Positions 1 through 64,000 of a stretch of DNA of 64,000 nt are shown piece after piece. The DNA is from Candidatus Acidiferrum typicum (lineage in GTDB: Bacteria; Acidobacteriota; Terriglobia; Acidiferrales; UBA7541). Below the pieces are notes generated by a model, which saw nothing but the letters and a program-made list of their open reading frames with translations, made no database searches and had not been told where the DNA came from. Where the stretch lies: positions 1 to 64,000 of the forward strand of contig JAOAPV010000038.1 of NCBI GenBank assembly GCA_025463055.1, read 5' to 3'. A program made the translations under genes and the position numbers. Each line of letters begins with the position of its first letter. Positions within the stretch are counted from its first letter, which is position 1.

Positions 1-1850
1 ATCTTACGGAGTCTGTGAACTCCATGGCCGGCACCCTCACGGCACAGGTACGCAACATTGCGGAAGTTACGACGGCGGTGGCGAAGGGCGATCTCGGACG
101 GAAGATTACGGTGGACGTGCGCGGCGAAATTTTGGAGTTGAAGAACACCATCAACACGATGGTGGACCAGCTAAACGCGTTCGCGGGTGAAGTGACGCGC
201 GTGGCTCGCGAAGTTGGCACGGAAGGAAAGCTTGGCGGACAGGCGGAAGTGAAGGGCGTTGGCGGCGTGTGGAGAGACTTGACCGAGTCTGTGAACTCGA
301 TGGGCGGCAACCTTACGGCGCAGGTAAGAAACATTGCGGAAGTTACGACGGCCGTGGCGAACGGAGACTTGAGCCGCAAGATTACGGTGGACGTGCGCGG
401 CGAGATTTTGGAGTTAAAGAACACAATTAACGTCATGGTGGACCAGTTGAACGCGTTCGCGGGCGAAGTGACGCGCGTGGCCCGCGAAGTGGGTACGGAA
501 GGGAAACTCGGCGGTCAGGCGGTGGTACGCGGCGTGGGCGGCACGTGGAAGGATCTCACCGAATCGGTGAACTCCATGGCCGGCAACTTGACGAACCAGG
601 TCCGCAACATCGCGCAGGTAACGACGGCCGTGGCCAAGGGCGACCTTTCGACGAAGATCACGGTAGATGCGCGCGGCGAAATTTTGGAGTTGAAGAACAC
701 CATCAACATCATGGTGGATCAGCTCAACTCATTTGCCTCGGAAGTGACCCGCGTGGCGCGCGAAGTCGGAACCGACGGAAAACTTGGCGGACAAGCCGAC
801 GTTAAGGGCGTCGCCGGTGTGTGGAAGGACCTCACCGAGTCCGTGAACTCGATGGCCGGAAACTTGACTGCGCAGGTGCGTAATATTGCGGAAGTCACGA
901 CGGCAGTGGCGAAGGGCGATCTCGGACGCAAGATCACGGTGGACGTGCGCGGCGAAATTTTGGAGTTGAAAAACACCATTAACGTCATGGTGGACCAGCT
1001 GAACGCGTTCGCGGGTGAAGTTACGCGCGTGGCGCGCGAAGTCGGAACGGAAGGGAAACTCGGCGGTCAGGCGGTGGTACGCGGCGTGGGCGGCACGTGG
1101 AAGGACCTCACCGAATCGGTGAACTCCATGGCTAGCAACCTCACTGCGCAGGTCCGCAACATCGCGCAGGTAACTACGGCCGTAGCTAAAGGCGACCTTT
1201 CGACAAAGATCACGGTGGATGCGCGCGGCGAAATTTTGGAGTTGAAGAACACCATCAACATCATGGTGGACCAGCTCAACTCGTTCGCCTCGGAAGTTAC
1301 GCGCGTGGCACGTGAAGTTGGAACCGACGGAAAGCTTGGCGGACAGGCAGACGTGCGCGGCGTGGCCGGCACGTGGAAGGACTTGACTGACAACGTAAAC
1401 CTGATGGCCGCCAACCTGACCACGCAGGTTCGCGGTATCGCTAAAGTTGTGACGGCGGTCGCGAACGGTGACCTTAAGAGAAAGCTCGTACTCGAAACGA
1501 AGGGCGAAATCGCCGAACTCGCCGACACGATCAACGCCATGATCGATACGCTGGCGGTGTTTGCCGATCAGGTGTCCACCGTGGCGCGCGAGGTCGGTAT
1601 TGAAGGGAAACTCGGCGGCCAGGCTCGCGTGCCAGGCGCCGCGGGTATCTGGCGCGACTTGACCGACAACGTGAACCAGCTTGCCGCCAACCTGACAACC
1701 CAGGTGCGCGCGATTGCCGACGTCGCCATCGCCGTGACCAAGGGAGACTTGACGCGATCCATCGCGGTGGAAGCACAGGGCGAAGTCGAAACCCTGAAAG
1801 ACACGATCAACCAGATGATCGCGAACCTGGCGGAAACCATTCGCAAGAAC
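1..1850 (+). repeat. Tandem 276-bp HAMP-coding repeats with a 552-bp higher-order period
   Basis: About seven copies of a 92-codon unit lie head to tail in frame. Each carries forms of [21 protein letters not shown] and [19 protein letters not shown]. Units 3 and 5 (starting near 540 and 1092) are almost identical, as are units 1/4 and 2/4. This means an alternating two-unit block of 552 bp was duplicated recently. The last two units are diverged ([19 protein letters not shown]). The array is part of the kinase gene. Confidence 0.9.
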
Positions 1851-4667
1851 ACCGATCAGGACTGGCTCAAGACCAACATTGCGAAGTTCACCGGCATGAT
1901 GCAAGGCCAGCGCGACTTGCTGACGGTGGCGAAGTTGCTGCTATCGGAACTGACGCCGCTCGTCGGCGCGCAGCACGGCGCCTTTTATCTGACGGAAAGC
2001 AGCGAAATGGAAACCACGCTCAAGTTCTTGTCGGGCTACGCGTTCACGGAAGAAAACGGCGTGCCCAAGCAGTTCCGTATCGGACAAGGGCTCGTGGGCC
2101 AATGTGCTCTGGAGAAGGAGCGCATCCTGGTCACGAGCGTTCCCAACGACTACATTCGCGTTAATTCGAGTTTGGGAGGCGCAGCTCCGGCCAGCATCGT
2201 GGTTTTGCCGGTGCTATTCGAAGGCGAAGCGCGCGCGGTTATCGAGCTCGCATCATTCAGCCAGTTTAGTGATGTGCACCTTGCATTCCTTGACCTGCTA
2301 ACCGAGTCGATCGGCATCGTGCTCAACACCATCGCGGCCACAATGCGTACCGAAGAATTGCTGAAGCAATCCCAAGCGCTGGCGGAAAAGCTGCAAAGCC
2401 AGCAGTTGCAATTGCAGCAGACCAACGCGGAGCTGCAAGAGAAGGCGCAGCTACTGGCCGAACAGAAGACGGAAGTCGAAACTAAGAACCGCGAAGTCGA
2501 ACAGGCCAAGCAACAGTTGGAAGAAAAGGCCGAACAGCTCGCGCTCACGTCCAAGTACAAGAGCGAATTCCTTGCCAACATGAGTCACGAGCTGCGCACA
2601 CCGCTCAACAACCTCCTGATCCTTGCCAAAATGCTCGCGGAAAACTCTGAGAAGAACCTGCTCTCGAAGCAAGTGAAATTCGCGGAGACGATTCACTCGT
2701 CCGGCACGGACCTTCTCGCACTGATCAACGACATTCTCGACCTGTCCAAGATTGAGTCCGGCAAGATGGACGTCGAACTCGGCCCGGTCCAATTGATGCA
2801 GCTTCAGGACTACTGCTCACGGACATTCCGCCACGTGGCCGAAGGCAAAGGGCTCGACTTCACGATCGAGCTCGATCCGACGCTTGGCGACACGATTCAC
2901 ACGGACACGAAGCGTTTGCAGCAGGTACTGAAGAATCTTTTGTCGAACGCGCTGAAGTTTACCGAGCACGGTACAGTACGGCTGAAGATCTCGCGGCCCG
3001 CCGCGGGGTGGCGCACTACGCACCCGATTCTTAGCCGCATCAAGAGCGTTGTGGCCTTCTCCGTGACTGACACGGGAATCGGCATTCCGCAAGAGAAGCA
3101 GCGCATCATCTTTGAGGCATTTCAACAGGCGGACGGAACCACGAGCCGCAAATACGGCGGGACCGGCCTGGGCCTTTCCATCAGCCGTGAACTGGCAAGG
3201 TTGCTGGGCGGCGAAATCCGATTGGAGAGCGCGCCTGGGGTTGGGAGCACGTTTACCCTCTACCTGCCGCAGGTGTACGTCAGCACAATGCAAGCGAAGG
3301 TTGCGGAGCTGCCGCGAATCCAGCCTTCCAGCGACACGTTGGCTCCTATCTCAACCGTGGAAGAAAACACGGTTGCGAGCCTCTCACCGCCACGCATAGG
3401 CGTGACGGAAATACTTGCGGAGGACCTTGTCGTAGAAGATGACCGGGGCAATATCAAGCCGGGTGATTCGGTGTTGCTGATCATCGAGGACGACGTCACC
3501 TTCGCGCGTATCCTCGTTGATATGGCGCGAAGCAACAATCTGAAAGCGGTTGTAGCCCTGCGCGGCGCAACGGCACTCTCTCTCGCGAGGGAATTCAAGC
3601 CCGGCGCGGTGACGTTGGACATTTCACTGCCGGACATGGTGGGCTGGACCATCCTGGATCGTCTAAAACACGATCCAGCCACTCGCCACATTCCTGTTCA
3701 CGTGATTTCTGGCGACGACAATCGCCGGCGTGGGCTAGCGCTGGGAGCGATGACCTACTTGCAAAAGTCGGTGGGCGGTGGCTCAATCGACGAAGCTTTC
3801 AGTGCGATTCAGCACTCTATGGACAGGGCCATTAAAAAGTTGCTGATTGTGGGGAATGCTGCCCACAGCGATGATTTGAAGGCGATCGTCGGCGGCAACG
3901 ACATTGAAATCATGACCGCCGCCAGTCCAGACGAGGCTTTGTCTCTTCTCGAAAACGACCGCGCGGATGCGATCATTTTGGAACTGCCTGTGCAGGATAT
4001 GGGCGTCCTCGGTTTCGTGCAGGACGTGCACAAGAAAAGCAAGCCTCCCATCATTCTTTTCGGGGACACAACGAATAATGGCGATGAAGTCGATCTAAGC
4101 GACGTTTCTCAATCCGGCGTCATCCGGCACGCGTCTTCTTTAGAACGCCTGCTCGATGAAACGGTACTTTTGCTTCATCGGCCGGAATCAGTGCTCTCTG
4201 ACCAGCAGCGCCAAATCCTTGCGGAAATGCGCAAGAACGATTCGGCGCTGGCGAACAAGAAGGTGCTGGTCATCGACGACGACCTGCGAAACATTTTCGC
4301 GTTGACCAGTCTCCTCGAGCACCATGACATCAAGGTGCTGCATGCGGAAAATGGCCGTGCAGGCATTGAGTTGCTGCGCAAGACGCCGGACGTGGACATC
4401 ATTCTGATGGATATCATGATGCCCGAAATGGATGGATATGAAACCACGCAGGCAATCCGCAAGGTTCCCGCGTTCCAGAATCTGCCGATTATTGCGCTGA
4501 CCGCTAAGGCGATGAAGGGCGATCGCGACAAGTGCCTGGAGGCTGGGGCATCTGATTACGTCACAAAGCCTGTGGACCTCGAGCAGCTTTTTGCGGTCAT
4601 GCGTGTTTGGATTTCGCGCCGCTCGGAGCGCATACCGCACCACGTCTCGTCAGGGGCGGCGGTATGA
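1..4667 (+). CDS. Hybrid sensor histidine kinase with HAMP-domain array (5' partial)
   Basis: The reading frame is open from the first base, so the N-terminus lies outside the window. From the first in-frame ATG (base 15) there are 1550 residues: about seven HAMP-like units of 92 residues (1-610), a GAF-like domain (about 640-800), a coiled coil, HisKA with [10 protein letters not shown] (phosphoacceptor His codon at 2586), an HATPase domain with GTGLGLSI, and three receiver-like domains. Receiver 1 has Asp at 3618 and receiver 3 has [10 protein letters not shown] with Asp at 4410. The middle one has Glu at the expected Asp (3981) and lacks the acidic pair, so it is probably not phosphorylated. 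The role is inferred to be a phosphorelay sensor of the soluble poly-HAMP kind. It overlaps the next kinase by ATGA. The ligand is unknown. Confidence 0.93.
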
Positions 4668-6217
4668 GCACTCCGTCGCGACAAATGCCCGGCGGCTTTG
4701 GTGCAGGCTCGTCCAGCTCCGGCGGGCAACGGGAAGAAGCGATCGCCCCGGAGAAGGTGAAGATTCTTCTTGTGGATGATAACCCGGACAACCTGGTGTC
4801 GATCGAGGCCGCGCTAGACACGCTGAATGAAGAATTGGTATCGGCGCGGTCTGGCACCGAGGCTTTGCGCTATCTGCTTGAGAGTGATTTCGCGGCCATC
4901 TTGTTGGACGTCAAAATGCCCGACATGGATGGGTTCGAAACCGCCGAGTTGATTCGCTCTCGCAAACGGAGCCAGCATACTCCCATTCTATTTTTGACTG
5001 CGTATCGCAACGAAGAGCATCTGTTTCGCGGCTATGATCTGGGCGCTGTCGATTTCCTGTTCAAGCCCATCGTGCCGGAAATACTTCGCTCCAAAGTGGC
5101 CGTTTTCGTGGAGCTCAGCCGCAGCGCGCAACGCCAGCGTCGCCAAGCGGAGATTTTGGCCAAGGCGGAGCTGAAATTTCGGTCTCTGTTAGAAGCCGCG
5201 CCGGACGCCATGCTCATCACTACCGCGGAAGGCGAAATCGTCCTGGCGAATTCCCGTGCGGATGACATGTTTGGCTACAGCCGGGAGGAGTTGCTCGGAA
5301 AAAACATTCGCGTTGTGGTTCCGTCTTGGACGCTGAACAGTTATCACGTTGGAGAGCTGTCGTCCGTTTGTAAGGATCGCTCGACATTCCCCTCGGAAAT
5401 CAGTTCGAGCCCGTTGCAGACCGAAGAAGGACTCTTAATAACGAGCGCGATTCGTGATATCAGCGAAAGGAAGAGAGCCGAGCAGCGTATCGCGGAGCAA
5501 ACGCAGCAATTGCACGAGGCGAACCGAGAGCTGCGCCACTTATCCTCTCGCATAGTCGCGATTCGAGATGAAGAACGGAGAAGGCTTGGTCGAGAGTTGC
5601 ACGACAGTCAGGGGCAGTACTTGGCGGCTATCAAGATGAATCTGGAAATGATCGAAACGACGGACGCAGCGCTCTCGACTCTTCAAAAATCCGCGTTGAC
5701 CGAGGCGATTACTCTTTTGGAGCGGTCGATGCGCGAGATTCGTGTGATTTCACACCTACTTCATCCTCCATTGCTCGACGAAATTGGATTGCAGGCCGTC
5801 GTTCCTTGGTACCTGAATAGTTTTTCCGAACGCAGCGGTATTCAAATCGATCTCGACATGCCTTCCGATATTTCCAAGCTCCCAGACCAAGTGGAGCTTG
5901 CGGTGTTTCGCGTTTTGCAGGAGTGCCTGACCAACGTTCACCGGCACTCTGGAAGCAAGGTCGCGAAAGTGAAGATTCTTCCCGAAGATACCGGCGTCAT
6001 CTTGGAAGTCAGCGATCGCGGCCGGGGAGTGAGCTCTCAGAACGGTTCTGATCCGGTAATGGGCGTGGGAATCACGGGAATGCGGGAACGCGTCCGAGAA
6101 CTGGGCGGGCAATTCGAGATTAGCTCAAGCCCCGAAGGCACAATCGTGCGCGCCGTTTTGCCGATCGGCGAACAGATTGGCAATCATGCGGTAAAGCTTC
6201 AGTCTGATCTGGTCTAA
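4664..6217 (+). CDS. Response regulator-PAS-histidine kinase (NarX/HisKA_3 type)
   Basis: The product is 517 aa. The ATG at 4664 overlaps the stop of the preceding kinase as ATGA, which indicates coupled translation; I prefer it to an upstream in-frame ATG at 4607. Residues 25-145 are a CheY-like receiver with [10 protein letters not shown], phosphoacceptor Asp82 ([10 protein letters not shown]) and the Lys of FKPI. A PAS domain (about 185-295) follows, then HisKA_3 with ELHDSQGQ (His313) and a C-terminal HATPase with NVHRHSGS and [11 protein letters not shown]. Family knowledge says such kinases normally phosphorylate LuxR-type regulators; none is adjacent. No membrane segment is seen, so it is probably cytoplasmic and may take phosphate from the preceding hybrid kinase. 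Confidence 0.9.
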
Positions 6218-6334
6218 TCCCCAAATCGTGGACGCATAGCATCTCTGCTTCGAACCTCAATCGGGCAGTCTGCTAATATCTTTTCCACGCCTGTAGCGAT
6301 ACAATTCCCGCAACTGCTTTCCGGAGAGGCCCCC

Positions 6335-6670
6335 GTGGGAGACGAGCGTCGCCGCACGCCCCGCTATCCGTTCATCGCTACCGCTGAGGTGGTCGATCAA
6401 TCATCCCAGGCAAGCATCTCTACTCGCGTGACCGAGCTTAGTCTTCATGGCTGCTACTTGGACATGCCTAACCCTTTGCCCAAGGATGCGCAGATTAAGA
6501 TCAAGATTTATTGCGAGGGAAAATTCTTCGAGTCAAGCGGAGTGATTGTGTACTCGCAACCGAATCTCGGCGTTGGCGTTACGTTCCGCGAGGTCCGCCC
6601 GCAACTTCTCAGCGTGCTGAAACAATGGCTGCTCGTGGCGGCCGTCACCAAGTACGGCCCTAAGCCGTAA
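6335..6670 (+). CDS. PilZ domain protein (c-di-GMP effector candidate)
   Basis: This is a 111-aa single-domain PilZ protein. It starts at GTG with GGAGAGG five bases upstream. The N-terminal RRRTPR gives the RxxxR element, and ELSLHGC stands where (D/N)xSxxG is usual, with Glu replacing Asp/Asn. The C-terminal GVGVTF is typical of the family. PilZ domains bind cyclic di-GMP and control motility, polysaccharide or enzyme activity; the Glu substitution leaves binding uncertain. It is convergent with the oxidoreductase on the other strand and follows two signalling genes after a 117-bp gap. Confidence 0.85.
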   Translation: MGDERRRTPRYPFIATAEVVDQSSQASISTRVTELSLHGCYLDMPNPLPKDAQIKIKIYCEGKFFESSGVIVYSQPNLGVGVTFREVRPQLLSVLKQWLLVAAVTKYGPKP

Positions 6671-6717
6671 GCGTGCGGAACCTACCGCATCAAGGCATGT
6701 TGAAGGATTGCGCTGCC

Positions 6718-9660
6718 TCAGTGCAACGGCCTTTCGCGCTGCAAAGCGAAGTGGAGTACGTCTGCGAGATGCATCGCCGTTCGGCCGGTGCTTTGCCTGA
6801 TCTGCTCGCGGCAACTAAAGCCATCCGCAACGATTAATGTTTCAGGCGCGGCGCTTCGCACCGCGGGCAGCAAGACACGCTCGCCTACCGCTTGCGCGAT
6901 GGCGTACTTATCTCGTTCGAACCCGAACGGTCCGGCCATTCCGCAGCAGCCGCTATCCGGGCGTTCCAGGTCCGCTCCCATGCGACGCAGCAGTAATTCT
7001 TCATCGCCCATTTTCATGAGCGCTTTGTGATGACAATGGCCGTGCAAGAGAATCTTTGCCAGGAGTTTCGGAGGTGCATATCCGGGCGAATGATTTTGCA
7101 GGAACTCGCTTAGCAAAAACGTTTGCTGCCGTAGTCGCTGTGCTCGCGCGTCGCGCGGGAACAGATTGTGCAACTCGTCCCGAAAGACGGAAGCGCAGCT
7201 CGGCTCGAGTACAACAATTGGCAACCCGGCGTCGATTTCCGCATTAAGAGCATGCATGATTCTTTCCAGGTAGTGCTTGGCCTCACTCAACATTCCGAAG
7301 TCATACAAAGGCCGTCCGCAACACAAAACCTTGGGTGAGCACCTGACCGTAAAACCCGCCTGCTCGAGTACTTCGAGAGCGGCGCGGCTTGTCTCCGGAT
7401 GGAAATAATTGTTGAAGGTGTCTACCCATAGCAAAACATCGCCCTTTTGCGCGTGGCTCTTCTTCTCAAAAAGTGAGTGCCGTTGCCCGTTTGCCCACTG
7501 TAGAAAACTTCGGCGTGCAAACGACGGTATTTGACGTTGCGGTGCGAGCCCTAGAATCAATCCAAGCAGGTGTCGCGATCCTGCGGCATGACTGAAAAAA
7601 TTGGCGATTCCTGGCGCCGCCGATGCAAGTCGCGCCCATCGATTGATTTTTCCAAACGCGTGCGCCCGCAGCGGCCGCCGGTTGCTTTCGTAGTAGTGAG
7701 AAAGGAATTCCGCCCTGTAAGTAGCAACATCGACGTTCGCCGGGCACTCGGATTTGCACGCTTTACACGAGAGACACAAATCGAGAGACTTTTTGACGTG
7801 CTCGTCTTTCCAGCCGTCGCGCAGCACTTCGCCCTGGAGCAGTTCAAAGAGAAGGTGCGCGCGCCCACGCGTACTGTCTTCCTCTTCTCGCGTGGCCATG
7901 TAACTTGGGCACATGGTACCGCCTTCGCTCTTCCGGCACGCTCCAAGCCCGATGCACCGCAGGCTGGCGTTCGCGAACGAGCCGCCATCGTCGGGAAATT
8001 GGAAATGGGTCTCCGGGTTCAGTGGACGATAATCCGCGCCGAGCCTCAGATTTTCTGTGGGCAGATGCGCGTCCACCACTTTGTGAGGGTTAAGTTTGTT
8101 ACCCGGGTCCCAAGCACGTTTAAAGGTCGCGAATGCCTGCACCAGTTCCTTGCCAAACATTTTTGGAAGGAGAGCCGCACGCGACTGTCCGTCACCGTGC
8201 TCGCCGGAAAGTGAGCCTCCGTATGAGACTACTAAGTCGGCGGCGCGGTCGATGAACTCGGCATACTTGCGAATGCCCGTTTCGCTTTCGAGATCAAATG
8301 TGACACGCATGTGCACACAGCCGTGCCCGAAATGCCCGTAGAAAGCTCCCCGATATTGGTATTCGTTCATCAGCGTGCGAATATCGCGCAAGTAGCCGCC
8401 CAATTTTTCCGGGGGCACAGCAGCATCGTCCCAGCCTTCCCATTCCGCGGGCGCGCCGGGAGCAAATGCTGCTGCGCGCGGGCCGGCCTCACGAATCTGC
8501 CACACGGCCTTCGCTTCGGTCGTCGAATACAAACGCATACCAGGCTGGCCGCTGGAACTCTTCAGGCGCTGCAGCATTTTCTTTGCGGAGTCGTCTGCTT
8601 CCCCAGCGTCATCCGCGCCGAATTCCACGAGCAAGAAGCCGCCGCCCGGGGGCAACAGCTCTAGATTTGGTGCGCCCTTTTTCCGGAGCCCGTCGATGAT
8701 GCTTCCTTCAAAGCCTTCGAGGCCTATCGGGCCGAACTGGAGAATTTCCGGAACATGGTCCGCGGCGTAAAATGCGTCTTCGTATCCCAATCCGACGAGC
8801 ACGCGATGCTGCGGGCTGTGAATCAGCTTTAGTTTTGCTTCCAGCACGACGGCGCACGTACCTTCCGTGCCGACGAGTGCGCGGGCGACGTGGAAGCCGC
8901 GTTCCGGCAACAGTTCATCGAGGTTGTAGCCGGAAACACGTCTGGGAATTGTCGGAAAGCGAGCGCGGATCAGGTCCGCGTGTTCGTCGCGGATTTTGCG
9001 CAGCGTGCCGTAGACTTCTCCACGCCGTCCGCCATGCGCGATAATCGCTTGAAGGTCGCTATCGCTCGTTGCGCCCACGGTCATCTGAGAACCGTCGTAG
9101 AGCAAAATTCGAAGCTCTTCGATGTTGTCGACAGTTTTTCCGCCCATCAGCGAATGGGTGCCGCACGAATTGTTTCCGATCATTCCGCCGATAGTGCAAC
9201 GGTTGTGCGTGGAGGGGTCCGGCGCAAACGTAAGCTGGTGGACTTCCGCGCGGTTGCGCAGGGTATCCAAAACGAGGCCGGGCTGAACGCGGGCGAATTG
9301 TTCGGCTGGATTGATTTCCAGGATTCGGTTCATGTACTTGGTGAAATCCAGCACTACCGCAACGTTGCAGCACTGGCCGGCGAGGCTTGTGCCCGCGCCG
9401 CGCGGTAGCACTGGCGCTCCGAACTTACGGCACGCCGCCACCGTCGCCACGACATCCTGCTCGTCGCGTGGCACGACTAATCCGATGGGAATCTGGCGAT
9501 AATTTGACGCGTCTGTAGCGTAGAGGGCGCGGCTGCCGCGATCGAAGCGCACCTCTCCCTGCACAGTGCGCTTCAACTCAGATTCGAGATCAGCGGCGGC
9601 GGCGAACGAGTCCGCAGGTTTTCCGTGAGAACTCAGGGGCAATGGCAGAGGATGGTCCAA
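6718..9660 (-). CDS. FAD-linked oxidase / 4Fe-4S / CCG-domain dehydrogenase
   Basis: This is a large membrane-peripheral D-2-hydroxyacid dehydrogenase-like protein (GlcD/YdiJ/DLD superfamily). An N-terminal FAD-binding PCMH domain (PRGAGTSLAGQCCN, GGMIGNNSCGTHS) is followed by the FAD-oxidase C domain (HGCVHMR). Next come two ferredoxin-type clusters (CIGLGACRKSEGGTMCP and CLSCKACKSECP), then two CCG motifs (CCGRPLYDFG, CCGMAGPFGF). Substrates in the family are D-lactate, glycolate or D-2-hydroxyglutarate; the exact one cannot be read here. The start is chosen as TTG at 9660 because AAAGGAAAGG lies just upstream. A longer frame up to 9873 would overlap the upstream gene by 103 bp and has no homologous look. 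The product is about 980 aa. Confidence 0.88.
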   Translation of the reverse strand: MDHPLPLPLSSHGKPADSFAAAADLESELKRTVQGEVRFDRGSRALYATDASNYRQIPIGLVVPRDEQDVVATVAACRKFGAPVLPRGAGTSLAGQCCNVAVVLDFTKYMNRILEINPAEQFARVQPGLVLDTLRNRAEVHQLTFAPDPSTHNRCTIGGMIGNNSCGTHSLMGGKTVDNIEELRILLYDGSQMTVGATSDSDLQAIIAHGGRRGEVYGTLRKIRDEHADLIRARFPTIPRRVSGYNLDELLPERGFHVARALVGTEGTCAVVLEAKLKLIHSPQHRVLVGLGYEDAFYAADHVPEILQFGPIGLEGFEGSIIDGLRKKGAPNLELLPPGGGFLLVEFGADDAGEADDSAKKMLQRLKSSSGQPGMRLYSTTEAKAVWQIREAGPRAAAFAPGAPAEWEGWDDAAVPPEKLGGYLRDIRTLMNEYQYRGAFYGHFGHGCVHMRVTFDLESETGIRKYAEFIDRAADLVVSYGGSLSGEHGDGQSRAALLPKMFGKELVQAFATFKRAWDPGNKLNPHKVVDAHLPTENLRLGADYRPLNPETHFQFPDDGGSFANASLRCIGLGACRKSEGGTMCPSYMATREEEDSTRGRAHLLFELLQGEVLRDGWKDEHVKKSLDLCLSCKACKSECPANVDVATYRAEFLSHYYESNRRPLRAHAFGKINRWARLASAAPGIANFFSHAAGSRHLLGLILGLAPQRQIPSFARRSFLQWANGQRHSLFEKKSHAQKGDVLLWVDTFNNYFHPETSRAALEVLEQAGFTVRCSPKVLCCGRPLYDFGMLSEAKHYLERIMHALNAEIDAGLPIVVLEPSCASVFRDELHNLFPRDARAQRLRQQTFLLSEFLQNHSPGYAPPKLLAKILLHGHCHHKALMKMGDEELLLRRMGADLERPDSGCCGMAGPFGFERDKYAIAQAVGERVLLPAVRSAAPETLIVADGFSCREQIRQSTGRTAMHLADVLHFALQRERPLH

Positions 9661-9720
9661 GGCCTTTCCTTTAGAACAAGTGTCGATCGTGGCGAATCGA
9701 TTTGATTGGGGCCCGCCGCC

Positions 9721-9783
9721 CTTCGGCAAAGTAGCCGAAGAAAGGTTCTTACAGACCTCCGGAGACGCACTCAGCGCGTCTCC
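9721..9783 (-). terminator. Two adjacent hairpins after the propeller gene
   Basis: Stem 1 is GGAGACGC/GCGTCTCC (9761-9783, loop 7), spanning the stop codon at 9771. Stem 2 is CTTCGGC/GCCGAAG (9721-9740). Neither is followed by a clear T-run on the minus strand, so this may be a weak terminator or a transcript-stabilising structure between the two minus-strand genes. Confidence 0.35.
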
Positions 9784-12700
9784 GTTGCTGGTTTCACAAT
9801 CAAGGCCGGAACTTCCTGCTGCCTTACCAAGTCGTCGTACGATTTCACGTCCGTGGAAACGATGGCTTTCCACTTCGTCAGTTGTTCATCGATAGCTTTG
9901 CCGAGCATGTCAAAAACTTCATAGGACTGCTTTGTAGGGGCCGTGTCAGCGCTGCCCACGACGCCACCTAGCGCGACAAGGTGATTGTTCAAGCGAACCG
10001 GGAAATTCAAAACATCCTGGCCGCTTTTTGCCTTAGTCTGGATCAGCGCCTCCTCGACTTCGGCCATTTTTTTGTCCAGCGATTTGCCAGCATCGGCAAT
10101 TGCTTTCGCTCGTGGATCGTTTTTCAATCGCTTGTTGATGGCGTTCATTTGTTCGCGCAAATCGCGGATTTGATTAATGGTATCGTCGGTTTCTGTGACC
10201 TTGTCGCGAATTTTAATCAAAAGCGCGAACTGCTTTTCCAGATCAGCTTGTGTGACCGCCAGACGCGGGTCAGCTTTGATTTCAAGCTGCGCAGTGTAGC
10301 TCTTGCCGAGGACCGTGAGCTTCACTTGGTACGTCCCAGGTAGTGCGCGCGGCCCGCCGGTGCTGCCCCCCCAGAGCGGCGCGTGCGGCACTTTCGTAGC
10401 ACCTTCGTAGTCGAGGTCCCAGACGAACCGATTCAGTCCGCCTTCGGCAGGAAGCTTACCTGCAGTGTGATCTGGCGCACCGAAGCCTTCATCCTGTTCT
10501 CCGTCCTCCTCTTTCTTGGGGAAGTGGCGAATGACTTTGCCGGAGGCGTCGAGAATGTCGAGCGTAATCTGGGGAGGTTCGCTGTCGTCGGATTTGGCAT
10601 CGGATTTTGCTGCGCCTTCCTTTGCTCCGGCGCTTTGCGCCTGCTCTTTCTGGCCACTTTTCTTCTCGGACTCTTTCTTTTCATCCGGCTTCTTCAGCGA
10701 ACTCTTGAGCCAATAATCGATTACCGCACCGGCAGGAGGATTTTGTCCGGTATTGGCGCTCCTGCCAAAAAAGGAGCCGCGGAAAAGCGTGTGACTCGCG
10801 GCAGCGGGCGTGAATAAATGAGCGGCATCTTGCGTCACGTCTTGGCTGTACTGTTCGAGTGGCGTGATGTCGTCGAGTACCCAAAAGCTGCGACCGTGCG
10901 TGGCCACAATCAAATCACTATTCTTCACAAGGAGATCGTTCACCGGCGAAAGTGGCAGGTTCAACTGCAACGGCTGCCATTGCTCGCCATCGTTGAAGGA
11001 AACGAACACGCCGGCTTCCGTGCCCGCAAAGAGCAAGCCGTCCTGCCGGGGATCGACGCGGACGGCATGAACATAAGCCTTCGCGGGAAGGCCGTTCACG
11101 AGCTTGGTCCATGTCTTCCCGAAATCAGTGGTTTTGAAAACGTACGGCGCAAAATCATCCATTTTGTGGCGTTCAACAGCAATGTACGCTGTGCCGGCAT
11201 CCGTCGGTGAAGCTTCAATCGCGCTCACGGTGCCCCAATCCGGCATCGCCTTGGGGGTGATGTTGTCCCAGTGTTGGCCGGCGTCGCGCGTTATGTGCAT
11301 CAGACCGTCATCGGTTCCCGCCCAGATCAAATCTTTTTGTGCCGGCGATTCCACTACGGAAAAAATGGTGTCGTAGACCTCGACGCCGGTGTTGTCTTTT
11401 GTTATGGGTCCGCCGGAGGCTTGCTGCTTTTGCTTATCGTTTTTCGTCAAATCGGGGCTGATGATGCTCCAGCTCATGCCGGCATCCGTGGTCTTGAACA
11501 GAACCTCTCCTGCGAAATAGAGGGTCTTCGGGTCATGCGGAGAAAATACAATCGGCTCGGTCCACTGAAAGCGATGCTTCACGTCCGCAGCCGCCCAGCC
11601 GATGGGATTGACCGGCCAGGGATTGATCGCCTGCATTTGGCCAGTGTGGTGATCGTATCGCGTGATTTCACCGCCGTAAGACCCTGCATATACGATTTGT
11701 GCATCGTTGGGGTCGGGAGCGATATAACCACTCTCCCCGCCGCCGACGTCGTACCAATCCGGGCGGTCAATGCCGCCGTCGGGGCTAGCACTGGCGATGC
11801 CGACTGTGGAGTTGTCCTGCTGCGCGCCGTAAATATAGTAAGGGAAGCGGTTGTCGGTGGTCACGTGATAGAACTGCGCGGTCGGCTGGTTGTAAACACT
11901 ACTCCAGCTTTGCGCTCCATCCGTGGATATTGTGGCGCCCCCGTCGTTGCCGTTGATAAGGCGCTTTGGATTTGTCGGATCGATCCACAGGCCGTGATTG
12001 TCGCCATGGGGAACGCGCAATACGTTGAAGGTCTTACCGCCGTCGTTCGAGCGGTAGACGCCAGTATTTAAGATATACACGGTGTCTGCGAATTTCGGAT
12101 CGGCGAAGATATGCGAGTAATACCAGGCGCGCTGGCGGAAGCGGTGATCGTCCGTCAGAAGCTGCCAATTTTCGCCGCCGTCATCGGAGCGGTAAATGCC
12201 GCCTTTCTCCGCTTCTACAACAGCCCATATGCGGTTTGGGTTCGCGCCGGAAACGGTTACGCCGATGCGGCCCAAAACTGTTTCGGGCAGGCCGTGCGCT
12301 TTGATTTCCTTCCAAGTCGTGCCGCCATCGGCGGAGCGATAGAGGCCGCTTCCGGGGCCGCCGCTATCCATACTCCAGGGAGTGCGCCTGGCTTGCCAAA
12401 GAGCCGCAAACAAAATATTGGAATTGCTCGGATCGAAGGTGATGTCAATGGCTCCGGTTTTCGCGTCCTTGTATAAGACCTTCTCCCATGTCTTGCCGCC
12501 GTCGCGGGTGCGAAAAACGCCACGCTCTTCGTTATCGCCGAACGGATGTCCCAGGGCAGCGACGAACGCCACGTCCGGATTTTTGGGGTTCACAATCAGG
12601 CGTCCGACCGCATGTGTGTCGCCAAGCCCTACAAACTTCCAGGTCTTGCCGGCGTCAATGGATTTATACACACCGTTTCCACCGACGATGTTGCCGCGGA

Positions 12701-13115
12701 TGCAAGCCTCGCCCGTGCCCACATAGATGACGTTGGGATCGGATTCGGCAACGGCGAGCGCGCCGATGGAGGGCGAGGCGTCCTTCTCTTTGTCGAAGAT
12801 AGGCTTCCAATTAAGGCCGCCGTCCGTGGTCTTCCAAACACCACCCGCGACGCCGCCGAAATAATAGGTGTTGTCTTCGCCGACGACGCCGGATACGGCG
12901 AGGACACGTCCGCCGCGAAACGGCCCGACCAAGCGGTAGGTGAGCGCCTTCCATGGGCCCTTATCTTCTTCTTCATCCTTCTGCGCGACCGGCGCCTGTT
13001 GTGAACTCTCCTGTTTCTTTTCTGTCTCACTTTCGGTGGGTTTTTTTGGTTTCTTCTGAGCGAATGCAGAAGTGAACGTCAGAGCGACAACGGCTAGCAG
13101 GGCAACTATTCGCAA
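9771..13115 (-). CDS. Secreted BNR/VPS10-like beta-propeller protein
   Basis: The product is about 1114 aa. The start is placed at TTG 13115 because GGAGG (13121-13125) lies 5 bases upstream and would overlap the alternative GTG at 13127. The first 20 residues (MRIVALLAVVALTFTSAFAQ) form a signal peptide, followed by a Lys/Glu-rich linker. Residues 50-750 carry many repeats of the BNR/sortilin kind (DGGKTW, DGGLNWK, SADGGTTWK, TRDAGQHWD), as in VPS10 or xyloglucanase propellers. A charged low-complexity stretch (DEKKESEKKSGQKEQ), a beta-rich segment and a C-terminal helical region follow. This layout is common in Acidobacteriota as a glycosyl-hydrolase-like protein, but no catalytic residues can be assigned; the substrate is unknown. 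Confidence 0.85.
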   Translation of the reverse strand: MRIVALLAVVALTFTSAFAQKKPKKPTESETEKKQESSQQAPVAQKDEEEDKGPWKALTYRLVGPFRGGRVLAVSGVVGEDNTYYFGGVAGGVWKTTDGGLNWKPIFDKEKDASPSIGALAVAESDPNVIYVGTGEACIRGNIVGGNGVYKSIDAGKTWKFVGLGDTHAVGRLIVNPKNPDVAFVAALGHPFGDNEERGVFRTRDGGKTWEKVLYKDAKTGAIDITFDPSNSNILFAALWQARRTPWSMDSGGPGSGLYRSADGGTTWKEIKAHGLPETVLGRIGVTVSGANPNRIWAVVEAEKGGIYRSDDGGENWQLLTDDHRFRQRAWYYSHIFADPKFADTVYILNTGVYRSNDGGKTFNVLRVPHGDNHGLWIDPTNPKRLINGNDGGATISTDGAQSWSSVYNQPTAQFYHVTTDNRFPYYIYGAQQDNSTVGIASASPDGGIDRPDWYDVGGGESGYIAPDPNDAQIVYAGSYGGEITRYDHHTGQMQAINPWPVNPIGWAAADVKHRFQWTEPIVFSPHDPKTLYFAGEVLFKTTDAGMSWSIISPDLTKNDKQKQQASGGPITKDNTGVEVYDTIFSVVESPAQKDLIWAGTDDGLMHITRDAGQHWDNITPKAMPDWGTVSAIEASPTDAGTAYIAVERHKMDDFAPYVFKTTDFGKTWTKLVNGLPAKAYVHAVRVDPRQDGLLFAGTEAGVFVSFNDGEQWQPLQLNLPLSPVNDLLVKNSDLIVATHGRSFWVLDDITPLEQYSQDVTQDAAHLFTPAAASHTLFRGSFFGRSANTGQNPPAGAVIDYWLKSSLKKPDEKKESEKKSGQKEQAQSAGAKEGAAKSDAKSDDSEPPQITLDILDASGKVIRHFPKKEEDGEQDEGFGAPDHTAGKLPAEGGLNRFVWDLDYEGATKVPHAPLWGGSTGGPRALPGTYQVKLTVLGKSYTAQLEIKADPRLAVTQADLEKQFALLIKIRDKVTETDDTINQIRDLREQMNAINKRLKNDPRAKAIADAGKSLDKKMAEVEEALIQTKAKSGQDVLNFPVRLNNHLVALGGVVGSADTAPTKQSYEVFDMLGKAIDEQLTKWKAIVSTDVKSYDDLVRQQEVPALIVKPATETR

Positions 13116-13233
13116 TGTTTCCTCCACAGGGTTATTAGGGTTTGCATCCTAAACGCTTCCGGCATTCCAGCAAAGCAAAAATCTTTAATTTATGCCGTGA
13201 AGAGGCGCGCTAATCTGCGCTCTTCCAAGTTCG

Positions 13234-13929
13234 CTACTTATTCTGGCCGTAATAGGCGTCGCGACCGTGTTTGCGACGGAAATGTTTATCATGCAGGTGC
13301 TGCGAGATGCAGCGCGCCCTAGGATTGGCCGCGATGGTCTGGGACGCCATCGCTGCAATTTCTTCGACGATGACCGCAATATGCGCGGCTTCTGCGGGTG
13401 TGGCGCCCCAGCAAAACGGGGCATGTCCGGCGACCAGTACCGCGGGCAGATGTAGGGGATCGAGCTTCGCGAAGCGCCGTACGATGGCGTGACCTGTGTT
13501 TGCTTCATAGTCTGCGCGAATCTGTGCCGGCGTCAGCGGTTTCGTAACTGGGATAGGTCCGTGGAAGTAGTCGGCATGCGTCGTCCCGAAGCAAGGAATC
13601 TCGCGCTGCGCCTGGGCCCAGGAAGTGGCCGCTCGCGAATGCGTGTGCGCGATGCCTCCAATCGAGGCGAACTCACGATAAAGAATTAAGTGGGTAGGGA
13701 GATCGGAAGAAGGGCGCAGCGAGCCCTCGACGATTTTGCCATCGAGATTGGTGACAACCAGATCTTCGGCCTTCATTTTGTCGTACGGTACGCCGCTGGG
13801 CTTGATCACAACGAGTCCTTCGTCGCGCGCGATCCCACTGGCATTACCGAACGTGTAAAGCACCAGTCCGCGGCGCACTAATTCCAGATTGGCTTCCAAA
13901 ACTTCTTCACGCAGCGCTTTCAGGATCAT
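13234..13929 (-). CDS. araD: L-ribulose-5-phosphate 4-epimerase
   Basis: This is a 231-aa class II aldolase/AraD-fold enzyme that converts L-ribulose 5-phosphate to D-xylulose 5-phosphate. Visible motifs are GNASG, KPSGVPYDKM, the metal-binding AHTHSRAATSWAQA (His-x-His) and VAGHAPFCWG with the third zinc His. The length matches E. coli AraD (231 aa). Its ATG overlaps the araB stop as ATGA, so the two are translationally coupled. It is the last gene of the arabinose operon. UlaF/SgbE-type epimerases are close relatives, but the context favours arabinose. Confidence 0.92.
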   Translation of the reverse strand: MILKALREEVLEANLELVRRGLVLYTFGNASGIARDEGLVVIKPSGVPYDKMKAEDLVVTNLDGKIVEGSLRPSSDLPTHLILYREFASIGGIAHTHSRAATSWAQAQREIPCFGTTHADYFHGPIPVTKPLTPAQIRADYEANTGHAIVRRFAKLDPLHLPAVLVAGHAPFCWGATPAEAAHIAVIVEEIAAMASQTIAANPRARCISQHLHDKHFRRKHGRDAYYGQNK

Positions 13930-15509
13930 GCATTGCCTCGGGCCGAAGCAGCGACGCTCCGCAAAGTCGGCAGGATTCTACCAACGGAAATCGCAGAGGC
14001 GTTGGACTTGCCGAAACCAAAGTAAAGCTCCCGATAAAGAGCATAAAGCTCTTGATACGTATGGGCGGCCCGCGCGTCCGGTTCAACCACGCGATACTCG
14101 GGGCAAAGCGCGGCCTGCGCTTCTTCCAATGAACGGAACGCGCCGGCTGCCAGCGCGGCGAAAATCGCCGAGCCCAGGCTCGTGACATCCGTCTTCGGAA
14201 TGAGCACCGGCTTGTTCAGCACGTTCGCGTAAACGCGGTTGAGCGCTTCATTTTTCTGAGGGATGCCGCCGGCATTGATGACGCGTCGTATGGGAACGCC
14301 GTGCTCTTCCATCCGTTCCAGGATAACTCGGGTGTGAAAAGCCGTGCCCTCGATCGCCGCGAACAATTCATCTTGCGCGCTATGCGTCAGATGCCACCCA
14401 AGCGTGATTCCGCCGAGTTCGGGATTGACGAGCACTGTGCGGTCGCCGTTGTCCCACGTCAGCCGGAGCAACCCCGTTTGTCCGGCCCGATACGAACCAA
14501 GGTCCTGCGACAGCGCGGCCACGCTGCTATTGGACCGCCGTGCGATGGCTTCGAAAATATCTCCGGTTGCGGAGAGTCCAGCTTCAACCCCGGTCTTTTG
14601 CGGATGCACAGAGCCAGGGACAACTCCGCACACGCCTGGGATGAGGCGGGTGTCATCGCTCATAGCGATGATGCAGGTTGAGGTGCCGACAACGTTCACC
14701 ACGTCGCCCGTACGCGCGCCGGCGCCGACCGCGTCCCAATGCGCATCGAACGCGCCTACCGGGATGGGAATGCCCGCGCGAAGCCCGAGTCTCTCCGCCC
14801 ACTCTGGCGCAAGGTGCCCTGCAAGCTTGTCGCTTGTCGCGTACTGGCCTTGCAGCTTCGCGCGAACACCTTTAAGCAGCGGGTCAACTTGCACCAAGAA
14901 GTCCTCTCCAGGTAATCCTCCAAGCAAGTCGTTCCACATCCACTTGTGCCCCATGGCGCAAATCGAACGAACCGCCTCGGCAGGACCATCGATTCCGCAA
15001 AGGACCGCCGCGACCATGTCGCAATGCTCAAACGCGCTGGCGAATTGCTGCCGCTTCTCGGGATTGTGGCGCAGCCAATGCAGTAGCTTGGAAAATCCCC
15101 ACTCGGAGGAATACGTTCCACCGTACCAATCAATCGCCTGCAATTTTTGGCGATGCGCCGTCTCGGTGATCAGCGCGGCTTCGCGCCAGGAGCGATGGTC
15201 GCACCACAAATAATACTCATCGAGTGGCCGTAGCTTTGCGTCTACAGGAATGACGCTGGAGCCGGTCGTATCGATGGCGAGCGCTGCAATTTGATCTCCC
15301 GATGTGCGCGCCAAGGCCGTAGCCTTGCGGGTGGCTTCCGCAAGCGCACGCATGTGGTCGTGATGATTCTGCGTCGCGTGGTCGGGATCATCTTTCCTTC
15401 GATGCAGTGGATATTCGGCAACGCCTGAGCCAAGGCGCCCCCGCTGTGTGTCAATGATCGTAACGCGCACGCTAAGCGTGCCAAAATCCACGCCTGCCAC
15501 TATGGCCAT
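13926..15509 (-). CDS. araB: Ribulokinase (FGGY family)
   Basis: The product is 527 aa, close to the usual 560. The N-terminal phosphate-1 motif GVDFGTLSVRVTIID and the later DTTGSSV, ALNRVYANVL and VVGTSTC blocks are typical of ribulokinase within FGGY kinases. It phosphorylates L-ribulose in the cytoplasm with ATP. It lies 42 bp downstream of the isomerase gene and overlaps araD by 4 bp, which supports a single arabinose operon. The assignment is strong; other pentulose kinases are less likely given the araD partner. Confidence 0.92.
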   Translation of the reverse strand: MAIVAGVDFGTLSVRVTIIDTQRGRLGSGVAEYPLHRRKDDPDHATQNHHDHMRALAEATRKATALARTSGDQIAALAIDTTGSSVIPVDAKLRPLDEYYLWCDHRSWREAALITETAHRQKLQAIDWYGGTYSSEWGFSKLLHWLRHNPEKRQQFASAFEHCDMVAAVLCGIDGPAEAVRSICAMGHKWMWNDLLGGLPGEDFLVQVDPLLKGVRAKLQGQYATSDKLAGHLAPEWAERLGLRAGIPIPVGAFDAHWDAVGAGARTGDVVNVVGTSTCIIAMSDDTRLIPGVCGVVPGSVHPQKTGVEAGLSATGDIFEAIARRSNSSVAALSQDLGSYRAGQTGLLRLTWDNGDRTVLVNPELGGITLGWHLTHSAQDELFAAIEGTAFHTRVILERMEEHGVPIRRVINAGGIPQKNEALNRVYANVLNKPVLIPKTDVTSLGSAIFAALAAGAFRSLEEAQAALCPEYRVVEPDARAAHTYQELYALYRELYFGFGKSNASAISVGRILPTLRSVAASARGNA

Positions 15510-15551
15510 GAATTGGTGTCCGAGTTCGATTGCACTCGCGGCATCGCTTGC

Positions 15552-16952
15552 TTACGCGTGCGCGTACATGTCCCAGCCGAGATACCGCGTCGTTGCCTCA
15601 TGAATTACAGGCGCGATCGTAGAGAAATTCGCCGCCACGTGATGCTCGAATCCGTTTTCGCAGATGTAATGCAGAAGTTTCTGCATATTAGGAATCTCCA
15701 CCACGCCCGCCCCGCCGAAAGTTTCCAGTGGATCATCCGTGAAGCGCCCTTCACCGGCATATCCTCGAATCTTGCCGGTCAAGTCATCCGTGGAGAAGCG
15801 TGCGTAGCTCATCGCGCCGGATTTGACGCGCCCCACGCAGGTCCCGAAAGTATTTTCCTTCCCAACAGTGCCGGCGATGATCGCTTGAAAATCCATCTGA
15901 ACATCTTTGAAGAAATGCTTCGGCAAATTGCTGCAGTGGAAACACACGGCTTTGTTGGGATCGCTACCGTAGTTGTTGTTCCAGTCAAGCAAAGCGCTGG
16001 GTGTCTGCGACGCAAGTTGCAGCGCGTGCATACCCAGCACGCCGCAGACGTCGACTTCGCAAGCGCTTGAGACCAGCGAATCGCTCATCATGCTCATTAC
16101 GGTGCACGGCACCACGCCGAGGTTTTCCTCGAGGGATGTCCAGCACTGTACAGCGCTGATTTGCACCTGCGCACTTTGCATCCAATCATCGATTACCGCG
16201 CCGAGCTTGGCCATTTTGAGCAGCGCGGGCTGAGGGATGCCGCTGGTTGTGACATAGCGCTCGATGTTCTTCAGCTTTTTTACCGCGCGATCGTCAGTAT
16301 CTTTCATGCGCCCGATGCGCCCAATGACCTCTGAAAGGTCCAGCGTCTCGACGGTAATACCGTTGGCTTCGAGAAGTTTTTCGCTGTATCGCACTGTGTT
16401 GAACGCCGCCGGCCGCGCGCCAATCGCTCCAACGCGGAGATTGCGTAATCCCTTTACTACGCGGCATACCCCAGAAAACCACTCGAGATCCTTCTTGAAC
16501 TCCGCGGAGCTCGGCGCGACGGTGTGCAATGTTGTCAGCGAATAGGGAATTCCATATTGCTTTAGGTTGTTGCATGCGGACATTTTTCCGCAGAAGCTGT
16601 CGCGGCGGTGCGCGATGGTCATTTTCCCCGGCGCGTCCGGAGTGGCCTGCACCAGCACCGGAACATCCAGGCGTGCGAGTCGCAGCGTATCGGCGATGGC
16701 GCGCTCATCGCCGAAATTCGGAAGTGACACAACTACACCATCAATTTCATCGCTATGAGAGCGGAACAGGTCGGCGCAGCGACGTGCGTCGGCAAACGTT
16801 TCCACCGACCCGAACTTGCTTTCCTCCGGCGTCAGGCAGAACGCCTTGTGACCCTGCTCAGCCAAAACCCGCAAAATCTCTTCGCGGCCGTCGCGCGCCA
16901 GCACATCGGGGAAGAACCCCCGATTGCCGATGATCACGCCGAACGTGTTCAT
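15552..16952 (-). CDS. L-fucose/L-arabinose isomerase family protein
   Basis: The product is 466 aa from the ATG at 16952, which has AGGAG seven bases upstream; longer in-frame starts would run through the preceding gene. The sequence resembles the FucI/AraA-fold family (VVSLPNFGDERAIADTL, CEVDVCGVLGMHALQLAS, CFHCSNLPKHFF) rather than classical AraA. Lying between a sugar symporter and araB-araD, it very likely supplies the L-arabinose to L-ribulose step in the cytoplasm. That is inference: the family also includes fucose isomerases. The start overlaps the upstream membrane-protein gene as ATGA. Confidence 0.85.
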   Translation of the reverse strand: MNTFGVIIGNRGFFPDVLARDGREEILRVLAEQGHKAFCLTPEESKFGSVETFADARRCADLFRSHSDEIDGVVVSLPNFGDERAIADTLRLARLDVPVLVQATPDAPGKMTIAHRRDSFCGKMSACNNLKQYGIPYSLTTLHTVAPSSAEFKKDLEWFSGVCRVVKGLRNLRVGAIGARPAAFNTVRYSEKLLEANGITVETLDLSEVIGRIGRMKDTDDRAVKKLKNIERYVTTSGIPQPALLKMAKLGAVIDDWMQSAQVQISAVQCWTSLEENLGVVPCTVMSMMSDSLVSSACEVDVCGVLGMHALQLASQTPSALLDWNNNYGSDPNKAVCFHCSNLPKHFFKDVQMDFQAIIAGTVGKENTFGTCVGRVKSGAMSYARFSTDDLTGKIRGYAGEGRFTDDPLETFGGAGVVEIPNMQKLLHYICENGFEHHVAANFSTIAPVIHEATTRYLGWDMYAHA

Positions 16953-17164
16953 GAACTCCTCCGTGGCCGGAAAGCAATAATATATCCGCCGCCCAGCACC
17001 ACCATAAGACTGCCCCACCAGACGGGCGCGTGCAAATTTGCGAGAACGGTCGGTGGCGGATTCTGCCACTCGGCGATTCCGCTGGCCACGATTAACGCCC
17101 CGTAGGTCAGTAGCAACAAGCCTACAAAGAACCACACCGGAATAATGTGATGTTTGTCGCTCAT
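16949..17164 (-). CDS. Small two-helix membrane protein of the arabinose operon
   Basis: The product is 71 aa from MSDKHHIIPV. Two hydrophobic segments are visible, VWFFVGLLLLTYGALIVASG and a second near WWGSLMVVLGGGYIIAF, ending in a basic tail (RPRRSS). It sits 5 bp after the symporter gene and overlaps the isomerase start by 4 bp, so it is locked into the operon. Similar small proteins accompany sodium/solute symporters in Acidobacteriota; it may stabilise the transporter. No family with a known function is recognised. Confidence 0.8.
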   Translation of the reverse strand: MSDKHHIIPVWFFVGLLLLTYGALIVASGIAEWQNPPPTVLANLHAPVWWGSLMVVLGGGYIIAFRPRRSS

Positions 17165-17169
17165 GGGCC

Positions 17170-18873
17170 CTACCAGAAAACTATTTGAAGAATTACAAAC
17201 AGTACCAGTGCTACGCCTGCCCAAAAAATTGGCTTTTGGAGCAGCGGCACGTTTTCTTCCTTCGGTATCGGCGTGACGCCGTACACGAGCCCGGTCAACT
17301 CCGCCAACGGCTTTGGTGTGGTCGCGAGGCTCACAAACACAGTAACAAGCACGCACACGGAGCAAGACCATAGTGCCTGATACATATCTTGCGTCAATCC
17401 CTTAGCCATCGGAGACAGAGCAAACACGGCCACCAGATTATGATCGATCTTCATCGAAGCGAAAATCCCGATCGCGGTCAGCGTTCCGGCCAGCAGCCCC
17501 AAGAATCCGCCTAGCGGTGTCGCGCGCTTCCACAACATGCCGAGCAGCACAGTTCCGAATAGCGGCGCAATGAAAAAGCTGAAGAGCGCTTGCACATAAT
17601 CCATGATGCTCGCAAAACCCATCGCCAAATATGCGGTTCCGATACTGATAAATAATCCAATGATCGTGCACCAGCGGCCCATAGAGACGTAATGTCGATC
17701 TGGAGCGGTTTTGCGAATAAATGGCCGGTAGATGTCATAGGTCCACACGGTAGCGAACGCGCTGACATTACCCGCCATGCCTGCCATGAATCCAGCGACC
17801 AGCGCGGTCACGCCGAGTCCCATCAATCCGGGTCCGCAGTAGCGTGCCAGCATCAGCGGCAGCACGTCGTTGTAACTGTGCTGCCCAGGCTGCAGCGCGC
17901 TCTCCGGCACTAACTTTTCCGGCAGCACCGCCAAGCCGATCAAGCCGGGCAGGATCACAATCAGTGGTACGGCCATCTTGAAAAACGATCCGATGATCGG
18001 GGCCATTTTTGCGGAACGTAAATCTTTGGCGGCGAGCACGCGCTGCACTACAAGAAAGTCCGTCGTCCAATAACCCATGGAAATAACCGCGCCCAGCCCG
18101 AAGACGATCCCCGTCCAATGCATGCCCATGGGATTGTCTTCAAAATGTCCCAGCGTGCTCCACGCGTGCGTGAAATTTTGCCCGGGGAAATTATGCTGGA
18201 TTCGCGCCACCAGCCCGTTCCATCCGCCCGCTTCGATCAGCCCCAGGATCGGGATTAGCAGCGCGCCGAACCAAATCAGAAAAAATTGCAGGACTTCGTT
18301 GAATATCGCGGAGAATAGCCCGCCCGAGGCCACGTAAATTCCCACCGTGAGCGACGAAACCCAGATGCTGAAGTGGATGTTCCAGCCCAGCACCACCTGC
18401 ATCACCTTGGCCATCGCAAACATGTTCACGCCAGACATCAGAATTGTCATGAACCCAAAAGAAACCGCGCTCAACCCGCTCGCTGCTTTTCCGTAGCGCA
18501 GTTGCAAATAGCCCGGCACCGAATGCGTCTTCGAAATGTAATAGAACGGCATCATCACGATGCCCAGGAAGAGCATCGCGGGAATCGCGCCAATCCAATA
18601 CCAGTGCGCGGCGAGAATCCCGTATTGATAGGAAGAGCCCGCCCAGCCGAGCAATTCCAGTGAGCCCAGATTCGCCGATAGGAAGCTCAGCCCCGCCACC
18701 CACGCCGTCATCTCGCGACCTGCTAGGAAAAAATCCTCGCCGCTTTGCGCAAAACGTTTCAGGTAAAAACCGATACACAGAACAGCGATGAAGTAGATTG
18801 CGATGATGGCCAGGTCAACTGAGGAGAGGCGCACCAGTCTCTGAGGCACTAGCGTAGCCAGAGCGAAGTTCAT
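17170..18873 (-). CDS. Sodium:solute symporter (SSS family), probable arabinose importer
   Basis: The product is 567 aa with about 13-14 hydrophobic helices. Family features include GEDFFLAGREMTAWVAGLSF near residues 45-65, SANLGSLELLGWAGS, and late GLMGLGVTALVAGFMAGMAG. These resemble the SGLT/galactose branch. SSS proteins couple sugar uptake to Na+ at the inner membrane. It is the first gene of the operon with the small membrane protein, isomerase, araB and araD, so L-arabinose is the likely substrate. No strong Shine-Dalgarno is seen before the ATG. Confidence 0.9.
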   Translation of the reverse strand: MNFALATLVPQRLVRLSSVDLAIIAIYFIAVLCIGFYLKRFAQSGEDFFLAGREMTAWVAGLSFLSANLGSLELLGWAGSSYQYGILAAHWYWIGAIPAMLFLGIVMMPFYYISKTHSVPGYLQLRYGKAASGLSAVSFGFMTILMSGVNMFAMAKVMQVVLGWNIHFSIWVSSLTVGIYVASGGLFSAIFNEVLQFFLIWFGALLIPILGLIEAGGWNGLVARIQHNFPGQNFTHAWSTLGHFEDNPMGMHWTGIVFGLGAVISMGYWTTDFLVVQRVLAAKDLRSAKMAPIIGSFFKMAVPLIVILPGLIGLAVLPEKLVPESALQPGQHSYNDVLPLMLARYCGPGLMGLGVTALVAGFMAGMAGNVSAFATVWTYDIYRPFIRKTAPDRHYVSMGRWCTIIGLFISIGTAYLAMGFASIMDYVQALFSFFIAPLFGTVLLGMLWKRATPLGGFLGLLAGTLTAIGIFASMKIDHNLVAVFALSPMAKGLTQDMYQALWSCSVCVLVTVFVSLATTPKPLAELTGLVYGVTPIPKEENVPLLQKPIFWAGVALVLFVILQIVFW

Positions 18874-18934
18874 CGTCAGGAGTTCACCACCTAGCGAATT
18901 CTTCAGAATAGTTGAATAGCGTCGTCTTTGTGGG

Positions 18935-18973
18935 GAACTATATCGTGCGAACTTCGCATTGTCGAACTATATC
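18935..18973 (-). promoter_or_regulatory. Candidate promoter/operator of the arabinose operon
   Basis: On the minus strand the 10-mer GATATAGTTC occurs twice (18964-18973 and 18935-18944), 29 bp apart. An 11-bp palindrome, GCGAACTTCGC, lies between them at 18947-18957. A possible -35 TTCGAC (18961-18966) and -10 TATAGT (18937-18942) with an 18-bp spacer overlap these repeats. This looks like a regulator site about 60-100 bp before the symporter start. No regulator gene is adjacent. Confidence 0.4.
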
Positions 18974-19038
18974 AGGCGCAGTTTTGGCTAGCTGAAGTTC
19001 TGCGGTTAGTCTGCCTACAAGGTAGGAGAGGCCTACTG

Positions 19039-20235
19039 CTATTGTTTTCCTAATAGAGCGCTTAGCAGGTTAACGATGCGCGCTTCCTGGGCGACGACAC
19101 TTTCATCGTGTTTCGCGGCACCATCGCTCGCCGCCATTTCTGCAAGCTGCGCGGACAGTACCCGCACTGCTCCGTCTTGCGCCACATAGGCGCGCTCCGC
19201 CGGAGCAATTGCCGTCCAGCCGGACGCATCCCGGCGAAGTTCCCAGCGAACTTTTTCGCGTCGCCGCTTGAAGTCCACTCCTGCATCGGCGATACGCACG
19301 TGCGACTCAATTTGCAGATGCACCCATCCCTTATCGCGCTTGGTTTCGACGCGCTCAACGTGCAACCCATCAAAAATTACAATCGGTATCGTCACCCTAA
19401 ACGGCTTCGCAGTACGGAGCGCGCTCGCGGTAGTGCTGCTAAGCTCGGAAATTCCGTCAAAAGCTTCCGCGGCAGTTGGGCGGCGCTGCTCCGGCGTGAT
19501 CAGAATGCTAGAAGCAATGGGTCCAGTCAGTGCGGGGCTCGTCGACACTTTAGGAGCTGCGACTATGTTCGAGCGGAGGGAAGCTTCTTCCGTTGTCTCT
19601 TGAGAGCTTGCATTTTCCGCCTGGGCCCGCACTTCGGCATTTGCCGAGCCGCTTCTGCGCAAGGAGCCGCTGTGGCTGGGCTGTGCCTGACGGATTGCCT
19701 TCGCAGTCTCCACATCCGAGCCGCCATCAATCACGTAGCGATAAAAGCGCGGCCTTCCGCGGGATCGCCAATATGGTCCTAAGTAATCTTCGGTCTGCAA
19801 ACCAGAGCGTACCAAGCTGTGAAAGCTGTGCTGTCTGGGGTCAATCACAATCCCCACGTGACCCGGCCAAGTGACTAAGTCCCCCGCCTGAGGGTGCCGA
19901 ACCCGCCGAAAAGTTTGATTGCCCGCGTACAAGTCAAACGAGCTCACATAACCGTACTCGTACCCTGCAACAGAATAGACTTGATGAACTAGATGCGAGC
20001 AATCTTGCGTGCCGCGGATAGGTTCGTCCTGCTCCAGCGCCGCAGCGGCGATTTGCCGTCCTTGCTCGGCACTTACCAGCCGAGCCGCGGAGCCGCCTTC
20101 CTGCGGATGCGCAGCCGCGCGGCCGCGCTGAGCCATTGCTCCGAAAGCCAGCGCATGGAGTACACAAACACATGCAACCGCTCGCGGCAGGCGCTGTGCC
20201 TCAGTCCGATGTTTCTTTCTGTAGGTCCGCACCAT
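19039..20235 (-). CDS. Secreted NlpC/P60-like (CHAP-type) cysteine peptidase candidate
   Basis: The product is about 398 aa from the ATG at 20235; a longer start at 20289 is possible but gives a worse signal peptide. A basic N-terminus (RTYRKKHR) precedes a hydrophobic stretch and an AQRG-like cleavage region. The core has TQDCSHLVHQVY with the candidate catalytic Cys and WPGHVGIVID with the His, as in NlpC/P60 peptidoglycan endopeptidases. The C-terminal half is an unrecognised low-complexity and beta-rich region (VRIADAGVDFKRRREKV). It probably acts in the periplasm on peptide cross-links. It is a lone gene between two operons. Confidence 0.65.
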   Translation of the reverse strand: MVRTYRKKHRTEAQRLPRAVACVCVLHALAFGAMAQRGRAAAHPQEGGSAARLVSAEQGRQIAAAALEQDEPIRGTQDCSHLVHQVYSVAGYEYGYVSSFDLYAGNQTFRRVRHPQAGDLVTWPGHVGIVIDPRQHSFHSLVRSGLQTEDYLGPYWRSRGRPRFYRYVIDGGSDVETAKAIRQAQPSHSGSLRRSGSANAEVRAQAENASSQETTEEASLRSNIVAAPKVSTSPALTGPIASSILITPEQRRPTAAEAFDGISELSSTTASALRTAKPFRVTIPIVIFDGLHVERVETKRDKGWVHLQIESHVRIADAGVDFKRRREKVRWELRRDASGWTAIAPAERAYVAQDGAVRVLSAQLAEMAASDGAAKHDESVVAQEARIVNLLSALLGKQ

Positions 20236-20451
20236 ACCCCTAACCAGGAGCCTGGGATGCCCTTCTAATAGGATGCCTGGGGCCGTCAATCAGACAATAG
20301 GACTTGCCCTGAACGTCAAGCCTGCACCAGCGGGCGGGCGGCAGCAAAGCAAATACGTGCAGTGAGTTCGCGGACGAGTGGTCGCGTGGGCGTACGTAAG
20401 ATGCTTGGGGTTCGCAGGGACGCGGCGCTAGCGCCAAGTGGAAAAGGCGAT

Positions 20452-21843
20452 CTACAAGCCTGAGTAGGTTTGACGGCGCAGGAATTGGCCAGAGCCGGGG
20501 CGGCCCACGAATTTTCCAGACTCAATCACGGTGCGGCCGCGTGACAGCACGGTGCGCGGCATTCCTTTGATGCGAATGCCTTCGAACATGGAATAATCCA
20601 CGCGCATGTGATGCGTCTTCGCGCTGATGGTTTCTTCCTGCTCGGGATTGAAGATCACGAGGTCGGCGTCCGAGCCGACGGCGATCGTGCCTTTGCGAGG
20701 GTACAGCCCGAAAAGTTTTGCCGGTGCGGTCGAAACGATTTCGACAAAGCGATTTGCGCTAAAACGTTTTCCGTGAACTCCGCCGGTGTAGATCAGGCTC
20801 AGGCGGTGTTCAATGCCCGGGCCACCGTTGGGAATCTTGGTGAAATCATCCTTGCCCATTTCCTTTTGCTCTTTAAAGCAGAACGGGCAGTGATCGGTGG
20901 AAACAACTTGCAGCGTGTCGCGGGCTAGCCCTTGCCAGAGCTTTTCCTGGTGCCACTTCTCGCGCAGCGGCGGCGTGAAGACGTATTTCGCGCCTTCGAA
21001 TCCAGGAGCATCCATATTCTCCAGCGAGAGGTACAGATATTGCGGGCAGGTTTCCGCATAAGCCGGCAAGCCGCGGTCGCGTGCTTCGCGCACTTTCTCG
21101 AGCGCTTCGTTACAAGAGAGATGCACGATGTAAACGGGCGCTCCGGCCATTTCCGCCAGGGCAATGGCGCGCCCTGTCGCTTCGGCCTCCGCGGTCGTGG
21201 GGCGGGTCAGCGCATGGTATTTCGGCGCGCGCTTTCCGTCAGCGAGCGCTTGTTGCACGATCACATCAATGGCACCGCCATTTTCTGCGTGCATGCAGAT
21301 CAGGCCGGAATGCTTGGCAGCTTGGCGCATGGCTCGAAAAATCGTCGCGTCGTCGAGCATAAACACGCCGGGATAGGCCATGAACAGTTTGAAGCTGGTC
21401 ACGCCTTCGCGAACGAGCTGGCCCATTTCCTCAAGCTGAGCGGAGCCAAGGTCCGTGATGATGCAGTGGAAGGCGTAGTCCGTAACGGCCTTGGGCTGCG
21501 CCTTTTGCATCCACGTGTCAAAGGCCTGGCGGAGCGCCTGCCCTTTGTACTGAATGGCGAAATCAATCAAGGTGGTCGTGCCGCCAAAAGCCGCGGCGAT
21601 GGTGCCGGTCTCGAAATCGTCTGCGCTGGTGGTGCCGCCGAAAGGCATGTCGAGATGGGTGTGCACGTCGATCCCGCCGGGAATGACGAGATGATTCGCG
21701 GCGTCGATTACTCGGCCGGCATTCTCGACGGGCAGCCCTGCGCCTATGGCGGAAATTGTGTCGCCGGCAATGCCGATATCTGCTACGGATGTGTCGGTGG
21801 CGGTTACTACCGTGCCGTTCCGAATGACGGTATCAAAGCGCAT
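20452..21843 (-). CDS. Dihydropyrimidinase / D-hydantoinase
   Basis: The product is a 463-aa cyclic amidohydrolase. The metal site is clear: GGIDVHTHLDMPFGG (His-x-His), SFKLFMAYPG with the carboxylated Lys, HAENG, HLSCNEA and STDHCPF. It opens dihydrouracil to N-carbamoyl-beta-alanine, or hydantoins to N-carbamoyl amino acids. Last in a five-gene minus-strand cluster whose first gene encodes an N-carbamoyl amidase, it fits reductive pyrimidine or hydantoin breakdown. The spacing to the upstream oxidoreductase is 14 bp. Confidence 0.93.
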   Translation of the reverse strand: MRFDTVIRNGTVVTATDTSVADIGIAGDTISAIGAGLPVENAGRVIDAANHLVIPGGIDVHTHLDMPFGGTTSADDFETGTIAAAFGGTTTLIDFAIQYKGQALRQAFDTWMQKAQPKAVTDYAFHCIITDLGSAQLEEMGQLVREGVTSFKLFMAYPGVFMLDDATIFRAMRQAAKHSGLICMHAENGGAIDVIVQQALADGKRAPKYHALTRPTTAEAEATGRAIALAEMAGAPVYIVHLSCNEALEKVREARDRGLPAYAETCPQYLYLSLENMDAPGFEGAKYVFTPPLREKWHQEKLWQGLARDTLQVVSTDHCPFCFKEQKEMGKDDFTKIPNGGPGIEHRLSLIYTGGVHGKRFSANRFVEIVSTAPAKLFGLYPRKGTIAVGSDADLVIFNPEQEETISAKTHHMRVDYSMFEGIRIKGMPRTVLSRGRTVIESGKFVGRPGSGQFLRRQTYSGL

Positions 21844-21857
21844 TTGCGGACCTCGAC

Positions 21858-22874
21858 CTAAGCCGTGGATTTGGAAACGGCATTTTTATAGTGTGGAAGG
21901 ATATCGCGCGCGTAAATGTCCAACGTTTCTTCTTCGTCGCCGCACATCAGATAAATGTTGAACTGCGTCACGCCAACTTTCCGGAGCGCTTCCAGCTTTT
22001 TGCGATGCTGCTCGATGGGGCCGACCAGGCAAAAGCGATCTACGATTTCGTCGGTAACGAAATCGGCGTTGTCGCTGCCCACTTCGCAATGATGCAGATA
22101 GTCATACTTTCCGCGGTCTTTTACGAAAGAGACCAGTGATTGGGGCAGCTCTTCGGGCTTGTATTTCGAAATCAAGTCCATCACGTGATTGGAGACGAGG
22201 GCAGGGAACCAGCGCACACGTTCTCGGGCCAGCTTTAGATCGGCGGAGGGCCAGACAGGCGCAGCAGCCATGACTTCGATTTTTGCGGGGTCGCGGCCGG
22301 CCTCGCGGGCGCCTTCCCGAACAAACCCGAGGCACCATTCGATCAAGTCCGGATCAGCGAATTGCAGAATGACACCGTCACCGATGCGTCCGGCAGTGCG
22401 CAGCGCTTTCGGGCCATAACCGGCGACCCAGACCGGCGGGGGGCCACCGTTTGCCCACTGGAAACGCGTACTCACGCCATCCAGCTCCACGGATTTTCCG
22501 CCGTTGAGCGCGCGGAAAACGCGCACGAACTCTTCGAGATTTTCGAGCGTGGTGGGCTTTTTACCGAGAACACGACGCGAGCTGTCGCCGCGGCCGATGC
22601 CGAGCTGCATGCGGCCGCGAGAGAAAACATTGAGCGTGGCAAAGAGACTCGCGGAGACGGTCACGTCCCGAACGGCCGGATTGGTGACGCAGGTTCCGAG
22701 TCGCATCTCTTTTGTGTTTGCCGCCATCAATGTGAGCAGCGGAAATGGCTCCATCCAAATCACGTGGGAGTCGAATATCCATCCATACTGAAACCCCGCG
22801 GATTCGGCTTGCTTTGTGAGGCTGACGATGCGATCGATCGTGAGGTCGGGCTTAATGGTTATGCCGAAATCCAT
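21858..22874 (-). CDS. LLM-class flavin-dependent oxidoreductase (TIGR03842-like)
   Basis: The product is a 338-aa luciferase-like TIM barrel. It has DFGITIKPD at the N-terminus, EMRLGTCVTNP, GRMQLGIGRGDSSRRVLGKKP and VWVAGYGPKALR, the pattern of the F420- or FMN-dependent TIGR03842 subgroup, which frequently travels with hydantoinase and NCS1 genes. The reaction is not known; it could reduce or oxygenate the pyrimidine ring. It lies 9 bp after the permease and 14 bp before dihydropyrimidinase. Confidence 0.85.
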   Translation of the reverse strand: MDFGITIKPDLTIDRIVSLTKQAESAGFQYGWIFDSHVIWMEPFPLLTLMAANTKEMRLGTCVTNPAVRDVTVSASLFATLNVFSRGRMQLGIGRGDSSRRVLGKKPTTLENLEEFVRVFRALNGGKSVELDGVSTRFQWANGGPPPVWVAGYGPKALRTAGRIGDGVILQFADPDLIEWCLGFVREGAREAGRDPAKIEVMAAAPVWPSADLKLARERVRWFPALVSNHVMDLISKYKPEELPQSLVSFVKDRGKYDYLHHCEVGSDNADFVTDEIVDRFCLVGPIEQHRKKLEALRKVGVTQFNIYLMCGDEEETLDIYARDILPHYKNAVSKSTA

Positions 22875-22883
22875 TGTGCTCCT

Positions 22884-24365
22884 TTAGTCCGTTGCTTGAG
22901 CGACTGGCTGCGGTTGGTTGACCTTCATCAACGCGAGATAGGCGAGGAAGCTGACCGCGAAACCGACGAACCAGGCGTAATTGTAGAGGACGCGCAGCAG
23001 CGGAACAGCCAAGCCGATGAAGGCGATGGCAGCTCCGGCGGCCAGAGCGGTGATGGCTTGCCAGTTGAAGCCACGCGAATATTCGTATTGGCCGCCGCGC
23101 AGATACAAATCCTGCAGCGCTAAATTTTTCTTTCGTACGAGGAAGTAGTCGCAGATCAGCACACCGGCAATAGGGCCGAGAAATCCCGAGTAGCCGACGA
23201 GCCATCCAAAAATGTAGCTTCCGTAGTTGGCCATCAGCTTCCACGGCTGCATGGCAATTCCAACCAGACACGTAATCAGCCCGCCGGTGCGAAAACTGAT
23301 GCGCCGTGGCGAGAGATTCGAGAAATCATTGGCCGGAGACACAACGTTGGCCGCTACGTTGACGTTGAGTGTCGCGATCAGCAGTGCGAGCATGGCGATG
23401 ACAACAGCGAACGGATTGCCGAGGCGCGAGAGCACCGCGACTGGGTCCCACAACGCTTGCCCGAAGATGATGAGAGTTGCGGAAGTTACCGCGATGCCTA
23501 TGAAGGAATAAAAAGTCATCGTCGCTGGAAGGCCGAGCGCTTGGCCGATCATCTGGTCGCGCTGGCTTCGTGCGTAGCGTGTGAAGTCGGGAATATTGAG
23601 CGAGACGGTGGCCCAGAATCCGACAACTCCCGTGAGCGACGGAATAAAGAAGCGGAAGAATTCACTAAAATTCTGAAATTTCGAAGGCGTGGCGAGCATG
23701 GGGCCGAAGCCGCCAGCCTTGCTGCGCGCCCAGAGAAGCAGCGCCAACCCGATCAAGAGCAAAAACGGGGCAGAGATGCCTTGCAGAAAACGGATGGTTT
23801 CTATCCCGCGCAAGATTACCAGGACATTCAGCAGCCAGAACGCGGTAAAGCAGAGCGCAGGACCGTAGGCGAAGCGGCCCCAGCTTGGAATGAGCGCGAC
23901 GAGCATGGCGTTGATCGCTTCGCCGCCGATCCACGTCTGAATGCCGAACCAGCCGCACGCCACGAGTGCGCGCAAAATCGCAGGCACGTTTGCGCCGAGC
24001 ACGCCGAACGAAGCGCGCGCGAATACCGGAAAAGGAATTCCGTACTGCGCGCCGGCATGGGCGTTGAGCAACATCGGGATCAGCACCAGCACGTTGCCGA
24101 GAAAAACGGTGAAGAGCGCTTGTTTCCAGTTCATGCCGCCGGCAATCATGCCGCTCGCAAGCATGTAGGTGGGGATATTCACGCTCATCGAGATCCACAG
24201 CGCCGCATAGTTGTAGGTGCGCCAGGTGCGCCGTTCGGGTGAGACAGGAGCGAGGTCTTTGTTGTAAAGCGAGCTAGCGCGAATGGTTTCCGCGGCCAAC
24301 GCACCAGGGAAACTGCCGGCCGTGTCAGTAGATGTTGGATTCACGCTTGCGCCCGGTGAAGTCAA
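22884..24365 (-). CDS. NCS1-family nucleobase/hydantoin:cation symporter
   Basis: The product is about 493 aa with about 12 hydrophobic helices. The N-terminal LYNKDLAPVSPERRTWRTYNY block and the later GIQTWIGGEA and NIPDFTRYA blocks are hallmarks of NCS1 permeases (allantoin, uracil, hydantoin, cytosine). It would import the substrate of the cluster across the inner membrane. The start is uncertain: the first possible codon is TTG at 24365, overlapping the aldehyde dehydrogenase end by 41 bp without a clear Shine-Dalgarno, and GTG at 24344 is an alternative. Confidence 0.9.
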   Translation of the reverse strand: MTSPGASVNPTSTDTAGSFPGALAAETIRASSLYNKDLAPVSPERRTWRTYNYAALWISMSVNIPTYMLASGMIAGGMNWKQALFTVFLGNVLVLIPMLLNAHAGAQYGIPFPVFARASFGVLGANVPAILRALVACGWFGIQTWIGGEAINAMLVALIPSWGRFAYGPALCFTAFWLLNVLVILRGIETIRFLQGISAPFLLLIGLALLLWARSKAGGFGPMLATPSKFQNFSEFFRFFIPSLTGVVGFWATVSLNIPDFTRYARSQRDQMIGQALGLPATMTFYSFIGIAVTSATLIIFGQALWDPVAVLSRLGNPFAVVIAMLALLIATLNVNVAANVVSPANDFSNLSPRRISFRTGGLITCLVGIAMQPWKLMANYGSYIFGWLVGYSGFLGPIAGVLICDYFLVRKKNLALQDLYLRGGQYEYSRGFNWQAITALAAGAAIAFIGLAVPLLRVLYNYAWFVGFAVSFLAYLALMKVNQPQPVAQATD

Positions 24366-25821
24366 TGTACACAGCTTTTAGCTCGGTGAAGAAATCAATC
24401 GCCACGCGGCCCATTTCGCGCATGCCCACACCGGTGGCTTTCATCCCGCCGAAAGGAAGCTGCGCTTCACCGCCAACCGTGGGTGAATTCACATGCGTGA
24501 TGCCGGTTTCGATGCGATCGATAAACTCGAAAATTTTCGCTGCGTCGTTGGAATAGAGCGAGCTGGACAGTCCATAGCGCACGGAGTTAGCGACGTGCAG
24601 CGCTTCCTCGAAATGCCGCACACGAATTACGGAGAGCACCGGGCCGAAGATTTCCTCCTGCGCGATGGTCGAATCCGGCGCGACATGATCGAAAATCGTG
24701 GGTGACACAAAATAACCGCGGTCGTAACCGCCGCCGCTCAGGCGTTCTCCGCCGAGCAGGAGCTTGCCTTCTTTCTTACCAATTTCGATGAAATGGAGGT
24801 CGGTCTTTAGTTGTGATTCGTCGACCGCGGGGCCCATATCCACTCCGGGCTCGAGTCCGTCACCGGTGCGCAGTTTAGAGGTACGCTCTACAAGGAGCTG
24901 CACAAACTTGTCGGCGACGGATTCTTCAATGATGACGCGGCTGGTAGCGGTGCAACGTTGGCCGGTGGACGCGAACGCGCCGAAGACTGTGGACTCGACG
25001 GCAAGCGGCAGGTCAGCGTCGGAGAGAATCACAAGCGGATTTTTGCCGCCCATTTCGCACTGGCATTTCTTCATCCTGCGCGCGCCTTGCGCGTAAAGCT
25101 CGCTGCCAACTTCGTTCGAACCCGTGAACGAAACCGCGCGCACATCCGGATGCTGCAGCAATTCGTCGCCTACCTGACTGCCCGATCCGACGACCATGTT
25201 GAGCACGCCGGCGGGAACGCCGGCTTGCTCGAAAATCTGAATCACTCGCGCGCCGGTGAACGCAGTGAGCGTCGCTGGTTTGAAGACCACCGTGTTTCCA
25301 GAAATCAACGCAGGCGCGATCTTCCAAACGGGAATGGAAACCGGAAAATTCCACGGTGCGATCGCGGCAACCACACCCAGCGGTTGCTTCAGCGTGTACG
25401 CAAAATTCTTCGGCAGTTCGCTCGGCAGAGTTTCGCCGCCCAGGCGGCGGCCTTCTCCGGCCATGAACTCGAGGATGTTGATCGATTTCTGCACTTCGCC
25501 GAGCGCATCCTTCAGTGCTTTGCCTTCTTCGCGCGTCATCAGGCGCGCGACTTCCTCCTTTTGCTGCTCCATCAATAGCGCGGCTTTTGCGAGCACGCGG
25601 CTGCGCACGGGGGCGGGAGTGTCGCGCCACGCAGGAAAAGCCGCGCGAGCGGCAGCGACGGCCTCGCGCGTTTCCTCGCGCGTGGAAAGCGGCGCGAAAC
25701 CGATGATTTCGTCGAGATTGGCGGGATTGCGGCGCTCAGACGTGCCGGTGGCGGAGGACTCCACCCAGCGTCCTCCTATGAAATTGCGGCAGGTTTGCGA
25801 TGTCGAGACAGCGGTAGCCAT
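24325..25821 (-). CDS. Aldehyde dehydrogenase family protein
   Basis: The product is 498 aa from the ATG at 25821, preferred over 25833 because GGAG lies 7 bases before it. It carries [10 protein letters not shown] with the general-base Glu, GQRCTATSR with the catalytic Cys and [11 protein letters not shown]. The cofactor is probably NAD(P)+. In a reductive pyrimidine cluster it could oxidise malonate semialdehyde formed from beta-alanine, but no transaminase is present in the window, so the substrate is inferred. It is 23 bp from the amidase gene and overlaps the permease gene. Confidence 0.88.
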
Positions 25822-25844
25822 TGCTTGCTCCATTCTTTGTAAGG

Positions 25845-26747
25845 TTAGTCCGCGGCAGCGGCGTTCTCCGCTGCGCGCGTACGCGTGATTTCGCCGTAAG
25901 ATTCCGGGCGGCGATCGCGATAAAACTGCCAGGTATCGCGGACCTGCTGAATTTCATCCAGGTTCAGCTCGGCGACAAGCAGCTCGTCTTTGTCGCGGCT
26001 GGCCTGCGCGACGATTTTGCCGCGCGGATTGCAGAAGTAGCTTTTCCCGTAGAACTCGCCGATTTTCCACGGCTGCTCCGTGCCCACGCGATTGATCGCC
26101 GCAACAAAGTAGGCGTTCGCGACGGCATGCGCGGGCTGCTCCAATTCCCACAGATATTCGGAAAGGCCGGCGACCGTGGCCGATGGATTGTAGACAATCT
26201 CGGCGCCATTGAGCCCGAGAATACGCGCGCCTTCGGGGAAATGGCGATCGTAGCAGATATAAACACCAACGCGCGCGTACCGCGTTTCAAACACTGGATA
26301 ACCCGCGTTCCCCGGCGTGAAATAAAATTTTTCCCAGAAGCCCGGATGACAGTGCGGGATGTGGTGCTTGCGATATTTTCCGAGGTAGCGGCCGTCCGCG
26401 TCGATTACCGCGGCCGTGTTGTAGTAGACGCCGGGCATCTCCACTTCATAGATGGGCACAACTAGCACCATCTGATGTTTCTTCGCCAGCTTCTGCATGC
26501 GCGAGATGGTTGGCCCGTTTGGCACCCGCTCGGTCAACTCGTACCAGCGCGTCTGCTGCTCGGCGCAAAAGTAAGGCCCATAGAAAAGCTCCTGAAGCCC
26601 GAGGATTTGCACCTTCTTCTTGGCGGCATCGGCGATCAGGCGCTCGTGCTTAGCGATCATTTTTTCTTTAATGTCACCGAGCGACATTTTCTCGGGCGAC
26701 CATTCGCAGTGAACCTGAATAAGACCGCAACGCACATTGCGAGCCAT
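25845..26747 (-). CDS. Beta-ureidopropionase / N-carbamoyl amidase (nitrilase superfamily)
   Basis: The product is 300 aa. The ATG at 26747 is the start because GGAGGT lies just upstream; a GTG at 26759 would overlap that site. The nitrilase triad is visible as LQELFYG (Glu), KYRKHHIPH (Lys) and ICYDRHFPEGAR (Cys). It hydrolyses N-carbamoyl-beta-alanine to beta-alanine, CO2 and ammonia, following dihydropyrimidinase. It is the first gene of the catabolic cluster, and a divergent promoter region of about 145 bp separates it from the isomerase gene on the plus strand. Confidence 0.9.
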   Translation of the reverse strand: MARNVRCGLIQVHCEWSPEKMSLGDIKEKMIAKHERLIADAAKKKVQILGLQELFYGPYFCAEQQTRWYELTERVPNGPTISRMQKLAKKHQMVLVVPIYEVEMPGVYYNTAAVIDADGRYLGKYRKHHIPHCHPGFWEKFYFTPGNAGYPVFETRYARVGVYICYDRHFPEGARILGLNGAEIVYNPSATVAGLSEYLWELEQPAHAVANAYFVAAINRVGTEQPWKIGEFYGKSYFCNPRGKIVAQASRDKDELLVAELNLDEIQQVRDTWQFYRDRRPESYGEITRTRAAENAAAAD

Positions 26748-26891
26748 AGCGACCTCCACAAGCGGTGGCGAAAAGTCTACTCCGCGGCTGCGCGCCTCAC
26801 AAGGACCGCCGATGTTCCGGTAGCAGGTAACTTATGCACGCCACCGCAAAACATAATAAGATGCTCGATCGAGTTTCGGGAGTTCACGCGG

Positions 26892-27947
26892 ATGAAGACG
26901 ATAAAAGGCCCGGCCATTTTCCTGGCGCAGTTTGCCGGCGACAAAGCGCCGTTCAACAATCTCGAAAATATTGCGCAGTGGGCAGCGGGCCTGGGTTACA
27001 AGGGCGTGCAGATTCCCTCGTGGGACGCACGGTTATTCGATTTGAAACGGGCTGCGGAGAGCAAGACCTATTGCGAAGAATTGTCCAGCAAACTGTCGCG
27101 CCACGGTTTGCATTTGACCGAACTGTCCACGCATCTGCAGGGCCAGCTTGTCGCTGTGCATCCCGCGTACGACATCGCGTTCGACGGTTTCGCCCCGGAT
27201 ACCGTCAAAGGAAATCCTCACGCGCGCCAAGCGTGGGCTGTGCAACAGTTGCTGTACGCCGCGAAAGCTTCCGCGAATCTCGGCCTCCGCGCGCACGCCA
27301 CATTTTCCGGAGCGCTGGCTTGGCCCTACATTTATCCATGGCCACAGCGTCCTGCCGAACTAATCGAAACCGCCTTCGATGAATTGGCCGCCCGCTGGAA
27401 GCCCATCCTGAATGCGTTCGATGCCGCGGGCGTTGACCTCTGTTTTGAGATTCACCCAGGCGAGGACCTGCACGACGGCGCGACATTCGAAATGTTCCTC
27501 GACCGCGTAGGCAATCATCCCCGCTGCAACATCCTTTTCGATCCCAGCCACTTCGTTCTGCAGCAGCTGGATTACCTCGAGTATTTGGATTTCTTCCACC
27601 AGCGCATCAAGATGTTTCACGTCAAAGATGCGGAGTTCCATCCCACAGGACGGCAAGGCGTATACGGCGGCTATCAATCCTGGGTCAACCGTGCCGGGCG
27701 ATTTCGCTCACCGGGAGACGGCCAAGTCGACTTCACGGGCATTTTCTCGAAACTAACGCAATACGATTTTGACGGCTGGGCGGTCCTTGAGTGGGAATGC
27801 TGCATCAAGAGCGCCGAACAGGGTGCTGCCGAAGGCGCACCTTTCATCGCCCGGCACATCATTCAAGCCTCCAGCTCGTCTTTCGACGATTTCGCAAAGT
27901 CCAGCGCGGATCAGGCCGCCAATCGCCGGATGCTCGGTCTAACCTAA
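26892..27947 (+). CDS. Sugar phosphate isomerase/epimerase (AP endonuclease 2-fold TIM barrel)
   Basis: The product is 351 aa from the ATG at 26892 (GGGAG nine bases upstream). Upstream in-frame codons run antisense to the amidase gene and are rejected. The xylose isomerase-like TIM-barrel metal residues appear as CFEIHPGEDLHDG (Glu), NILFDPSHFVLQQLD (Asp/His), MFHVKDAEF (His) and AVLEWECC (Glu). Its neighbour, a Gfo/Idh/MocA oxidoreductase, is a common partner in inositol or 3-keto-sugar catabolism. The exact sugar is unknown. Confidence 0.88.
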   Translation: MKTIKGPAIFLAQFAGDKAPFNNLENIAQWAAGLGYKGVQIPSWDARLFDLKRAAESKTYCEELSSKLSRHGLHLTELSTHLQGQLVAVHPAYDIAFDGFAPDTVKGNPHARQAWAVQQLLYAAKASANLGLRAHATFSGALAWPYIYPWPQRPAELIETAFDELAARWKPILNAFDAAGVDLCFEIHPGEDLHDGATFEMFLDRVGNHPRCNILFDPSHFVLQQLDYLEYLDFFHQRIKMFHVKDAEFHPTGRQGVYGGYQSWVNRAGRFRSPGDGQVDFTGIFSKLTQYDFDGWAVLEWECCIKSAEQGAAEGAPFIARHIIQASSSSFDDFAKSSADQAANRRMLGLT

Positions 27948-27967
27948 ATCCAAAATCAGGTGAAGCG

Positions 27968-29155
27968 ATGATCTCAGGCACAAGCGCGAGTGAAGGAAAG
28001 CGCCGCATTCGATTGGGAATGGTGGGGGGCGGTCCGGGGGCATTCATTGGCGCGGTGCATCGCATCGCCGCGCGCATGGACGATCATTACGAACTCGTGG
28101 CGGCGGCGCTGTCCTCCGACCCAGCACGCAGCCGCGCTGCGGCGCAGGACCTGCACATCGTGCCCGATCGCGCCTATGGCAGCTACACGGAAATGGCCCG
28201 CGCCGAAGCCGCGCGTCCAGACCGCATCGAAGCCGTCGCCATCGTCACGCCGAACAATCTTCATTACCCAATGGCCAAGACGTTTCTTGAAGCCGGCTTC
28301 CACGTCATCTGCGACAAGCCACTGACCACCACGCTGCAAGAGGCGCTCGATCTCGCCGCAATCGTAAAGCGCACGGGCGTGATTTTTGGACTCACCCACA
28401 ATTACACCGGCTACCCGATGGTTCGCCAAGCGCGCCAGATGATCGCAGATGGTGTGCTCGGAAAAATTCGCCTGGTGCAAGTCGAATACGCGCAAGACTG
28501 GCTAGCCACTCCGCTCGAGAACACGGGGCAGAAGCAGGCGGCGTGGCGTACGGACCCAGCGCAAAGTGGCCCGGGTGGCAGTCTCGGCGACATCGGCACG
28601 CACGCGTACAATATCGCCTGCTTCGTCAGCGGACTGCATTGTCGCGAACTCGCCGCCGACGTTTCCATTTTTGTGCCGGGCCGCCGCCTCGACGATAACG
28701 TGCAACTCATGCTTCGGTTTGCTGAAGGCGCGAAGGGCGCGTTGTGGGCCAGCCAGATAGCAACGGGAAACGCCAACAATCTCCGTCTGCGAATCTATGG
28801 CGAGAAAGTCGGCTTGGAATGGCATCAGGAAGAACCGAACGATCTGCAGTTTGCAAAGCTAGGCGAAGCACCTGAGATACTCCGTCGTCCGGGCCCTGGG
28901 GGTGACTCTCCCGCCGCCCACGCCAGCCGCATTCCGGGCGGCCACCCAGAGGGCTACCTCGAAGCTTTCGCGCAGCTCTACACTGATTTGGCCGAGCAAA
29001 TTTACGCTCGACGCGAAGGCCGTAGCCCGTCTCCCCAGTCACTGCTCGTGCCCAACGTAGATGACGGCGTAGAAGGCATGCGTTTCATCGCCGCCACGCT
29101 CGAATCCTCAAAGCGCAACGCCGCCTGGGTCAACCTGCACACAATTTCACAGTGA
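27968..29155 (+). CDS. Gfo/Idh/MocA family oxidoreductase
   Basis: The product is 395 aa from the ATG at 27968 with AGGTGA six bases before it. An N-terminal Rossmann fold shows GMVGGGPGAFIGAVHR, then AIVTPNNLHYPMAKTF and VICDKPLTT with the family Lys-Pro. The DIGTHAYNIACFV block contains the Asp-x-x-x-His catalytic element. It is an NAD(P)-dependent sugar or cyclitol dehydrogenase, cytoplasmic, 20 bp after the TIM-barrel isomerase and surely co-transcribed with it. Confidence 0.9.
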   Translation: MISGTSASEGKRRIRLGMVGGGPGAFIGAVHRIAARMDDHYELVAAALSSDPARSRAAAQDLHIVPDRAYGSYTEMARAEAARPDRIEAVAIVTPNNLHYPMAKTFLEAGFHVICDKPLTTTLQEALDLAAIVKRTGVIFGLTHNYTGYPMVRQARQMIADGVLGKIRLVQVEYAQDWLATPLENTGQKQAAWRTDPAQSGPGGSLGDIGTHAYNIACFVSGLHCRELAADVSIFVPGRRLDDNVQLMLRFAEGAKGALWASQIATGNANNLRLRIYGEKVGLEWHQEEPNDLQFAKLGEAPEILRRPGPGGDSPAAHASRIPGGHPEGYLEAFAQLYTDLAEQIYARREGRSPSPQSLLVPNVDDGVEGMRFIAATLESSKRNAAWVNLHTISQ

Positions 29156-29311
29156 TTTTGGCTGGGGCGGAAGGATTCGAAGATGAACCCTTATGCTCGT
29201 TAGCCCTGTAATCGCCTGACTCGGCCTTGACAGCCCTGATATACCTATTGCAAGAGCTAAGCGTGGACTCAATCGAGGTGAGCCCAGGAAAGTTGGGGTT
29301 TTCCCCCCATC

Positions 29312-32300
29312 GTGTTTTCACCGCGCATTGCTAGTTCACTTCGGTCACCCGTTGTTGCAAGCGCTGTGTGTGGCCTCGCAGTGTTCCTTCTGCTCTCCGC
29401 TGATTTTCTTCGCGCGCAATCGACGAATGCATCGCTGACCGGCCGGATCACCGACTCCAGCAAGGCAGTCGTCCCAGGTACCAAAGTCGTCGTGATCAAC
29501 ACCGGCACGCGTATCCACTACGAAACCATCACGAATGAGATAGGAAGCTACTACGTTACGGACCTGCCTCCTGGAACCTATCGCATCGAAGTGGAAAAGC
29601 TAGGATTTAAAGCGGTGATCAAGTCCGACCTCATTCTCCATGTGCAGGACGCACTGGAAGTTAATTTCGAGATGGTATTGGGCTCGGCTTCTGAAAGCGT
29701 CACGGTGCAAGGAGGAGGCCCATTGCTGGATACCGAGTCCGCAACGATGGGCACAGTCGTAGAGCAACGGAAAGTCAATGAACTGCCCCTCAATGGTCGC
29801 AACGTTTTTAATCTCATCGAGTTGGCCGCATCTGTGGTTCCTCAAGGCAGCTCCACGGGTACACCCGTGGGAGTGAATCCATTTGGATGGGGAAATTATC
29901 AGGTGAACGGTTCCTTTGGGAATGAGAGTGCAGAGTACCTGGATGGCCAGCCGCTAAACATTGGTTACATTAACCTGCCCGTCTTAGTTCCGACACAGGA
30001 TTCCATCCAGGAGTTCAAGGTTCAGACCAGTAATTTAGGACCGGAATGGGGCAAGTTTTCTGGTGGTGTGACCAACCTAAGCACGAAGACTGGAACAAAT
30101 TCCATCCACGGGGAAGCACACGAATATCTCCGTAACAAGATGTTCAATGCTAACGATTTCTTCCTGAATGCCGTTGGGAGACCGAGGCCTCCCTGGGTGC
30201 AAAACCAATTCGGAGCAAATGCCGGCGGACCTTTGAACATTCCGAATTTCGGACGGCGGAACAAGACGTTTTGGTTTTTCAGTGGGGAAGGTTTCCGGCT
30301 TCGAACAGGCCAACCTTTCACAGCCACGGTTCCCGACGCGAAAGAAGCCGCTGGTAACTTTTCGGAAATATGTAAGTCGGGTTTCACGGCCGGTATCTGC
30401 AACGATCGAGGCGCGGGTCCGAATGGCAAGCCGATTGTAATCGACCAAATTTACGACCCCTGCGGAGGGCTCGTGAATGCTCAAGGGGCTTGCCCGGGGA
30501 GCACTGCCACCCCGACGCCATTTCTCAACAACATCATTCCTGCGCCCCGACTCAACCCCACTTCCGCAAAGCTGCTGAGTCTCTGGCCCGCACCTACCAA
30601 CATGAGCACGACTGCGAACAACTTCACGACGGTCGCTCCGACAGGCGGAGACCACAACCAGTTTGTTGCGCGCGTCGACCACAACATTACGAGCAAACAA
30701 AGATTGTTTGTGCGTTTCAGTTATTGGAGCGTTCTAGATCTACCCATCGATCCGTTAAAAAGCGGCTTATGTGCCGACCGCTGCGCCGAGGATTATCACA
30801 GCCAGGCAATCGCTTCTGGTTACACGTATGGCATTACTCCAACAACGGTGTTTGGTTTCAACGCGAGCCTCAGCCGTTTCAGCTATAACCGCAGTCCGAA
30901 GAACTCTGGCTTTGACTTGACGACAATAGGTTGGCCGGCGAGCTATAACGACGTCGTTCCCGCCGAGATGCGCACACCGCCGACGCCATGCGTCGCGAAC
31001 TTCGCGGACAATATCATGTGTACGCAAGGCCAGAGCTTCATCCAAGACCGCAACACGCAGTACTACATATCCCCAAGCATGTCGATGCTGCGAGGACGTC
31101 ATCAATATAAACTGGGCTTTCAGTTTGAAGTTGGCCGGGATGACTACGCGCAGTCGAAGATTGCGAGCGGGGCTTTTGATTTCTGCGTTTCAGGCCAAGC
31201 GTGTTTCACTTCTCTGCCGGGCGTCTCCGGGACGGGTTCCGCGTTTGCCGATTCTTGCTCGGGTATGCCGATAACTTTAACAATCTTGAGAACCATTTTT
31301 TCGCCCAGGCGGTGGTCCCCGCTTTCACGGCGGGGCAGCAGATTTACCGCGCTTTCTATTTTGCGGATTCTTGGCACGCCGCGACCAGGCTCACTCTAAA
31401 TTTGGGACTCCGCTACGACCTGCAGGGTGCATGGTCAGAGCGCTTCAACCGGCTGTCGTATTTCGACCCAAACGCCACAAACTTTTTGACGCGGTTTCTA
31501 CCCGCAGGCTCGCCTGCGGTGAGAGGGGACGTATTTTTGGTGAACTCCCGCAACAGAAACAATATTCCGCTCGAAAAGATCGACTTCTCTCCACGTCTTG
31601 GATTGGCGTACAGCATCAATTCCAAAATGGTCGTGCGGAGTGGCTATGGAATTTTCTGGATTCCGAACTACGTGTCGTTCAGCTTGAATCCGTTGAACGA
31701 TATGGTAAACGCTGGGGCAACGACCTATACCGGAACAGTGGACGGGACGCATCCGGTGAACACCATCGGGCTGCCATTCCCCGCAGGAATTTCCTCACCC
31801 CCGGGGCGAAGTCTGGGCGTTCAGGGAACACAGCAGTTCCTGACGCAAGTCGTGCAGTCCATTACGGAAGCAAATCCTCGCGACCATCCGGAAGGTTATG
31901 TTCAACAGTGGAACCTCGACGTGGAACGCGATCTGCCTGCGGGTTTTTTTGTGTCCGCGGCGTATGTGGGTTCGAAGGGGACTCACTTGGCGCAATATTC
32001 CCAACAGATCAATCAGATCTCCGACACATTGCTTGCGCACGCGGCCGCGCAGGTCAATCCCTCGCTTCCAAATCCCCGGCAGAACGTCACGTTAGTGCAG
32101 CCGACGCCGAATCCGTTTTTCGTCAATGGCCAAGCGCTGGCGCTGACCGGGTCCACCACAACAGTCGGGCAGCTTCTTCGTCCGTATCCCCAATACGTGA
32201 GCGTCCAGCTTGCCGGCCAAGGCTCTTATGACAGCGTCTATCATTCGTTTCAGCTCACGATCCAGAAGCGGTTCGCAGACGCTGGGTCCCTTTCGGTCGC

Positions 32301-33027
32301 CTACACCAACGCGAAGCTCATCAGTGACACCGACACGCTAACGTCGTGGCTGGAAACCGGTGTAGGGGGCATCCAAGACAACAACAATTTGCGTGGAGAA
32401 CGTTCTTTGTCGTCGCAAGATATTCCCCAGCGCTTAGTCATCAGCTACGTGCTCGATCTTCCCGTCGGCAAAGGCAAGAAATATTTCGCCGGGGCTAGCG
32501 GAACAATGGACAAAATCGTAGGGGGTTGGGGAATTGACGGTGTGACCATATTTCAACGCGGCTTCCCGCTCGTTTTTACTAACGGGCAAGTCAACGGCAC
32601 GACGCTTTTCGGAGGGGGTTCACGTCCGAACGTTGTCCCGGGTTGCGATCCGTCAACACTAGGGAGCGCGACTTCGCGGCTGGCGAACCCGAACGGATTA
32701 AGTGCTTCAAAATCGTTTAATACAACATGTTTTGCAGCGCCCGCCGACTTTACTTTTGGGAACGAGCCGCGTGTGGATCCTGGACTGCGTGCCGAAGGGA
32801 TTGATAATTTTGATTTCGCATTGTTCAAATTGACTAGGTTCGCGACTAACGAGCGTTTTGGCTTTGAGTTCCGTACCGAGTTCTTCAACATTTTCAACCG
32901 AACTCAGTTCGCGCCACCGAACACAATTTGCTGTTCGGCCAGCAATCAGAATTTCGGAGTGGTGACGGCTACGGCTCCGGGGACGAATCCCCGACTGGTT
33001 CAATTCGGACTGAAATTCCTGTTCTGA
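29312..33027 (+). pseudogene. Oar-like TonB-dependent receptor, disrupted by a one-base frameshift
   Basis: Two overlapping frames together encode about 1240 aa homologous end to end with the intact receptor at 35569-39237. Frame one (29312-31399) carries a signal peptide, a carboxypeptidase-regulatory-like domain, NELPLNGRNVFNL of the plug and the first barrel half. Frame two resumes as RFLLGYADNFNNLENHF and ends NPRLVQFGLKFLF. The break is at about 31250-31254, where GCCGATTCTTGCTC would need one extra T to read AFADFLLG as in the paralogue. It may be a genuine inactivation, a phase-variable site or an assembly error. The GTG start at 29312 has only a distant Shine-Dalgarno. Confidence 0.85.
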
Positions 33028-33349
33028 TGCTGTTGGCTAAGGGGAATTGAGTTTCGGCGGACGGGGCGGAAAGACATGATTAATGCCCATCTGTAAAAGA
33101 CATGATTAATGCCCATCTCTAATTGATACCCCTTTTAACGTAGTACGCACTCCGAAGCCGCTCTGTACCAGCTTGCACGAATCTCTTGCAGAATAAAAAC
33201 CTACTGCTCCGCATCGAAAAATCTTCTCACTTATCTTCTAGCTGGTGTATGTTTCTGAAAGCATCGGAGCTTCGCCGGGGGAGCTCATTGATGTCACGGA
33301 AGTCTCGCTGAGGGTAGCGCCGACGTACCGTCCCCATTGGGAACTACGC
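33028..33349. other. Gene-free gap between receptor and sigma factor
   Basis: No gene is seen in these 322 bases. They hold the tandem repeat at 33071-33118 and presumably the promoter of the sigma/anti-sigma pair, which I cannot pinpoint. Confidence 0.5.
33071..33118. repeat. Two tandem copies of a 22-bp motif (possible IS end remnant)
   Basis: The sequence AAGACATGATTAATGCCCAT (plus CT) occurs at 33071-33092 and again at 33097-33118, identical, with a 26-bp period. Multiple short terminal repeats like this occur at the ends of IS21-family elements. No transposase is nearby, so it may be a solo end or a binding site. Confidence 0.5.
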
Positions 33350-34021
33350 ATGAGTTCTCCGCCGCCAGGACGCGCGCTAACATTTCCTATTCCTTGGAGC
33401 AAAAGCCAGGAGCGAACGGCTGTTCTGCCGGGTGCTCCCGAATGCCGAGTTCCAAGTGATGAAGAAGTGATGGCCGGCCTCCAGTCAAATGACGCAAGCT
33501 GCCTGGAAATTCTTTTCGATCGCTATGCCCGTTTGGTGCTGGGCCTCGCCCGCGGTGTCGTGCGCGATAGCGGTGAAGCCGAGGACGTAGTGCAGGAAGC
33601 GTTCTTCTATCTCTATAAAAAATCGATACTTTTTGACCGATCAAAGGGAAGTGTCAAGAGTTGGATCCTTCAAATCGCCCTACATCGAGCGCTCGACAGG
33701 AAGTCCCACTTGGCTCGAAGAGGGTTTTACGCTGGTACAGATATTGGCTCCCTCGACGATACATTGTTGGGAGAGACGGATCTGGACCGCGAGATCGAGG
33801 CGAAACTGAACCGGGCACAGCTCGAGAAAGCTTTCGGACTGCTTCCCGAGACTCAGCGCTTAACACTTGAGTTGTTTTACTTTGAAGGGTTAGACTTACG
33901 GGAAATCAGTGAGCAACTCAACGAGCCATTGGGAAATACGCGGCACCACTTTTATCGTGGCTTAGAAAGGCTGCGAAAAAGCGCGTTTGTGCAGAGGCTT
34001 CGGGGATCGAGGCGATGCTAG
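33350..34021 (+). CDS. ECF-type RNA polymerase sigma factor
   Basis: The product is 223 aa from the ATG at 33350 (GGGA eight bases upstream); an upstream GTG at 33245 has no ribosome site. Region 2 is visible as DRYARLVLGLARGVVRDSGEAEDVVQEAFFYLY, and region 4 as LPETQRLTLELFYFEGLDLREISEQL followed by a recognition helix. It directs RNA polymerase to target promoters. Its last 7 bases overlap the anti-sigma gene, and the two sit between paralogous TonB receptors, which are the likely targets. Confidence 0.92.
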   Translation: MSSPPPGRALTFPIPWSKSQERTAVLPGAPECRVPSDEEVMAGLQSNDASCLEILFDRYARLVLGLARGVVRDSGEAEDVVQEAFFYLYKKSILFDRSKGSVKSWILQIALHRALDRKSHLARRGFYAGTDIGSLDDTLLGETDLDREIEAKLNRAQLEKAFGLLPETQRLTLELFYFEGLDLREISEQLNEPLGNTRHHFYRGLERLRKSAFVQRLRGSRRC

Positions 34022-35319
34022 GGGATCAGCAAAACTGCGAAGACTGCTGGAAATTCAAAGAGCTCAGCGCCTTAGCGGGCACTGGTACGCTCACCCCGCG
34101 TGAGATTTTGGAGTTAAACGCCCACTTGGAGAACTGCGAGGAATGCCATGCGATCGCTCGTCAATACCTCGTTCTGAAGACGCAAGGCATTCCCACTCTC
34201 GCCGAAACTTACAGCGAACGGCAAGAACAATGCTCCTGGGACGAAGCGTCAACGCGACAGAAATTGTTCGCGCGTGTTCGCGCGGACGAGCGGCGTGGTT
34301 TCGAGGCGAAGAATGATCGGTTGGTCTCCGTACAGCCTCATCTTCTGCGGCGAATCGCCGTAACCCCTTTCGCGCAAGCTCTGCTTGCGGCATGCCTTGT
34401 CATTACCGTTGGTTTTGCGGCCTATGGCCTGGGCCTTCGAGCGCAGAAGAGCGGCCGCGTCACTGCGGAGGAGATCTCTCCTGACGACCGATTCCAGAAG
34501 CTTGCGACGGAAAAGAAGTCGGTGGACGAATTGCTTGCCGCTCAAGCAACGAGACTCACCCGGTTGCAAGAAGAGAGTTCGCAAAAAGAACAGGAACTCG
34601 CGAGACTCCGGGCGGCGTTGCGCGCAGTCGGCGATCGTTCAAACGACCTCGCGGCTGCGAATAACCAATCAGCAGGGCAATTGCAGGCGCTTTTGCAACA
34701 ACGCGACGCTTTAAATGCCCAGCTTCAGGACACGAACCAGAGCTACCAGAGCGTTCGCGCCGAACTCATAAGTCTTGGTGGTGAGCACGACAAAACCGTT
34801 TTGCGGACAAACTCGCTCGAAGCCCGGATCGAAGAACTTGCCGCCGTCAATCGTGATCAAGAACGCCGGCTCAAGGACACCGAACAATATCTGACCTCCG
34901 ATCGCGACATTCGCGAACTGATGGGCGCGAGGAAACTTTACATTGCCGACGTTTTCGATGTTGACAGCGGCAGCCGTACGCGAAAGCCTTTCGGCCGAGT
35001 CTTTTACACGCAGAGCAAGTCTCTGATCTTTTATGCTTTCGATCTGGATCGCCAACCAGGGTTTGTGAATGCCAACACCTTCCAGGTCTGGGGCCAAAAA
35101 GAGACGGCACAGGGCCAGCAGACATTGCCGATGAATTTAGGAATTCTTTACATGGACAACGAATCCAATCGCCGGTGGATGATGCGATTTGACGATCCAA
35201 GGCGGTTGGCAGAGATTGACGCAGTCTTTGTCACCGTCGAGCCGCATGGCGGCAGTCAAAAACCGACCAGCAAGCCCTTCCTTTACGCGCTGCTTCGCAA
35301 CGAAGTAAATCATCCCTAG
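34015..35319 (+). CDS. Anti-sigma factor (zf-HC2, transmembrane, coiled coil, RskA-like C-terminus)
   Basis: The product is 434 aa. The N-terminal cytoplasmic domain has the zinc-binding HLENCEEC element. One membrane segment (about residues 122-142) is followed by a long coiled coil (about 155-300). The C-terminus has GQKETAQGQQTLPMNLGIL and VFVTVEPHGGSQKPTSKPF, the pattern of the RskA extracytoplasmic domain. It should sequester the overlapping sigma factor and release it on a periplasmic signal. The extended coiled coil is unusual and may span the periplasm. Confidence 0.88.
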   Translation: MLGDQQNCEDCWKFKELSALAGTGTLTPREILELNAHLENCEECHAIARQYLVLKTQGIPTLAETYSERQEQCSWDEASTRQKLFARVRADERRGFEAKNDRLVSVQPHLLRRIAVTPFAQALLAACLVITVGFAAYGLGLRAQKSGRVTAEEISPDDRFQKLATEKKSVDELLAAQATRLTRLQEESSQKEQELARLRAALRAVGDRSNDLAAANNQSAGQLQALLQQRDALNAQLQDTNQSYQSVRAELISLGGEHDKTVLRTNSLEARIEELAAVNRDQERRLKDTEQYLTSDRDIRELMGARKLYIADVFDVDSGSRTRKPFGRVFYTQSKSLIFYAFDLDRQPGFVNANTFQVWGQKETAQGQQTLPMNLGILYMDNESNRRWMMRFDDPRRLAEIDAVFVTVEPHGGSQKPTSKPFLYALLRNEVNHP

Positions 35320-35568
35320 ACGACTACATCTGCATTTAAGACACCCAACGTAAAAGGCAAGTTCGCGCGTTGCTGTTTTTCGCTCTTCGTTCTCACCTCG
35401 AACTATGTTGGTACATATCCCCTTGGCGCGGCGTATCGATAGGTAAATACGGAAACTGTCGAGGAATTGTGTCGCGGAAAACGTTCCCGTCGTGGAACTT
35501 GGGGGATTGGTCTGCCTCAATCAGGGACTACCGGTACACGGCGAAGCGTCGCGTCAGGAGCGCAGGTC

Positions 35569-38500
35569 ATGAAAAAATTATGTTTTGGGGCCATCCCCGC
35601 GTTCGGATTGGCACTCTGTTTTTGCGTTACGTTGATTTTTAGCTCGCCACTGTCGGCGCAAACAACCTACGGATCTATCGCAGGGGCCGTCACAGATTCC
35701 TCGGGAGCGGCGATCACTGGCGCCCAAGTGACTCTGACCAACCTCGACACAGCGGAGAAAAGAACCGAACCGACGGGGGTCGACGGCTTGTATTCCTTCG
35801 TGAACGTCCTGCCCGGCCGCTACCGGATCGAAGTGGAAAAGACGGGTTTCAAGCGCACGACGCGCCCCGAAGTGATCGTCGACGTGGGGCAGGGTGTGCG
35901 AATTGACCTCACGATGCAGGTCGGCGATATGACCCAGACTGTGGAGGTCACTGGGGAAACTCCGCTGCTTCAGTCGGAGACTTCCTCATTGGGGCAGGTG
36001 ATCGAAGAGCGTAAGGCTAATGAATTGCCGTTGAATGGCCGCAACGTATTTAACCTCATTAGCCTGGCTCCGTCCGTAGTTCCACAAGGAAGCGCGAGCG
36101 GCACTCCAGTCGGCGTAAATCCATTTGGCTGGGGCAATTACCAGATTAACGGCTCATTCGGAAACGAGAGCGCGGAATATTTAGATGGCCAGCCGCTTAA
36201 TATTGGCTACATAAACCTACCGGTGATAATCCCCGTACAGGACTCAATTCAAGAATTCAAAGTGCAGACCAGCAACCTTGGAGCAGACTGGGGAAAATTC
36301 TCCGGCGGCGTGATCAACTTAAGCACGAAATCCGGCACGAACAGCCTGCACGGGGAAGCGTACGAATATCTTCGTAATAAAGTCCTCAATGCAAACGATT
36401 TCTTCCTGAACAAAAACCACCTGCCCAGGCCGCCATTCACTCAAAACCAATTCGGAGCTAACGCGGGTGGGCCCGTGGTAATTCCGCATTACGACGGCCG
36501 GGATAAAACTTTCTGGTTCGTCAGTTGGGAAGGCTTCCGTCTCCGCATCGGCACACCATTTACGACGACCGTTCCAACGGCTGCGGAGCGAGCGGGCAAT
36601 TTTTCAGCGGTTCCGACTCCCGTCAAGGACCCCTGCGGTGGCACGGTCGCTACACCGGTAGCGTGTCCGGGCTTCACAGGAGCGGCAACCGTATTTCCGG
36701 GCAACGTAATTCCTGCCAACCGTCTAAATCCAACATCACTCGCGCTCTTGAGATTCTTTCCGCTGCCAAATAGTGCGGGAGCGGTGGACCCCAAGACAGG
36801 GATCTTGACAAATAACTTTACGACGGCCACGAGCGGCGGCGGCAATCAGAATCAAGTCGTAGGACGGTTTGATCAGAGTCTGGGTGCAAATCAGCACTTG
36901 TTCTTCCGCTTCAGCTATTGGAATGTAAATGACCTGCCGAGCGATCCCTTGGGAACGGGTCTTTGTGCCGATCGCTGCTCGGAACTTTATTACAGCTATC
37001 TGGGTGCTATCGGCTACAGCTATAGTGTGACTCCCAACACCATCGTCGGGATAAACGTAAGTGCCAGTCGGTTTAGGTACAACCGTGCTCCCAAGAATGC
37101 GGGATTCGATCTCACAACAATTGGCTGGCCTGCGCAATACAACACTGTCGTTCCTTCAGTCGCGAGGACGCCGCCCACGCCGTGCGTCTTTAACTTCGCG
37201 GACAACATCATGTGCACGCAGGGGCAAAGTTTCATCCAGGACCGCAACACACAGTTCGATTTTTCTCCGAGCGTCACACTCGTGCGCGGGCGCCACACCG
37301 CCAAATTCGGTATTCAACTAGAGATCGGGCGTGACAATTATGCGCAAACCAACGTCGCAAGCGGCTCCTTCGCGTTTTGCGGCTCGGGCCTGGCGTGTTT
37401 TTCTGGCTTTAGCTTCGCTGATTTCCTGCTTGGATTTGCGGACAACCCAAGCAGCGTGGAGAACCACTTCTTCGGTCAAGCCGTAGTCCCTGCCTTTGTG
37501 GCTGGGCAGCAAATTTATCGAGCGTTCTATGTGGACGACACGTACCGCGTCACCAACAAGCTGACCCTCAATCTAGGGTTACGGTACGACCTGCAGGGAC
37601 CTTGGTCTGAGCGATTCAACCGCCAATCGTTTTTTAACTCAACGGCACAAAGCTGGCTCTCAAATCCGGCCGCTACTGCAGGCTTACCCGGTCTTCCTGG
37701 CTTACCCGGTACCAAGGGGGACGTTTTCTTGGTCAGTCCTTCGGGCAAGCGCACTAACATTCCCCTCGACAGAACGGAAGTGTCGCCCCGAATTGGCTTT
37801 GCCTATAGCCTGAATGCCAAGACCGTTGTTCGTAGCGGCTACGGGATCTTCTGGATTCCGAACTACGTTTCCTTCGGCCTCAATCCGAACAACGATCCGG
37901 TGAACGATGCGACTACGTCTTATACTGGAACAGTTAACGGCAACGTGCCCACAAACACAATCAATACGCCGTTTTTGCCGACCATTGTTCCGCCAGTTGG
38001 TCGTAGCTTGGGAACGCTCGGCACTCAACAATACGTAACGCAGACGGTGCAGAGCTTCGCGATAGCCGGTGATGGTCTTACTAACCACCCTAACGGGTAT
38101 GTCCAGCAATGGAATTTGAACATACAACGGGAACTGCCTTCACATTTCTTTGTTTCGGCCGCCTATGTCGGCTCCAAGGGCACGCACCTTCCGCTATACG
38201 ATTCAGAGATCGACCAATTGGGCGATAACTTCTTCGCGCAAGCCGCGACACAATGCGCCGCTCAGGTAGCAGTCACGGCGACCCGATGCGTGGGCACCGT
38301 ACCCACCGGAGTTCCCACCGTAACCGCACTGACACCGGTTCCAAATCCTTTCTTTGACTCCGCGACGGGTACAGCGTTTGCTTTGGGGAGTGCTACGACG
38401 ACCATCGGCCAGCTTAACAGGCCTTTTCCACAGTATTCGAGCCTCCGCCTTGCAGGTCAAGGTAACTTTGATAGCACCTATAACTCGTTCCAACTCACTG

Positions 38501-39237
38501 TTGAGCGTCGCTTCCCTAGTGGTGGTTCGCTGCTGGTTGCCTACACTAATGCCAAGCTTCTTAGTGATGCGGACACGCTCACGAATTGGCTCGAAGTAGC
38601 CACTGGTTCCATCCAAGACCACACTAACCTCAGGGGTGAACGGTCACTATCTTCCCAAGACGTTTCTCAGCGTCTCGTCATCAGCTACGTCCTTGATCTT
38701 CCCTTCGGTCGCGGCAAGAGATTTTTGTCGAGCGTCAGCGGTGTGAAAGAGAAGATCGTGGGCGGTTGGGGCATTGACGGGGTGACCACCTTCCAGAAAG
38801 GATTTCCCCTCGTCTTTTCTAATGGCGCCCCTAACTATACGACGCTCTTTGGCGCGGGTTCGCGGCCTAACTTCGTCGCCGGCTGCAATAGAGGGACTTC
38901 GGCCAGCAGCAAGGCGGCGAAGCTGAATCAGTGGTTCAACACCGGGTGTTTCACTGCCCCGGCGGATTTCACGTTTGGTAATGAAGGTCGCGTCGATCCT
39001 GGTATCCGTGGGTCTGGAATCAATAACTTTGACTTCGCGCTGTTCAAGAGGGCGCGTTTCGGTCCTGACGAAAGACTCGGGTTCGAGTTCCGCGCCGAAT
39101 TCTTCAACATTTTCAACCGCACCCAATTTGCTCCGCCGAACACGAGCGTGACATCGTCAACCTTCGGTGTCGTGAGCAGCACATATCCTGGAACAAACCC
39201 CAGATTGGTCCAGTTCGGTCTGAAGCTTTTCTTCTAA
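35569..39237 (+). CDS. Oar-like TonB-dependent outer-membrane receptor
   Basis: The product is 1222 aa from the ATG at 35569 with AGGAG eight bases upstream. A signal peptide (about 1-31, ending LSAQ) is followed by a carboxypeptidase-regulatory-like beta-sandwich (about 33-115), a plug with NELPLNGRNVFNLISL, and a large beta barrel ending NPRLVQFGLKLFF with the terminal aromatic. This receptor type is expanded in Acidobacteriota and is thought to import oligosaccharides or peptides using TonB energy. It is about 60-70% identical by eye to the broken copy at 29312 and probably its functional counterpart. Confidence 0.9.
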   Translation: MKKLCFGAIPAFGLALCFCVTLIFSSPLSAQTTYGSIAGAVTDSSGAAITGAQVTLTNLDTAEKRTEPTGVDGLYSFVNVLPGRYRIEVEKTGFKRTTRPEVIVDVGQGVRIDLTMQVGDMTQTVEVTGETPLLQSETSSLGQVIEERKANELPLNGRNVFNLISLAPSVVPQGSASGTPVGVNPFGWGNYQINGSFGNESAEYLDGQPLNIGYINLPVIIPVQDSIQEFKVQTSNLGADWGKFSGGVINLSTKSGTNSLHGEAYEYLRNKVLNANDFFLNKNHLPRPPFTQNQFGANAGGPVVIPHYDGRDKTFWFVSWEGFRLRIGTPFTTTVPTAAERAGNFSAVPTPVKDPCGGTVATPVACPGFTGAATVFPGNVIPANRLNPTSLALLRFFPLPNSAGAVDPKTGILTNNFTTATSGGGNQNQVVGRFDQSLGANQHLFFRFSYWNVNDLPSDPLGTGLCADRCSELYYSYLGAIGYSYSVTPNTIVGINVSASRFRYNRAPKNAGFDLTTIGWPAQYNTVVPSVARTPPTPCVFNFADNIMCTQGQSFIQDRNTQFDFSPSVTLVRGRHTAKFGIQLEIGRDNYAQTNVASGSFAFCGSGLACFSGFSFADFLLGFADNPSSVENHFFGQAVVPAFVAGQQIYRAFYVDDTYRVTNKLTLNLGLRYDLQGPWSERFNRQSFFNSTAQSWLSNPAATAGLPGLPGLPGTKGDVFLVSPSGKRTNIPLDRTEVSPRIGFAYSLNAKTVVRSGYGIFWIPNYVSFGLNPNNDPVNDATTSYTGTVNGNVPTNTINTPFLPTIVPPVGRSLGTLGTQQYVTQTVQSFAIAGDGLTNHPNGYVQQWNLNIQRELPSHFFVSAAYVGSKGTHLPLYDSEIDQLGDNFFAQAATQCAAQVAVTATRCVGTVPTGVPTVTALTPVPNPFFDSATGTAFALGSATTTIGQLNRPFPQYSSLRLAGQGNFDSTYNSFQLTVERRFPSGGSLLVAYTNAKLLSDADTLTNWLEVATGSIQDHTNLRGERSLSSQDVSQRLVISYVLDLPFGRGKRFLSSVSGVKEKIVGGWGIDGVTTFQKGFPLVFSNGAPNYTTLFGAGSRPNFVAGCNRGTSASSKAAKLNQWFNTGCFTAPADFTFGNEGRVDPGIRGSGINNFDFALFKRARFGPDERLGFEFRAEFFNIFNRTQFAPPNTSVTSSTFGVVSSTYPGTNPRLVQFGLKLFF

Positions 39238-39425
39238 TTGGATTGGCCGGCTAGGGTGGATGCCCCACGCATCTACCCTGGCGCGGTTGACGTGTGTGCG
39301 CCAAGAGCTGCTCCTCTGCATCTCCCTTTATGTTGGATTGACCGATCTAGAGTTCGTGCTAGCCTATTTCTGCGCATCCGAACGCAGTGACCAAGGCTCA
39401 GAATACAAGGAGAGCCACGTACGAT

Positions 39426-41057
39426 ATGTTTCGTCGGTATACGCGGCGTGATTTTTTGAGCGTTGCGGCGTTGGCAGCCGCAACGCCGATTTTCGACGTT
39501 AAGCCGCTGCGTGGAATCGACTTCATCCTCCAGAATTCTCCTACCCCTCACAAATATTTAATCGAAACAATGCCTGGCGGCGCGGCTCTCTTCGATTACA
39601 ACAACGATGGCCTTCTCGACATTTTCCTGGTGAACGGCGGCAAGATTGCCGGCAGCCTGCGCGTCCCCGAAAACTTCGACCGCGGTACTCCTCGGTATTG
39701 GAATCGTCTCTATCGTCAAAATCGTGATGGCAGTTTCACCGATGTCACCGAAGCCGCGGGGTTGGCTCACGCCGGGAACGGTAATTACGGCATGGGTGTC
39801 GCCGTTGGTGACTACGACAACGACGGTTATCCCGATCTCTACGTGACCAGCTACGGAAGAAACATCCTGTATCACAATAATGGCGACGGCACCTTCACGG
39901 ATGTCACCGCTAAAGCAGGCCTTGCTGGCGGAGGCTGGTCTGTTTCTGCGGGCTTCTTGGACTACGATAACGACGGCCATCTCGACCTGTTTGTGACTCG
40001 CTACATGGAATGGGACGCCGATCACAACAAGATTTGTGGCGGCGATTGGCATACCTACTGCCCCCCAGCCGAATTCCCCGCAACCACCTGCCTGCTTTAC
40101 AGAAATCGTGGCGACGGCACCTTCGAAGATGTCAGCGAGCGATCGGGGATTGCCGCAAAGAAAGGGAAAGCGCTGGGCGTTGCGTTCGCCGACTACGATG
40201 GCGACGGCTTCACCGACATTTTTGTCTCCAACGACGGTATGCAGCAGTACCTCTTCCATAACAACGGAGACGGTACTTTCAAGGAATGTGCGCTTGAATC
40301 CGGCGCCGCACTCACCTCCGACGGCAAAGGTCTTTCGGGGATGGGTAGCGTCTTTCAGGATTACAACAATGATGGCCGTCCTGACGTTGTCGTTACTGTT
40401 CTGCCCCGCGAGATTTACGGCCTCTACCACAATGACGGTGCTGGCCTCTTCAGCTATCAAAGCCTCGAAACTGGCCTGGGCGCTCTGACCTCCGGGAGCT
40501 CCGGCTGGGGCGTGGGCCTGGAAGATTTCGACAATGACGGCTGGAAGGACCTTTTCGTCGCGCAGAGCCATGTGCTGGACAATGTCCAACAGATTGACGC
40601 TTCTTTGCGCTACAAGGAGCTGCCGCTGCTTGCTCTCAATCACAACGGTCGTTTCGAGCGCGCTGATTCCGGCCTGACCACACCGTTGGCTGCGCGCGGC
40701 GCTGCCTTCGGCGACATCAACAACGACGGTTGGATGGACGTCCTGATCACGACGCTCGGCGGCCCGCCCGTCCTACTTCTCAACCGCGGCGGTGGCAATC
40801 ATTGGCTGTCCATTACGTTGCGCGGGACGCGCAGCAATCGCGATGGCTACGGCGCCAGCGTGCGCGTGAACGGCCAAACTCGCACTGCGACCTCCGCGGG
40901 CAGCTACGTCTGCGCCAATGACAAGCGCCTGCACTTCGGCCTAGGGGCCGCTGAGAAAGCTGCCGTCGAAATCCTGTGGCCCTCCGGCGCCAAACAAGTT
41001 CTGAAGGATGTTCGCGTCGATCAATTCCTTGAAGTCCGCGAGCCGGAAACCTCATGA
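39426..41057 (+). CDS. Tat-exported FG-GAP/VCBS repeat protein with ASPIC/UnbV domain
   Basis: The product is 543 aa from the ATG at 39426 (AAGGAGAG upstream). The N-terminus MFRRYTRRDFLSVAALAAA has the twin-arginine motif TRRDFL. At least seven Ca2+-binding FG-GAP loops follow (DYNNDGLLD, DYDNDGYPD, DYDNDGHLD, DYDGDGFTD, DYNNDGRPD, DFDNDGWKD, DINNDGWMD), folding as a propeller. The C-terminal ASPIC/UnbV domain is at about 460-540 (SAGSYVCANDKRLHFGLG). It is probably periplasmic or on the surface. It overlaps the TPR gene by ATGA; the pair recurs next to TonB receptors. Confidence 0.88.
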   Translation: MFRRYTRRDFLSVAALAAATPIFDVKPLRGIDFILQNSPTPHKYLIETMPGGAALFDYNNDGLLDIFLVNGGKIAGSLRVPENFDRGTPRYWNRLYRQNRDGSFTDVTEAAGLAHAGNGNYGMGVAVGDYDNDGYPDLYVTSYGRNILYHNNGDGTFTDVTAKAGLAGGGWSVSAGFLDYDNDGHLDLFVTRYMEWDADHNKICGGDWHTYCPPAEFPATTCLLYRNRGDGTFEDVSERSGIAAKKGKALGVAFADYDGDGFTDIFVSNDGMQQYLFHNNGDGTFKECALESGAALTSDGKGLSGMGSVFQDYNNDGRPDVVVTVLPREIYGLYHNDGAGLFSYQSLETGLGALTSGSSGWGVGLEDFDNDGWKDLFVAQSHVLDNVQQIDASLRYKELPLLALNHNGRFERADSGLTTPLAARGAAFGDINNDGWMDVLITTLGGPPVLLLNRGGGNHWLSITLRGTRSNRDGYGASVRVNGQTRTATSAGSYVCANDKRLHFGLGAAEKAAVEILWPSGAKQVLKDVRVDQFLEVREPETS

Positions 41058-42121
41058 TTCAGCTCCTCCTGCTTGCATGCCTTTTAGGGCAAGGCGCCAT
41101 ATCCGGTGCGGCTGCAGACCACATGCGCCGAGGGCTTGAGGCGCGCAAGCAACATCAGGTTGATGTAGAAATCGCGGAGTTTCGCAAGGCTACGGAACTC
41201 GACCCTGGCCTCGCCGATGCATTCGTAAATCTAGGCGCGGCGTACATGGAGAAGCACGACTACGGTTCGGCCATCGCTCCGCTCAAGCGCGCTCTCGATT
41301 TGAGCCCCGACCTTCCGGTCGCCCACCAATTTCTAGGGTATGCGCTTCTGGCCCAAGGCTACGCCGCCGAGGCCATCCCCCATCTCGAGCGGGTCGGCGC
41401 ACAAGACGCACTGGGAATCGCGCAAATTGAAACCGGCCAATTGAGCGAAGCGGTCGCGAACTTCAATATCGTTCTCGCGAAACGCCCCGACGATCCTGAT
41501 TTACTCTACTATTTCGCTCACGCCAGTGGACTCCTCTCCAAGAGCGCCATTGATGCGCTTCTCGCCGCGCATCCGGACTCCGCCCGCGCGCATCAAGCGC
41601 TCGCTGAAAACTATTTTGTCCTGCGCCAAATGCCACAAGCCGAAAAAGAATATCGGGAGGCACTGCGTCTTCGTCCCGAACTCCCCGGCCTCCATCTCGA
41701 ACTAGGTCAGGTGTACGCGAACTCCGCTCAGTGGCCGAAAGCAGAAGCCGAGTTCCGCGCGGAGAACAAGCTTCGTCCAGGCAATGCCGAGAGCGCTTAT
41801 CGTTTGGGCGCAGCGTTGCTCCAGCAGGGAAAAGCCGGCGAAGCGTTTGTGGAGTTGAAGCGGGCAAATGACACCAAGCCAGATATGCCCGAAACCCTCT
41901 ACTCGCTGGGCAAGGCAGCTTCGTTGAGCGGCGATGCTGAGACCGCCGAGAAAGTATGGACGAGAGTCATCGAACTCGAGAAGGAAACCTCGCTCGCCGC
42001 GCAGGCGCATTTCGGACTGGCGGGCATCTATCGGAAGCAAGGCAAGGCCCAGCAGTCGCAACATGAAATGCAAGAGTTTCACCGGCTCCAGAGCACCATT
42101 GGGCCTCCCCGTTCTGAATAG
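41054..42121 (+). CDS. Secreted TPR-repeat protein
   Basis: The product is 355 aa with a signal peptide (MIQLLLLACLLGQGAISGAAA) and about six to eight tetratricopeptide repeats, for example AFVNLGAAYMEKHDYGSAI, AEKEYREALRLRPELPG and AESAYRLGAALLQQGKAGEA. TPRs bind partner proteins, here most likely the overlapping FG-GAP/UnbV protein (ATGA overlap). No enzymatic domain is visible. Confidence 0.88.
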   Translation: MIQLLLLACLLGQGAISGAAADHMRRGLEARKQHQVDVEIAEFRKATELDPGLADAFVNLGAAYMEKHDYGSAIAPLKRALDLSPDLPVAHQFLGYALLAQGYAAEAIPHLERVGAQDALGIAQIETGQLSEAVANFNIVLAKRPDDPDLLYYFAHASGLLSKSAIDALLAAHPDSARAHQALAENYFVLRQMPQAEKEYREALRLRPELPGLHLELGQVYANSAQWPKAEAEFRAENKLRPGNAESAYRLGAALLQQGKAGEAFVELKRANDTKPDMPETLYSLGKAASLSGDAETAEKVWTRVIELEKETSLAAQAHFGLAGIYRKQGKAQQSQHEMQEFHRLQSTIGPPRSE

Positions 42122-42182
42122 TGCTCGGAGACGGAGCGGTCACGCGGTTGGTATTAGAAAAGAGCGATTCTAGAGGGGAAAT

Positions 42183-42257
42183 TGGCTGGGAGGCCTGGAC
42201 TCGAACCAGGATAGCCAGATCCAGAGTCTGGAGTCCTACCAATTGGACGACCTCCCA
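42183..42257 (-). tRNA. tRNA-Gln (anticodon CTG)
   Basis: The full cloverleaf can be folded. The acceptor stem is TGGGAGG/CCTCCCA, D arm GTCC/GGAC, and anticodon stem CCAGA/TCTGG with loop CTCTGGA (anticodon CTG). The T arm is CCTGG/CCAGG around TTCGAGT, discriminator G, and CCA is encoded (42183-42185). The integrase gene ends 20 bp upstream of its 5' end, so it may depend on read-through or on a very short promoter. Confidence 0.95.
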
Positions 42258-42276
42258 GCAGTTGAAAAGGAAGAAC

Positions 42277-43461
42277 TTAGCGACTTTTACCCCGCGGCGA
42301 TGGAAGCATTTTCACTATCTTTTCACCGTTGGAGACCAGATTATTCAAGCTGCTACGCCTCCGCGGCCTCACGGTCTGCACGCGACGCATGGCCTCGACC
42401 ACGTCCTCAGTATCAACAATATGGTAGCGGTCGAACACATCCCTCGTCTTGTGGCCCGAGATTTTCATAGCAACTTTTTCGTTCACTCCTGCTTTCATCA
42501 GATTCTTGATCGCCGAACGTCGGAGATCGTGAATGATGAGTCCAGTGTACCGTGGGTCTGCTTTCCCATCAACCTCAGTCAGAGTGCCGAGGCCAGCAGC
42601 TACGCATGCTTTTTGCCACGCCTTACGGAGATTAGTTGTGTCGAATACTGCGCCTTCTTTGGGTTCGATCTTCCCAAGCATTTTCACTAGAACATCCGGC
42701 AGTGGAATTGTGCGAGCCTCACTATTCTTGGTTTGATCCTCTTCTAGTCGGATCAATGCCGACTTGAGATCAACCTGCGACCACTCGATCTGCTCAGCCT
42801 CACCTAAACGAACGCCGCAGAAGTAGAGGAACGTTGTCAGTGGTTTGAGTTTTGCGGGCAGGAACGAAACGAGGGAGTTGAACTGCTCCTTGGCCAAGAA
42901 GCCTTTCCTGGCTGGATTGCCTTTAAGGAGTCTGATCTTCGGGACGACCTGAATCTTCTTGTCTTCGTGGGCGAGAATCAGCATGCGGCGCAAAAGCCGC
43001 AACGATCCGTTTACGGTGTCATTCGACACGCCTTCGTCCAGCCTCGTGCGGGCGAACTCACGGGCCGCATCGGTCGTAATCTGCGGCAAAGGAACTCCTG
43101 GCTTCTCTGGTTCGCCGTTCTTGGCTTTGTACCCAAAGTGTTCGTCCAGGGGCTTGAGCCCCCAAATGGTTTCTGATCCGTCAGCCATCGTCTGCAATGA
43201 CTTGTTCCCGCGCTCAACATAGTTCTGCAACAGAGCTGCACGGAGATCAGCGTACCGAGTCTTGCGCATCTCCACTTCGGGCACGATCCCACGTTCGGTA
43301 TCGCCCATCAACCGGCGCAGCGTTTTCTTCGCTTCTTCCTTGACCTCGGTCTTGGTGCTGACGCGAGTTTGCCGACCCTCACGATAAAATTGCGCGTACC
43401 AAAATCGGCAGCCTCGAATCTTGATTAGACCGCCTTCGCCCCGCTCACGACGTTTAGCCAT
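42277..43461 (-). CDS. Tyrosine-recombinase integrase
   Basis: The product is 394 aa, starting at the ATG at 43461 with GGAGG five bases upstream. An Arm-type DNA-binding N-terminus (GLIKIRGCRFWYAQFYREG) and a SAM-like core-binding domain precede the catalytic domain. The catalytic set is complete: Arg218 (FCGVRLGEAEQ), Lys245, His311 and Arg314 (IHDLRRSAI), His337 (ISGHKTRD) and Tyr346. It lies beside tRNA-Gln and an excisionase-like gene, the usual layout at one end of an integrative element. Unusually, it sits on the 5' side of the tRNA. Confidence 0.93.
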   Translation of the reverse strand: MAKRRERGEGGLIKIRGCRFWYAQFYREGRQTRVSTKTEVKEEAKKTLRRLMGDTERGIVPEVEMRKTRYADLRAALLQNYVERGNKSLQTMADGSETIWGLKPLDEHFGYKAKNGEPEKPGVPLPQITTDAAREFARTRLDEGVSNDTVNGSLRLLRRMLILAHEDKKIQVVPKIRLLKGNPARKGFLAKEQFNSLVSFLPAKLKPLTTFLYFCGVRLGEAEQIEWSQVDLKSALIRLEEDQTKNSEARTIPLPDVLVKMLGKIEPKEGAVFDTTNLRKAWQKACVAAGLGTLTEVDGKADPRYTGLIIHDLRRSAIKNLMKAGVNEKVAMKISGHKTRDVFDRYHIVDTEDVVEAMRRVQTVRPRRRSSLNNLVSNGEKIVKMLPSPRGKSR

Positions 43462-43533
43462 AGACACCTCCTCACGCGAATGGTGAAAGGATACCAGATT
43501 CTTGGTGAAAATCTACAGGAATGTTTGCGCAGA

Positions 43534-43776
43534 TTAGGCAGCCATCTGCTCCGCTTTCTCGCGAGCGATGAAAGCTCGGATGTCCGCGGGATCAATAAGA
43601 AAGCGGCGTCCGATTTTCACGAAGGGAATTTTCTTCGCCCAGAGCAGATTGCGCACAGTCCAAGTGGTTGAAGACAGCATGCGAGCTGCGCCCTGAAAAT
43701 CTAATAGGAGTGGTTCAACGTTGGGGATTACTGCAGTTGGAACAATCGGGAGCACCTTGGATTTCCTTGCAGACAC
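43534..43776 (-). CDS. Excisionase-like helix-turn-helix protein
   Basis: The product is 80 aa. The stretch LLLDFQGAARMLSSTTWTVRNLLWAKKIPFVKIGRRFLID matches the MerR/AlpA-type excisionase fold: a helix-turn-helix followed by a beta wing. Such proteins direct the integrase toward excision. It is 72 bp upstream of the integrase on the same strand. The GTG at 43776 is used; a GTG seven codons later with AAGGA upstream is a good alternative. Confidence 0.8.
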   Translation of the reverse strand: MSARKSKVLPIVPTAVIPNVEPLLLDFQGAARMLSSTTWTVRNLLWAKKIPFVKIGRRFLIDPADIRAFIAREKAEQMAA

Positions 43777-44110
43777 AAAACACCAACCCTTTATGATGCG
43801 AGTTGGTGCTTTTCTAAAGCACTGAGTATCCCAGGTTTGTTTGTGCTACCCGGTCTCTTGTCTATCAGCAGCCGCTTGCCGCTGTTGCGACTCTAGGATC
43901 TCTCCGCGCCTGAAATGGCGGCAGCACGGCCTCTAGAGCCCAACCGTAAACACGCCCGTTCGGGCGGCACTTGCCGGATCCAGAAGATGGTCCGGCGTTT
44001 GGTCAGTGTGTCATTCGCAAACACTAGAACCAATAGAACTAGTGGCTAAACTTGACGCGAAGAAAGGGCCGAGGCCGAAGCCTCGGCTCGTCACTTCAGT
44101 TACTCCTGGA
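43777..44110. other. Gene-free gap upstream of the excisionase gene
   Basis: No convincing gene is seen. The gap contains the perfect palindrome CGCCCGTTCGGGCG (43953-43966) and a weaker hairpin around GCCGGATCC/GGTCCGGC (about 43973-43997). Either could terminate transcription or bind a regulator. Confidence 0.4.
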
Positions 44111-44213
44111 GAGTCGGCCTACCGGACATTGAGAATCAAGTTTCCGATTAGCGCTAATCGAACAAGTCCAGTCCTAGGACTTCACTTTTCCGATTAGCGC
44201 GTTTATCAGGACT
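44111..44213. repeat. Hairpin-rich intergenic repeat, copy 1
   Basis: This copy starts GAGTCGGCCTACCGGACATT. It contains the 16-bp palindrome CGATTAGCGCTAATCG (44145-44160) and ends CACTTTTCCGATTAGCGCGT followed by TTATCAGG. It shares both end motifs with the copies at 44681, 45800 and 46484. Confidence 0.65.
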
Positions 44214-44324
44214 TGAATGTGCATCGTCAATTCCTGCCATACTTTTGCGTTAGGATTGCGTGCGTGTTTTCGCTTAAACGGTCTGCGTGGAAAACGCGAT
44301 ACGATTCAACGGAGGTTCTGGTGT

Positions 44325-44669
44325 ATGAAACGCCGACCCATCAAGGAACAGAGGCTCGACGATTTGGAGAGCGCCCTTCGCCCTCTCCTGCTCTCTTGTC
44401 TTGAAGAGTGCCGGGACGGCCGCTGGGGCCTATTCGGGCAAAACGACAGTACGGAGGCGGCGAAGTATTTGCGCTGGGAGGATGGACAGCATCTCAAAGA
44501 AATGGCGCTTGAGATTCGATCTTTGAGAGCTGAGTTTGGTCGACCCGACCCGCTCGTTGAGCGTTTCTTCCACTATTGTTCATTGCGCGGGGGGAACGTC
44601 CCTGGTGAACCTAAGCTAGCCAGGGCGTTCTTGGACGAAATCCAAAGAGGTGATTTCGGACGCTCCTAG
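44325..44669 (+). CDS. Hypothetical protein between repeats (WGLFGQN motif)
   Basis: The product is 114 aa. The ATG at 44325 follows GGAGG by nine bases; a longer frame from 44217 lacks a ribosome site. The sequence is helical and charged with a central CLEECRDGRWGLFGQN and a C-terminal HYCSLRGGNVPGEPKLARAF. I recall similar orphan proteins but cannot name a family or function. It sits between repeat copies 1 and 2, its stop only 11 bp before copy 2. Confidence 0.7.
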   Translation: MKRRPIKEQRLDDLESALRPLLLSCLEECRDGRWGLFGQNDSTEAAKYLRWEDGQHLKEMALEIRSLRAEFGRPDPLVERFFHYCSLRGGNVPGEPKLARAFLDEIQRGDFGRS

Positions 44670-44680
44670 CTGGCAACTCC

Positions 44681-44755
44681 CGATTAGTCGGATTATCGGA
44701 CCATGTGGTTTACGGACGTTTCCACTTTTCCGGTTTGCGCGTTTACCAGGCACTA
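44681..44755. repeat. Hairpin-rich intergenic repeat, copy 2
   Basis: This is the shortest full copy (75 bp). Its left end is CGATTAGTCGGATTATCGGA and its right end CCACTTTTCCGGTTTGCGCG followed by TTTACCAGGCACTA. The reverse complement of the right end resembles the left end, so the unit is an imperfect inverted repeat with CGGA...TGG and CCA...TCCG arms. Confidence 0.7.
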
Positions 44756-44862
44756 GGTCGGCATTTATCCACCGACAAAGCATTCCTGATCTGTTAAGCC
44801 CGCCGTTATTTTCCCTGGCCTTTACTCTGACAAGTTGGAAGAATACGTTTCTAGGGTCGCCT

Positions 44863-45756
44863 ATGAGAGCTTCCGCTATCCGTTATCTCTCAGCCTGTCG
44901 ATTCTCCCATCGTTTAGCCGCAGCGTTCTGGGAGAAGACGGTTCAGATTTGGGACCTCGACCTGAGAGAGCAGGTCTCACAGTTTGACACGGGCAGAGTT
45001 GATGGCAGCAACCGGCTTCATCTGGACCCGAAGGGAGAACGGGGCGTGGTCGCTGCCTGGGCAGCGGGTGCCAAGGGCGGGGTTGCTTGCTATGAAATTC
45101 CGATCGGGAAATTGATATGGCATCGTCCTGACTTGCGGCGCTCCCAGGGCATCTCATTCTCGACTGACGGGCAGAGCGTGTGGTTCGAGCCGAACGAAGG
45201 CCGGGTCCAGCGTCTCGATGCGCTGACTGGCGACACAATTGAAACGTTAACCGGGATTCAACACATTCACCTAAGTCCTTACTCCTCTGAAGTGCTCATG
45301 GAAAAAAGGAGCGGCGGATATGTTCTCCGGGGAGTGAAAGATTTCGCTATTCCCAAAATCACATTTGCAATTCTGGATGTTGCTTTTGGCCACGAATCGC
45401 TCTGTCTTACTGAATCAACTGGTCCCGTTCGATGCCTTGACTGCCGCTCTGGCGCTGAACTTTGGCGTTATGAACCCGGCGAGAAAAACCATGTCCTACG
45501 ATTGTGGCATCGAGAGTCGGATGGACACTACTACGGTGTGCAGTGGCAATACCACTCCGGAGGACCTCGCAAACTCCTGCGCTTCGAGGGTCCGTCCGGC
45601 CAAGTGGAAGAAATCTGTCAATTGGATTCTTGGGAGGAAGCGGTTTGCAGCGGTCTGGATTGCCTCGTTGCCTCTAGCGGCGAGATCGTGAGCCTGTCTA
45701 ACGGCAGACTTATGGGTCGCTTGGACTTCCCTCAGCTGGAATACCCTGACAAGTAG
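44863..45756 (+). CDS. Beta-propeller-like hypothetical protein (WD40/quinoprotein-like)
   Basis: The product is about 297 aa from the ATG at 44863; the true start is uncertain, as no good ribosome site is visible and the frame stays open to 44650. Blade-like repeats end in WD-type sequences: KTVQIWDLDLREQ, VACYEIPIGKLIWHRP, VQRLDALTGDTIETL and VRCLDCRSGAELWRYEPG. It lacks a signal peptide, so is probably cytoplasmic and protein-binding. It fills the second interval between repeats, 43 bp before copy 3. Confidence 0.6.
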   Translation: MRASAIRYLSACRFSHRLAAAFWEKTVQIWDLDLREQVSQFDTGRVDGSNRLHLDPKGERGVVAAWAAGAKGGVACYEIPIGKLIWHRPDLRRSQGISFSTDGQSVWFEPNEGRVQRLDALTGDTIETLTGIQHIHLSPYSSEVLMEKRSGGYVLRGVKDFAIPKITFAILDVAFGHESLCLTESTGPVRCLDCRSGAELWRYEPGEKNHVLRLWHRESDGHYYGVQWQYHSGGPRKLLRFEGPSGQVEEICQLDSWEEAVCSGLDCLVASSGEIVSLSNGRLMGRLDFPQLEYPDK

Positions 45757-45799
45757 AGTGAGCCCAGCGGCTGGAAATGATGTGCTGCGCCCAGTGGAC

Positions 45800-45945
45800 G
45801 ATAAGTCGGCTTACCGGACAAGTGGTTTTGAGCCGATTTCAGTTGTCCGGTAAGCGCTGCCAGCTCAACCGGTCGATGCAACACCGTGGATTTCGCCCTA
45901 GTGTTGCGTCGACCCATTGAGACCACCGCGTTAATCAGGCACTAA
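45800..45945. repeat. Hairpin-rich intergenic repeat, copy 3 (two long stems)
   Basis: This is the largest copy. Stem A is CTTACCGGACAA (45810-45821) with TTGTCCGGTAAG (45843-45854), 12 bp perfect. Stem B is CTCAACCGGTCGATGCAACA (from 45864) with its partner at 45901-45921, 18 of 21 paired. The left end GATAAGTCGG and right end CGCGTTAATCAGGCACTAA match the other copies. Confidence 0.75.
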
Positions 45946-45951
45946 GAGTGC

Positions 45952-46422
45952 TTAGGGGGATGAGTATGGAGGTCTTTTGGCCATGCATGGAAATACTGGT
46001 ATTGCAATGTACGCGTTTTCGTCGGATGGACTGACGCCAACACTCGGGGACGCAAAGTGAGTGAGGTGCCACCGAATCGGCTGCAGCTGATTGCTTATGT
46101 CTCGGGCAAACTCAAATTTCACCCAATAAGGGGATTGTGGTGGTCGGTATTCTATCGACCGAGCACTCGCCAGACCGGCGGACTTTGCACTTCCGTCGGT
46201 GACGGTGACTGTACCTGTTTTCATGTCCAGTGCAATAGACATTGACTCCTTATCCGAAGAAGGCTGGCCGCAGTTTGCAATCAAACGGTCCGGCGTCATT
46301 TCTCTTAGAGCGTTCAGACCCTCTTTCTTCCGTGCCCCTTCACGCCAAAGGTGAATCGTCACAACGGCGAGAACAGCTGCAACCGCTAGTAATCCGAAGA
46401 CAGTAATTCGTAGGGTGCCCAT
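45952..46422 (-). CDS. Membrane-anchored hypothetical protein
   Basis: The product is 156 aa. The ATG follows AGGAAAGG. The N-terminal hydrophobic stretch ITVFGLLAVAAVLAVVTIHL is a single membrane anchor, followed by REMTPDRLIANCGQPSSDK, similar to outer segments of lipoprotein-like proteins, and a beta-rich tail (TGTVTVTDG, WVKFEFAR). No known family is recognised. It is the only one of the three repeat-bounded genes on the minus strand and ends 7 bp from repeat copy 3. Confidence 0.6.
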   Translation of the reverse strand: MGTLRITVFGLLAVAAVLAVVTIHLWREGARKKEGLNALREMTPDRLIANCGQPSSDKESMSIALDMKTGTVTVTDGSAKSAGLASARSIEYRPPQSPYWVKFEFARDISNQLQPIRWHLTHFASPSVGVSPSDENAYIAIPVFPCMAKRPPYSSP

Positions 46423-46483
46423 AACCTTTCCTAATTGTAGTGCCAGTCCATTGTGATGAGCCTAGAGGCGTTTATATAACAAC

Positions 46484-46536
46484 GGTAGGCGCTAAGGCCT
46501 GATTAGTCGGGTAACCGGACATCTGGCTACTAGTAC
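46484..46536. repeat. Hairpin-rich intergenic repeat, copy 4 (partial)
   Basis: Only one end is recognisable: GCCTGATTAGTCGGGTAACC followed by GGACATCTGG. It matches the left end of copy 2 and the reverse complement of the right end of copy 3. No partner arm is seen before the next gene. Confidence 0.55.
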
Positions 46537-46698
46537 CCTACTTCTGCATTACGTTCAACGAGCGGCCAGAATAACGAGTTCCCATTTGAATTCTCCTGTT
46601 CTTTGAAATGCACAGCGCAGAACCACGCGCGCATAAATCCGACATCTCGAAACCTGCTGGCGATCGTCCTGCAAACGGAACATCGTTTCTTGCAAATC

Positions 46699-47037
46699 CT
46701 AGATCTCAACCGCGGTCGTGACCTGTACATGACTTGGTCCTCCTTCACCGAAAATAACGACGACGTCGGTCGCTGGTGGGTACTTCCCAAACCTCTGAGG
46801 GCGCGGGTTGCGGTGACTTCCTGCGAAGTTGTCTCGGGTCTTGCCCTCATCGAGCCGCCTCATGAAGTCGGCGTTGGTGGGCTTCGAAAATTCGACCGTC
46901 ATTCCGTCCCTCAAATGCCCGGGATGGTTCCGGAAGTTCGTACGGCGAACGAAGAAAATACGACCGTTCTCAGCGTAAACAAAACCACAATTTCGCGATG
47001 CATTCCAATTCTTCAGAATTCCTCTTAGCCTGTTCAT
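46699..47037 (-). CDS. Divergent cold-shock-domain-like protein
   Basis: The product is 112 aa from the ATG at 47037 with AGGAGGG eight bases before it. Residues 3-50 (GILKNWNASRNCGFVYAENG, then IFFVRRTNF and LRDGMTVEFS) follow the OB-fold pattern of CspA proteins, whose usual form is G-x-VKWFN...GFGFI...DVFVH...EGQxVEF. Nucleic-acid binding is likely but not certain. The basic C-terminus (SHRNPRPQRFGKYPP) is extra. It lies directly after a terminator, suggesting separate or attenuated expression from the upstream operon. Confidence 0.6.
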   Translation of the reverse strand: MNRLRGILKNWNASRNCGFVYAENGRIFFVRRTNFRNHPGHLRDGMTVEFSKPTNADFMRRLDEGKTRDNFAGSHRNPRPQRFGKYPPATDVVVIFGEGGPSHVQVTTAVEI

Positions 47038-47051
47038 CGTATTGCCCTCCT

Positions 47052-47086
47052 GAAAAAGTAAAGGCCGCCTCCTTGGAAGCGGCCTT
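47052..47086 (-). terminator. Rho-independent terminator of the minus-strand operon
   Basis: Read on the minus strand, an 8-bp stem AAGGCCGC/GCGGCCTT (47061-47086, 10-base loop) is followed by TTTACTTTTT. It closes the transcript of the 47121-54238 genes. The T-run ends only a few bases before the AGGAGGG of the cold-shock-like gene, so it could also act as an attenuator. Confidence 0.8.
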
Positions 47087-47120
47087 CGCGTCAATCCTTG
47101 CTCTGGTAACTCGTTAATTG

Positions 47121-47303
47121 TTAGTGGGCAGCCTGCAGTTCCTTGAGGGCTTCGACGAATGCGATCGTATGAAAAGGTTGGGCCAATTCGCCGATCAGAC
47201 CATTCGTGGAGATCTTCGCGGCGACCAACTTCTTCGCGGACTCGCGAAGTACGTGGCGACGCTTCTGGCGCTCACGCTTCCGGATTCTGGAACGGCGGCT
47301 CAC
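47121..47303 (-). CDS. Small basic protein coupled to the upstream gene
   Basis: The product is 60 aa. The GTG start overlaps the stop of the preceding gene as GTGA. The N-terminus is strongly basic (SRRSRIRKRERQKRRH) and the C-terminus is helical (GELAQPFHTIAFVEALKEL). It could bind nucleic acid. It is the last gene before the terminator. The frame is short, and its support is the overlap plus composition. Confidence 0.55.
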   Translation of the reverse strand: MSRRSRIRKRERQKRRHVLRESAKKLVAAKISTNGLIGELAQPFHTIAFVEALKELQAAH

Positions 47304-47872
47304 TGTCTGAACTCCGCGGCACCATCGTGCAGCGAAGTGCAGAACGATTCCAGTTGACCTGTGGCCATCAGCTTGTCGAACATGGCGCGGTAACCTGCGT
47401 TGTTGCATTTCCTTTTGACTTCAGATGAGCGGAGATGAACCCAGTCGCGTCGAACCTCGGCCTCAAGCTGTTCTGCCGCAGTCGGTGGAGCAGGTGGTGG
47501 AGGCACAATCGGACGCGGCGGGCGCGCACCAGCTGAGATCTCGATATCCTCAAGCTGTTCCAGGGCTTCTGGAGTGAGCTTTGCAGCGAAGGTCACAACG
47601 AGGTTGCGCTGGATTTCGAGGAATGACTTGCAGATCGCTTTGTAGATCTCTCGGGAAAAGTCTTCGCGCGCTACCTGGCCAGCATAATTCGGCTGGTCCA
47701 CGAGGGGCGCGTACATCATCACGTCGTCCTGTGCCTCAGAATCCAAAGCCAGGGCCGCGCTGATCCTCTTGAACACGTCGTTCGGGCCGTTCGTGGTCAG
47801 TGCGAGAAGATCGCGGTTCCGGTCCAAAAAGTCATTCTTTGCTTGCTGTGTTAAATCGTTAGTCGTACTCAT
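47300..47872 (-). CDS. Hypothetical protein of the mobile-element operon
   Basis: The product is 190 aa. Its start overlaps the stop of the upstream gene by ATGA. An N-terminal helical region and a Pro-rich linker (RPPRPIVPPPPAPPTAAEQ) lead to a C-terminal segment EVKRKCNNAGYRAMFDKLMA, which resembles the C-terminus of the 49132-49641 product. No family is recognised; structural or DNA-binding roles are both possible. Confidence 0.7.
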   Translation of the reverse strand: MSTTNDLTQQAKNDFLDRNRDLLALTTNGPNDVFKRISAALALDSEAQDDVMMYAPLVDQPNYAGQVAREDFSREIYKAICKSFLEIQRNLVVTFAAKLTPEALEQLEDIEISAGARPPRPIVPPPPAPPTAAEQLEAEVRRDWVHLRSSEVKRKCNNAGYRAMFDKLMATGQLESFCTSLHDGAAEFRQ

Positions 47873-48561
47873 CGGATGGCTCCAGCGGCAGTTACCTTAT
47901 TCAATAAATCCTGAAATGTGCTCCAGGGCATTTGCTCCCCGGCTAGAGAAACGAACCCACCTTTGGGGCGAAGGTTGGAAGTCGGTTCCAGGGTGTACTT
48001 CCGGGCGAACTCTGCCAGTTCATGTGTGACCCGGGTCTTGGTTGTCGGCTGGCCTGCTGGCGTAACTGCGTCGCCCACTGGCTGCTCCTGCATCTCGCGT
48101 CGAAGGTTGGTCCGGACGAACTCCGCGAAAACGTGATCGGTATGACGCCGCTGCCGAATGGCGTCAGGTGTTGCGGTGGATGCAAATTGAGTCATCTCGG
48201 ACCAGGAAATTTGCTGAGGCGTCAGAAGCTTGCCGTTCTTATCCCGCGGCCTCGTGTCTTCTGCAGGTTCTTCCAGCTGCTCGGTTTGCGTAAGATTCTT
48301 GGCCTTGAACTTCCCGCTGTCGATCAAAAGTTCGAGAGCCTTAGTAAGATGTTGGATTGAGATATTCGGGCCACCCGCAATTTGCATCGCGGCACCAACC
48401 AGCTTCCCTGCGTCTTCGTCCGCGCTCTCGCGGGTAAAATACTCGGTCTTGTAAAGTTTTCCGATCTCCGTGGTCGCGAAGATTTCCTTGAGCGCACCCA
48501 CTAGCTCCTCGCGGTCGTCAATTGTGAATGTTATTTCGCCTGCTGAATTTCTGCTAATCAT
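47869..48561 (-). CDS. Hypothetical protein of the mobile-element operon
   Basis: The product is 230 aa from the ATG at 48561 with AGGAG upstream; the 8-bp overlap with the previous gene supports this start. It is mostly helical and charged, with EITFTIDDREELVGALKEIF at the N-terminus, a DTRPRDKNGKLLTPQQ linker and a C-terminus WSTFQDLLNKVTAAGAI. The ending recalls the shared C-terminal motif of its neighbours. The function is unknown. Confidence 0.7.
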   Translation of the reverse strand: MISRNSAGEITFTIDDREELVGALKEIFATTEIGKLYKTEYFTRESADEDAGKLVGAAMQIAGGPNISIQHLTKALELLIDSGKFKAKNLTQTEQLEEPAEDTRPRDKNGKLLTPQQISWSEMTQFASTATPDAIRQRRHTDHVFAEFVRTNLRREMQEQPVGDAVTPAGQPTTKTRVTHELAEFARKYTLEPTSNLRPKGGFVSLAGEQMPWSTFQDLLNKVTAAGAIR

Positions 48562-49129
48562 TGTATTGGTCTCCTGGGCGCCGACGAACGACGCTTGAAT
48601 TTCGTGCTGGTGGTGCTTGCGGCTCAGGCGCTGGGGCGCGTTCACCGTACTGCGAAAAGTTCAGATCCTGCGCTCGCTGCAAACACGAGAGGGGATCTTT
48701 TTCGTAAATCAATTGTGGGTCAGGGACGCCCGGAACCAGGCACTTGAGCAACCACATCGGGCCGCCGTCGGGACGATTCACAGGAATCAATTTGTACCAC
48801 CGTGCTTCCGGCGAATTCTCATCATCGAGAGTTGCGCGGACTGGAGTACGTTGATCGCCGTGCTGCGACCGCAGCGACTCGTTCGAGGTGAACTCAATTC
48901 TCCGTCCGTCCTTGGCATCTACGATCCAGGGGTTCACACCCTTTGATTGCAGTCGGGCAACAAAAAGCCGCGCTGCCTCTTCTGACATCACGGCGGCTTC
49001 AGATCGGTTTAGAACAAAGTAGGGAACCGCGTGCCACTTCCCGTCTTTGCCTTTTTGCTCCGTGTCGCGCTGGAAAAATTGTTCCGCGCCGTTGAGCTGG
49101 ACTCCTACGTAACAACGTTCGGCTGGCAT
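48554..49129 (-). CDS. Hypothetical protein of the mobile-element operon
   Basis: The product is 191 aa. The N-terminus CYVGVQLNGAEQFFQRDTEQ is beta-rich, the middle has WYKLIPVNRPDGGPMWLLKC, and the tail is Pro/Arg-rich (ERAPAPEPQAPPARNSSVVR). It is 2 bp from its upstream neighbour and overlaps the next gene by 8 bp. No family or active-site motif is recognised. Confidence 0.7.
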   Translation of the reverse strand: MPAERCYVGVQLNGAEQFFQRDTEQKGKDGKWHAVPYFVLNRSEAAVMSEEAARLFVARLQSKGVNPWIVDAKDGRRIEFTSNESLRSQHGDQRTPVRATLDDENSPEARWYKLIPVNRPDGGPMWLLKCLVPGVPDPQLIYEKDPLSCLQRAQDLNFSQYGERAPAPEPQAPPARNSSVVRRRPGDQYND

Positions 49130-49131
49130 GA

Positions 49132-49641
49132 CTAAATTTCTCCTTCGGCGATTAATTTGTCGACCCCGCGCCGGAAACCTGCCGACGATCTGTACTTCTT
49201 CACGACCTCGATGCGGGGCATAGCGTTGTATTGCTCGACCGTGAGGAGGGTTTCGTTCTCTTCGGCAGCAACTTTCGCCTTCAGCTGCGTGTTGAGATAG
49301 AGGTCATAATACTTTTTGAATTGTGGATCTGTCGCGTACCGGCGCCGCTGTTCAAACGCGGAAACGCGCGGATTTTCGATCCAGGCGATCACGTCGGGCG
49401 GAATCAGCGGTGACGGGGCGGGCTGCTCCGCGATGGATCCGCGAAAGTCAGGAACAGCCCCCTCTGCACGCAATTCCAAATATGCGCGCTCCCAGCTAGC
49501 GACCGAAGGATACCCACCCAACTTCCCGAGGTTTTGCAGCACCCTCAGCCGCACGGCCGCGTTTGCAGTCGCATCTGGGGTGAATCGCTTCGAGGTCATC
49601 CATTGGGCCATGGTATTGTCAATTTCTTGTTCGTTGTACAT
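49132..49641 (-). CDS. Hypothetical protein with phage-like C-terminal motif
   Basis: The product is 169 aa from the ATG at 49641 (AGGGA upstream). It has two similar segments: FEQRRRYATDPQFKKYYDLY near residue 100 and YNAMPRIEVVKKYRSSAGFR...DKLIAEGEI at the end. The latter pattern resembles short motifs in small phage and plasmid proteins and is shared with the 47300-47872 product. It is 1 bp from the upstream gene and 2 bp from the downstream one. Confidence 0.7.
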   Translation of the reverse strand: MYNEQEIDNTMAQWMTSKRFTPDATANAAVRLRVLQNLGKLGGYPSVASWERAYLELRAEGAVPDFRGSIAEQPAPSPLIPPDVIAWIENPRVSAFEQRRRYATDPQFKKYYDLYLNTQLKAKVAAEENETLLTVEQYNAMPRIEVVKKYRSSAGFRRGVDKLIAEGEI

Positions 49642-49642
49642 T

Positions 49643-50014
49643 TCAGTCCCTGCCTTCGTCGTGCATCTCATCCAAAATAGACCGGAACCCCGGCTCACCT
49701 GCCCGCGGATACGGATATCTAATCTTGCTCAATTCTTCGTCTGTCACACCGCTCTCACGGAGAAACGCGCTGCACGCCACCCAGAATTTGTCGGTCGTAC
49801 TCGATCCGGCAGGCCCAGCGGTTGTAACACCTTCGCCGAAGTGCCGCTGGACGAAGCTGTAAAGTTTGCTTACAGACTCAACTGTTTTCTCGCGACCGTC
49901 CAATGCAGCGTCCAAAAGGTCCTCAATTTTTGGATTCTTAGAAATCTCCAGAAGCCGAAAAGTTTCGCGTCCAATGATGTTTTCCTTGATTTCCACTTCA
50001 CTTTTGTTTGTCAT
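49643..50014 (-). CDS. Hypothetical protein of the mobile-element operon
   Basis: The product is 123 aa, acidic and helical. The N-terminus is MTNKSEVEIKENIIGRETF; the C-terminus RAGEPGFRSILDEMHDEG resembles the AG-x-R-x3-D-x-L-x-x-EG element of its neighbours. It is packed within 1 bp of the genes on either side. The function is unknown. Confidence 0.7.
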   Translation of the reverse strand: MTNKSEVEIKENIIGRETFRLLEISKNPKIEDLLDAALDGREKTVESVSKLYSFVQRHFGEGVTTAGPAGSSTTDKFWVACSAFLRESGVTDEELSKIRYPYPRAGEPGFRSILDEMHDEGRD

Positions 50015-50015
50015 G

Positions 50016-50465
50016 TCATAACTCCCACGGGTCTAAATTTGGTGACGCTGCTGGTGTATCTCCTACAGGTGCTATCGGCGCTGGCGTCTTGATTTGATCT
50101 TCCTTACGCGGCCTGCCTCTTAATCGAATCCCGAGAACGCGGCTCAAGACTCTTTTTTCCGTGCGATTAGCCGCGCGATCTGCACACCGCTCTTCCGCCT
50201 TGATGAGCAGGGCCGCTACTGCGTTCAATGCTTCTTGTTGTTTTGGGGTCTTCCACACGGTGCGCGCTACTGCCAGGTTCTTGGTCGCGAAACGCAGATA
50301 GGAGACTCCGATGATTCGGATGCTAAGCAACGTGTTCATCGCTCGGCACCAATCGTTGATATCGGATACAGGAACTTTCTCGCCGGAAGCGCATATTCGG
50401 AATTCCAGTTCTCTTTTTATGGTCTGGATTGCTTTTGATTTTAGGTTTTGGCCGCCGCTGGGCAT
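50016..50465 (-). CDS. Hypothetical protein with RGRPRK basic motif
   Basis: The product is 149 aa. The ATG at 50465 has AGGAG eight bases upstream; an in-frame TTG at 50480 would overlap that site. An N-terminal helical domain (AIQTIKRELEFRICASGEKV) is followed by an AT-hook-like RLRGRPRKEDQ and a Pro-rich tail. DNA binding is plausible. It follows the ATPase gene directly (11 bp). Confidence 0.65.
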   Translation of the reverse strand: MPSGGQNLKSKAIQTIKRELEFRICASGEKVPVSDINDWCRAMNTLLSIRIIGVSYLRFATKNLAVARTVWKTPKQQEALNAVAALLIKAEERCADRAANRTEKRVLSRVLGIRLRGRPRKEDQIKTPAPIAPVGDTPAASPNLDPWEL

Positions 50466-50476
50466 GTTGGGGCTCC

Positions 50477-51952
50477 TCAAAACGCAAGTTCTTCCTGATT
50501 TCTCTGAAGGACTTCGGTAGCTTCCTGCTTTTCTGGTTCGCTTTTATTTAGTAGGTTGAGAAGCTGAATCGTTCCACACATCCAAGTCTTTTTGCCGTTG
50601 GGTCCGACGGGCCCCTCTTTCTTGTAATCATCGTTGTGCATTTGTCGGTTGACCGCAGACTTGGATGTTTTGAATCCGTAGTCTTTAGTCAGAATGTCAG
50701 CTATTTCTCTGATATCGATTTCTGGCTCCTTCATCACGATCTTGGTAATCGCTGCCTTGATTTCGCCGATGGTGTCTCCCTCATCCTTAATGAGAAAGTC
50801 CTTCTCTCGGGCTAAAACGTCAACCAGTTGGCCTTCGTCTCCAACTAAGGTTGAGATCAGGGTGAATGGTTTCGGCTGCGGCGAAATATCACGAGGCTTA
50901 GTGCAGACGACCAGGATCTCAAGGGGGCCGCGGCCGTTGTCGTACAACGATTGGTTCACTTGGATTCCGTAGGCGGCATCACACATCGCGGCGTAATCGC
51001 CGGTGCCACGAAGCGTATTCTCCTGAGTCATGGCTTCTTTCGACGAAGACTTGGTGGCATGGTGGAATGCAAATATGCCGACAGCACCTGCAGCACGCAA
51101 CGCGACAATGTCATCTACTAGTTTTCTGTTCTGACTCGCTGCGTTCTCATCGGTTGAAGTGGAGAAACGAATTGCCGTATCCAGCATGATCACCGGCTTC
51201 ATCGCCTTCACGGCCTCAAGAACAATTGGGTTATCGAGCATCAGCGTGTTTCCCTCGGAGATTGTTCTGCAAAGGAAATAGTTGGGATCTGTCGGAATAT
51301 CTAACTGCTTGACGCGCTTCTTGAATGCTCGCGAGCTAACCTCGGGAATCAGGTAAAGTACTGGAAGCCTCTGTGGAACATTGAATCGGCCAAGAAATTT
51401 CTTACCGGTGCAGAGAGCTTTAGCGATGCTGAGGCCCAGCCAAGTCTTACCAGCCCCTGGCAGAGCACCAATAAAGGTGGTTCCTTCGGGGAAGAGACCA
51501 TCAATCAGGAAGCGAATGCCGCCATCTTCAAGCTGATCAACAGAACGAAAGTGGTCACGCCAATTCTCTGCGGCCGCTCCCTGTTCTACAGCTTTGTCGC
51601 GATCTGCTGTCTTCGGCTTGAGAAGTGATTCCAAGGTTTCCGGACCAGCCTGTTCGACGATCCTCATTGCCTGATGAAGCGCCGTCGGGACCACGAGTTG
51701 AAGCCCAAGGCTCTTTGCGGCTTCGATTTGCGCCGGAGAACCGGCCTTCAAATCTTCATGCGCCTGATTGAGGATCTTCTCCACATCATCCGCTGGTAGG
51801 GGTTGAACCAACTCGGTAGCGTTCCGCGTCTGTACGAAGACAGACTGGAACTCCCTGTCGCGGGGATATGACGTGATTGCTTCGATAGCCTCCGTCCGGA
51901 GATACTCCGCGGCGCGGTCAGGCGGAACTCTTTCATATTTAACTTTCCGCAT
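50477..51952 (-). CDS. RecA/RepA-type AAA ATPase (replicative helicase-like)
   Basis: The product is 491 aa with AAGGAG before the ATG. Residues 135-370 form an AAA_25/RepA-like P-loop domain: Walker A GALPGAGKT (162-170), Walker B KPVIMLDTAI (Asp258), and a later FAFHHATKSSS sensor. Such ATPases are hexameric plasmid or phage helicases (RSF1010 RepA, RecA-like). The C-terminus (about 412-450) is a winged helix (IREIADILTKDYGFKTSKSA). The N-terminal 130 residues are unrecognised. It is the only recognisable enzyme of this operon and probably unwinds element DNA. Confidence 0.8.
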   Translation of the reverse strand: MRKVKYERVPPDRAAEYLRTEAIEAITSYPRDREFQSVFVQTRNATELVQPLPADDVEKILNQAHEDLKAGSPAQIEAAKSLGLQLVVPTALHQAMRIVEQAGPETLESLLKPKTADRDKAVEQGAAAENWRDHFRSVDQLEDGGIRFLIDGLFPEGTTFIGALPGAGKTWLGLSIAKALCTGKKFLGRFNVPQRLPVLYLIPEVSSRAFKKRVKQLDIPTDPNYFLCRTISEGNTLMLDNPIVLEAVKAMKPVIMLDTAIRFSTSTDENAASQNRKLVDDIVALRAAGAVGIFAFHHATKSSSKEAMTQENTLRGTGDYAAMCDAAYGIQVNQSLYDNGRGPLEILVVCTKPRDISPQPKPFTLISTLVGDEGQLVDVLAREKDFLIKDEGDTIGEIKAAITKIVMKEPEIDIREIADILTKDYGFKTSKSAVNRQMHNDDYKKEGPVGPNGKKTWMCGTIQLLNLLNKSEPEKQEATEVLQRNQEELAF

Positions 51953-51961
51953 GACGGCTCC

Positions 51962-52687
51962 TTACAACTCGGGATTAACTTCGATTCGGAGAGTGGCGGA
52001 TGGAAAATATCCTGACACGCCAGTAACTGTGAAACTCCACCCGAATTGGTCGCAGATAGCTCTTAGGTCTTGAAAATCTTTCATGTCGCCGCCGTAAGGT
52101 TCGCTGATAAGAACGTCGCTACCTTTCTTCGTTTCTATCCAACCCATGTGATCGAACAATCGATTGCTGGAGACAAAATTGGTGAATACCCTCACTGCTT
52201 CTTCTTCGAGCTGGGTACAGAACGGTGCGCGAGCCATTTCGTTCAGCTCTTCAGTGGTGGTCTTCTGATGCTGCGCTACGAATTCCGGCGTTTGATTTTC
52301 CAGAAGCTGCTCTCGCGAGAAAGGCTTGTCGAGGTCAGCCCAGGTGCCGTCATCGAACTGTTGCTGAACTGCGCTGACAAACCACCCAGGAGGACCGTCG
52401 AAGATGTCCCGCGGCAGCTTGGCTGTCTGAACGTTAATCTTGCGTGGCAACTCGTACTCACCATCAATGCTCGTCGCCACCCACACTTCGGGTTCGTTGG
52501 CGGTCTCGGTGCCCTCGGTGGGTGCTTTGCCGTTGAAATGATCGACGACAGCGTCGTTGAGCAGCCGCAGAGGTAGAGCGCTGGCTTTGATCAGTTCGCC
52601 CACATCTGCGCTGCCGGATACGGTTTCTGAGCCGGCGCGGACACGATCCACGCCCTTCTTGCTGAGTTCAATGTTGAGGGTCGCCAT
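51962..52687 (-). CDS. Hypothetical protein of the mobile-element operon
   Basis: The product is 241 aa from the ATG at 52687 (GGAG upstream). Segments include LNIELSKKGVDRVRAGSE, FDGPPGWFVSAVQQQFDDGT and RAICDQFGWSFTVTGVSGYF at the C-terminus. No conserved catalytic residues are evident. It sits 9 bp before the ATPase gene, so may be an accessory replication factor, but this is only positional inference. Confidence 0.7.
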   Translation of the reverse strand: MATLNIELSKKGVDRVRAGSETVSGSADVGELIKASALPLRLLNDAVVDHFNGKAPTEGTETANEPEVWVATSIDGEYELPRKINVQTAKLPRDIFDGPPGWFVSAVQQQFDDGTWADLDKPFSREQLLENQTPEFVAQHQKTTTEELNEMARAPFCTQLEEEAVRVFTNFVSSNRLFDHMGWIETKKGSDVLISEPYGGDMKDFQDLRAICDQFGWSFTVTGVSGYFPSATLRIEVNPEL

Positions 52688-52720
52688 TGGTGTTCTCCGA
52701 TGGAGCAGTGCTCCCACCTG

Positions 52721-52816
52721 TGGCGCCAAACTGGTTGACCTTACCCCAATCCGCACCTGGGAGCTTCGTTCACTCCGTTACACTAATGGCGCAAGACTGG
52801 TTGACCTTACCCCATT
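52721..52816. repeat. Partial 66-bp duplication at the end of a gene
   Basis: A 30-base segment containing CTGGTTGACCTTACCCCA occurs at 52721-52750 and 52787-52816, 66 bp (22 codons) apart and about 90% identical. The second copy encodes the last residues of the 52770-54203 gene. It suggests a tandem duplication that moved or recreated the stop. Confidence 0.6.
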
Positions 52817-54203
52817 CGTCCTCCGCGATCGCGATCAGGGTTGGAGACCGGAGATCGAGGATGTAGATGTTCTCGGGATTAAAAGACTCATTGAACCTCA
52901 CCACGACTTCTTTAAAGGCGTGGGCTAGCGCAGGATCGCTCTCAGGCGTTCTTCGATCGGTGGAACGACTCGGGACGCCCGCTTTCTTGAGAGCTTCGTC
53001 CTGAGCCCTCCACCGTACCTCCTCAATCGCTTCACGGTATGTAGCGTGACGGTCCATGTCCAGCTTGTGCCACCATCCTCGACCTGACAACGTGACATGG
53101 ACGTAGGTGACATTCCCACCGCGCTCGTTGAAATCTTTCATCTGTTTCGCAGTGAACGGCGTATTCGGGCACTCCTTTTTCATGTTGATCTCCCTCAACT
53201 CTCTCTTCCTTTCCGTTTCATAAACGACCCCTAACTCCGTGGCCAGGTCTCTCCTGGTGTCGAAATTCTTCCGGTGCATTTCGACCTCATACTCGATCTT
53301 CTTGACCACTGAATTTGATAGATTGATCTTCACCCCGTTGGACAGAACGCGTGTATCCCCTGGCGGGTCCAGGGGGGACCATCCTTTGCCGGCCCGTAGA
53401 ATCGCTTCGAAATTGGCCCGGAGTTTCTCCCACGCTTCCCTCTCTTGGAAATCTTCCTCGTCGGTTTTGTATCGGCCTCGACCACGCGCGAATGTGCGCG
53501 GAGTCTCCGGGTTGAATGCCGACTTGTCAGGATCACCTAAAACGTCCGCTGGATCGTCGTCACCCGCCCAGGGATCTACAGGACTCTCGCCTTTATCGTG
53601 ATAGCCACTAATCAACTTCCGCTTTTCCAGAAGCTCAGCCTTCGTCAACCCTGAACCGTCTCCGCGCGCGGCAGGCCCGCTGCTTACGTTTTTGGCGACG
53701 CTAATCGCGCGCCAGTGGAACACACCGGGATCATGGGTCAGGAACCCAGGTGAAGCAGTCTCGGGAGGTAGCACCTCGAATGCGCGGATGTGCGATGCCA
53801 GCGCGGCACTCGCCCCTGTGTTGCCCTTGCTTTTGCGGTCTCGGCGCCGTCGGAAACGTAGCTCCTCTGGCACGCTGGCTGTAGGTGGAGGCCACAGACG
53901 AGCCGTAACAAAGTTCACCTGATTGTCCTGCAGCACCATATTTAGCCAGCGCCAGGTGACGAAGTCTGGGTGAGCGGAATAGTTGATCGGCGTGAGCAGT
54001 TGGGTGCCACGGAACCATGCTAGGCTCTCGGCCGTGGGCCGCCCGACTTCAAGTTGGACCGGGATGTCGGTGGCGCGGGACAACGGCCGACACAACCCCC
54101 GGTTTTGGTCGTGTTCTGTCGGAACCTGTCCTTCATCAAGGACAATAGATGACACCATTCCTGCTTTCTGTGCGGCATCGTCAGTCCACGTGAGGGCTCC
54201 CAC
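52770..54203 (-). CDS. Hypothetical 477-aa protein heading the minus-strand operon
   Basis: The start is GTG at 54203, overlapping the stop of an 11-codon leader ORF as TAGTG. The first 130 residues (LTPINYSAHPDFVTWRWLNM, FVTARLWPPPTASVPEELRF) look like a compact fold. The middle is charged, and the C-terminal part (about 290-470) has KKIEYEVEMHRKNFDTRRDL and NVTYVHVTLSGRGWWHKLD. I recognise no family. Being first in the operon it may be a replication initiator or regulator; this is a guess from position. Confidence 0.65.
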   Translation of the reverse strand: MGALTWTDDAAQKAGMVSSIVLDEGQVPTEHDQNRGLCRPLSRATDIPVQLEVGRPTAESLAWFRGTQLLTPINYSAHPDFVTWRWLNMVLQDNQVNFVTARLWPPPTASVPEELRFRRRRDRKSKGNTGASAALASHIRAFEVLPPETASPGFLTHDPGVFHWRAISVAKNVSSGPAARGDGSGLTKAELLEKRKLISGYHDKGESPVDPWAGDDDPADVLGDPDKSAFNPETPRTFARGRGRYKTDEEDFQEREAWEKLRANFEAILRAGKGWSPLDPPGDTRVLSNGVKINLSNSVVKKIEYEVEMHRKNFDTRRDLATELGVVYETERKRELREINMKKECPNTPFTAKQMKDFNERGGNVTYVHVTLSGRGWWHKLDMDRHATYREAIEEVRWRAQDEALKKAGVPSRSTDRRTPESDPALAHAFKEVVVRFNESFNPENIYILDLRSPTLIAIAEDEWGKVNQSCAISVTE

Positions 54204-54238
54204 TAGCTGACAGGCTCCTTACCTTTCTTCAACGACAT
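54203..54238 (-). CDS. 11-aa leader ORF
   Basis: MSLKKGKEPVS has a strong ribosome site (AAAGGAG, seven bases before the ATG at 54238), and its TAG overlaps the GTG of the 477-aa gene. It lies about 90 bp after the predicted transcription start. It probably serves translational coupling or attenuation of the operon. Confidence 0.5.
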   Translation of the reverse strand: MSLKKGKEPVS

Positions 54239-54313
54239 GTATGTTCTCCTTTGTTAGCCCGATTCTGATATGCACACTGCACTACGAACATCTTACGAAA
54301 GGGGTGCGGGGCC

Positions 54314-54362
54314 TACCCCGTTCCACACGGGGTATTATACGGATGAGGCATATCTCAGTCAA
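54314..54362 (-). promoter_or_regulatory. Near-consensus sigma70 promoter with overlapping palindromic operator
   Basis: On the minus strand TTGACT (54357-54362), a 17-bp spacer and TATAAT (54334-54339) form a strong promoter for the operon running to 47121. A palindrome with arms TACCCCG (54314-54320) and CGGGGTA (54328-54334) around seven bases covers the start site, and CGGGGCCTACCCCG (54307-54320) adjoins it. This fits repressor control. Confidence 0.8.
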
Positions 54363-54815
54363 GCAAAATCGTATTCCCTTTTGCGTCAGTAGCGTACAGG
54401 TAGCACTCAGGAACGATTGGACGTTCGTCGGCATTGCTCCTCGTCCTGAGCCCAGATCTGCTGGCAGGCGCCGCAGCAGCCCCAAGGCCATAGATCGCAG
54501 CGATCACCCCGGATACGACGCCATTGAGGTCGAAGGAAAGTGTGTGAGGCGCAGACTGTCGGGACCGGCGCTGGGCGCCTCGGCTTAACTGCTGCTTCCG
54601 GGATAAGACGGGGGCGTGGGGCGTGTAATGCACAGGGAGACGCGCGTCGCACTAAATCACCAGCCGACAACCTGGTGAGTCACCCAGCAGCGGAGGGAGT
54701 TTTATTGATTTTGGAAGGTGAGCCAGTTCCTCGACGGTACCTGAGGCTGAAAAATAAAGAACATATAAAAGTGCTTCAGTCGGTGAAAAGGGCCAGTTTG
54801 GAGGGTCCCACTTCT

Positions 54816-54919
54816 TGTCCCACCAGTTCCGTTCTAGTAACGGAAACTGTGGGACAGAGAATTGGTGGCCTTGTCCCGATTTTGAGGGGGTGGGACAAGG
54901 TGGGACAGAATTTGGGACA
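54816..54919. repeat. Cluster of six GGGACA/TGTCCC motifs with two inverted repeats
   Basis: Motifs lie at 54816, 54851, 54872, 54892, 54902 and 54914 in both orientations. An 18-bp inverted repeat (15 paired) spans 54816-54856, and CCTTGTCCC/GGGACAAGG (54869-54900) is perfect. It looks like iterons or multiple operator sites. Confidence 0.65.
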
Positions 54920-55450
54920 GAGGTGGTTCGGCCATTTTCTATAGCCGTGCGACTGGTTCCGTCGAGGAGTCTTACCGCCCTTTCGTGCCTCGTAAATCGG
55001 ATCTGGTCCAAGTAGCTTCAGGGACTCCCACGATCAAAACATCGTCTGTGCCCTCGGGGGGTCCTTTTCCGCAATTTTCATCCCCGATTTTATTTTTGGC
55101 CGATCAGCCCGGTGACCGGTACTCGTTTGCGCTAGAGTGGAAAATCCCCCGCCCCTACCCTCGAATAGAGACCCTAGTAACATCCCTATAATCAACAACA
55201 TCCGAGACGCGAGACGACAATCCGCGCGCGAATCCTGAGTGACTGGGAGGAGTGGAAATCTCGGCATTAGTGCGTACCTAAACGCAGATCAGCTGGACAG
55301 CGCCGCGCAAAGCTTGCCGGAGGGTTTTGCGAAAATGCCCGGTAATTCCCTTACTTTCAGTAGTTTCCTTGACATTTTTCAGCCTCATATAAGCACGGTT
55401 TGTCGGAGCGCGTTAGAAAAACCAGGACAATCCGAGAAAATCTTCGACCA

Positions 55451-55712
55451 CATGCACACGTCCACACATTCATGCACACAACTGTGTGCCCATACATGGA
55501 CACGTTCGGTCAATGATCGTAGTCAAATTGTGTCGCCGCCAACTATCCGAGTCTACGCCATTTAGCCAACCACCAAACCCACGCATTAATATGTGCACAT
55601 CGCTGTGCATTCGTGGGCACGTTTGGGCACTTGCCTGGTATTCGCCCGAAAAGCCTTTGTGTGTTTTCAATTAGTTAGCGTGCACATGTTTGGGCATGCG
55701 TGTGCATATATC
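55451..55712. repeat. Cluster of GTGCAC/TGGGCA-type short repeats
   Basis: Variants of CATGCACAC, TGTGTGCCCATA, ATGTGCACAT, TGTGCATTCGTGGGCACG, GTTTGGGCA and GCGTGTGCATA recur in three groups (about 55451-55505, 55591-55630, 55680-55712). They stand just upstream of the ArdC/clamp-loader unit. A related set precedes the ribbon-helix-helix gene at 58339-58378. Confidence 0.55.
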
Positions 55713-55747
55713 CAGAGCATCCGGGCAGTATGAGCAAGGGGAGCGCA

Positions 55748-55936
55748 ATGACCTACGAAAGGTGCGGAATGGTCTTCACTGACAAGGCGGGTGCAATTCG
55801 GGAAGCACGCAATATCGCGAATGCATCCGGCCAACGTGTTTGGGTATTCGAGACTGACTCTCAACTGCCTGTCTCTTTTGCTGTACCTGTCCCCGTACTT
55901 CATCTGGAAAGTGACCGAAAGGACGGTAAAAACTAA
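55748..55936 (+). CDS. Small hypothetical protein preceding ardC
   Basis: The product is 62 aa from the ATG at 55748, which has AAGGGGAG just upstream; an in-frame ATG at 55730 has none. The sequence MVFTDKAGAIREARNIANAS and RVWVFETDSQLPVSFAVP suggests a small alpha/beta fold. Its TAA overlaps the next ATG by one base (TAATG), so it is coupled to the antirestriction gene. The function is unknown. Confidence 0.65.
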   Translation: MTYERCGMVFTDKAGAIREARNIANASGQRVWVFETDSQLPVSFAVPVPVLHLESDRKDGKN

Positions 55937-56811
55937 TGCCGAATGTCTATGACATTGTCACAGAGCAAGTCATCAAGCAATTAGAGCAAGGCGTAGCACC
56001 ATGGCGCAAGCCCTGGCGTACAGAGGCACCAGTCAATCTGGTGTCAGGCAAGCCCTATCGTGGTCTCAACGTCTTTATGCTGGCCACGCAAGGGTACGAA
56101 TCGCGCTATTGGATGACGTTCAATCAAGCCAAAAAGCTTGGTGGCCATATCAAGGCAGGCGAGAAGAGTACGCTTGTCGTTTTCTGGCACATCGGCGAAG
56201 AAAAGATCATCCGTAACGTGGAAACGGGCAAGGATCGGAAGTCCACTCCAATCTTGCTGCGCTATTACAACGTTTTCAACGTGTGTCAGACGGAAGGAAT
56301 CGCAGAGAAGTTAGGCTTGGGCAATTCCGTGCCTCGCGTGCCTTCGCTAGAACAGTGTGAAGCGATCGTTTCCGCTATGCCTAACCCTCCGCAACGTGAA
56401 CAGTCAGACCGCGCATGGTATCGGCCTAGCAATGACACGGTAGGCATGCCTGCCCGTGGTCTGTTCAATTCATCCGAAGAGTTTTACAGCACGCTATTCC
56501 ATGAACTAACTCACTCTACCGGGCACAAGTCACGCGTAGGCCGCGAAGGAATCGAACAGCATAACGGGTTTGGCTCTGAGTCCTACTCGAAAGAAGAGCT
56601 AGTAGCGGAAATGGGCGCAGCTATGCTCTGCGGAGTTACGGGCATCGAGCAAAGCACATTGGGCAATACTGCAGCCTATTTGCAGTCCTGGATTACTCGC
56701 CTAAAGAGCGATTCTAAGTTATTGGTCTCAGCCGCATCACAAGCCCAAAAGGCAGCCGATTACATTCTTGGAAAGTCTCTCGCAGTAGAGACAGAAACGG
56801 AGTCGCAATAA
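55936..56811 (+). CDS. ArdC-type antirestriction / ssDNA-binding protein
   Basis: The product is 291 aa. The N-terminal ArdC domain is clear: VYDIVTEQVIKQLEQGVAPW, GKPYRGLNVFMLA, YWMTFNQAKKLGGHIKAGEK and YYNVFNVCQTEGI. The C-terminal zincin-like domain has FHELTHSTGH (His189, Glu190, His193) and EELVAEMGAA with the third ligand Glu. Family knowledge: ArdC proteins bind single-stranded DNA and protect incoming mobile DNA from type I restriction. It is coupled to both neighbours by one-base TAATG overlaps. Confidence 0.9.
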   Translation: MPNVYDIVTEQVIKQLEQGVAPWRKPWRTEAPVNLVSGKPYRGLNVFMLATQGYESRYWMTFNQAKKLGGHIKAGEKSTLVVFWHIGEEKIIRNVETGKDRKSTPILLRYYNVFNVCQTEGIAEKLGLGNSVPRVPSLEQCEAIVSAMPNPPQREQSDRAWYRPSNDTVGMPARGLFNSSEEFYSTLFHELTHSTGHKSRVGREGIEQHNGFGSESYSKEELVAEMGAAMLCGVTGIEQSTLGNTAAYLQSWITRLKSDSKLLVSAASQAQKAADYILGKSLAVETETESQ

Positions 56812-57500
56812 TGAGTCTGTTTGACAATGTACCTGGACGCGGGCCAGCGACTCCGCAAAGTGAACAGGCAGGGTTAGCTTTCCCTGCCCGTCTCACTGAG
56901 AAGTATAGGCCGCATACGTTCGCTGACTTTGTAGGATTGGAAAAGCCTAAGAAGATCATGCAACGGTTTGCGGAGTGTCCGAAGTCTGACGCGTTTTTGT
57001 TTATCGGATCGTCGGGCATCGGTAAAACCACAATGGCGTTAGCGTTCTGCGAATTGATACGCGGTGAATTGCATCATGTGCCCTCGCAAACGTGCAATGT
57101 CGAAACGTTAGAAAACGTAATCCGACAATGCCACTACTACCCCGCCAACGGGAAGTCCTTCCACGTCGTAATCGTCGATGAGGCAGATCAAATGTCCAAG
57201 CCTGCCCAATTGCATCTATTGAGCAAACTTGACGCTACGGCATTTCCGCCGAATACCATCTTTATCTTTACCGCGAATGCCTCAGACGCGCTTGCGGATC
57301 GGTTCCTGTCACGTTGCAAGCAGATACCGTTTCAGTCTCACGGCCTTGCCGAACAGACTGCGCAATTTTTAGAGGCAGTGTGGTTGCGCGAGGTCGGAGC
57401 GACTGCGGAGAAACCTAACTTCTTGCGGATCGTGCGCGACTCCCAAAACAACGTGCGCAATGCCTTGAACATGCTAGAGACGGAGATTCTAGTGGCCTAG
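56811..57500 (+). CDS. Clamp-loader-like AAA+ ATPase (RFC small subunit/DnaX-like)
   Basis: The product is 229 aa, short compared with RFC small subunits (about 320). Diagnostic pieces are LTEKYRPHTFADFVGLEKP, Walker A GSSGIGKTT (Lys72), Walker B VVIVDEADQM, sensor 1 FIFTANA and the arginine-finger SRC of DRFLSRCKQIPF. The lid region remains but the C-terminal collar domain is missing. It may assist loading of a sliding clamp on element DNA, or act with ArdC during entry. Mobile-element clamp loaders are unusual in bacteria. Confidence 0.82.
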   Translation: MSLFDNVPGRGPATPQSEQAGLAFPARLTEKYRPHTFADFVGLEKPKKIMQRFAECPKSDAFLFIGSSGIGKTTMALAFCELIRGELHHVPSQTCNVETLENVIRQCHYYPANGKSFHVVIVDEADQMSKPAQLHLLSKLDATAFPPNTIFIFTANASDALADRFLSRCKQIPFQSHGLAEQTAQFLEAVWLREVGATAEKPNFLRIVRDSQNNVRNALNMLETEILVA

Positions 57501-57547
57501 GCGTTGCTCGTAGAGCATTCGCAAGAGTGCTCTACGGGATGCGCCTA
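57498..57547 (+). terminator. Two-tier palindrome after the clamp-loader gene
   Basis: The outer arms TAGGCG/CGCCTA (57498-57503, 57542-57547) enclose the perfect stem CGTAGAGCA/TGCTCTACG (57509-57536). It begins at the stop codon. There is no T-run, so it may stabilise the transcript or be a recombination site instead of a terminator. Confidence 0.45.
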
Positions 57548-57900
57548 CGCATCAGAAACGAGTAGCGCGTAACGTCTTCGGCCTGAAAGCTTGGGACGTT
57601 CCGAGACACTCGTCTCGATTCACAATTAATTCAAATAGGAGAAAAACAGTGAGCAAAAACTTCCAAGGCTGGTGTGACTGTACGTCGAATTAAATTCGAG
57701 AGTCGTGGTGATCTTCTCAACCACCTTCACTTCGCAGGAGTCAGGTGGAATGAGTTGAACAAGTTGAACAAGAAAAAGTAATAACCCGTCACACCATCCG
57801 CATTCGAAAAAGAGTGCGGATGCCGAGACCGGTTAGCAAGTCTCCATTTCCGTGTAAATAAGTCTGCCCCATTCGTCTTCAAAGAGGAGCCCAACGACTG
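57548..57900. other. Gap with a 14-codon ORF and a hairpin
   Basis: No ordinary gene is seen. A 14-aa ORF (57649-57693, VSKNFQGWCDCTSN) has a very good ribosome site (AGGAG, seven bases before the GTG), and a perfect hairpin CATCCGCA/TGCGGATG lies at about 57805-57832. The ORF could be a leader peptide or the remains of a gene. Confidence 0.4.
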
Positions 57901-58281
57901 ATGAGCGGAACCGCCTATCTCGTGAACGACACCAGGAGCGGAGTGATGATAGCGCGCAACGGCGAGCGCCTGGTAGCCGTGTGGGCGCAGTGCTACCGCA
58001 TCGATCGGAGCCTGCAGCCAGATGAGCCCGAAGTGAGCTTGCGCGTCCGCATTCACCGCGGCAAGTGTGGGTGCCCAATCCTCCTGACTAAACGGGGCCA
58101 TCGAAGTAGTTTTCTCACCGGACGCACTTTGCGTCGGTTCGAGAAAGAGACCGGCCTGCAAGTAAAGTCGTTTGATTTACGTGACCTCGACAGTATGGCC
58201 ACGAGCGAATACGAGCGACCCTGGAAAGAGCTAACACGCAAGGAGCGCTTTCGAGTGCTCGAATGGATCGCGGAGGGCTAA
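57901..58281 (+). CDS. Hypothetical protein
   Basis: The product is 126 aa; GAGGAG lies upstream of the ATG at about ten bases. The N-terminal half is beta-rich (GTAYLVNDTRSGVMIARNGE) and the middle basic, with HRGKCGCPILLTKRGHRSS. The C-terminal part is helical (EYERPWKELTRKERFRVLEW). No family is recognised. It stands alone between the clamp-loader unit and the ribbon-helix-helix gene. Confidence 0.6.
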   Translation: MSGTAYLVNDTRSGVMIARNGERLVAVWAQCYRIDRSLQPDEPEVSLRVRIHRGKCGCPILLTKRGHRSSFLTGRTLRRFEKETGLQVKSFDLRDLDSMATSEYERPWKELTRKERFRVLEWIAEG

Positions 58282-58338
58282 ATCCATTCTCGAATCATTT
58301 GGGTTGCTCACAGAAGGATTTGGTGATTTCATGGTGGA

Positions 58339-58378
58339 CACTAGTGGGCATACAAGTATGTGTACATGTATGTACGCA
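58339..58378 (+). promoter_or_regulatory. Candidate operator before the ribbon-helix-helix gene
   Basis: GTGGGCATACAAGTATGTGT, then ACATGTATGTACGCAC, shows alternating GTGTACAT/ATGTACGCAC half sites. The motifs resemble the repeats at 55451-55712, so one regulator may serve both places. TGGACA about 16 bp before TATGTG may be a promoter. Confidence 0.35.
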
Positions 58379-58429
58379 CCTGCTAGTATTCCTACTGCAG
58401 CTGATGACACAGAAAGAGACAATGCGGTA

Positions 58430-58633
58430 ATGAAAAAGAAACAGCAAACAGCAAGCGCAACAGCAGCACCAGAAGAGCCTCGCGGTGTAGTTCGTATTCC
58501 GTTGGAGTTGCCGCCTGACCTGGCTCGCCGCTTGAATCAAGCAATGGCCAAGAAATTTCCGGGGGCCAATCGTAGTTATGTATTGCGTGAACTGATCGAA
58601 CAGTTTTGCAAAGAGGTGGGAGTTAAGGAGTAG
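58430..58633 (+). CDS. Ribbon-helix-helix-type DNA-binding protein
   Basis: The product is 67 aa from the ATG at 58430. A basic Lys/Gln/Ala N-terminal arm leads to GVVRIPLELPPDLARRLNQA and a second helix RSYVLRELIEQFCKEVG, matching the beta-strand plus two-helix MetJ/Arc/CopG fold. It is likely a dimeric repressor, possibly binding the repeats just upstream and those before the ArdC unit. It is followed 44 bp later by the recombinase gene. Confidence 0.7.
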   Translation: MKKKQQTASATAAPEEPRGVVRIPLELPPDLARRLNQAMAKKFPGANRSYVLRELIEQFCKEVGVKE

Positions 58634-58677
58634 CGCAAAGACGAGAACCAAAACAGGAAGGCCTGAAAGGAAAAGCG

Positions 58678-59739
58678 ATGGCATCGTATCTAACTTTAGG
58701 TGAGCAGCAAGCGCGACAAGCGCTGGTTGAGAAACCAGTCTATGTCGCCGATGACTCTGACCTAGATCCTTCTTTTTTTCCGAACGGGTCACCCAGAGCC
58801 GCTTCTCTGCAACGCACCTTTCATTCCCAATATTTTATCTGGATTGACGAGCTTAAAAATCGCGCATACGATCCGATTGCCCCGAGTACTTTAGCCAACT
58901 TTATCAGTTGCGCCAAAACGATCCTCTCTGTCATTGGACCGTCAACTCCGCTCGAAGGGTTCAAGAACCAAGCGATGGCCCAATTTGTGAGGGACGCGAA
59001 GAAATTCAACTGGGCTCCTGCAACGCTCGCCCAGCACATCCTGATCATCAAACTGATTATTGCTTCTGCCACAGATGAAGAGGGCGAGCAGCTTTTCCCT
59101 CGCGTCTGGAATCGCCGGATTGTTAACGCCCCGCGCGTGGAACGCTCTAAACAAAAGACTCCGAAGCTCACCAAGGACGATGTTGAGAAACTCATCCAAA
59201 ACGCTGCCAGCGATCAAGAGAGACTTTTCTATGCTTTCCTGTGCGGCTCCGGGCTCAGAGCTAGCGAAGCTCAGGCAGTACGCGTAGGCGGAAATGATTC
59301 CCAAACTACCTGGAACCAAGTCAAGGCTACTATTATTGTTCGCACCGGTTGCTTTCGCAATTCGGAAACCGGCCGCACCAAGACGAGCGCAGGGCAGCGG
59401 GAAGTGTTTCTTCACAGCGAACTAAATCAAGCGTTGGCTGCGTTCGTTGTGCAGGAAAAGCGCGAAGCCGGCAGCTTTCTTTTCCAGAGCAAACCCGGTC
59501 AGCCAATCCGATTGAGTACAATTCGTGACCATATGGCAAAGTGCATTACGGGTGCTGCACCTCATGCGGCCAGAAGGTTTTATATTTCCTGGCTCCGAAA
59601 GTGCCGTGTGCTGGAGGAGATCATCCGGAGCCAGGTCGGACATGCGGATGAGTCCATCACGGACACCTATAGCTTTCAAGATGACAACACGGTACGCGCT
59701 GCGGTCGAAGCTGCTGGCCTCGGTTTCAATCTAGCGTAG
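58678..59739 (+). CDS. Tyrosine recombinase (phage integrase family)
   Basis: The product is 353 aa; GGAAAAG lies upstream of the ATG. The catalytic set is visible: Arg194 (GSGLRASEAQ), Lys235 (GRTKTSAGQREV), His296 and Arg299 (PHAARRFYISWL), His322 (QVGHADESITD) and Tyr331. It lacks the Arm domain of the first integrase and is unrelated in detail. It may resolve element multimers or mark the end of a second, nested element. Confidence 0.88.
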   Translation: MASYLTLGEQQARQALVEKPVYVADDSDLDPSFFPNGSPRAASLQRTFHSQYFIWIDELKNRAYDPIAPSTLANFISCAKTILSVIGPSTPLEGFKNQAMAQFVRDAKKFNWAPATLAQHILIIKLIIASATDEEGEQLFPRVWNRRIVNAPRVERSKQKTPKLTKDDVEKLIQNAASDQERLFYAFLCGSGLRASEAQAVRVGGNDSQTTWNQVKATIIVRTGCFRNSETGRTKTSAGQREVFLHSELNQALAAFVVQEKREAGSFLFQSKPGQPIRLSTIRDHMAKCITGAAPHAARRFYISWLRKCRVLEEIIRSQVGHADESITDTYSFQDDNTVRAAVEAAGLGFNLA

Positions 59740-59778
59740 GACGGCAGCAACCGTCCGTCACTCCTGCAGGAGAAGATG

Positions 59779-60215
59779 ATGAAGTCCAGACCTGATCCCG
59801 CTTTGGATATCAGATCAGTCCACGAAGCTGGGCACGCAATTGCAGCCATTCGATGTATGGCGGTACCGTGAAATCAATTCAACGAGTTCTCGTTGTGCTA
59901 TTTGCTGGCGCATCTGCTGCGGACTATATTCTGAAGCTTGACGGCGCATTTTACGATGCGCAGATCGCTGGAGACATGGATCAGATCAAGTCCACAGTAA
60001 CGGCGAGCAAGAAGCTCATTTCAGCAAAGCATCAAAAGGCTTTCGTAGAAGAATGTCGCGTTACAGCAGAGAAGTTCGTGAGAATGCCTTTCGCGGAAAA
60101 TGCGATCAAAGATGTCGCTAAGAAGTTGATGGTTGGCCAGAAGTTGTCTGCTGATAGAGTGAAGAAGGTCTACGCAATGCATCGAGCGAAGAAGGGACTC
60201 GCTAAATCACAATGA
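59779..60215 (+). pseudogene. Frameshifted HEAGH (M41-like) protein
   Basis: An AGGAG-led frame starting at the ATG at 59779 encodes LDIRSVHEAGHAIAAIRC and stops at 59871. The overlapping frame from about 59853 continues YGGTVKSIQRVLVVLFAGASAAD and runs to 60215. HEAGH followed by a hydrophobic AGxxAA helix is the arrangement of zinc peptidases of the M41/FtsH type and related small proteins. One base gained or two lost near 59853-59866 would join the parts (total about 146 aa). It may be a genuine frameshift or an error. Confidence 0.6.
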
Positions 60216-60515
60216 TCCGCTCAGGCCCAACTAAGTTCACAATCCTGGGCGTGTTTCAGGAGAGATGAATTTTTTGTCGATATCCGGTAGGGATTGAGGA
60301 AGCCATGCTGTGTTTCTGATCAGGCCTTACTGATGAGAAATGCGAGGACGCAAGTTGGACGCCGCGGGGGTGCTGTTATAACGGAATTGAAAATACCGTC
60401 TGTGTATAATCTGCTTGACTCCGGTCGGGCATAATCTGGCGCGGTGTGATCCTGCAAGGTGTGAAGTCATTTTCGAAAAACCAAGATATTGATTCGCAGT
60501 AACAACTGATTACCA
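60216..60515. other. Intergenic region before hsdM
   Basis: No gene is seen. TATAAT occurs at 60405-60410 and CATAAT at 60430-60435, but no well-spaced -35 box accompanies either (TTGAAA at 60387 is only 12 bp away). The hsdM promoter is probably here. Confidence 0.4.
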
Positions 60516-62972
60516 ATGGCCCTCAAGAAATCCCAGCTTTATAGCTCACTCTGGAGCAGTTGCGACGAACTGCGCGGCGGCATGGATGCCAGCCAATATA
60601 AGGACTATGTCCTCGTCCTGCTGTTCATCAAGTACGTCAGCGACAAATACGCCGGACAGCCTTTTGCCCCTATCACTATCCCGAAGGGCGCGAGCTTTAA
60701 AGACATGGTCGCGCTCAAGGGCAAGTCAGACATCGGCGATCAGATCAACAAGAAGATCATCGCGCCCCTGGCCAACGCCAACAAATTGTCAGACATGCCG
60801 GATTTTAACGATGCGAGCAAACTTGGCAGCGGCAAAGAGATGGTGGATCGCCTCACCAATCTCATCGCCATCTTCGAGAACAAGGCGCTCGATTTCTCAA
60901 AAAACCGGGCAGAGGGCGACGACATTCTAGGTGACGCCTATGAATACCTCATGCGGCACTTCGCCACGGAGAGCGGCAAGAGCAAGGGACAGTTCTACAC
61001 TCCCGCCGAGGTCAGCCGCATAATTGCGAAGATCATAGGCATCCACGACGCCAAGACTAGCGCTTCCACCACAGTCTATGACCCTACCTGCGGCTCCGGT
61101 TCGTTGCTCTTGAAAGTGGGCGACGAAGCCGGTACCGCCGTCACGCTCTACGGGCAGGAAAAAGACGGAGTCACGAGTGGTCTCGCCCGCATGAACATGA
61201 TTCTGCACAACAACCCCACCGCGCTCATCGTCCAGGGCAATACGCTGACTGACCCAAAGTTCAAGGATGGCGACACGCTCAAGACCTTCGATTACGTCAT
61301 CGCCAATCCGCCCTTTTCCGACAAGCGCTGGAGCACCGGCCTCGATCCGCAGAACGACCCTTACCAACGCTTCCTGCCCTTCGGAACGCCGCCTGCCAAA
61401 CAGGGCGATTATGCCTACCTGCTACACATCGTCCGTTCACTGAAGAGCACCGGCAAAGGCGCGTGCATTCTGCCGCACGGCGTATTGTTCCGCGGAAATG
61501 CCGAGGCCGACATCCGCCGGACCCTCGTCCGCAAGGGCTATATCAAGGGGATCATCGGACTGCCCGCCAACCTGTTTTACGGCACCGGTATCCCTGCTTG
61601 CATCGTAGCTATAGACAAACAAGACGCCCACGCCCGCAAGGGCATCTTCATGATCAACGCTAGTGGTGGCTTCATGAAGGACGGCCCTAAGAACCGCTTG
61701 CGCGCTCAGGACATCCACAAGATCGTGGACGCCTTTAACAAGCGGCTCGAAATTCCGAAATATTCGCGCATGATCGGCGTTGAGGAAATTGAGAAGAACG
61801 AGTTCAACCTAAACCTGCCGCGCTATATCGATATCCAGACGGACGAGGACGTACAGAACATCGAAGGCCACCTCAAAGGCGGTATCCCTGCGGCTGACGC
61901 CGAGGCCCTGAGTCGTTACTGGGCACTTTGCCCGATGCTAAAGACCGTCCTGTTCAAACCAAATCGTCCCAATTACCTCGACCTGGCGGTGGAGAAATCG
62001 GCAATCAAAACCACCATTTACGAGCACCCCGAGTTCGCCACTTTTGTCACCGGTATGAATGCCAACTTTGCAGTCTGGCGCGACAAAAGTGCTACGACGC
62101 TTAAAGCATTGCAACCGGGCTGCCACCCGAAGGAATGCGTCGCTCGCTTGTCCGAGGATTTACTCGCACACTATGCCGACAAGCCGCTAATCGACCCCTA
62201 TGACATATATCAGCACCTTATGGACTACTGGTCGGAGACCATGCAGGACGATTGCTACATCATTTCAGCTGAGGGCTGGAAAGCGGGGACGCGCGTCCGC
62301 GAGGTTGTGCAGTTCAAGAACAAGGACGGGAAACTGGTCTGGCCCGAGGGGCACGACTTCAAGAAAGGTAAGCGAAGGTTTAAAAGTGACTTGATACCTG
62401 GGCCAATCCTGATCGGACGCTATTTTGCGCCCGACCTCGCATCCATCCAGGCGATCCAGCAAGAACTTGCGGCTATTGAGCGGCAAATCGATGAACAAAA
62501 GGAGGAACAGGGCGGCGAGGGAGGCTTACTGGAGGAAGTCATCGATAGTGAAGGCGAAAAGCGTAAGGTCACAGCCAAGGCTGTAAAGATACGGCTCAAA
62601 GAAATCGGGAAGGACGCCGAGTTTGCCGACGAGCGGGCCGCATTGGAGGATCATGACGCCTTGCTCGATAAGCAGTCGGACGCTAAGAGCCGCCTCAAGC
62701 AGGCAGTTGCGGACTTGGATGGAAAGATGGAGGCCAAATACACCGCGCTCACCGAAGCCGAGATCCAGACATTGGTGGTGAATGACAAGTGGCTCGCAGC
62801 GCTGGACGCCGCCATACAGAGCGAAATGCACCGGATGAGCCAGATACTAACCCAGCGCGTGAAGGAGCTAGCCGACCGTTATGAAACCCCACTGCCACGG
62901 ATGGTCAACCATCTGGCTGATCTAGCGAATAAAGTGAACGGACATCTCAAACGGATGGGCTTCGCATCGTGA
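60516..62972 (+). CDS. hsdM: Type I restriction-modification methylase subunit
   Basis: The product is 818 aa. The N-terminal helical domain (SQLYSSLWSSCDELRGGMDA) is typical of HsdM. The N6-adenine methylase core has DPTCGSGSLLL (Asp189, motif I, S-adenosylmethionine binding) and NPPF at Asn264 (motif IV), plus GKSKGQFYTPAEVSRII. A C-terminal extension from about 500 has long coiled coils (KAVKIRLKEIGKDAEFADER) that likely contact HsdS. No Shine-Dalgarno is obvious before the ATG. Its stop overlaps the GTG of hsdS as GTGA. HsdR is not in the window. Confidence 0.95.
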   Translation: MALKKSQLYSSLWSSCDELRGGMDASQYKDYVLVLLFIKYVSDKYAGQPFAPITIPKGASFKDMVALKGKSDIGDQINKKIIAPLANANKLSDMPDFNDASKLGSGKEMVDRLTNLIAIFENKALDFSKNRAEGDDILGDAYEYLMRHFATESGKSKGQFYTPAEVSRIIAKIIGIHDAKTSASTTVYDPTCGSGSLLLKVGDEAGTAVTLYGQEKDGVTSGLARMNMILHNNPTALIVQGNTLTDPKFKDGDTLKTFDYVIANPPFSDKRWSTGLDPQNDPYQRFLPFGTPPAKQGDYAYLLHIVRSLKSTGKGACILPHGVLFRGNAEADIRRTLVRKGYIKGIIGLPANLFYGTGIPACIVAIDKQDAHARKGIFMINASGGFMKDGPKNRLRAQDIHKIVDAFNKRLEIPKYSRMIGVEEIEKNEFNLNLPRYIDIQTDEDVQNIEGHLKGGIPAADAEALSRYWALCPMLKTVLFKPNRPNYLDLAVEKSAIKTTIYEHPEFATFVTGMNANFAVWRDKSATTLKALQPGCHPKECVARLSEDLLAHYADKPLIDPYDIYQHLMDYWSETMQDDCYIISAEGWKAGTRVREVVQFKNKDGKLVWPEGHDFKKGKRRFKSDLIPGPILIGRYFAPDLASIQAIQQELAAIERQIDEQKEEQGGEGGLLEEVIDSEGEKRKVTAKAVKIRLKEIGKDAEFADERAALEDHDALLDKQSDAKSRLKQAVADLDGKMEAKYTALTEAEIQTLVVNDKWLAALDAAIQSEMHRMSQILTQRVKELADRYETPLPRMVNHLADLANKVNGHLKRMGFAS

Positions 62973-64000
62973 TCTCGAAGTCGGCACAAGTTACTGAGGC
63001 AGAATATCCTTTGGCTGAAGCTGTTGTTCCGAAAGGCTACAAACAGACTGAGGTGGGACTTCTCCCAGAAGATTGGCAGGTCAAACTTCTGCCAGATGTG
63101 TGCCGCTTTCGCGGAGGGAAAGCGCATGAGCAATACATTTCCGATTCAGGGCGGTTTGTTTGTGTGAACTCGAAGTTTATTTCGACCAATGGTGCAGTTC
63201 GCAAATATTCGACAGCGAACTTCTGTTGTGCCAAGCGTGGTGACGTCTTGATGGTTATGAGCGATCTGCCCAATGGTCAGGCGCTCGCCAAAGCTTATTT
63301 GGTCGATCAGGATGACTTGTATGCAGTCAACCAGCGAGTTTGTGCTCTCACGCCGTACGGCCATTGTTCAAACTATCTCTTCTACGCCCTGAACCGGAAC
63401 CGCTATTTTTTGAAATTTGATGACGGGGTGAATCAGACGCATCTTCTAAATCCTGTTTTTCAGAAATGTCCTGTCCCCGTCCCTCCCACGAAAGCCGAGC
63501 AAGAAGCGATCGCCGAAGCGCTCTCCGATGCGGATGCGCTGATTGAGTCGCTGCAGCACCTCATCGCCAAAAAGTGCCAGATCAAACAAGGCACCATGCA
63601 GGAATTGCTCACCGCAAAGAACCGTTTGTCGGGATTTAGTAGCGAGTGGGAGGTGAAATCCCTCGACGACTTGTTCTGTTTCAGCGGCGGCCTCTCGGCG
63701 TCGCGTGACCAGCTTTCTTCAAACGGCTATTGCTATCTGCACTACGGTGACATTCATACGTCAAAGAAGCCATTTATAGACGTTCGATCCGAGTATTGGG
63801 ACATCCCGAAACTCGATGTTCCCCTGAAGCAAGTTTCTCGGGCCTCACTCCTGGACGACGGTGATGTGGTCTTTGTGGATGCTTCGGAAGACGACGAAGG
63901 CACGAGCAAGCACGTGGTTATCGTCAATACGGACAGAATTCCGTTCATCTCGGGCCTGCATACTATCGTCGCCAAGAGTAAGACAAACGCACTGTCGCAT
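62969..64000 (+). CDS. hsdS: Type I restriction specificity subunit (3' partial)
   Basis: It is open from the GTG at 62969 to the window end (343 residues so far). It contains two target-recognition domains separated by a conserved helical spacer. TRD1 begins KGYKQTEVGLLPEDWQVK, the spacer is PVPVPPTKAEQEAIAEALSD followed by ADALIESLQHLI, and TRD2 begins about residue 225 with WEVKSLDDLFCFSGG. HsdS sets the DNA sequence recognised by the M and R subunits. The GTGA overlap with hsdM couples their translation. Confidence 0.92.
   Translation, partial: MISKSAQVTEAEYPLAEAVVPKGYKQTEVGLLPEDWQVKLLPDVCRFRGGKAHEQYISDSGRFVCVNSKFISTNGAVRKYSTANFCCAKRGDVLMVMSDLPNGQALAKAYLVDQDDLYAVNQRVCALTPYGHCSNYLFYALNRNRYFLKFDDGVNQTHLLNPVFQKCPVPVPPTKAEQEAIAEALSDADALIESLQHLIAKKCQIKQGTMQELLTAKNRLSGFSSEWEVKSLDDLFCFSGGLSASRDQLSSNGYCYLHYGDIHTSKKPFIDVRSEYWDIPKLDVPLKQVSRASLLDDGDVVFVDASEDDEGTSKHVVIVNTDRIPFISGLHTIVAKSKTNALSH

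Follow-up and report, generated by a model that had tools for sequence, protein, structure and literature searches.

The window, that is, the whole stretch of DNA that was analyzed, is 64,000 nt long and corresponds to positions 1 to 64000 of a 174,844-nt contig (assembly size, 5.33 Mb). It carries a run of three genes encoding a small open reading frame (ORF) product, an ArdC protein (291 aa), and an AAA+ ATPase (229 aa), as the original prediction had described, and the one-base TAATG overlap claimed for both junctions was confirmed (positions 55934 to 55938 and 56809 to 56813). The two longer ORFs were open and began with ATG (Table 1). The stop codon of the small ORF ends at position 55936, and its start is ambiguous (GTG at 55700, ATG at 55730, or ATG at 55748); inspection by eye revealed a AAGGGGAG stretch just 5' of ATG 55748. 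Family and profile searches with the small ORF, using a query starting at ATG 55730, returned no family match. The second gene had likewise been correctly recognized as ArdC (PF08401, 2.2e-34; PF18818, 6.6e-35; phrog_7245, 2e-80), with ArdC-N and MPTase-PolyVal domains above the Pfam cut-offs and an HExxH motif.

Table 1. Coordinates of features in the window, on the same contig, and at related loci
Feature	Coordinates	Strand	Remarks
tRNA-Gln gene	42183-42257
Left attachment repeat, 40 nt	42218..42257	.	identical to same contig 80757-80796 (beyond window)
Tyrosine integrase	42277..43467	-	PF00589 4.4e-16; beside tRNA-Gln, left island end
AAA_25 ATPase	50477-51952		on island
TGKGCAY cluster, 11 motifs, both orientations	55452..55707	.	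some spaced 10-11 nt; just 5' of operon
Small ORF	55748..55936	+	first gene of run; 62 aa from ATG 55748; stop overlaps ArdC start
ArdC	55936..56811	+	ArdC-N (3-114) and MPTase-PolyVal zincin (153-269), HELTH at 189-193
Clamp-loader-type AAA+ ATPase, collarless	56811..57500	+	229 aa; Walker A/B, sensor 1, Arg finger, sensor 2 intact
Possible ribbon-helix-helix protein	58304..58633	+	weak PF01402, E 0.047, below cut-off
Second tyrosine recombinase	58678..59739	+	PF00589 2.5e-10, phrog_1 2.8e-28
HsdM, type I restriction-modification	60516..62972	+	same island
HsdR	same contig 65200-68268		on island, beyond window
DUF932 genes	L070 7014-7892; L105 562-1572; L102 6408-7124		L102 about 0.9 kb from ATPase

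The exact 40-nt repeats, which are copies of the 5' half of the tRNA-Gln gene, were found at both ends of a region of 38.6 kb, indicating that the run sits inside an integrative island of an acidobacterium. The region thus shows what is expected of a tRNA-integrated element, namely, direct repeats copying part of a tRNA gene and an integrase at one end. ArdC and the island's own type I restriction genes are carried on one element, and a gene for a YgjP-like (SprT-related) metallopeptidase directly follows HsdR (same contig, 68268 to 68984; L084, 4268 to 4984).

Upstream of the operon, 11 TGKGCAY motifs fell within one 300-nt interval, compared to at most two in intervals not touching the cluster, a post hoc count given that the motif was picked from the cluster region itself. 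The cluster is possibly an operator or iteron-like array. The motif also occurs at position 58345, within the 5' part of the possible ribbon-helix-helix gene. Direct repeats of another sequence with a period of ∼11 or 22 nt were seen upstream in ten viral relatives (L034, L036, L040, L091, L094, L096, L097, L101, L106, and L107), and several of these contigs stop near the upstream repeat array. An exact 7-mer repeat test upstream of the operon was mostly negative; tandem-repeat and autocorrelation tests were positive in part of the loci.

The ATPase is a distinct clamp-loader-type protein

Sequence searches identified the ATPase as clamp-loader-like (phrog_168, 9.5e-31). It matched an RFC small subunit model at 1.5e-21, yet far below the cut-off of that model, and scored 74.6 bits against the 250-bit cut-off of the DnaX equivalog TIGR02397. 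Its closest PDB sequence match was the archaeal (Pyrococcus) RFC small subunit RFCS (4.4e-15), while gamma, yeast RFC, and T4 gp44 ranked lower. The AlphaFold model, for which 25 family members served as input, had a mean pLDDT of 90.1 and a pTM of 0.83, and in comparisons with the PDB by Foldseek and VIA-align the best 50 matches listed were all clamp-loader entries. VIA-align placed residues 22 to 229 on domains I and II of the RFC subunit 8fs3_C (Z, 22.6; rmsd, 2.2; 202 residues aligned). In the model, the last helix (residues 215 to 228) is followed by a single residue at the point where a collar would start. The modeled protein therefore has a clamp-loader-type fold comprising AAA+ domains I and II but, as had been proposed, not the collar domain of clamp-loader subunits. 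The term collarless applies to the window protein and its like-sized relatives; 8 of 27 aligned members have at least 18 extra C-terminal residues. By eye, the C-terminal extras in L043, L044, L046, and L047 resemble zinc-finger or helix-turn-helix segments.

In the 27-member alignment, which includes two incomplete frames, G66, G69, G71, K72, E124, T154, and N156 were present in all members, and D123 (25/27), R168, R216, and Q133 (26/27 each) were nearly invariant. We take the catalytic positions to correspond to Walker A and B, sensor 1, the Arg finger, and sensor 2. Two cysteines beside helix 97-107 were also near invariant (C95, 26/27; C107, 25/27). Residue Q133 aligned with a glutamine of Pyrococcus RFCS and is probably the counterpart of T4 Gln 118, a helix glutamine that, according to the available part of PMC8121543, loaders of phages, archaea, and eukaryotes retain and those of bacteria lack.

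RFC small subunits, T4 gp44, and DnaX gamma thus resemble the ATPase in AAA+ domains I and II, Walker A/B, sensor 1, the S-R Arg finger, and sensor 2. In contrast to these proteins, the window ATPase has no collar, contains C95 and C107, scores far below the DnaX and RFC equivalog cut-offs, and belongs to a clade of its own, most records of which had no bacterial-type clamp found. The collar of known loaders is described, in the text of PMC3331839 accessible to us, as holding the pentamer together and blocking the primer 3' end.

In a tree of 45 sequences, constructed without L077, L078, a HolB fragment, and eight near copies, 25 family members lay on one side of a branch with support of 100/99. 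Hence, as anticipated, the ATPase did not group with ordinary DnaX, but formed a clade separate from the DnaX of the host as well as from RarA, archaeal RFC, gp44, and the other viral loaders (RarA and DnaX L006 were labeled by reading, gp44 and RFC from record annotation except for L083). Together with the family cut-offs, the tree ruled out that the ATPase is an ordinary DnaX, RarA, or RFC. Two short viral clamp-loader-like ATPases, L050 (7908 to 8636; 242 aa) and L067 (7914 to 8633; 239 aa), were placed near DnaX (96/76), and in view of these sequences the collar may have been lost on more than one occasion.

The dN/dS ratios of six close pairs were 0.06, 0.06, 0.10, 0.06, 0.06, and 0.17, and a seventh pair was saturated at synonymous sites. 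These values indicated that the gene is under selection at its present length and, together with the common C terminus, spoke against a truncated pseudogene. ATPase frames were broken in single copies (L077, L106, L216, and L217), by decay or assembly error, and the ArdC frame next to the broken ATPase was intact in L077 and L216. We conclude that the ATPase represents a distinct subfamily of clamp-loader-type AAA+ proteins under purifying selection.

Distribution and carriers

A pattern scan of 84,980 genomes yielded 10 loci, of which nine were labeled Acidobacteria, Acidobacteriales, or Acidobacteriia and one "uncultured bacterium." Matches were obtained in 12 of 89 genomes of the host's family and in 21 of 399 of its class, the latter including G548, G677, G725, and G764, whose frames of 572 to 650 aa were taken as DnaX. 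An even draw from the phylum gave matches in 4 of 396 genomes, with an ATPase-sized frame in the host's own genome only. Plasmid and phage collections contained matches in the under-60% band only (22 to 31% among the matches listed), and IMG/VR yielded at least 34 close viral loci, the second scan covering the best 80 of 296 matches.

Alongside the short ATPase, one carrier phage (G402) encodes a terminase and a 698-aa portal together with a DnaC-like loader and a primosomal protein; a second one (G405) carries genes for an integrase, DnaB, and a beta-type clamp of its own (L164, 7757 to 9316; phrog_947, 9e-82). A domain of this bacterial (beta) type, the one searched for, was detected in 1 of 16 viral records, which are fragments, and none was found on the window's contig. 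The window genome had two beta-type clamp matches, in one frame on a different contig. Likewise, jumbo-phage RFC-like clamp loaders occur without a detectable PCNA-like clamp, as stated in the accessible sections of PMC7824862. The 15 viral records and the window's contig in which no beta-type clamp domain was found, like the loader-subunit fold and the Arg finger, would suit an ATPase that enters the clamp loader of the host (DnaX/HolB) or imitates it, diverting or blocking this loader for the benefit of the element. Such a takeover appears unlikely to us, given that one carrier phage has its own clamp, that copies are present in many bacterial genome assemblies, and that the ATPase lacks the very part that holds known loaders together (PMC3331839, as far as its text is accessible).

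Recurrent association with ArdC-N proteins

The original prediction also implied that ardC and the ATPase gene are paired repeatedly across genomes, and this proved to be the case: the pairing was observed at 25 of 54 listed loci, but at none of 71 other viral clamp-loader-like loci. Neither result named there as refuting the prediction, grouping of the ATPase with ordinary DnaX or unrelated AAA+ proteins or a lack of repeated pairing, was obtained. Among surveyed loci, an ArdC-N gene was the commonest noticed neighbor of the ATPase, being found at 14 of 20 loci in genome assemblies and 11 of 34 listed viral loci. Fisher's test gave p values of 1e-11 for the pairing and 1e-6 for the viral loci alone, with kinship ignored and near copies in both sets. 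The 54 loci consisted of the window, 10 loci from the pattern scan, 9 new loci from the class and family, and 34 viral loci (L034 to L049 and L090 to L107); because the viral loci came partly from the best 80 of 296 matches, the survey is incomplete. Left out were L008 to L011 (same contigs as L043, L044, L045, and L048), L201 to L205, L211, L213, and L214 (contigs of earlier loci, going by their length), L069, and L108 to L111, which had intermediate scores and of which none had ArdC and L109 had DUF932. L078, which begins inside the ATPase so that its upstream side lies off the contig, was counted among the 54, but not among the 25; L071 and L072 belong to one genome. The comparison set comprised L050 to L068 (19 loci) and L112 to L163 (52 loci), included some near copies and flanks of unequal length, and had loaders of mostly 300 to 343 aa, L050 and L067 being short. 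As ArdC was present in the flanks of 0/71 of these loci, a general association of ArdC with viral clamp loaders was rejected.

The 25 partners were of several kinds. Fourteen were full ArdC proteins, and two were C-terminal parts, counted with the ArdC C terminus alone (L072 at a contig edge and L075, a remnant). Two combined ArdC-N with an M78-like domain (L034 and L096), and seven had ArdC-N only (L038, L076, L090, L206, L212, L215, and L217), with no protease domain found in a Pfam search. ArdC-N exceeded the Pfam cut-off in L034, L096, all seven short partners, and those full ones that were tested singly; in L036, L037, L040, L041, and L074 it was confirmed through a record-wide search, which detected ArdC-N in 12 of 25 records. 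Of 16 viral records, 6 had ArdC-N adjoining the ATPase, whereas the four copies in G412 lay elsewhere. The HExxH motif was kept in 13 ArdC-type neighbors listed.

ArdC of R388 and pSa has the same ArdC-N and MPTase-PolyVal domains and HExxH motif as the window ArdC. According to the accessible text of PMC7213743, R388 ArdC counteracts HsdRMS in the recipient cell (antirestriction), its N-terminal domain binds single-stranded DNA (ssDNA) nonspecifically, it still serves conjugation when the protease center is mutated, and its zincin domain resembles Spartan and IrrE. Whereas R388/pSa ArdC belongs to a conjugative plasmid, the proteins studied here occur in phages and an integrative island, beside a clamp-loader-type ATPase, and seven of them have no protease domain. 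The latter fit the protease mutant of R388 ArdC described there. Thus, the partner kinds together with the R388 data suggested that the shared feature is the ssDNA-binding domain rather than the protease. The same seven partners, as well as the clamp-loader type of the ATPase fold, make it very improbable that the ATPase acts as an unfoldase feeding proteins (restriction subunits, relaxases, or crosslinked proteins) to the zincin domain of ArdC, an idea that could appeal to the resemblance to Spartan and IrrE (PMC7213743, accessible part) and to the 13 conserved HExxH motifs.

ArdC was not an obligate partner, since 28 of the 54 listed family members had no ArdC-N neighbor and 1 more was not judgeable. 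The ATPases of L093 and L094 are 93% identical, with ArdC beside that of L093 only. In L075 (2229 to 2438), ArdC is down to its last 69 residues and the adjoining ATPase is still conserved. On the best tree of 41 members, the presence of full ArdC required 8 changes, of which well-supported branches forced 3; shuffling gave a mean of 10.6 changes, and 26 of 500 shuffles were as low as 8. ArdC presence is therefore at most weakly tied to the ATPase lineage. A tree of 13 ArdC neighbors did not resolve them as one clade, either (5 changes, 2 forced). The changes on both trees indicated that the two genes came together or parted on several occasions, i.e., that the association is recurrent, but not fixed.

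Gene order and other neighbors

In genome assemblies, ArdC or ArdC-N preceded the ATPase in all 14 pairs, and the genes overlapped at 7 of 13 junctions examined, a coupling beyond chance. The overlap was the 4-nt ATGA in L074, L075, L077, L206, and L207, one base in the window, and 11 or 23 nt in L071; gaps measured 1 nt in L208 and about 66 to 691 nt in L076, L212, and L215. No intact ATPase start was found at the L216 and L217 junctions. Viral pairs occurred in both gene orders, with 46 to about 830 nt between the two genes and, in some cases, other ORFs in this interval. The viral arrangement would also be expected if the two genes were plain neighbors, i.e., a replication ATPase and an antirestriction ArdC clustered among early genes and swapped as cassettes without their products ever interacting. 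Gain and loss of ArdC across the ATPase tree, its alternation with DUF932 (see below), and the differing equipment of two carrier phages, one with DnaB and its own clamp and the other with a DnaC-like loader, point the same way; the overlaps at 7 of 13 genome-assembly junctions and the lack of ArdC in the flanks of the 71 other viral loci do not. We regard this explanation as possible, though somewhat doubtful, and rank it a close second to the establishment module discussed below.

A DUF932 gene preceded the ATPase in place of ArdC at 3 of 54 listed loci (L070, L102, and L105). The same arrangement, DUF932 upstream with ArdC missing, was seen in the more distant L109 (7060 to 7926). An ssDNA-binding fold of DUF932 found no support: the AlphaFold pLDDT was 60.5 (4 sequences), with no PDB match under E 0.001, and phmmer against the PDB returned three matches (best E, 0.74), RAD52 chains at an E of about 2 being meaningless. 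A serine resolvase gene was located at most about 0.7 kb downstream of the ATPase at 9 of 20 genome-assembly loci (L070, L071, L074, L075, L077, L207, L208, L209, and L216; four identified by Pfam, the rest by phmmer), and the resolvase-linked cassette may belong to an integrated plasmid or phage.

Discussion

The reading that we tentatively favor, as possible rather than probable, treats the two genes as a module used by acidobacterial phages and integrative islands early on or for their establishment, the ATPase working on single-stranded stretches of DNA that its partner holds. In a manner dependent on ATP and the Arg finger, the ATPase would oligomerize on the element's own DNA where this is single-stranded or mixed single/double-stranded, presumably just after entry of the element or while it replicates. 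Lacking a collar, the ATPase would have to rely on a different scaffold and would not have to be confined to primer ends; alternatively, it might form a smaller or looser assembly. The ssDNA-binding partner (ArdC, ArdC-N alone, or perhaps DUF932) would mark or coat the strand and could supply the scaffold. As a result, the entering DNA would be converted more rapidly or protected, through clamp recruitment, gap filling, and exclusion of type I restriction.

Support for the establishment module comes from the near invariance of catalytic positions in 27 members, the dN/dS ratios, the clade support of 100/99, and the fold match, and also from the pairing at 25 of 54 listed loci versus 0 of 71, the 7 of 13 overlaps, and one carrier phage having its own beta-type clamp. 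It is weakened by the 28 of 54 listed members that are unpaired, the weak tie of ArdC to lineage, the difference between L093 and L094, the ArdC remnant in L075, the broken ATPase frames, the detection of a clamp in only 1 of 16 viral records, and the lack of support for DUF932 as an ssDNA binder. The unpaired members, the L093/L094 difference, and DUF932 in the place of ArdC also argue against an obligate complex. A more specific version, which we consider rather unlikely, is a DNA entry machine of a new kind, in which an exchangeable ssDNA-binding protein (ArdC, ArdC-N alone, or DUF932) would act in trans in place of the missing collar of a clamp-loader ring. This ring would assemble on the entering or newly copied strand of the element, recruit the beta clamp, and in this way link synthesis of the second strand to protection against type I restriction.

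To our knowledge, phages of Acidobacteriota are little studied. A literature search of limited coverage, mostly of titles and the beginnings of abstracts, yielded no description of a collarless loader or of an ArdC-loader pair. The accessible part of the jumbo-phage survey (PMC7824862) names ArdC-like proteins apart, not as loader neighbors, and that of the polyvalent-protein work (PMC5512222) treats ArdC-N at length, with the word "clamp" absent. The ATPase clade and its pairing with ArdC thus look new, whereas their parts are of known kinds.

The ATPase gene is common to Acidobacteriota phages and bacterial genome assemblies, 12 of the 89 assemblies from the host family among them. A shortened clamp-loader relative hence recurs in mobile elements and phages of soil Acidobacteria, often adjoining an ArdC-type protein with which it may share a joint role. 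The link to ArdC-N would give a handle on how ArdC acts against type I restriction, a question left open in the accessible text of PMC7213743, and a natural, conserved collarless family would reveal the parts of the AAA+ motor that function by themselves and possible substitutes for the collar.
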